This document shows, in pieces, positions 1-11,303 of a DNA stretch of 11,303 nt (positions are counted from its first letter, which is position 1; each line of letters begins with the position of its first letter). The translations under genes and the position numbers were made by a program. The DNA comes from Fibrobacterota bacterium (GTDB taxonomy: Bacteria > Fibrobacterota > Chitinivibrionia > Chitinivibrionales > JANQEN01): contig JAUXBV010000047.1 of assembly GCA_030619215.1 (NCBI GenBank), positions 1 through 11,303 on the forward strand. The letters run 5' to 3'. Under the pieces are notes generated by a model. The model did not search any database, was not told the DNA's origin, and worked only from the letters and a program-made list of their open reading frames with translations.

Positions 1-104
1 CCAATTTGTCTTCTGCTATTGGAGTTTGTATGGGCCTCTAACGCTTCAACGATAATCCACTGATGAGCCCAGCGCTACCAAAACTTTAGGCTCTTTGTAT
101 CAAT
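1..104. other. Left edge, no gene assigned
   Basis: Short open stretches end here in all three plus frames (stops at 39-41, 53-55 and 61-63). The frame ending at 53 reads FCYWSLYGPLTLQR and the frame ending at 61 reads FVWASNASTIIH. A plus-strand gene converging on the terminator is plausible, but the fragment is too short to choose a frame or name a family. Confidence 0.2.
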
Positions 105-138
105 AAAAAAGCCCCTGATTTTAACCAGAGGCTTTTTT
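105..138 (-). terminator. Rho-independent terminator, probably bidirectional
   Basis: Arms 126-138 and 105-117 pair across an 8-nt loop: the GC-rich part is GCCTCTG/CAGGGGC on the minus strand with one G-U wobble, flanked by A6 and T6 runs. It lies 30 nt after the TAA of the methyltransferase gene. The A-run/T-run symmetry means it could also stop a plus-strand transcript from the left. Confidence 0.85.
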
Positions 139-167
139 TATATCCACTTTTTTAATGTAAAAAATGC

Positions 168-1511
168 TTAATACGGAAAACCCATACCCGCAAGTTCATC
201 CTTGATTTTCATCAGGCTTGCTTCATATTCGGGTTTCGGTTTAACGGTTTCAATATCATATACTTCAGGGAACGGTACTGCATCCATACTATTCATGTCT
301 TTTTTCATCTCATCAACCCGTGCAAGAATTTTCAGTGACAGTTCACTGGCTTTGGCTTTGTCCATATTGACAGTTACAGCCATCATTTCACCAATCAGGC
401 GGGCTTCAAGGCCTGTATGTCCCGAAATCCATGAATATGCCAGACCACTGTTTGAATAAGCTGCGGCAACAGCTGCTGCCTGCATCAATGCAACCGGTGT
501 CCGCCATGGACTTCCACATACACAGCTACCGGTGGGAACTTTAATATTTCGTTCTGAAGCTCTTGCAGCCGCACTGAATGCCCAGATTGACTGTGGTGTT
601 CCCCAGCTTCCGTCCAAATGATTCGGAAAGAAACTACATGTCGGGCCCTGGCCGTAGCTTAATTGTGCCAAGCCATTTGCTACCATGGTAACAGCAACAT
701 CAGCAGCATTTCTGCAAAGACCGCCGATCAAAGACATGGAACTCTGCCACGGATTAATACCGCGATCACGACAGAACTGTGCTTTGAGTAAGGCTGCCCA
801 GTCAATTTTCATCTCAGGCATAATATGAACACCGATCTGAGTATTATAGGGTTCTCTCATTCCCGGTTGAAGTGTTGCAAAAATAGAACTCATTTCGCTT
901 GCTGTAGCAAGCAATCCCAGATTCAATCCCGGGCGTCCTACTTTTTCCAGTACTTCGCGAATTCTTTCCTGTTCCCATCTAACCACATGAAATTCACTTA
1001 AGGTTCCGGCTTTACAAGCAATACCGTCTAAAGAAGCAAGACCCGGCAGAATACCCATACCGGCAACACTTTCTTCCTGTGCGAATGATTGAACATAAGC
1101 GGAAAACCATTCCTGCTGAGCTACTGCAGGCGGTCCGCTGTTGAGTATCGGCGCTTTCGTATCATCACAGGTTCGGTATGGAATCTCCATCACATCAGCA
1201 CCTTTTCCAAAAACAGCTGTTCTTGGATCTGCCTTATAGGCATTAGCGACTTCAAGAACTTCTTCTTTTGAAAACTCGATGACACGCTGTGTGTCCATCT
1301 GGTAAACACCCAGTTCAGAAAGCAGTGCAACACCGGCATTAAATACAGCATCAGCTGTTTTATCATCAACCACGAGTTCTTCAAAATTGCTTTCTATTTC
1401 ATATTTTGCCACAATTTCACGAATCTTCATGGCCAATTCCATATCAAAATCATCCGGCTTCTTCACAGGACCGTTTAATGCGCGCTCCTGAAAATCCATT
1501 AATGTAATCAT
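168..1511 (-). CDS. MtmB-family corrinoid methyltransferase lacking pyrrolysine
   Basis: A 447-residue protein that I recognise as a homologue of the monomethylamine methyltransferase MtmB (about 458 residues). Matching segments are GVYQMDTQRVIEF, APILNSGPPA, VGRPGLNLG, TGLEARLIGE, and the C-terminal YDIETVKPKPEYE...ELAGMGFPY. In archaeal MtmB the segment AGRPGMGV is followed by pyrrolysine 202. Here the aligned residue is Gly199 (codon GGA at 917-915) and there is no in-frame TAG, so it is a natural non-Pyl member, not a readthrough gene. It should move a methyl group between an organic substrate and the corrinoid protein upstream; without Pyl the substrate is probably not monomethylamine. 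It starts at ATG 1511, with GGGAG 7 nt upstream, and is the last gene before the terminator. MtmB-like proteins in anaerobic estrogen methylation (EmtA) are a possible relative, recalled from memory. Confidence 0.85.
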   Translation of the reverse strand: MITLMDFQERALNGPVKKPDDFDMELAMKIREIVAKYEIESNFEELVVDDKTADAVFNAGVALLSELGVYQMDTQRVIEFSKEEVLEVANAYKADPRTAVFGKGADVMEIPYRTCDDTKAPILNSGPPAVAQQEWFSAYVQSFAQEESVAGMGILPGLASLDGIACKAGTLSEFHVVRWEQERIREVLEKVGRPGLNLGLLATASEMSSIFATLQPGMREPYNTQIGVHIMPEMKIDWAALLKAQFCRDRGINPWQSSMSLIGGLCRNAADVAVTMVANGLAQLSYGQGPTCSFFPNHLDGSWGTPQSIWAFSAAARASERNIKVPTGSCVCGSPWRTPVALMQAAAVAAAYSNSGLAYSWISGHTGLEARLIGEMMAVTVNMDKAKASELSLKILARVDEMKKDMNSMDAVPFPEVYDIETVKPKPEYEASLMKIKDELAGMGFPY

Positions 1512-1531
1512 TATTCATCTCCCTTTAATCG

Positions 1532-1549
1532 TTTTCCACATGTGGAAAA
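1532..1549. promoter_or_regulatory. 18-bp perfect palindrome upstream of the methyltransferase gene
   Basis: TTTTCCACATGTGGAAAA is self-complementary over 18 bp. It lies in the 65-nt gap between the SRPBCC gene and the MtmB-family gene, about 20 nt before the ATG. A symmetric site of this length could be an operator for a dimeric regulator or form a small RNA hairpin. No second copy was noticed in the window, including at the main promoter. Confidence 0.45.
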
Positions 1550-1576
1550 ACAATATTCAAATAAAAAGATAAGAAA

Positions 1577-2026
1577 TTATCCCTGTAATTCTTCGATTCT
1601 TGCTTTTATCTTTTCCGCCATTTCTTTTGCCACAGGTTTAAGCATAGGCCCAAGCAAAACATTAACAACAGGCCCGATCATTCCTCCGGCATTTATTTCC
1701 AGTTTAAAGATAAGCTCTGTTTCACTATCAGACTCTGAAGTAGCTATAAACGTTCCGCCGCCGGTAGCTTTTTCATTGATGCCGTCAAGCTCAAATTCAA
1801 CTCTTTTGGCTTCATCATCCCAGTTTGTAATGGTAACTTTCATTTTTACGGTACGTGAAAGAACACCCACATCTCCCTTAAGGGTCCAGACAGATTCTTT
1901 GTCATTAAGCTCTTCATGCTCTTCATAACCTTTAAGAAAGGGCGCCCATTTTTCTATTACACTGACAAATCCCCATACAGGTTCCATCGGCGCTTTAACT
2001 ATACATTTATATTCTACTACAGGCAT
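1577..2026 (-). CDS. SRPBCC / CoxG-like ligand-binding protein
   Basis: A 149-residue protein of the SRPBCC (START/Bet v1-like) superfamily, closest in feel to CoxG (CO dehydrogenase subunit G-like). It opens with the typical EYKCIVKAPMEPVWGFVSVIEKWAPFL strand-helix start, has a central beta region, and ends in a long amphipathic C-terminal helix (MLKPVAKEMAEKIKARIEEL). The fold makes a deep hydrophobic pocket; members bind lipids, steroids or aromatic compounds, and some are cyclases. It begins 10 nt after the flavoprotein stop with AGGAGG, showing tight coupling. It could present a hydrophobic substrate to the flavoprotein or methyltransferase. No catalytic residues can be assigned. Confidence 0.85.
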   Translation of the reverse strand: MPVVEYKCIVKAPMEPVWGFVSVIEKWAPFLKGYEEHEELNDKESVWTLKGDVGVLSRTVKMKVTITNWDDEAKRVEFELDGINEKATGGGTFIATSESDSETELIFKLEINAGGMIGPVVNVLLGPMLKPVAKEMAEKIKARIEELQG

Positions 2027-2035
2027 ATTCTCCTC

Positions 2036-3682
2036 CTATTGTTTTGCCGCGTGTATACCGGCAAGATAACCGAAAACCATGCCCGAACCAATTGTTGCGC
2101 CACCGCCGAAATAACTGCCACCGGCAACACTGGCCATTGCATTTCCAGCCGCATAAAGTCCTGTAATCGGTTTGCCATGCGCATCAATTACCTGGCCATC
2201 TAATGTAGTCTTAGGACCACCCTTGGTTCCCAGAGAACCCAGCAGCATTTCGCAAGCGTAGAAAACAGGTTTTTCAAGTGTACCCAGACAGGCGCACGGT
2301 TCATTCCTGTCATCTCCCCAGTAAAGGTCATATTCACTGTCACCCCTGGCAAAATCAGGATCTTTATTATCTTTTACATATCCGTTAAACTTTTCAACTG
2401 TTTCCTTTAAACCGGCAGCATCAATATTAATTTTTTCAGCCAGCTCTTCAAGTGAATCAGCCTGTACGAGCCATTCCGGAACATCTTCACCCGGCATCGC
2501 TGTGAGGAACGGATATTTATCTTTGTACTGCTGATCAAAAATTGCCCAGGCCGGCAGATTTTTAAATTTAAGCGTATTTTCATCTACTTCCCAAAATGGT
2601 TTGAACATGTCATTATATGCTGCTGATTCGTTTACAAAACGTTTGCCTTTGGGATTAACGATAATACAGTGAGGCATTGATCGTTCATAAATAATGCCAC
2701 GGTTTAACTGGATGCCTTCTGATTCTTCGCCTGGAATAATCGCAGATATCCATCCCCATTGTTCACTCATATTGCCGAGTGCAGCACCGGCGGACATTCC
2801 CATTTTCAGGGCATCGCCTTCATTAATCGGCGGTGAGCATGGATGGGTAATCGGGCCGGGCAGGAAGTCGGTTTTTAATTCTTCGTTCCATTCAAAACCA
2901 CCACAGGCAAGAATAACGCCTTTACTGGCGCCGACACAAATGTCTTTTCCATCCTGCTGAGCAACAACACCGATAACCTTGCCATCTTCCATAACAACAT
3001 CAATGGCCCTTGTATTCAGCACAATCTCTATCTTTCTGTCCAGACAGGCTTTGTATAAGGGCGCTGTAACGCCACCGCCCCAACAGGTAATACCATTGGC
3101 AAGCCGCTCACCCATCTTCTCCCAGGGCACCTTCTCCGGTGTGCAGGTGGGTTTCCACTGACGGCTTTCACTAAATGTCATTGGCATGGACATGGTCGGG
3201 CTGACCCTGAGATTTTCTTTTGCGTCACCTAGTTCATTTGTGTCGTAAAGCAGCGGTCCCAGTGTGCGTGATTCATTGCCCTGGTGTGCGCCTTCAAATT
3301 CCGGATGATAGTCGGAGAGCTCGGTAATTTCAAATTTAATCGGTGTATTATCAACCATATACTGAATCATCTCAGGAACAACATCAAGATACTTTTCAAT
3401 CAGTTCATCAGAAGATTTGCCGCCGCTGAGGCGTTTACAATATGTCATCGCGGCTTCTTTTGAATCCTTGATTCCTTTCTCTTTCATCAGGTGATTATTC
3501 GGTACCCAGACACCACCACCGGATACGGCTGTGGTTCCGCCGACTTTCGCGGTTCGTTCAAGTACCATTACTTTTGCGCCATTGTCATGAGCCAGAATGG
3601 CGGCGGGCAGTCCCGCACAACCGGTACCTAATACAAGTACTTCTGTTTCCAAATCCCATTTTCCAGGTTTTTTTATTGCCAT
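2036..3682 (-). CDS. FAD-dependent dehydrogenase/reductase, 3-ketosteroid-1-dehydrogenase (KstD)-like
   Basis: A 548-residue flavoprotein of the fumarate reductase/succinate dehydrogenase flavoprotein superfamily. The FAD dinucleotide motif G19-T-G-C-A-G24 is followed by LERTAKVGGTTAVSGGG. The C-terminal signature GLYAAGNAMASVAGGSYFGGGATIG includes Tyr524 and Gly528, with the same 4-residue spacing as Tyr487/Gly491 of KstD1, where they act on the 3-keto group. This suggests it introduces or reduces a double bond next to a ketone on a cyclic substrate. Length is typical (KstD about 510-570). No signal peptide is seen, so it is cytoplasmic. Its TAG stop overlaps the ribosome-binding site of the next gene, so the two are translationally coupled. 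Related reductases with other substrates cannot be excluded. Confidence 0.85.
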   Translation of the reverse strand: MAIKKPGKWDLETEVLVLGTGCAGLPAAILAHDNGAKVMVLERTAKVGGTTAVSGGGVWVPNNHLMKEKGIKDSKEAAMTYCKRLSGGKSSDELIEKYLDVVPEMIQYMVDNTPIKFEITELSDYHPEFEGAHQGNESRTLGPLLYDTNELGDAKENLRVSPTMSMPMTFSESRQWKPTCTPEKVPWEKMGERLANGITCWGGGVTAPLYKACLDRKIEIVLNTRAIDVVMEDGKVIGVVAQQDGKDICVGASKGVILACGGFEWNEELKTDFLPGPITHPCSPPINEGDALKMGMSAGAALGNMSEQWGWISAIIPGEESEGIQLNRGIIYERSMPHCIIVNPKGKRFVNESAAYNDMFKPFWEVDENTLKFKNLPAWAIFDQQYKDKYPFLTAMPGEDVPEWLVQADSLEELAEKINIDAAGLKETVEKFNGYVKDNKDPDFARGDSEYDLYWGDDRNEPCACLGTLEKPVFYACEMLLGSLGTKGGPKTTLDGQVIDAHGKPITGLYAAGNAMASVAGGSYFGGGATIGSGMVFGYLAGIHAAKQ

Positions 3683-3806
3683 GGTCTCCTCCTATAATTT
3701 TTTTTATAATTTAATACAAAACGAAATCCCATATATTCATCAGCGATATGTTCAGCCGAATATTTCTCCATTCAAAAGCGGTTAAACGCCCAATCAGAAA
3801 TAACAG

Positions 3807-4634
3807 CTATTTTTTTACATCAAGTTTCCCTTCCCGAAAAGCGGTAATATACTGCATACTCCACTCGTCCTGTCCGATCAGGGCGGCACATGCTTTAAAT
3901 ATAGCCATCAAGCCCTGATCACGAACATTTACTAAAAACGCATCCATACCAAGGGCAACAATCATGGGAATAAATGTGTGATTGATAAGCTTTCGTAACG
4001 GCATGCCGTAACTGACATTGCTGGCGCCGCAAAACTTCCGGGCATCCGGCAGGTTCTTGTCCATCATCCGCATTAAATTAAGAAATGCCACTCCGGCAAC
4101 CGTATCTGCTGAAATAGTCATCACCAGCGGATCAATATAAAGATTCTCAGGCTTTAATCCTGCCGTTGTTGTCTTTTCATATAAACTTTCAGCCACCCGC
4201 AATCTTTTTTCAGCGCTGTTGGATATACCTTCCTTATCCATACACATGGCCACAAGACCGCAATCATTTTCCACAGCAAGGGACAGCAAATCGTCATGCC
4301 CTTCACCCCATTCACCGGTAATGGAACTGATAATCGGTGTGGCGCCTTTATAAACCTTTAAAGCCGTCTGAATCGCTTCCGGTGAAGAACTATCGAGAAC
4401 AAGGGGCAAATCCGTAACAGACTGCACCAGTTCCACCATCCAGGCCAGATCTTCAACTTCGTTTTGGCCGCTCACGGCCGCATTTAAATCCAGCATATGG
4501 GCACCGCATTCTTCCTGTCGTTTTGCAAGCGCTTTTATTGCTTCGTCATCGTGATTGGTAACCGCTTCTTTAATCTTTGGAATACTGGCATTAAGTGATT
4601 CACCGATATAAAGTAACTTATGTTTATATTGCAA
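3807..4634 (-). CDS. Pterin-dependent methyltransferase (methyltetrahydrofolate:corrinoid type)
   Basis: A 275-residue TIM-barrel protein of the pterin-binding (DHPS-like) family, like AcsE, MtgA and the MetH folate domain. Seen in order, numbered from the TTG at 4634: YIGESLN near the N-terminus, MLDLN (Asp49, Asn51), LVLDSSSPEA (Asp81), YIDPLV (Asp168) and CGASNVSYGMP (Asn206). These match the Asp, Asp and Asn that hold and protonate the pterin in AcsE-type enzymes. It should move a methyl group between the corrinoid protein and tetrahydrofolate in the cytoplasm. The start is TTG at 4634, with GGAGG (4644-4640) 5 nt upstream. A TTG at 4646 is in frame, but the GGAGG falls inside that extension. 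It is 129 nt from the corrinoid gene; a small hairpin (4666-4683) lies in that gap. Confidence 0.9.
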   Translation of the reverse strand: MQYKHKLLYIGESLNASIPKIKEAVTNHDDEAIKALAKRQEECGAHMLDLNAAVSGQNEVEDLAWMVELVQSVTDLPLVLDSSSPEAIQTALKVYKGATPIISSITGEWGEGHDDLLSLAVENDCGLVAMCMDKEGISNSAEKRLRVAESLYEKTTTAGLKPENLYIDPLVMTISADTVAGVAFLNLMRMMDKNLPDARKFCGASNVSYGMPLRKLINHTFIPMIVALGMDAFLVNVRDQGLMAIFKACAALIGQDEWSMQYITAFREGKLDVKK

Positions 4635-4763
4635 GGTATCCTCCAAAAAACATACATAAAGGTCTACATCGCATAAGCAATGTAAATGTTTGTATTTTTA
4701 CATAAAAACACTAAGCCGACAGCTTGAATACGGTAATGTTTCTTTGAATACGTTCAGCCTGTT

Positions 4764-5399
4764 CTAAGCGTGACCCAAAAGACGATCACAGAGCTTTACC
4801 GCTTCAACAGCATTTTCCGCCTGGCCGTCACATCCCATTGATTCAGCTTTTTCTGCTGAGGTCTCAGCGCCGCCGATGATAACTTTATATTTATCGCGGA
4901 TATTCATGTCGACCAGATATTTTACCACTTCCGCGCAATTCGGTATGGTTGTTACCAGAAAAGCAGACATGCCGATAATATCAGCATTTAATTCCTGTGC
5001 TTTTTCAACAAACTTCATACTGGGCACATTAACGCCGACCACATGGACTTTATACCCTGCAAGCTTTAACTGACTTGCTACCAGGCTGTAACCGATATCA
5101 TGAAGGTCACCTTCAACAGCGCCAAGAATAACCACGCCTTTTGCAGGCCCGGTATTCTCCGGTAAATGCGGTGTAATGATTTCTATACAGGCTTCGCCGA
5201 GTTTACCGGCCATCATTAACTCTGCCAGAAAATATACTTCTTCTTCAAATTTCTTCCCGACTTCCTGCAGACCGGCGATGATACCGCCATTAAGAATTTC
5301 AACAGGATCCATACCTTCATCAAGAGCAGCCTGAACCTGACTCTTTGCGTCTTCTGACTGCAGTTTAACAAATGTCTCTTTAATTTGATTAATATCCAA
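4764..5399 (-). CDS. Corrinoid-binding methyl-carrier protein (MttC/MtbC/MtgC type)
   Basis: A 211-residue corrinoid protein. An N-terminal helical cap domain (about 1-85, VEILNGGIIAGLQEVGKKFE) is followed by a Rossmann-like B12 domain with G97-D-L-H100-D-I-G103 (His100 is the lower cobalt ligand), a MSAFLVTT segment and IIGGAE. It carries the methyl group on cobalt between the substrate methyltransferase and the pterin methyltransferase. I chose the TTG start at 5399 because AGGAGG (5410-5405) sits exactly 5 nt upstream and residue numbering then matches the family. The ATG at 5495 would add 32 unrelated residues and lies inside the hairpin. The stop is TAG. Its likely partners are the downstream pterin methyltransferase and the distal MtmB-family protein. 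Confidence 0.93.
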   Translation of the reverse strand: MDINQIKETFVKLQSEDAKSQVQAALDEGMDPVEILNGGIIAGLQEVGKKFEEEVYFLAELMMAGKLGEACIEIITPHLPENTGPAKGVVILGAVEGDLHDIGYSLVASQLKLAGYKVHVVGVNVPSMKFVEKAQELNADIIGMSAFLVTTIPNCAEVVKYLVDMNIRDKYKVIIGGAETSAEKAESMGCDGQAENAVEAVKLCDRLLGHA

Positions 5400-5458
5400 T
5401 TTCGCCTCCTGAAATTTATGCGATAAAAAAACTAAAACCTGAAAAATAATTTTATTTG

Positions 5459-5495
5459 ATGATAAGGAGCGTGTAGTTAACACACTCCTTATCAT
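5459..5495 (-). terminator. Strong intergenic hairpin (attenuator or processing site)
   Basis: On the transcribed minus strand, arms 5495-5480 and 5474-5459 pair over 16 positions (core TGATAAGGAG...CTCCTTATCA) with one G-U wobble and a 5-nt loop. It lies 23 nt after the thiolase stop. An AT-rich but not purely T tract follows, so termination is possible but partial. It separates the acyl-CoA genes from the methyl-transfer genes, and could lower, or by 3'-end protection uncouple, expression of the two halves. Confidence 0.6.
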
Positions 5496-5517
5496 TTCAA
5501 ATTATAATATCAATAAA

Positions 5518-6663
5518 TTATTTTCTAATAATCAGGCCGTCAGCAGGTCCGCCTGCTCCGGCAGCATACAGAATAATTTCCGCATTATCAATCTGCGACG
5601 TTGATGTGCCGCGCACCTGTCTAACCGCTTCAACAATGCGGTTTGAATCCATAAATCCTTCACCTATTGAACCGCCCGCAGTATTAATCGGAAGTGATTT
5701 GGCTCCACAAAAAGCAGCGCCCTCACCTTTACCGCAGAGACCAAGGGCCTCAGCCTGCATGGGAACCAAAGGCGCAAAGCGATCATCAAGCTGTGCAACA
5801 TTGATATCTTTTGCGGTTATTCCGGCTACCCTGTAAAGCTCTTCGGCCATATTCATGGTTTCAGGAAAGTCTGTCATTTTTTCCTGATTATACCCTGTAA
5901 GGAATTCACCTTCTATAGCCGCACCCTGTGCAGCAGACATGATAACAGCAGGTGTCTGCTGCAAATCTTTTGCCATTTCTGTTCTTGTAACAAGAATGGC
6001 GATACCGGCATCAACTCCCGGCGCACAATCAATATCACGAAGCGGCGCGACCGTCATTTCAGAATTAAGGTATTCATCCATGGTAACCGGTTTATCCGTA
6101 TACAACGCCAGAGGATTTTTCGCGCCATACTCGGAAATGCCTATAATAACGCCTGCCATCTGTTCAGGAGTAATGCCATATTCATGCATATACCGCTGCT
6201 GAAGCATCGCGGCACATCCCTGAGGTGTTGCAAGGCCGTAAGGCTCATAAAAATCAATCCTTAATATACTGATGGAGTCATCAAGCGTTTCCTTGGCAAC
6301 ACGATAATCAGAAGGCGACCTCCTGGTTGTAGTCGCGCCTTTTCTGCTGCGGTAATACACCACATTATTCGCTGTTCCCGATGCAACTGCTGTAACAACA
6401 TTAAGCATGGAACTGGTTCCCCAGTGAGATTCACTTGAATACAGAAGATTATCAATACCCAGTGTTTTTTGAACATAAGAGCAGTCCCAGCCGTCATCAA
6501 TATCTTTCACAAGGCCGTCAATATCCTTCACTTTAATACCCGCGTCATCAGCTGCAAGCTTTATGGCTTCACTGGCAAGAGACCATTCTGTTCGTTCGGT
6601 ACCCTTTGAATATTCGGTAAGACCAATGCCCGCAATAGCGGTCATATCTTTTATACTTGTCAT
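5518..6663 (-). CDS. Thiolase-like protein with diverged active site (pair 2)
   Basis: A 381-residue SCP2/SCPx-type thiolase-fold protein, homologous along its length to the pair-1 protein but with altered catalytic positions. The nucleophile loop reads ESHWGTSS with no Cys. The position of Tyr317 in the paralogue is Asp293 (QLDDRF), and that of Tyr368 is Phe337 (GGSIGEGFMDSN). The fold markers remain (RRxMHEY-type segment as QRYMHEYGI, NPLALYTDKPVT, INTAGG). It starts with ATG after AAAGGAGG, 8 nt away. Possible roles are a second aldolase with different chemistry, a non-catalytic partner that forms a heteromer with the pair-1 thiolase, or a substrate-binding protein. It is the last gene before a strong hairpin. 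Family is confident, activity open. Confidence 0.82.
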   Translation of the reverse strand: MTSIKDMTAIAGIGLTEYSKGTERTEWSLASEAIKLAADDAGIKVKDIDGLVKDIDDGWDCSYVQKTLGIDNLLYSSESHWGTSSMLNVVTAVASGTANNVVYYRSRKGATTTRRSPSDYRVAKETLDDSISILRIDFYEPYGLATPQGCAAMLQQRYMHEYGITPEQMAGVIIGISEYGAKNPLALYTDKPVTMDEYLNSEMTVAPLRDIDCAPGVDAGIAILVTRTEMAKDLQQTPAVIMSAAQGAAIEGEFLTGYNQEKMTDFPETMNMAEELYRVAGITAKDINVAQLDDRFAPLVPMQAEALGLCGKGEGAAFCGAKSLPINTAGGSIGEGFMDSNRIVEAVRQVRGTSTSQIDNAEIILYAAGAGGPADGLIIRK

Positions 6664-6678
6664 CTTGTTAGCCTCCTT

Positions 6679-7110
6679 TTATGCTTCTCTTTTCTTAAAC
6701 TGGTATAAAGTGAGGGAGTCATCAATATCCACAAATGTAATCTCCACAGGCATGCCGATATGAATTTCTTCAGTATCAATATCGTCTGCATTATTTGCCG
6801 TGATTCGAACACCTTCGTCCAGTTCCACTACCATGACAGCATATGGAATTTTCATCCCCGGATATGCCATTTTGTCTGTGGTATAAATAATATAAGAGTG
6901 AACCTCGCCCTTTCCTGAAGCAGGAACAAAGTCCATAGTATCGAGTGTCAGACACTCCGGACACATTGGACGGGGAGGTTGATAGTAGTTCTTACATTTA
7001 TTGCATTGCTGAACAACAAATTTATGATCATTTACTGCGTCCCAGTAAGGTTTGTTGTCTGCGTCTATATAGGGTTTCAGTATTGGAATACCTGGTACAT
7101 ATTCAACCAT
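6679..7110 (-). CDS. DUF35 zinc-ribbon/OB-fold acyl-CoA-associated protein (pair 2)
   Basis: A 143-residue DUF35 protein with the complete zinc ribbon (C36, C39, C50, C53; QPPRPMCPEC) and an OB-fold (about 58-143) containing VPASGKGEVHSY, AYPGMKIPYAV and the end LTLYQFKKREA. It starts 14 nt after the upstream thiolase stop and is followed 15 nt later by the next thiolase gene, so it is translationally linked to both. By order (DUF35 then thiolase) its partner should be the 381-residue thiolase. Its OB-fold resembles the broken copy (shared AYPGxKxPYAV) more than the pair-1 protein, hinting at how the three copies are related. It probably acts as an accessory subunit in a cytoplasmic hetero-oligomer. 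Confidence 0.9.
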   Translation of the reverse strand: MVEYVPGIPILKPYIDADNKPYWDAVNDHKFVVQQCNKCKNYYQPPRPMCPECLTLDTMDFVPASGKGEVHSYIIYTTDKMAYPGMKIPYAVMVVELDEGVRITANNADDIDTEEIHIGMPVEITFVDIDDSLTLYQFKKREA

Positions 7111-7124
7111 TTTCTAACCTCCTT

Positions 7125-8366
7125 TTAGTTCCTTAAAACCATTGCGCTGCTGGGCACGCCCGGGCCTGCTGTTACCATACACAGTTCAGGATCTTTTACC
7201 TGGTTGTATGACTGGCCTCTTAACTGCCGTACACCTTCATTAACAAGATTGTAACCGTGAATATAGGCTTCGGATAGAAGACCGCCGTTTGTATTGGTAG
7301 GCATTTTTCCATCAACTCTGATATTATCTCCGCCTTCTATGAAATTACCTGCATCACCACGTTCGCAGAAATCACACTCTTCAAGGGACATAATTCCACC
7401 AAGGGAGTAAGGATCATAGAGTTCAGCCACATCAATATCCTTACCTTCAACTCCGGCTACCCGATAAGCCTCATGCGCGGCGTACCATGTTTCAAAAAGA
7501 CCGGAAATAACAGGCCTGTTGTATATAGTCTGGATTTCCTGTTCAATCGGCGCACTCTGGCCCGCGCCTAAAATGTAGACAGGTTTCTGTTTAAGATCTT
7601 TTGCTCTTTCAGCACTTGTAACGATATGAGCCGCGGCACCATCCGTATCAACACAGCAGTCAAACAAACGGAGAGGCTCAACAATCATTTGAACATTCAT
7701 GTAATCTTCATGGGTCATTGGTTTGTCGTGGAATATGGCCCGTGGATTCTTATTGGCATATTCTCTTAAGACAACCGCCCACCATCCGATCTGTTCATAG
7801 GTAACATTGAATTCATGCATCCATCTGCGGCCCCAACAACCAGCCCAGGACAGAGGCGTACAGAAACCCATGGGGAATGTATATCCGTAATGTGGAGTCG
7901 GCGCTGAAATCATATATTTTGCGTATCCGTCGCCTCTTCCGAATCTATGCCCGGAAGCTTCATTCAAAGCGCGATAGCACACTACATTTTTCGCGACACC
8001 GGTTGCCACAGCGGCCGCTGCATGCAAGGTCACGGCACAGGCTGCGCCTCCGCCAAAACTTACTTCACTCGCAAACCGGAGATTCTTGAGCCCCAGCGTG
8101 CTGACGATAAACGGCATGGCCGTTCTGTCAAGCGTAAAGGTTTCGAGGCCGTCAATGTCTTCCACTTTTATACCAGCATCATCAGCTGCATTTTTTATAG
8201 CTTCACAAGCCATATCAAGCTCATCACGTCCTGAATTCTTGGAATACTCGGTCTCACCAATACCGACAATAGCCGTCTTGTCCTTGATCAGGTTAGCCTG
8301 AGGACTGGGCTTGATATCAGCATCATATTTTCTGTTCATATATTCTTCTAATATATTTCTTCCCAT
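7125..8366 (-). CDS. Thiolase-like (lipid-transfer-protein type) probable retro-aldolase, Ltp2-like active site (pair 1)
   Basis: A 413-residue SCP2/SCPx-type thiolase-fold protein. An N-terminal extension of about 26 residues precedes the conserved IKDKTAIVGIG start; AAGGAGG lies 11 nt before the ATG, so a later start at Met10 is possible. The loop that normally carries the thiolase nucleophile reads SFGGGAAC. The His of the usual SCP2-thiolase HDxF motif is Tyr317 (ELYDPY), and the GHP-type His position is Tyr368 (GGLLSEAYIHG). As I recall, the actinobacterial steroid aldolase Ltp2 uses two Tyr about 50 residues apart (Y294/Y344). The 51-residue gap here matches, which favours retro-aldol cleavage of a 3-hydroxyacyl-CoA over thiolysis. 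It is paired with the DUF35 gene upstream and overlaps functionally with the MaoC hydratases. Family is sure; the aldolase activity is inferred. Confidence 0.85.
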   Translation of the reverse strand: MGRNILEEYMNRKYDADIKPSPQANLIKDKTAIVGIGETEYSKNSGRDELDMACEAIKNAADDAGIKVEDIDGLETFTLDRTAMPFIVSTLGLKNLRFASEVSFGGGAACAVTLHAAAAVATGVAKNVVCYRALNEASGHRFGRGDGYAKYMISAPTPHYGYTFPMGFCTPLSWAGCWGRRWMHEFNVTYEQIGWWAVVLREYANKNPRAIFHDKPMTHEDYMNVQMIVEPLRLFDCCVDTDGAAAHIVTSAERAKDLKQKPVYILGAGQSAPIEQEIQTIYNRPVISGLFETWYAAHEAYRVAGVEGKDIDVAELYDPYSLGGIMSLEECDFCERGDAGNFIEGGDNIRVDGKMPTNTNGGLLSEAYIHGYNLVNEGVRQLRGQSYNQVKDPELCMVTAGPGVPSSAMVLRN

Positions 8367-8422
8367 TTTTTATATTGCCTCCTTAATTATATGCCCGGTT
8401 ATTATCCTTAGCATAATAATGA

Positions 8423-8851
8423 CTAACCTGCTTTTTTAAATTTATAAAGAGTCAGTTCGTCATCAATTTTTTCATATGCGATTTCAACAGGCATACCGAT
8501 TTCAATTTCTTCCGGCTTGACATCAACTGTATTGCTTATCACTCTCGGACCTTCATCAAGCTCCACCAGTATAACTGAATAAGGCGCCTTGAAGGCTTTG
8601 TGGGGTGATTTATTGTATGTAACATAGCTGTATATCTTACCTTTGCCTGATGCCTCCACATATTCCTGTTCTGTTGAATGGCAGGCAGGACACATGGGCC
8701 GCGGTGGATGAAGAATTTTACCGCAGTCTTTACATTTCTGGATAAGAAATTTTTCCTCTTTGACACCTTCCCACAAAGACCCGCTGCTTCTGTATATAAT
8801 CCCCCAGAGTGCCGGACGTGGTATAGGTTTGTCTGTGTACTGTACGGTCAT
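8423..8851 (-). CDS. DUF35 zinc-ribbon/OB-fold acyl-CoA-associated protein (pair 1)
   Basis: A 142-residue DUF35 protein. The N-terminal rubredoxin-like zinc ribbon has four Cys (C40, C43, C54, C57) around the HPPRPMCPAC segment. The OB-fold domain follows (about 62-142), with VEASGKGKIYSY and the closing EIGMPVEIAYEK and LTLYKFKKAG. Such proteins bind thiolase-like partners and form aldolases or thiolases (ChsH2 C-domain with Ltp2; BbsA with BbsB). The thiolase gene follows 56 nt downstream, so these two probably form one complex. An AGGAGG site lies 5 nt before the ATG, and the stop is TAG. It probably contributes the CoA-binding and channel surface rather than chemistry. The exact substrate is unknown. 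Confidence 0.9.
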   Translation of the reverse strand: MTVQYTDKPIPRPALWGIIYRSSGSLWEGVKEEKFLIQKCKDCGKILHPPRPMCPACHSTEQEYVEASGKGKIYSYVTYNKSPHKAFKAPYSVILVELDEGPRVISNTVDVKPEEIEIGMPVEIAYEKIDDELTLYKFKKAG

Positions 8852-8902
8852 TTGTACCTCCTATAATAAGTTATTAAAAATTTTCTATTATCTAAAAAAA
8901 AC

Positions 8903-9232
8903 CTACGCTTTCTTTTTAAACATAGCCAGCGTAAGACCTTCTTCAGCTTCAACAAAAGTGAGCTCAACCGGCATACCGATATAAATATCCTCCGGTTCAA
9001 CATCAACGACATTGCTTAACATGCGTACCTTTTCAACTTCAAGCTCAATCAGCGTTACCGCATACGGCACTTTAATTCCCGGATAGGCGGCTTTGTCATA
9101 TACAAAATTGACCCAACTGTAAACCGATCCATTACCGGGTGACGGCACCCATTCGGATTCCTCTGCAGACAACCGGAATACAGCCAAAGTCATCTTTCCC
9201 GATATTATATTCATGCATATACCGGCGAACAA
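8903..9232 (-). pseudogene. Truncated DUF35 OB-fold protein (zinc ribbon lost)
   Basis: This is the C-terminal OB-fold part of a DUF35 (acyl-CoA-associated) protein. Homology to the two intact DUF35 proteins starts at about 9175 (RLSAEESEWVPSPGNGSVYSW) and continues to the typical LTLAMFKKKA end. The N-terminal rubredoxin-like zinc ribbon (four Cys) is absent. The frame is open up to an ATG at 9232, but its first residues overlap the out-of-frame thiolase and are not DUF35-like. In intact pairs DUF35 docks on its thiolase partner; here both partners are broken at the same joint. Translation could restart internally, but no good ribosome-binding site is seen. Family identity is confident; loss of function is inferred. 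Confidence 0.8.
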
Positions 9233-9704
9233 TCATGCCCATACGCCCGGCATTTTGAACCGGCAGGCTATCGCCATAATGACCGAACGGAATATAAAAA
9301 TCCTGCTGCGTGGCCATGGAAGATGTCATTTCACGATAATAGGTCGGATCTCTGTGTGTTGAAGCATCGGTAATGGTTCTGAAACACATAATGTAATTCG
9401 CCGATCCGCCGGCAGCACCGACAGCCGCGCGAATAACCATTGCGCCGGAAGCGCCGTTTCCCCAGCGGCATCCGCTCCAGAAAGCGATATTGCCGATACC
9501 CATACTCTTTGCGACAAGAATCTCGTCATCATCTGCTTCCTGAATTTTTACGGATCCGTCAATATCTTCAGGTGTCAGTCCTGCGTCATCAAGAGCGGAC
9601 CGTACGGCACGACAGGCCATATCCCTTGTGGTCATCCCGGAATCAAATGAAAACTTGTGTACACCAAGACCGACAATAGCTGCTTTGTCTTTGATGCTTT
9701 CCAT
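9132..9704 (-). pseudogene. Truncated SCP2-type thiolase-like protein (N-terminal half only)
   Basis: The frame begins with ATG at 9704 after a GGGGAG site and encodes the N-terminal half of a thiolase fold. It is clearly paralogous to the two intact thiolases downstream: it shares the IKD..AIVGLG start, the DDAG..PEDIDG segment and the RRYMHEYNI segment. Similarity continues to about residue 180 (VVCR). The frame then runs into unrelated residues and stops at TAA (9132-9134), giving 190 residues against 381 and 413 in the paralogues. All C-terminal active-site elements are missing. Beyond the break the DNA encodes the C-terminal part of a DUF35 protein in another frame. A deletion of roughly 0.8 kb, estimated from the paralogues, explains this. 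The product is probably non-functional; an assembly error is possible. Confidence 0.85.
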
Positions 9705-9913
9705 ATATGAAATATCTCCCCGCCTCTATTCCAAAAAAGCTGTTTGAATAAACAATGAAAGCCGTATCCGTCAAAACTATATAACCACGAACCGGACTCT
9801 CAAAGCGAAATTGCAATATTATACTATTAATATAATATGTTAAGTCGTATTATACCCAAAATGGCATAAGTTTCGTTTGAATAGCAAACAACACTATTCA
9901 ACTCAGCTTTATA
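9705..9913 (-). other. 209-nt AT-rich spacer with two hairpins and possible secondary promoter elements
   Basis: No gene is seen here. Just after the MaoC stop is a perfect inverted repeat (9877-9884 and 9894-9901, TTGAATAG/CTATTCAA, 9-nt loop). Further along is an AT-only repeat (9816-9823 and 9831-9838). Two TATAAT hexamers occur on the minus strand (9854-9849 and 9823-9818), but neither has a convincing -35 box at 16-18 nt. This is the longest spacer inside the operon and lies directly before the damaged thiolase, so it could contain a weak second promoter or rearrangement scar. Confidence 0.35.
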
Positions 9914-10339
9914 TTAATTCGGCAGCGCCATAGTAGCTGTACCCATTGCATGCGGACCGTTTTTTGTCGCAAATGTATATTGAATATCCACCAGACAATT
10001 GCCGCCATCTTCATATTTTTTTACCACATTACCGGTACCGACAAGTGTATCGCCGGGATAGCACGGCATGGCAAGTTTGATATTGATATTTTTTAATTCA
10101 CCTTCCGGACCGCTCCAGTCTGTCAGGTATTTGCCGATAAAACCGCCGGTTGTCAGAATGTTTAAAAATATATCAGGAGTTCCTGCTTCTTTTGCGGCCT
10201 CGTGATCATGATGCACATTCTGGAAATCCCGTGAGGAAATCGCTGTTGAAACAACAGTTGTCCTTGTGATCTCACGGCTTTCTTCAGGGAGCGCATCGCC
10301 TTCATTAACAGAATCCCATTTTATAGATGCATATTCCAT
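9914..10339 (-). CDS. MaoC-family enoyl-CoA hydratase, probable catalytic subunit
   Basis: A 141-residue single hot-dog protein of the MaoC family (R-specific hydratase type). The catalytic D-x4-H motif is seen as D38-F-Q-N-V-H43, followed by the hydrophobic central helix with TTGGFIGKYL. It should add water to a trans-2-enoyl-CoA, giving a 3-hydroxyacyl-CoA that a thiolase-like retro-aldolase could cleave. Its length is typical for stand-alone MaoC subunits such as ChsH1. It follows the FAS1-like gene closely (28 nt), with ribosome-binding site GAGAGGAT upstream of its ATG, so the two are co-translated. A perfect 8-bp inverted repeat starts 12 nt beyond its stop and could be a weak terminator or RNA-stability element. 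The true substrate is unknown. Confidence 0.88.
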   Translation of the reverse strand: MEYASIKWDSVNEGDALPEESREITRTTVVSTAISSRDFQNVHHDHEAAKEAGTPDIFLNILTTGGFIGKYLTDWSGPEGELKNINIKLAMPCYPGDTLVGTGNVVKKYEDGGNCLVDIQYTFATKNGPHAMGTATMALPN

Positions 10340-10367
10340 ATCTAAATCCTCTCTTATCTTCTTTTGT

Positions 10368-10883
10368 TTAAGTATTCAGTTTAAACTTAAAAATCGTAAA
10401 CGGTTGTTTGCAGATAATCTCATCATTCTGATTTCTGTACGTATACTCAACTGTAAGAAAATAGCCCGTACCCAGACCGGTTGTTTTTATCGGAGAAGCC
10501 GTTGTAAATTCAAGCGTATAGCTTATTTTATCACCGGGTTTCATTGGCGTATGATACTCATGCGATGTTGTTGTGGCAACCACATATGGAAAACCGCTTC
10601 CATCCATTAATTCTGTCAAAATTTCCAGTGTGTTAGGCTCTCTTCCATCATGCGGAGGCCATAAACGGGGAACCGTGTATGCCTGAACCATCTGCGGCGG
10701 AGCAATCGTTCCACCATGTTTACTGTTTTTGGCATACTCCTCATCAGTATACAGAGGATTTCCATCCTGCATTGCTTCGCACCAGTGGCGAATCATGGCG
10801 GTGTTCACATCATCATTTGCCTCATAAGGGCCTGTGACCTGAGCAATCATCGACTGAAGCTTATCGTATAATTCATCACTCAT
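10368..10883 (-). CDS. MaoC-type (FAS1-like) dehydratase domain protein, probable non-catalytic hydratase subunit
   Basis: A 171-residue single hot-dog-domain protein of the MaoC_dehydrat_N / FAS1-like dehydratase type. The family signature around the hydratase motif is visible as D40-G-N-P-L-Y45. The catalytic His expected at the end of the D-x4-H motif is Tyr, as is common in this subfamily, so the protein is probably a structural or substrate-binding partner. It is 28 nt upstream of a second MaoC gene that keeps D-x4-H. This recalls the ChsH2 N-domain plus ChsH1 heteromeric enoyl-CoA hydratase of steroid side-chain degradation. Expected role: with its neighbour, hydrates a 2-enoyl-CoA in the cytoplasm. 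First gene of the operon, with a strong ribosome-binding site. Family is confident; the heterodimer is inferred from order and residue complementarity. Confidence 0.85.
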   Translation of the reverse strand: MSDELYDKLQSMIAQVTGPYEANDDVNTAMIRHWCEAMQDGNPLYTDEEYAKNSKHGGTIAPPQMVQAYTVPRLWPPHDGREPNTLEILTELMDGSGFPYVVATTTSHEYHTPMKPGDKISYTLEFTTASPIKTTGLGTGYFLTVEYTYRNQNDEIICKQPFTIFKFKLNT

Positions 10884-11120
10884 GTTTCTCCCCCTTGCTC
10901 ATCTTAGCTTCAGAATACTCATTTAATATAAATCTGTGAGCATCTAAACTGCCATCACAAATATCTGAATTTTTAAGGTTTTTAATGGCGTTAATAAAAT
11001 ATTAATACATAATCGGCAATACAGCCGATTTTGACTCCAACCGCAAAAAAAATGTGTAGAATTTGAAAATTCACCTTTAATTCAAGTAATTACATCTATA
11101 AAAATTGCTTGAAAATTAAA
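10884..11120 (-). other. 5' leader of about 235 nt with a hairpin
   Basis: This gene-free stretch lies between the predicted transcription start and the first ATG. It is AT-rich and contains a perfect inverted repeat at 11011-11030 (AATCGGC and GCCGATT arms, 6-nt loop). No T-run follows the hairpin, so it is not a classic terminator. I looked for a cobalamin-riboswitch B12 box because the operon encodes corrinoid proteins and found none. Only very short reading frames occur. The leader ends in a purine-rich ribosome-binding site (AAGGGGGAG) 4-5 nt before the ATG at 10883. Confidence 0.5.
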
Positions 11121-11126
11121 GTATGT

Positions 11127-11155
11127 ATTAAATACCTAATACTATTTTTTGTCAA
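11127..11155 (-). promoter_or_regulatory. Near-consensus sigma70 promoter for the operon
   Basis: On the minus strand a perfect -35 box TTGACA (11155-11150) is followed by a 17-nt spacer and a -10 box TTTAAT (11132-11127), one mismatch from TATAAT. Transcription would start near 11120. It is the best promoter match seen in the window and sits upstream of the first gene of an uninterrupted same-strand gene run, so it probably drives the whole operon. No operator is obvious beside it. Confidence 0.7.
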
Positions 11156-11250
11156 GGAATTTATTGTTTCCCCAATAATATTTTTTTCATATCCAAAACG
11201 TCTGATTCATTGCCCGATGAACCGAAAAGTACATAAATAAAGAGGTGTTT

Positions 11251-11303
11251 TTAAGTGGTCGGCAGCTCACCCTCAAAGTCATATGAAGTCGGAGGCCAAG
11301 CGG
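11251..11303 (-). CDS. C-terminal end of an unidentified upstream gene (partial)
   Basis: On the minus strand an open frame enters from the window edge and stops at TAA (11251-11253). It reads AWPPTSYDFEGELPTT. The acidic/aromatic tail looks protein-like, but I do not recognise the family. The strong promoter lies about 95 nt downstream, so this would be a separate upstream gene on the same strand. A plus-strand alternative also exists: a GTG at 11255 preceded by AGAGGTG could start a gene leaving the window. With about 50 bases neither can be proved. Confidence 0.25.
   Translation of the reverse strand, partial: AWPPTSYDFEGELPTT

Follow-up and report, generated by a model that had tools for sequence, protein, structure and literature searches.

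Gene content and organization of the cluster

The window, by which we mean the whole stretch of 11,303 nucleotides that was analyzed, carries a series of genes on its minus strand between positions 168 and 10,883 (Table 1). Reading frames and Pfam matches bear out the inventory of an earlier note made from the sequence, with hydratases, Ltp/DUF35 aldolases, a KstD-like flavoprotein, an SRPBCC protein and methyl-transfer genes all found, and at least one match passes the curated Pfam cut-off in each scanned protein except a 190-aa Ltp fragment. The description of these genes as one operon is favored by the single strand and the short intergenic gaps, but not by the promoter-like sites, which show no excess over shuffled sequences (21 vs. 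a shuffle mean of 25.6). No Rfam match to a cobalamin riboswitch was found above threshold within the window.

Table 1. Features of the cluster, with the match on which each name is based.
Feature	Position	Strand	Basis
ChsH1/HadA-type hydratase, 171 aa, first gene	10368..10883	-	Pfam FAS1_DH_region 69.8 bits
MaoC hydratase, 141 aa	9914..10339	-	Pfam MaoC 35.2 bits, cut-off 27
Relic, Ltp-type aldolase N-terminal half, 190 aa	9132..9704	-	BLAST placement
Relic, DUF35 partner C-terminal OB fold	8903..9232	-	Pfam OB_ChsH2_C 57.5 bits
DUF35/ChsH2 C-terminal-type aldolase partner	8423..8851	-	top PDB match 6ok1_B ChsH2(DUF35), E 2.4e-32
Ltp2-type retro-aldolase	7125..8366	-	NCBIfam PRK07855 472.6 bits, cut-off 469
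Second DUF35	6679..7110	-	Pfam OB_ChsH2_C + zf-ChsH2
Second Ltp-type protein	5518..6663	-	6ok1_A alignment
Corrinoid protein	4764..5495	-	Pfam B12-binding + B12-binding_2
Methyl-THF:corrinoid methyltransferase (MeTr), second methyl-transfer step	3807..4646	-	NCBIfam PRK07535 280.9 bits, cut-off 259
KstD-like flavoprotein, putative 3-ketosteroid Delta1-dehydrogenase	2036..3682	-	top PDB match 7p18 (3-oxosteroid 1-dehydrogenase)
SRPBCC/CoxG-type hydrophobic-ligand protein	1577..2026	-	Pfam COXG + Polyketide_cyc2
EmtA-family (MtmB-like) cobalamin methyltransferase, putative	168..1511	-	Pfam MtmB 149.8 bits

The best PDB matches of the side-chain-type proteins searched against the PDB are the Ltp2-ChsH2 aldolase (6ok1) and ChsH1-ChsH2 hydratase (4w78, 4wnb) of actinobacterial cholesterol side-chain degradation. 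The two hydratase chains are the sole PDB matches of the first gene product at E 1e-3, and the MaoC protein, which scores under the cut-off of the HadB model (45.3 vs. 203 bits), is its probable partner; homologs in another genome (G041) are 84 and 79% identical, respectively. The Ltp2-type protein (top PDB match 6ok1_A, 354 bits) retains in the alignment, as Y317 and Y368, both catalytic tyrosines of TcLtp2 (Y294 and Y344, with roles as given in the available part of PMC12329534), but has the motif YDPY instead of YDHF. The second Ltp holds D293 and F337 at the tyrosine positions, scores 332 bits against PRK07855, under the cut-off of 469, and perhaps acts as a non-catalytic partner. Both intact DUF35 proteins have a Cys4 zinc ribbon, C-x2-C-x10-C-x2-C at residues 40–57 in one and recognized by cysteine spacing in the other; in contrast to the actinobacterial enzymes, DUF35 and MaoC are separate proteins.

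The aldolases of the earlier note stand as two intact Ltp/DUF35 pairs, and the third set is a relic. Its Ltp fragment, without a match in the Pfam scan, is 50% identical to residues 1–175 of a 387-aa Ltp (L011), the remainder being lost, and is overlapped in a different frame by the DUF35 remnant, which is 57% identical to a DUF35 of L011 and in which the Pfam scan found no zinc ribbon. The G041 operon has no Ltp/DUF35 pair at the matching place.

In the KstD-like flavoprotein, Y125, Y356, Y524, and G528 align with, and are identical to, the four catalytic positions of KstD1, which we take to be Y119, Y318, Y487, and G491. Among known structures, the 3-ketosteroid Delta1-dehydrogenases 7p18 and 4c3x match it best, but it reaches the cut-off of none of the 25 NCBIfam models listed, out of 60 matched (at best 437 vs. 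789 bits for the equivalog), and we therefore call it KstD-like. A model for 4-oxocyclohexanecarboxylate 2-dehydrogenase scores nearly as high (429 bits). The SRPBCC gene lies between the KstD and EmtA genes in a second such genome (G720) as well, and follows a KstD relic in G041.

The methyl-transfer genes

The corrinoid protein probably starts at a TTG at position 5399 instead of 5495, since its G041 homolog begins there. It has a DLHDIG motif at residue 130, is 85% identical to its homolog in G041 and 78% to that in G720, and lies under the NCBIfam cut-offs (e.g., MtgC, 172 vs. 310); a role like that of EmtB or AbeB is suggested. The MeTr has PDB matches including 4o0q and 2yci. With the methyltransferase these make up most of the methyl-transfer set that the earlier note had called complete, but no corrinoid activator (RACE-type, near the cluster in Denitratisoma) was found among the window proteins. 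The bin contains one RACo-type gene, on contig C539 adjoining genes for ACS, and G041 has a partial activator next to another EmtA cluster. No SAM-recycling genes (MetK, AHCY, MetH) are present among the 12 annotated reading frames of the window.

The methyltransferase belongs to the same Pfam family as MtmB (PDB 1l2q) but is distant from it: the pyrrolysine column falls in a gap of the alignment, no in-frame TAG stop occurs inside the reading frame, and identity to the MtmB-like proteins of other genomes is only about 25–32%. Its identity to a Denitratisoma protein, DHT3 B9N43_10325 (P0106), is 53%. P0106 is taken to be EmtA because other candidates were eliminated, and it shares no more than 71% identity with the homolog in D. 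oestradiolicum.

A quick tree joined the window's group to the Denitratisoma group, and a careful tree joined it to a Chloroflexi-type group (support 98/96), although a tree constrained to unite the window's group with Denitratisoma was not rejected (p-AU 0.139). A long-branch outgroup is a likely cause of this discord, and placement by tree alone was dropped given the conflict. Five alignment columns (M108, G151, N197, R337, and H365) are common to the window and Denitratisoma groups (34 and 61 rows), whereas few of the 52 rows of the Chloroflexi-type group have them; H365, for example, is present in 33/34, 54/61, and 0/52 sequences, respectively. As the thresholds for these columns were picked after viewing the alignment, and as a third small group has only R337 and H365 of the five, we regard them as a lead and not as a test.

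Recurrence in other genomes

On a 68.7-kb contig of G720, the core order corrinoid-KstD-SRPBCC-EmtA-SDR-MeTr adjoins a side-chain cluster with Ltp/DUF35, MaoC, and acyl-CoA dehydrogenase genes. In G041 all parts are found, but spread over separate contigs and with EmtA outside the side-chain operon; this operon is about 77–82% identical to the window at the DNA level and has a KstD relic in the slot between the corrinoid and SRPBCC genes, matching the position of KstD in the window. G041 also carries acyl-CoA dehydrogenase, MaoC, and Ltp genes and a thiolase that scores 540 bits against the equivalog model "steroid 3-ketoacyl-CoA thiolase", whose cut-off is 515. The association of cobalamin methyl-transfer genes with KstD-type and steroid side-chain-type genes is real and recurs, the two halves co-occurring outside the window as well. 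No IpdAB-type ring-C/D genes were found: PF01144 gave 0 matches in G000, and the one G041 pair scanned is an ordinary 3-oxoacid CoA-transferase. IpdAB was set aside as an indicator that the rings are degraded completely.

G041 and G720 have four EmtA-type copies each. A KstD-type gene lies within 2.4 kb of 11/11 EmtA-type copies, which lack independence because they were drawn from five genomes, and near 0/30 distant MtmB-like loci; the KstD match has at least 34% identity at 10/11 copies, that at L017 reaching only 24%. The 30 control loci comprise 13 from 57 listed matches of at most 31% identity, mostly the top-scoring ones, and 17 that are every distant match of a second search; several are truncated by contig ends, and L062 lost its EmtA match at the threshold of the linkage count. 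A simple EmtA-KstD rule is weakened by intermediate EmtA relatives (41–43%) in G623, G710, and G727, where the KstD match is absent in one and has 25% identity at a distance of 5–8 kb in two. No methylamine or betaine pathway was recognized beside the 11 EmtA-type copies, whose neighbors were read by BLAST and by eye, with only some annotated by HMM.

Comparison with known systems and proposed function

Removal of an angular methyl group by such a system has a precedent. Anaerobic bacterial estrogenesis by AbeABC in Phosphitispora sp. TUW77 was reportedly described by Wang and colleagues in 2025. According to the available part of a review (PMC12507874), AbeABC strips the C19 methyl of testosterone and feeds it into the Wood-Ljungdahl pathway, and homologs come from uncultivated marine-sediment bacteria; the reverse use proposed in the earlier note, with the C19 methyl passed to methyl-THF, is thus already published. 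Judged by described function, the window resembles AbeABC in having a putative cobalamin methyltransferase system, and differs in the side-chain genes and KstD of the same cluster, which that part of the review does not mention for AbeABC. The EmtABCD system that the earlier note named does include an MtmB-like EmtA (PMC7448270, available part) and, like the window, combines such a protein, free of pyrrolysine, with a corrinoid protein; the same source describes Denitratisoma as methylating with SAM, with SAM-recycling genes close by, whereas the window has an MeTr and no such genes. What is new here is that the putative ring-demethylation and side-chain gene sets are linked, which we did not meet in the literature searched, although Wang 2020 and Wang 2025 may contain it.

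We consider it somewhat probable (about 0.58) that the cluster serves anaerobic steroid catabolism, combining side-chain removal with KstD-prepared demethylative aromatization of ring A and transfer of the methyl to folate. The MaoC/ChsH1-type hydratases and the Ltp2-DUF35 aldolase would cut off what is left of the C17 side chain at the final stage of its removal, and the KstD-like flavoprotein would form a 1,4-dien-3-one. From this dienone ring the EmtA-family protein would transfer the angular C19 methyl at C10 to the Co(I) center of the corrinoid protein, so that ring A becomes phenolic (estrogen-like). The MeTr would then load the methyl onto tetrahydrofolate, from which it could be oxidized or assimilated through the Wood-Ljungdahl pathway, and the hydrophobic substrate may be carried by the SRPBCC protein. 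We infer the demethylation direction from the MeTr in the operon, the ACS in the genomes, and the available part of PMC7448270, by which D. oestradiolicum extracts carry out demethylation and methylation requires SAM.

The same chemistry could act on another scaffold, such as hopanoids, other triterpenoids or methylated cyclic acids, with a non-steroid cyclic dienone being demethylated; we consider this possible but unlikely. The EmtA family is a broad one that takes in many unnamed proteins from metagenomes besides the Chloroflexi group, the cyclohexane-acid dehydrogenase score of the KstD-like protein is nearly equal to its best, and the four EmtA-type copies in each of G041 and G720 exceed the need of one ring methyl, but the Ltp2/ChsH2/ChsH1-type genes and the G041 thiolase belong to families that are steroid side-chain enzymes in characterized relatives.

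It is improbable that the cluster works in the forward direction, in which, as with EmtABCD in Denitratisoma, a phenolic steroid would first be methylated (estrogen to androgen) and its rings and side chain degraded afterwards. The closest named characterized relative, taken to be EmtA, methylates, and in extracts the first half-reaction can run both ways (both from the available part of PMC7448270), but that part also gives methyl transfer to ring A as endergonic (Jacoby et al., 2020), and the window combines an MeTr, with ACS in the bin, with the lack of SAM-recycling genes noted above. Moreover, estrogens have no C17 side chain, so the side-chain genes would be superfluous.

The tetranucleotide correlation of the contig to its bin is low (0.846 vs. 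0.884–0.949 in a sample of 9 other contigs, each 8 kb or longer), and the host is therefore uncertain. A chimeric assembly, which would make the linkage in the window an artifact, is nevertheless very improbable: this composition, the relic gene pair on the contig, and the absence of EmtA from the other 40 relatives and the other 166 phylum genomes searched would fit it, but the core order is repeated in G720, the similar G041 operon has its KstD relic in the same slot, and the odd composition speaks for mis-binning or transfer of the whole contig rather than for a chimera within it. A monomethylamine-type or other small-molecule methyltransferase beside lipid genes by chance, as the Pfam name and the source names of the homologs (methylamine–corrinoid methyltransferase) would have it, is scarcely credible, and the methylamine/betaine pathway was set aside, given the missing pyrrolysine, the distant sequences, and the KstD neighbor at none of the distant loci.

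Points against the steroid reading are the conflicting tree placement, the sub-cut-off score of the KstD-like protein, the negative search for IpdAB-type genes in G000 and in the G041 pair scanned, the lack of an activator in the window, the assignment of P0106 as EmtA by elimination, and the position of EmtA outside the side-chain operon of G041.

Implications

If demethylative steroid catabolism is indeed encoded here, anaerobic estrogen formation would be part of sterol side-chain degradation in sediment bacteria, beyond one testosterone fermenter, and anoxic sediment would have a concrete estrogen source. Anaerobes could then burn the angular methyl as C1 fuel, and the aromatic steroids of sediments may have a biological origin. 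More speculatively, sterol-degrading sediment anaerobes might use several EmtA-KstD pairs to take off two or more ring methyls, or to deal with sterols that differ in their methylation, with a dienone formed in each case and aromatization driving the transfer to folate; together with side-chain removal, this would give anoxic sediment a biological route by which membrane sterols become aromatic steroids, estrogen-like ones among them.

Gene content and protein assignments

The earlier note's account of the gene content was borne out: all the classes that it named are present, and the minus strand carries every annotated gene of the window (contig C305 of a bin of 3.64 Mb in 579 contigs, 68.6% complete). 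Searches of the whole window found no tRNA and no Rfam family. Terminator-like sites number 18 in 1-11303, against 9.8 (sd 3.5) for shuffled sequences, and many fall within genes.

Genes of the window in reading order (minus strand)
Feature	Coordinates
ChsH1/HadA-type hydratase	10368-10883
MaoC	
Relic Ltp, relic DUF35	8903-9704
DUF35	
Ltp (first)	7125-8366
DUF35	
Ltp (second)	5518-6663
Corrinoid protein	
MeTr (methyl-THF:corrinoid methyltransferase)	
KstD-like flavoprotein	
SRPBCC	
EmtA-family methyltransferase	

The PDB matches of the ChsH1/HadA-type hydratase are ChsH1/ChsH2 chains only. The first Ltp exceeds its NCBIfam cut-off (472.6 of 469), has 6ok1 as best PDB match and, in the alignment, shares both catalytic tyrosines of TcLtp2, although its motif reads YDPY; neither tyrosine is present in the second Ltp. 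Cys4 ribbons occur in both intact DUF35 proteins. The KstD-like protein scores under its equivalog cut-off; all four KstD1 positions align in it. What remains of a third Ltp/DUF35 pair, the relic pair, is an N-terminal and a C-terminal piece whose frames overlap.

Among the methyl-transfer proteins, MeTr lies above its NCBIfam cut-off (280.9 of 259) and the corrinoid protein below every cut-off listed. The EmtA-family methyltransferase matches Pfam MtmB (149.8 bits), lacks pyrrolysine, gave no match in an NCBIfam search at E 1e-3, and is 53% identical to B9N43_10325 of Denitratisoma sp. DHT3. We take the latter as EmtA because the part of Jacoby et al. (2020, PMC7448270) consulted describes EmtA as related to MtmB but lacking pyrrolysine; this is by elimination only, since the DHT3 locus tag is absent from that part. 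A quick tree (161 rows) joined the window's group to the Denitratisoma group (95), whereas a careful tree of 52 selected rows retained the window's group (98/96) and joined it to a Chloroflexi-type group (98/96); a tree constrained to the Denitratisoma placement was not rejected (p-AU 0.139). We therefore base the functional argument on the neighbouring genes and the enzymes they encode instead of on tree position.

Related loci and EmtA-KstD linkage

One contig of Desulfobacteraceae bacterium CSMAG_2842 (G041) carries the hydratases, DUF35, Ltp, DUF35, Ltp, corrinoid and SRPBCC genes at 79-92% protein identity to the window, without a relic Ltp/DUF35 pair at the matching place. The window has intact MeTr and KstD genes between those for the corrinoid protein and SRPBCC; at the corresponding position in G041 (locus L010, 1488-1607) there is a KstD remnant of 39 residues (82% identity) with a stop, followed by a short frame-shifted end. 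A separate contig has KstD (75%) and EmtA (74%) with an acyl-CoA ligase; on a third, MeTr (85%) is flanked by two EmtA-type genes, adjoining KstD and a partial RACE. A further G041 contig, C23, holds a side-chain operon whose thiolase scores above the steroid 3-ketoacyl-CoA thiolase equivalog cut-off; this operon also has FadL, Ltp, DUF35 and MaoC genes and two for acyl-CoA dehydrogenases. In genome G720, a single 68.7-kb contig combines corrinoid (78%), KstD (60%), SRPBCC (77%), EmtA (63%), SDR and MeTr (82%) genes with, a few kb off and divergent, hydratases (MaoC 70%, HadA 76%), acyl-CoA dehydrogenases and Ltp/DUF35 genes, the last less similar to the window's and 47-64% identical to other G041 copies. 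The SDRs matched Pfam 3Beta_HSD and Epimerase with similar scores.

Each of the 11 EmtA-type copies (identity at least 47%), which come from five genomes, has a KstD-type gene no more than 2.4 kb away; for 10 of the 11 copies this neighbour reaches at least 34% identity. None of 30 distant MtmB-like control loci has one. G041 and G720 have four EmtA-type copies each, every one near a KstD-type gene; a fifth in G041 is truncated. For three intermediate EmtA relatives (41-43%), KstD was absent or represented only by 25% hits 5-8 kb off. Read by eye, the neighbours of these genes (loci of G623, G710 and G727) are a corrinoid protein, SDRs, an OYE-type reductase and a gene resembling a molybdenum hydroxylase; together they may form a further corrinoid system, one whose substrate is cyclic. 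Distant MtmB-like genes at four loci (L024, L156, L159, L161) each contain a single in-frame TAG that may encode pyrrolysine.

Few genomes carry an EmtA-type gene: the window's bin was the only positive in a search of 41 relatives and again in one of 167 genomes from its phylum; a set of 395 genomes yielded G041, G168 and G208, and a set of 389 yielded G041 and G720.

Host assignment

At the DNA level the operon shares about 77-82% identity with that of G041, whereas the L2 protein of G001, a family relative of the bin, is 57.7% identical to that of G041; a search of the bin for its own L2 protein found none. Tetranucleotide correlation of the window with its bin (0.846) is lower than for all nine sampled bin contigs of at least 8 kb; values scatter more among smaller bin contigs; G041 is no closer (0.840) and G720 only slightly closer (0.862). 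Composition is atypical for the bin and the host assignment doubtful; mis-binning or recent transfer is possible.

Direction of methyl transfer

In Denitratisoma oestradiolicum SAM drives methylation, and extracts demethylate 1-dehydrotestosterone, according to the part of PMC7448270 consulted. We favour methyl removal to folate as the probable direction here, judging from gene content, because MeTr lies in the operon and the bin contains ACS and RACo genes. The phenolic product could either be excreted or undergo further breakdown; no IpdAB-type genes were identified in a PF01144 search of the bin or in the one G041 pair scanned. The mechanism that the earlier note proposed, reverse methyl transfer from a dienone to methyl-THF, is plausible and has been published for another system: according to a review (PMC12507874), AbeABC carries out methyl removal to folate with testosterone as substrate. 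What merits following is the coupling of methyl transfer to steroid side-chain genes, together with the recurrent EmtA-KstD pairs.
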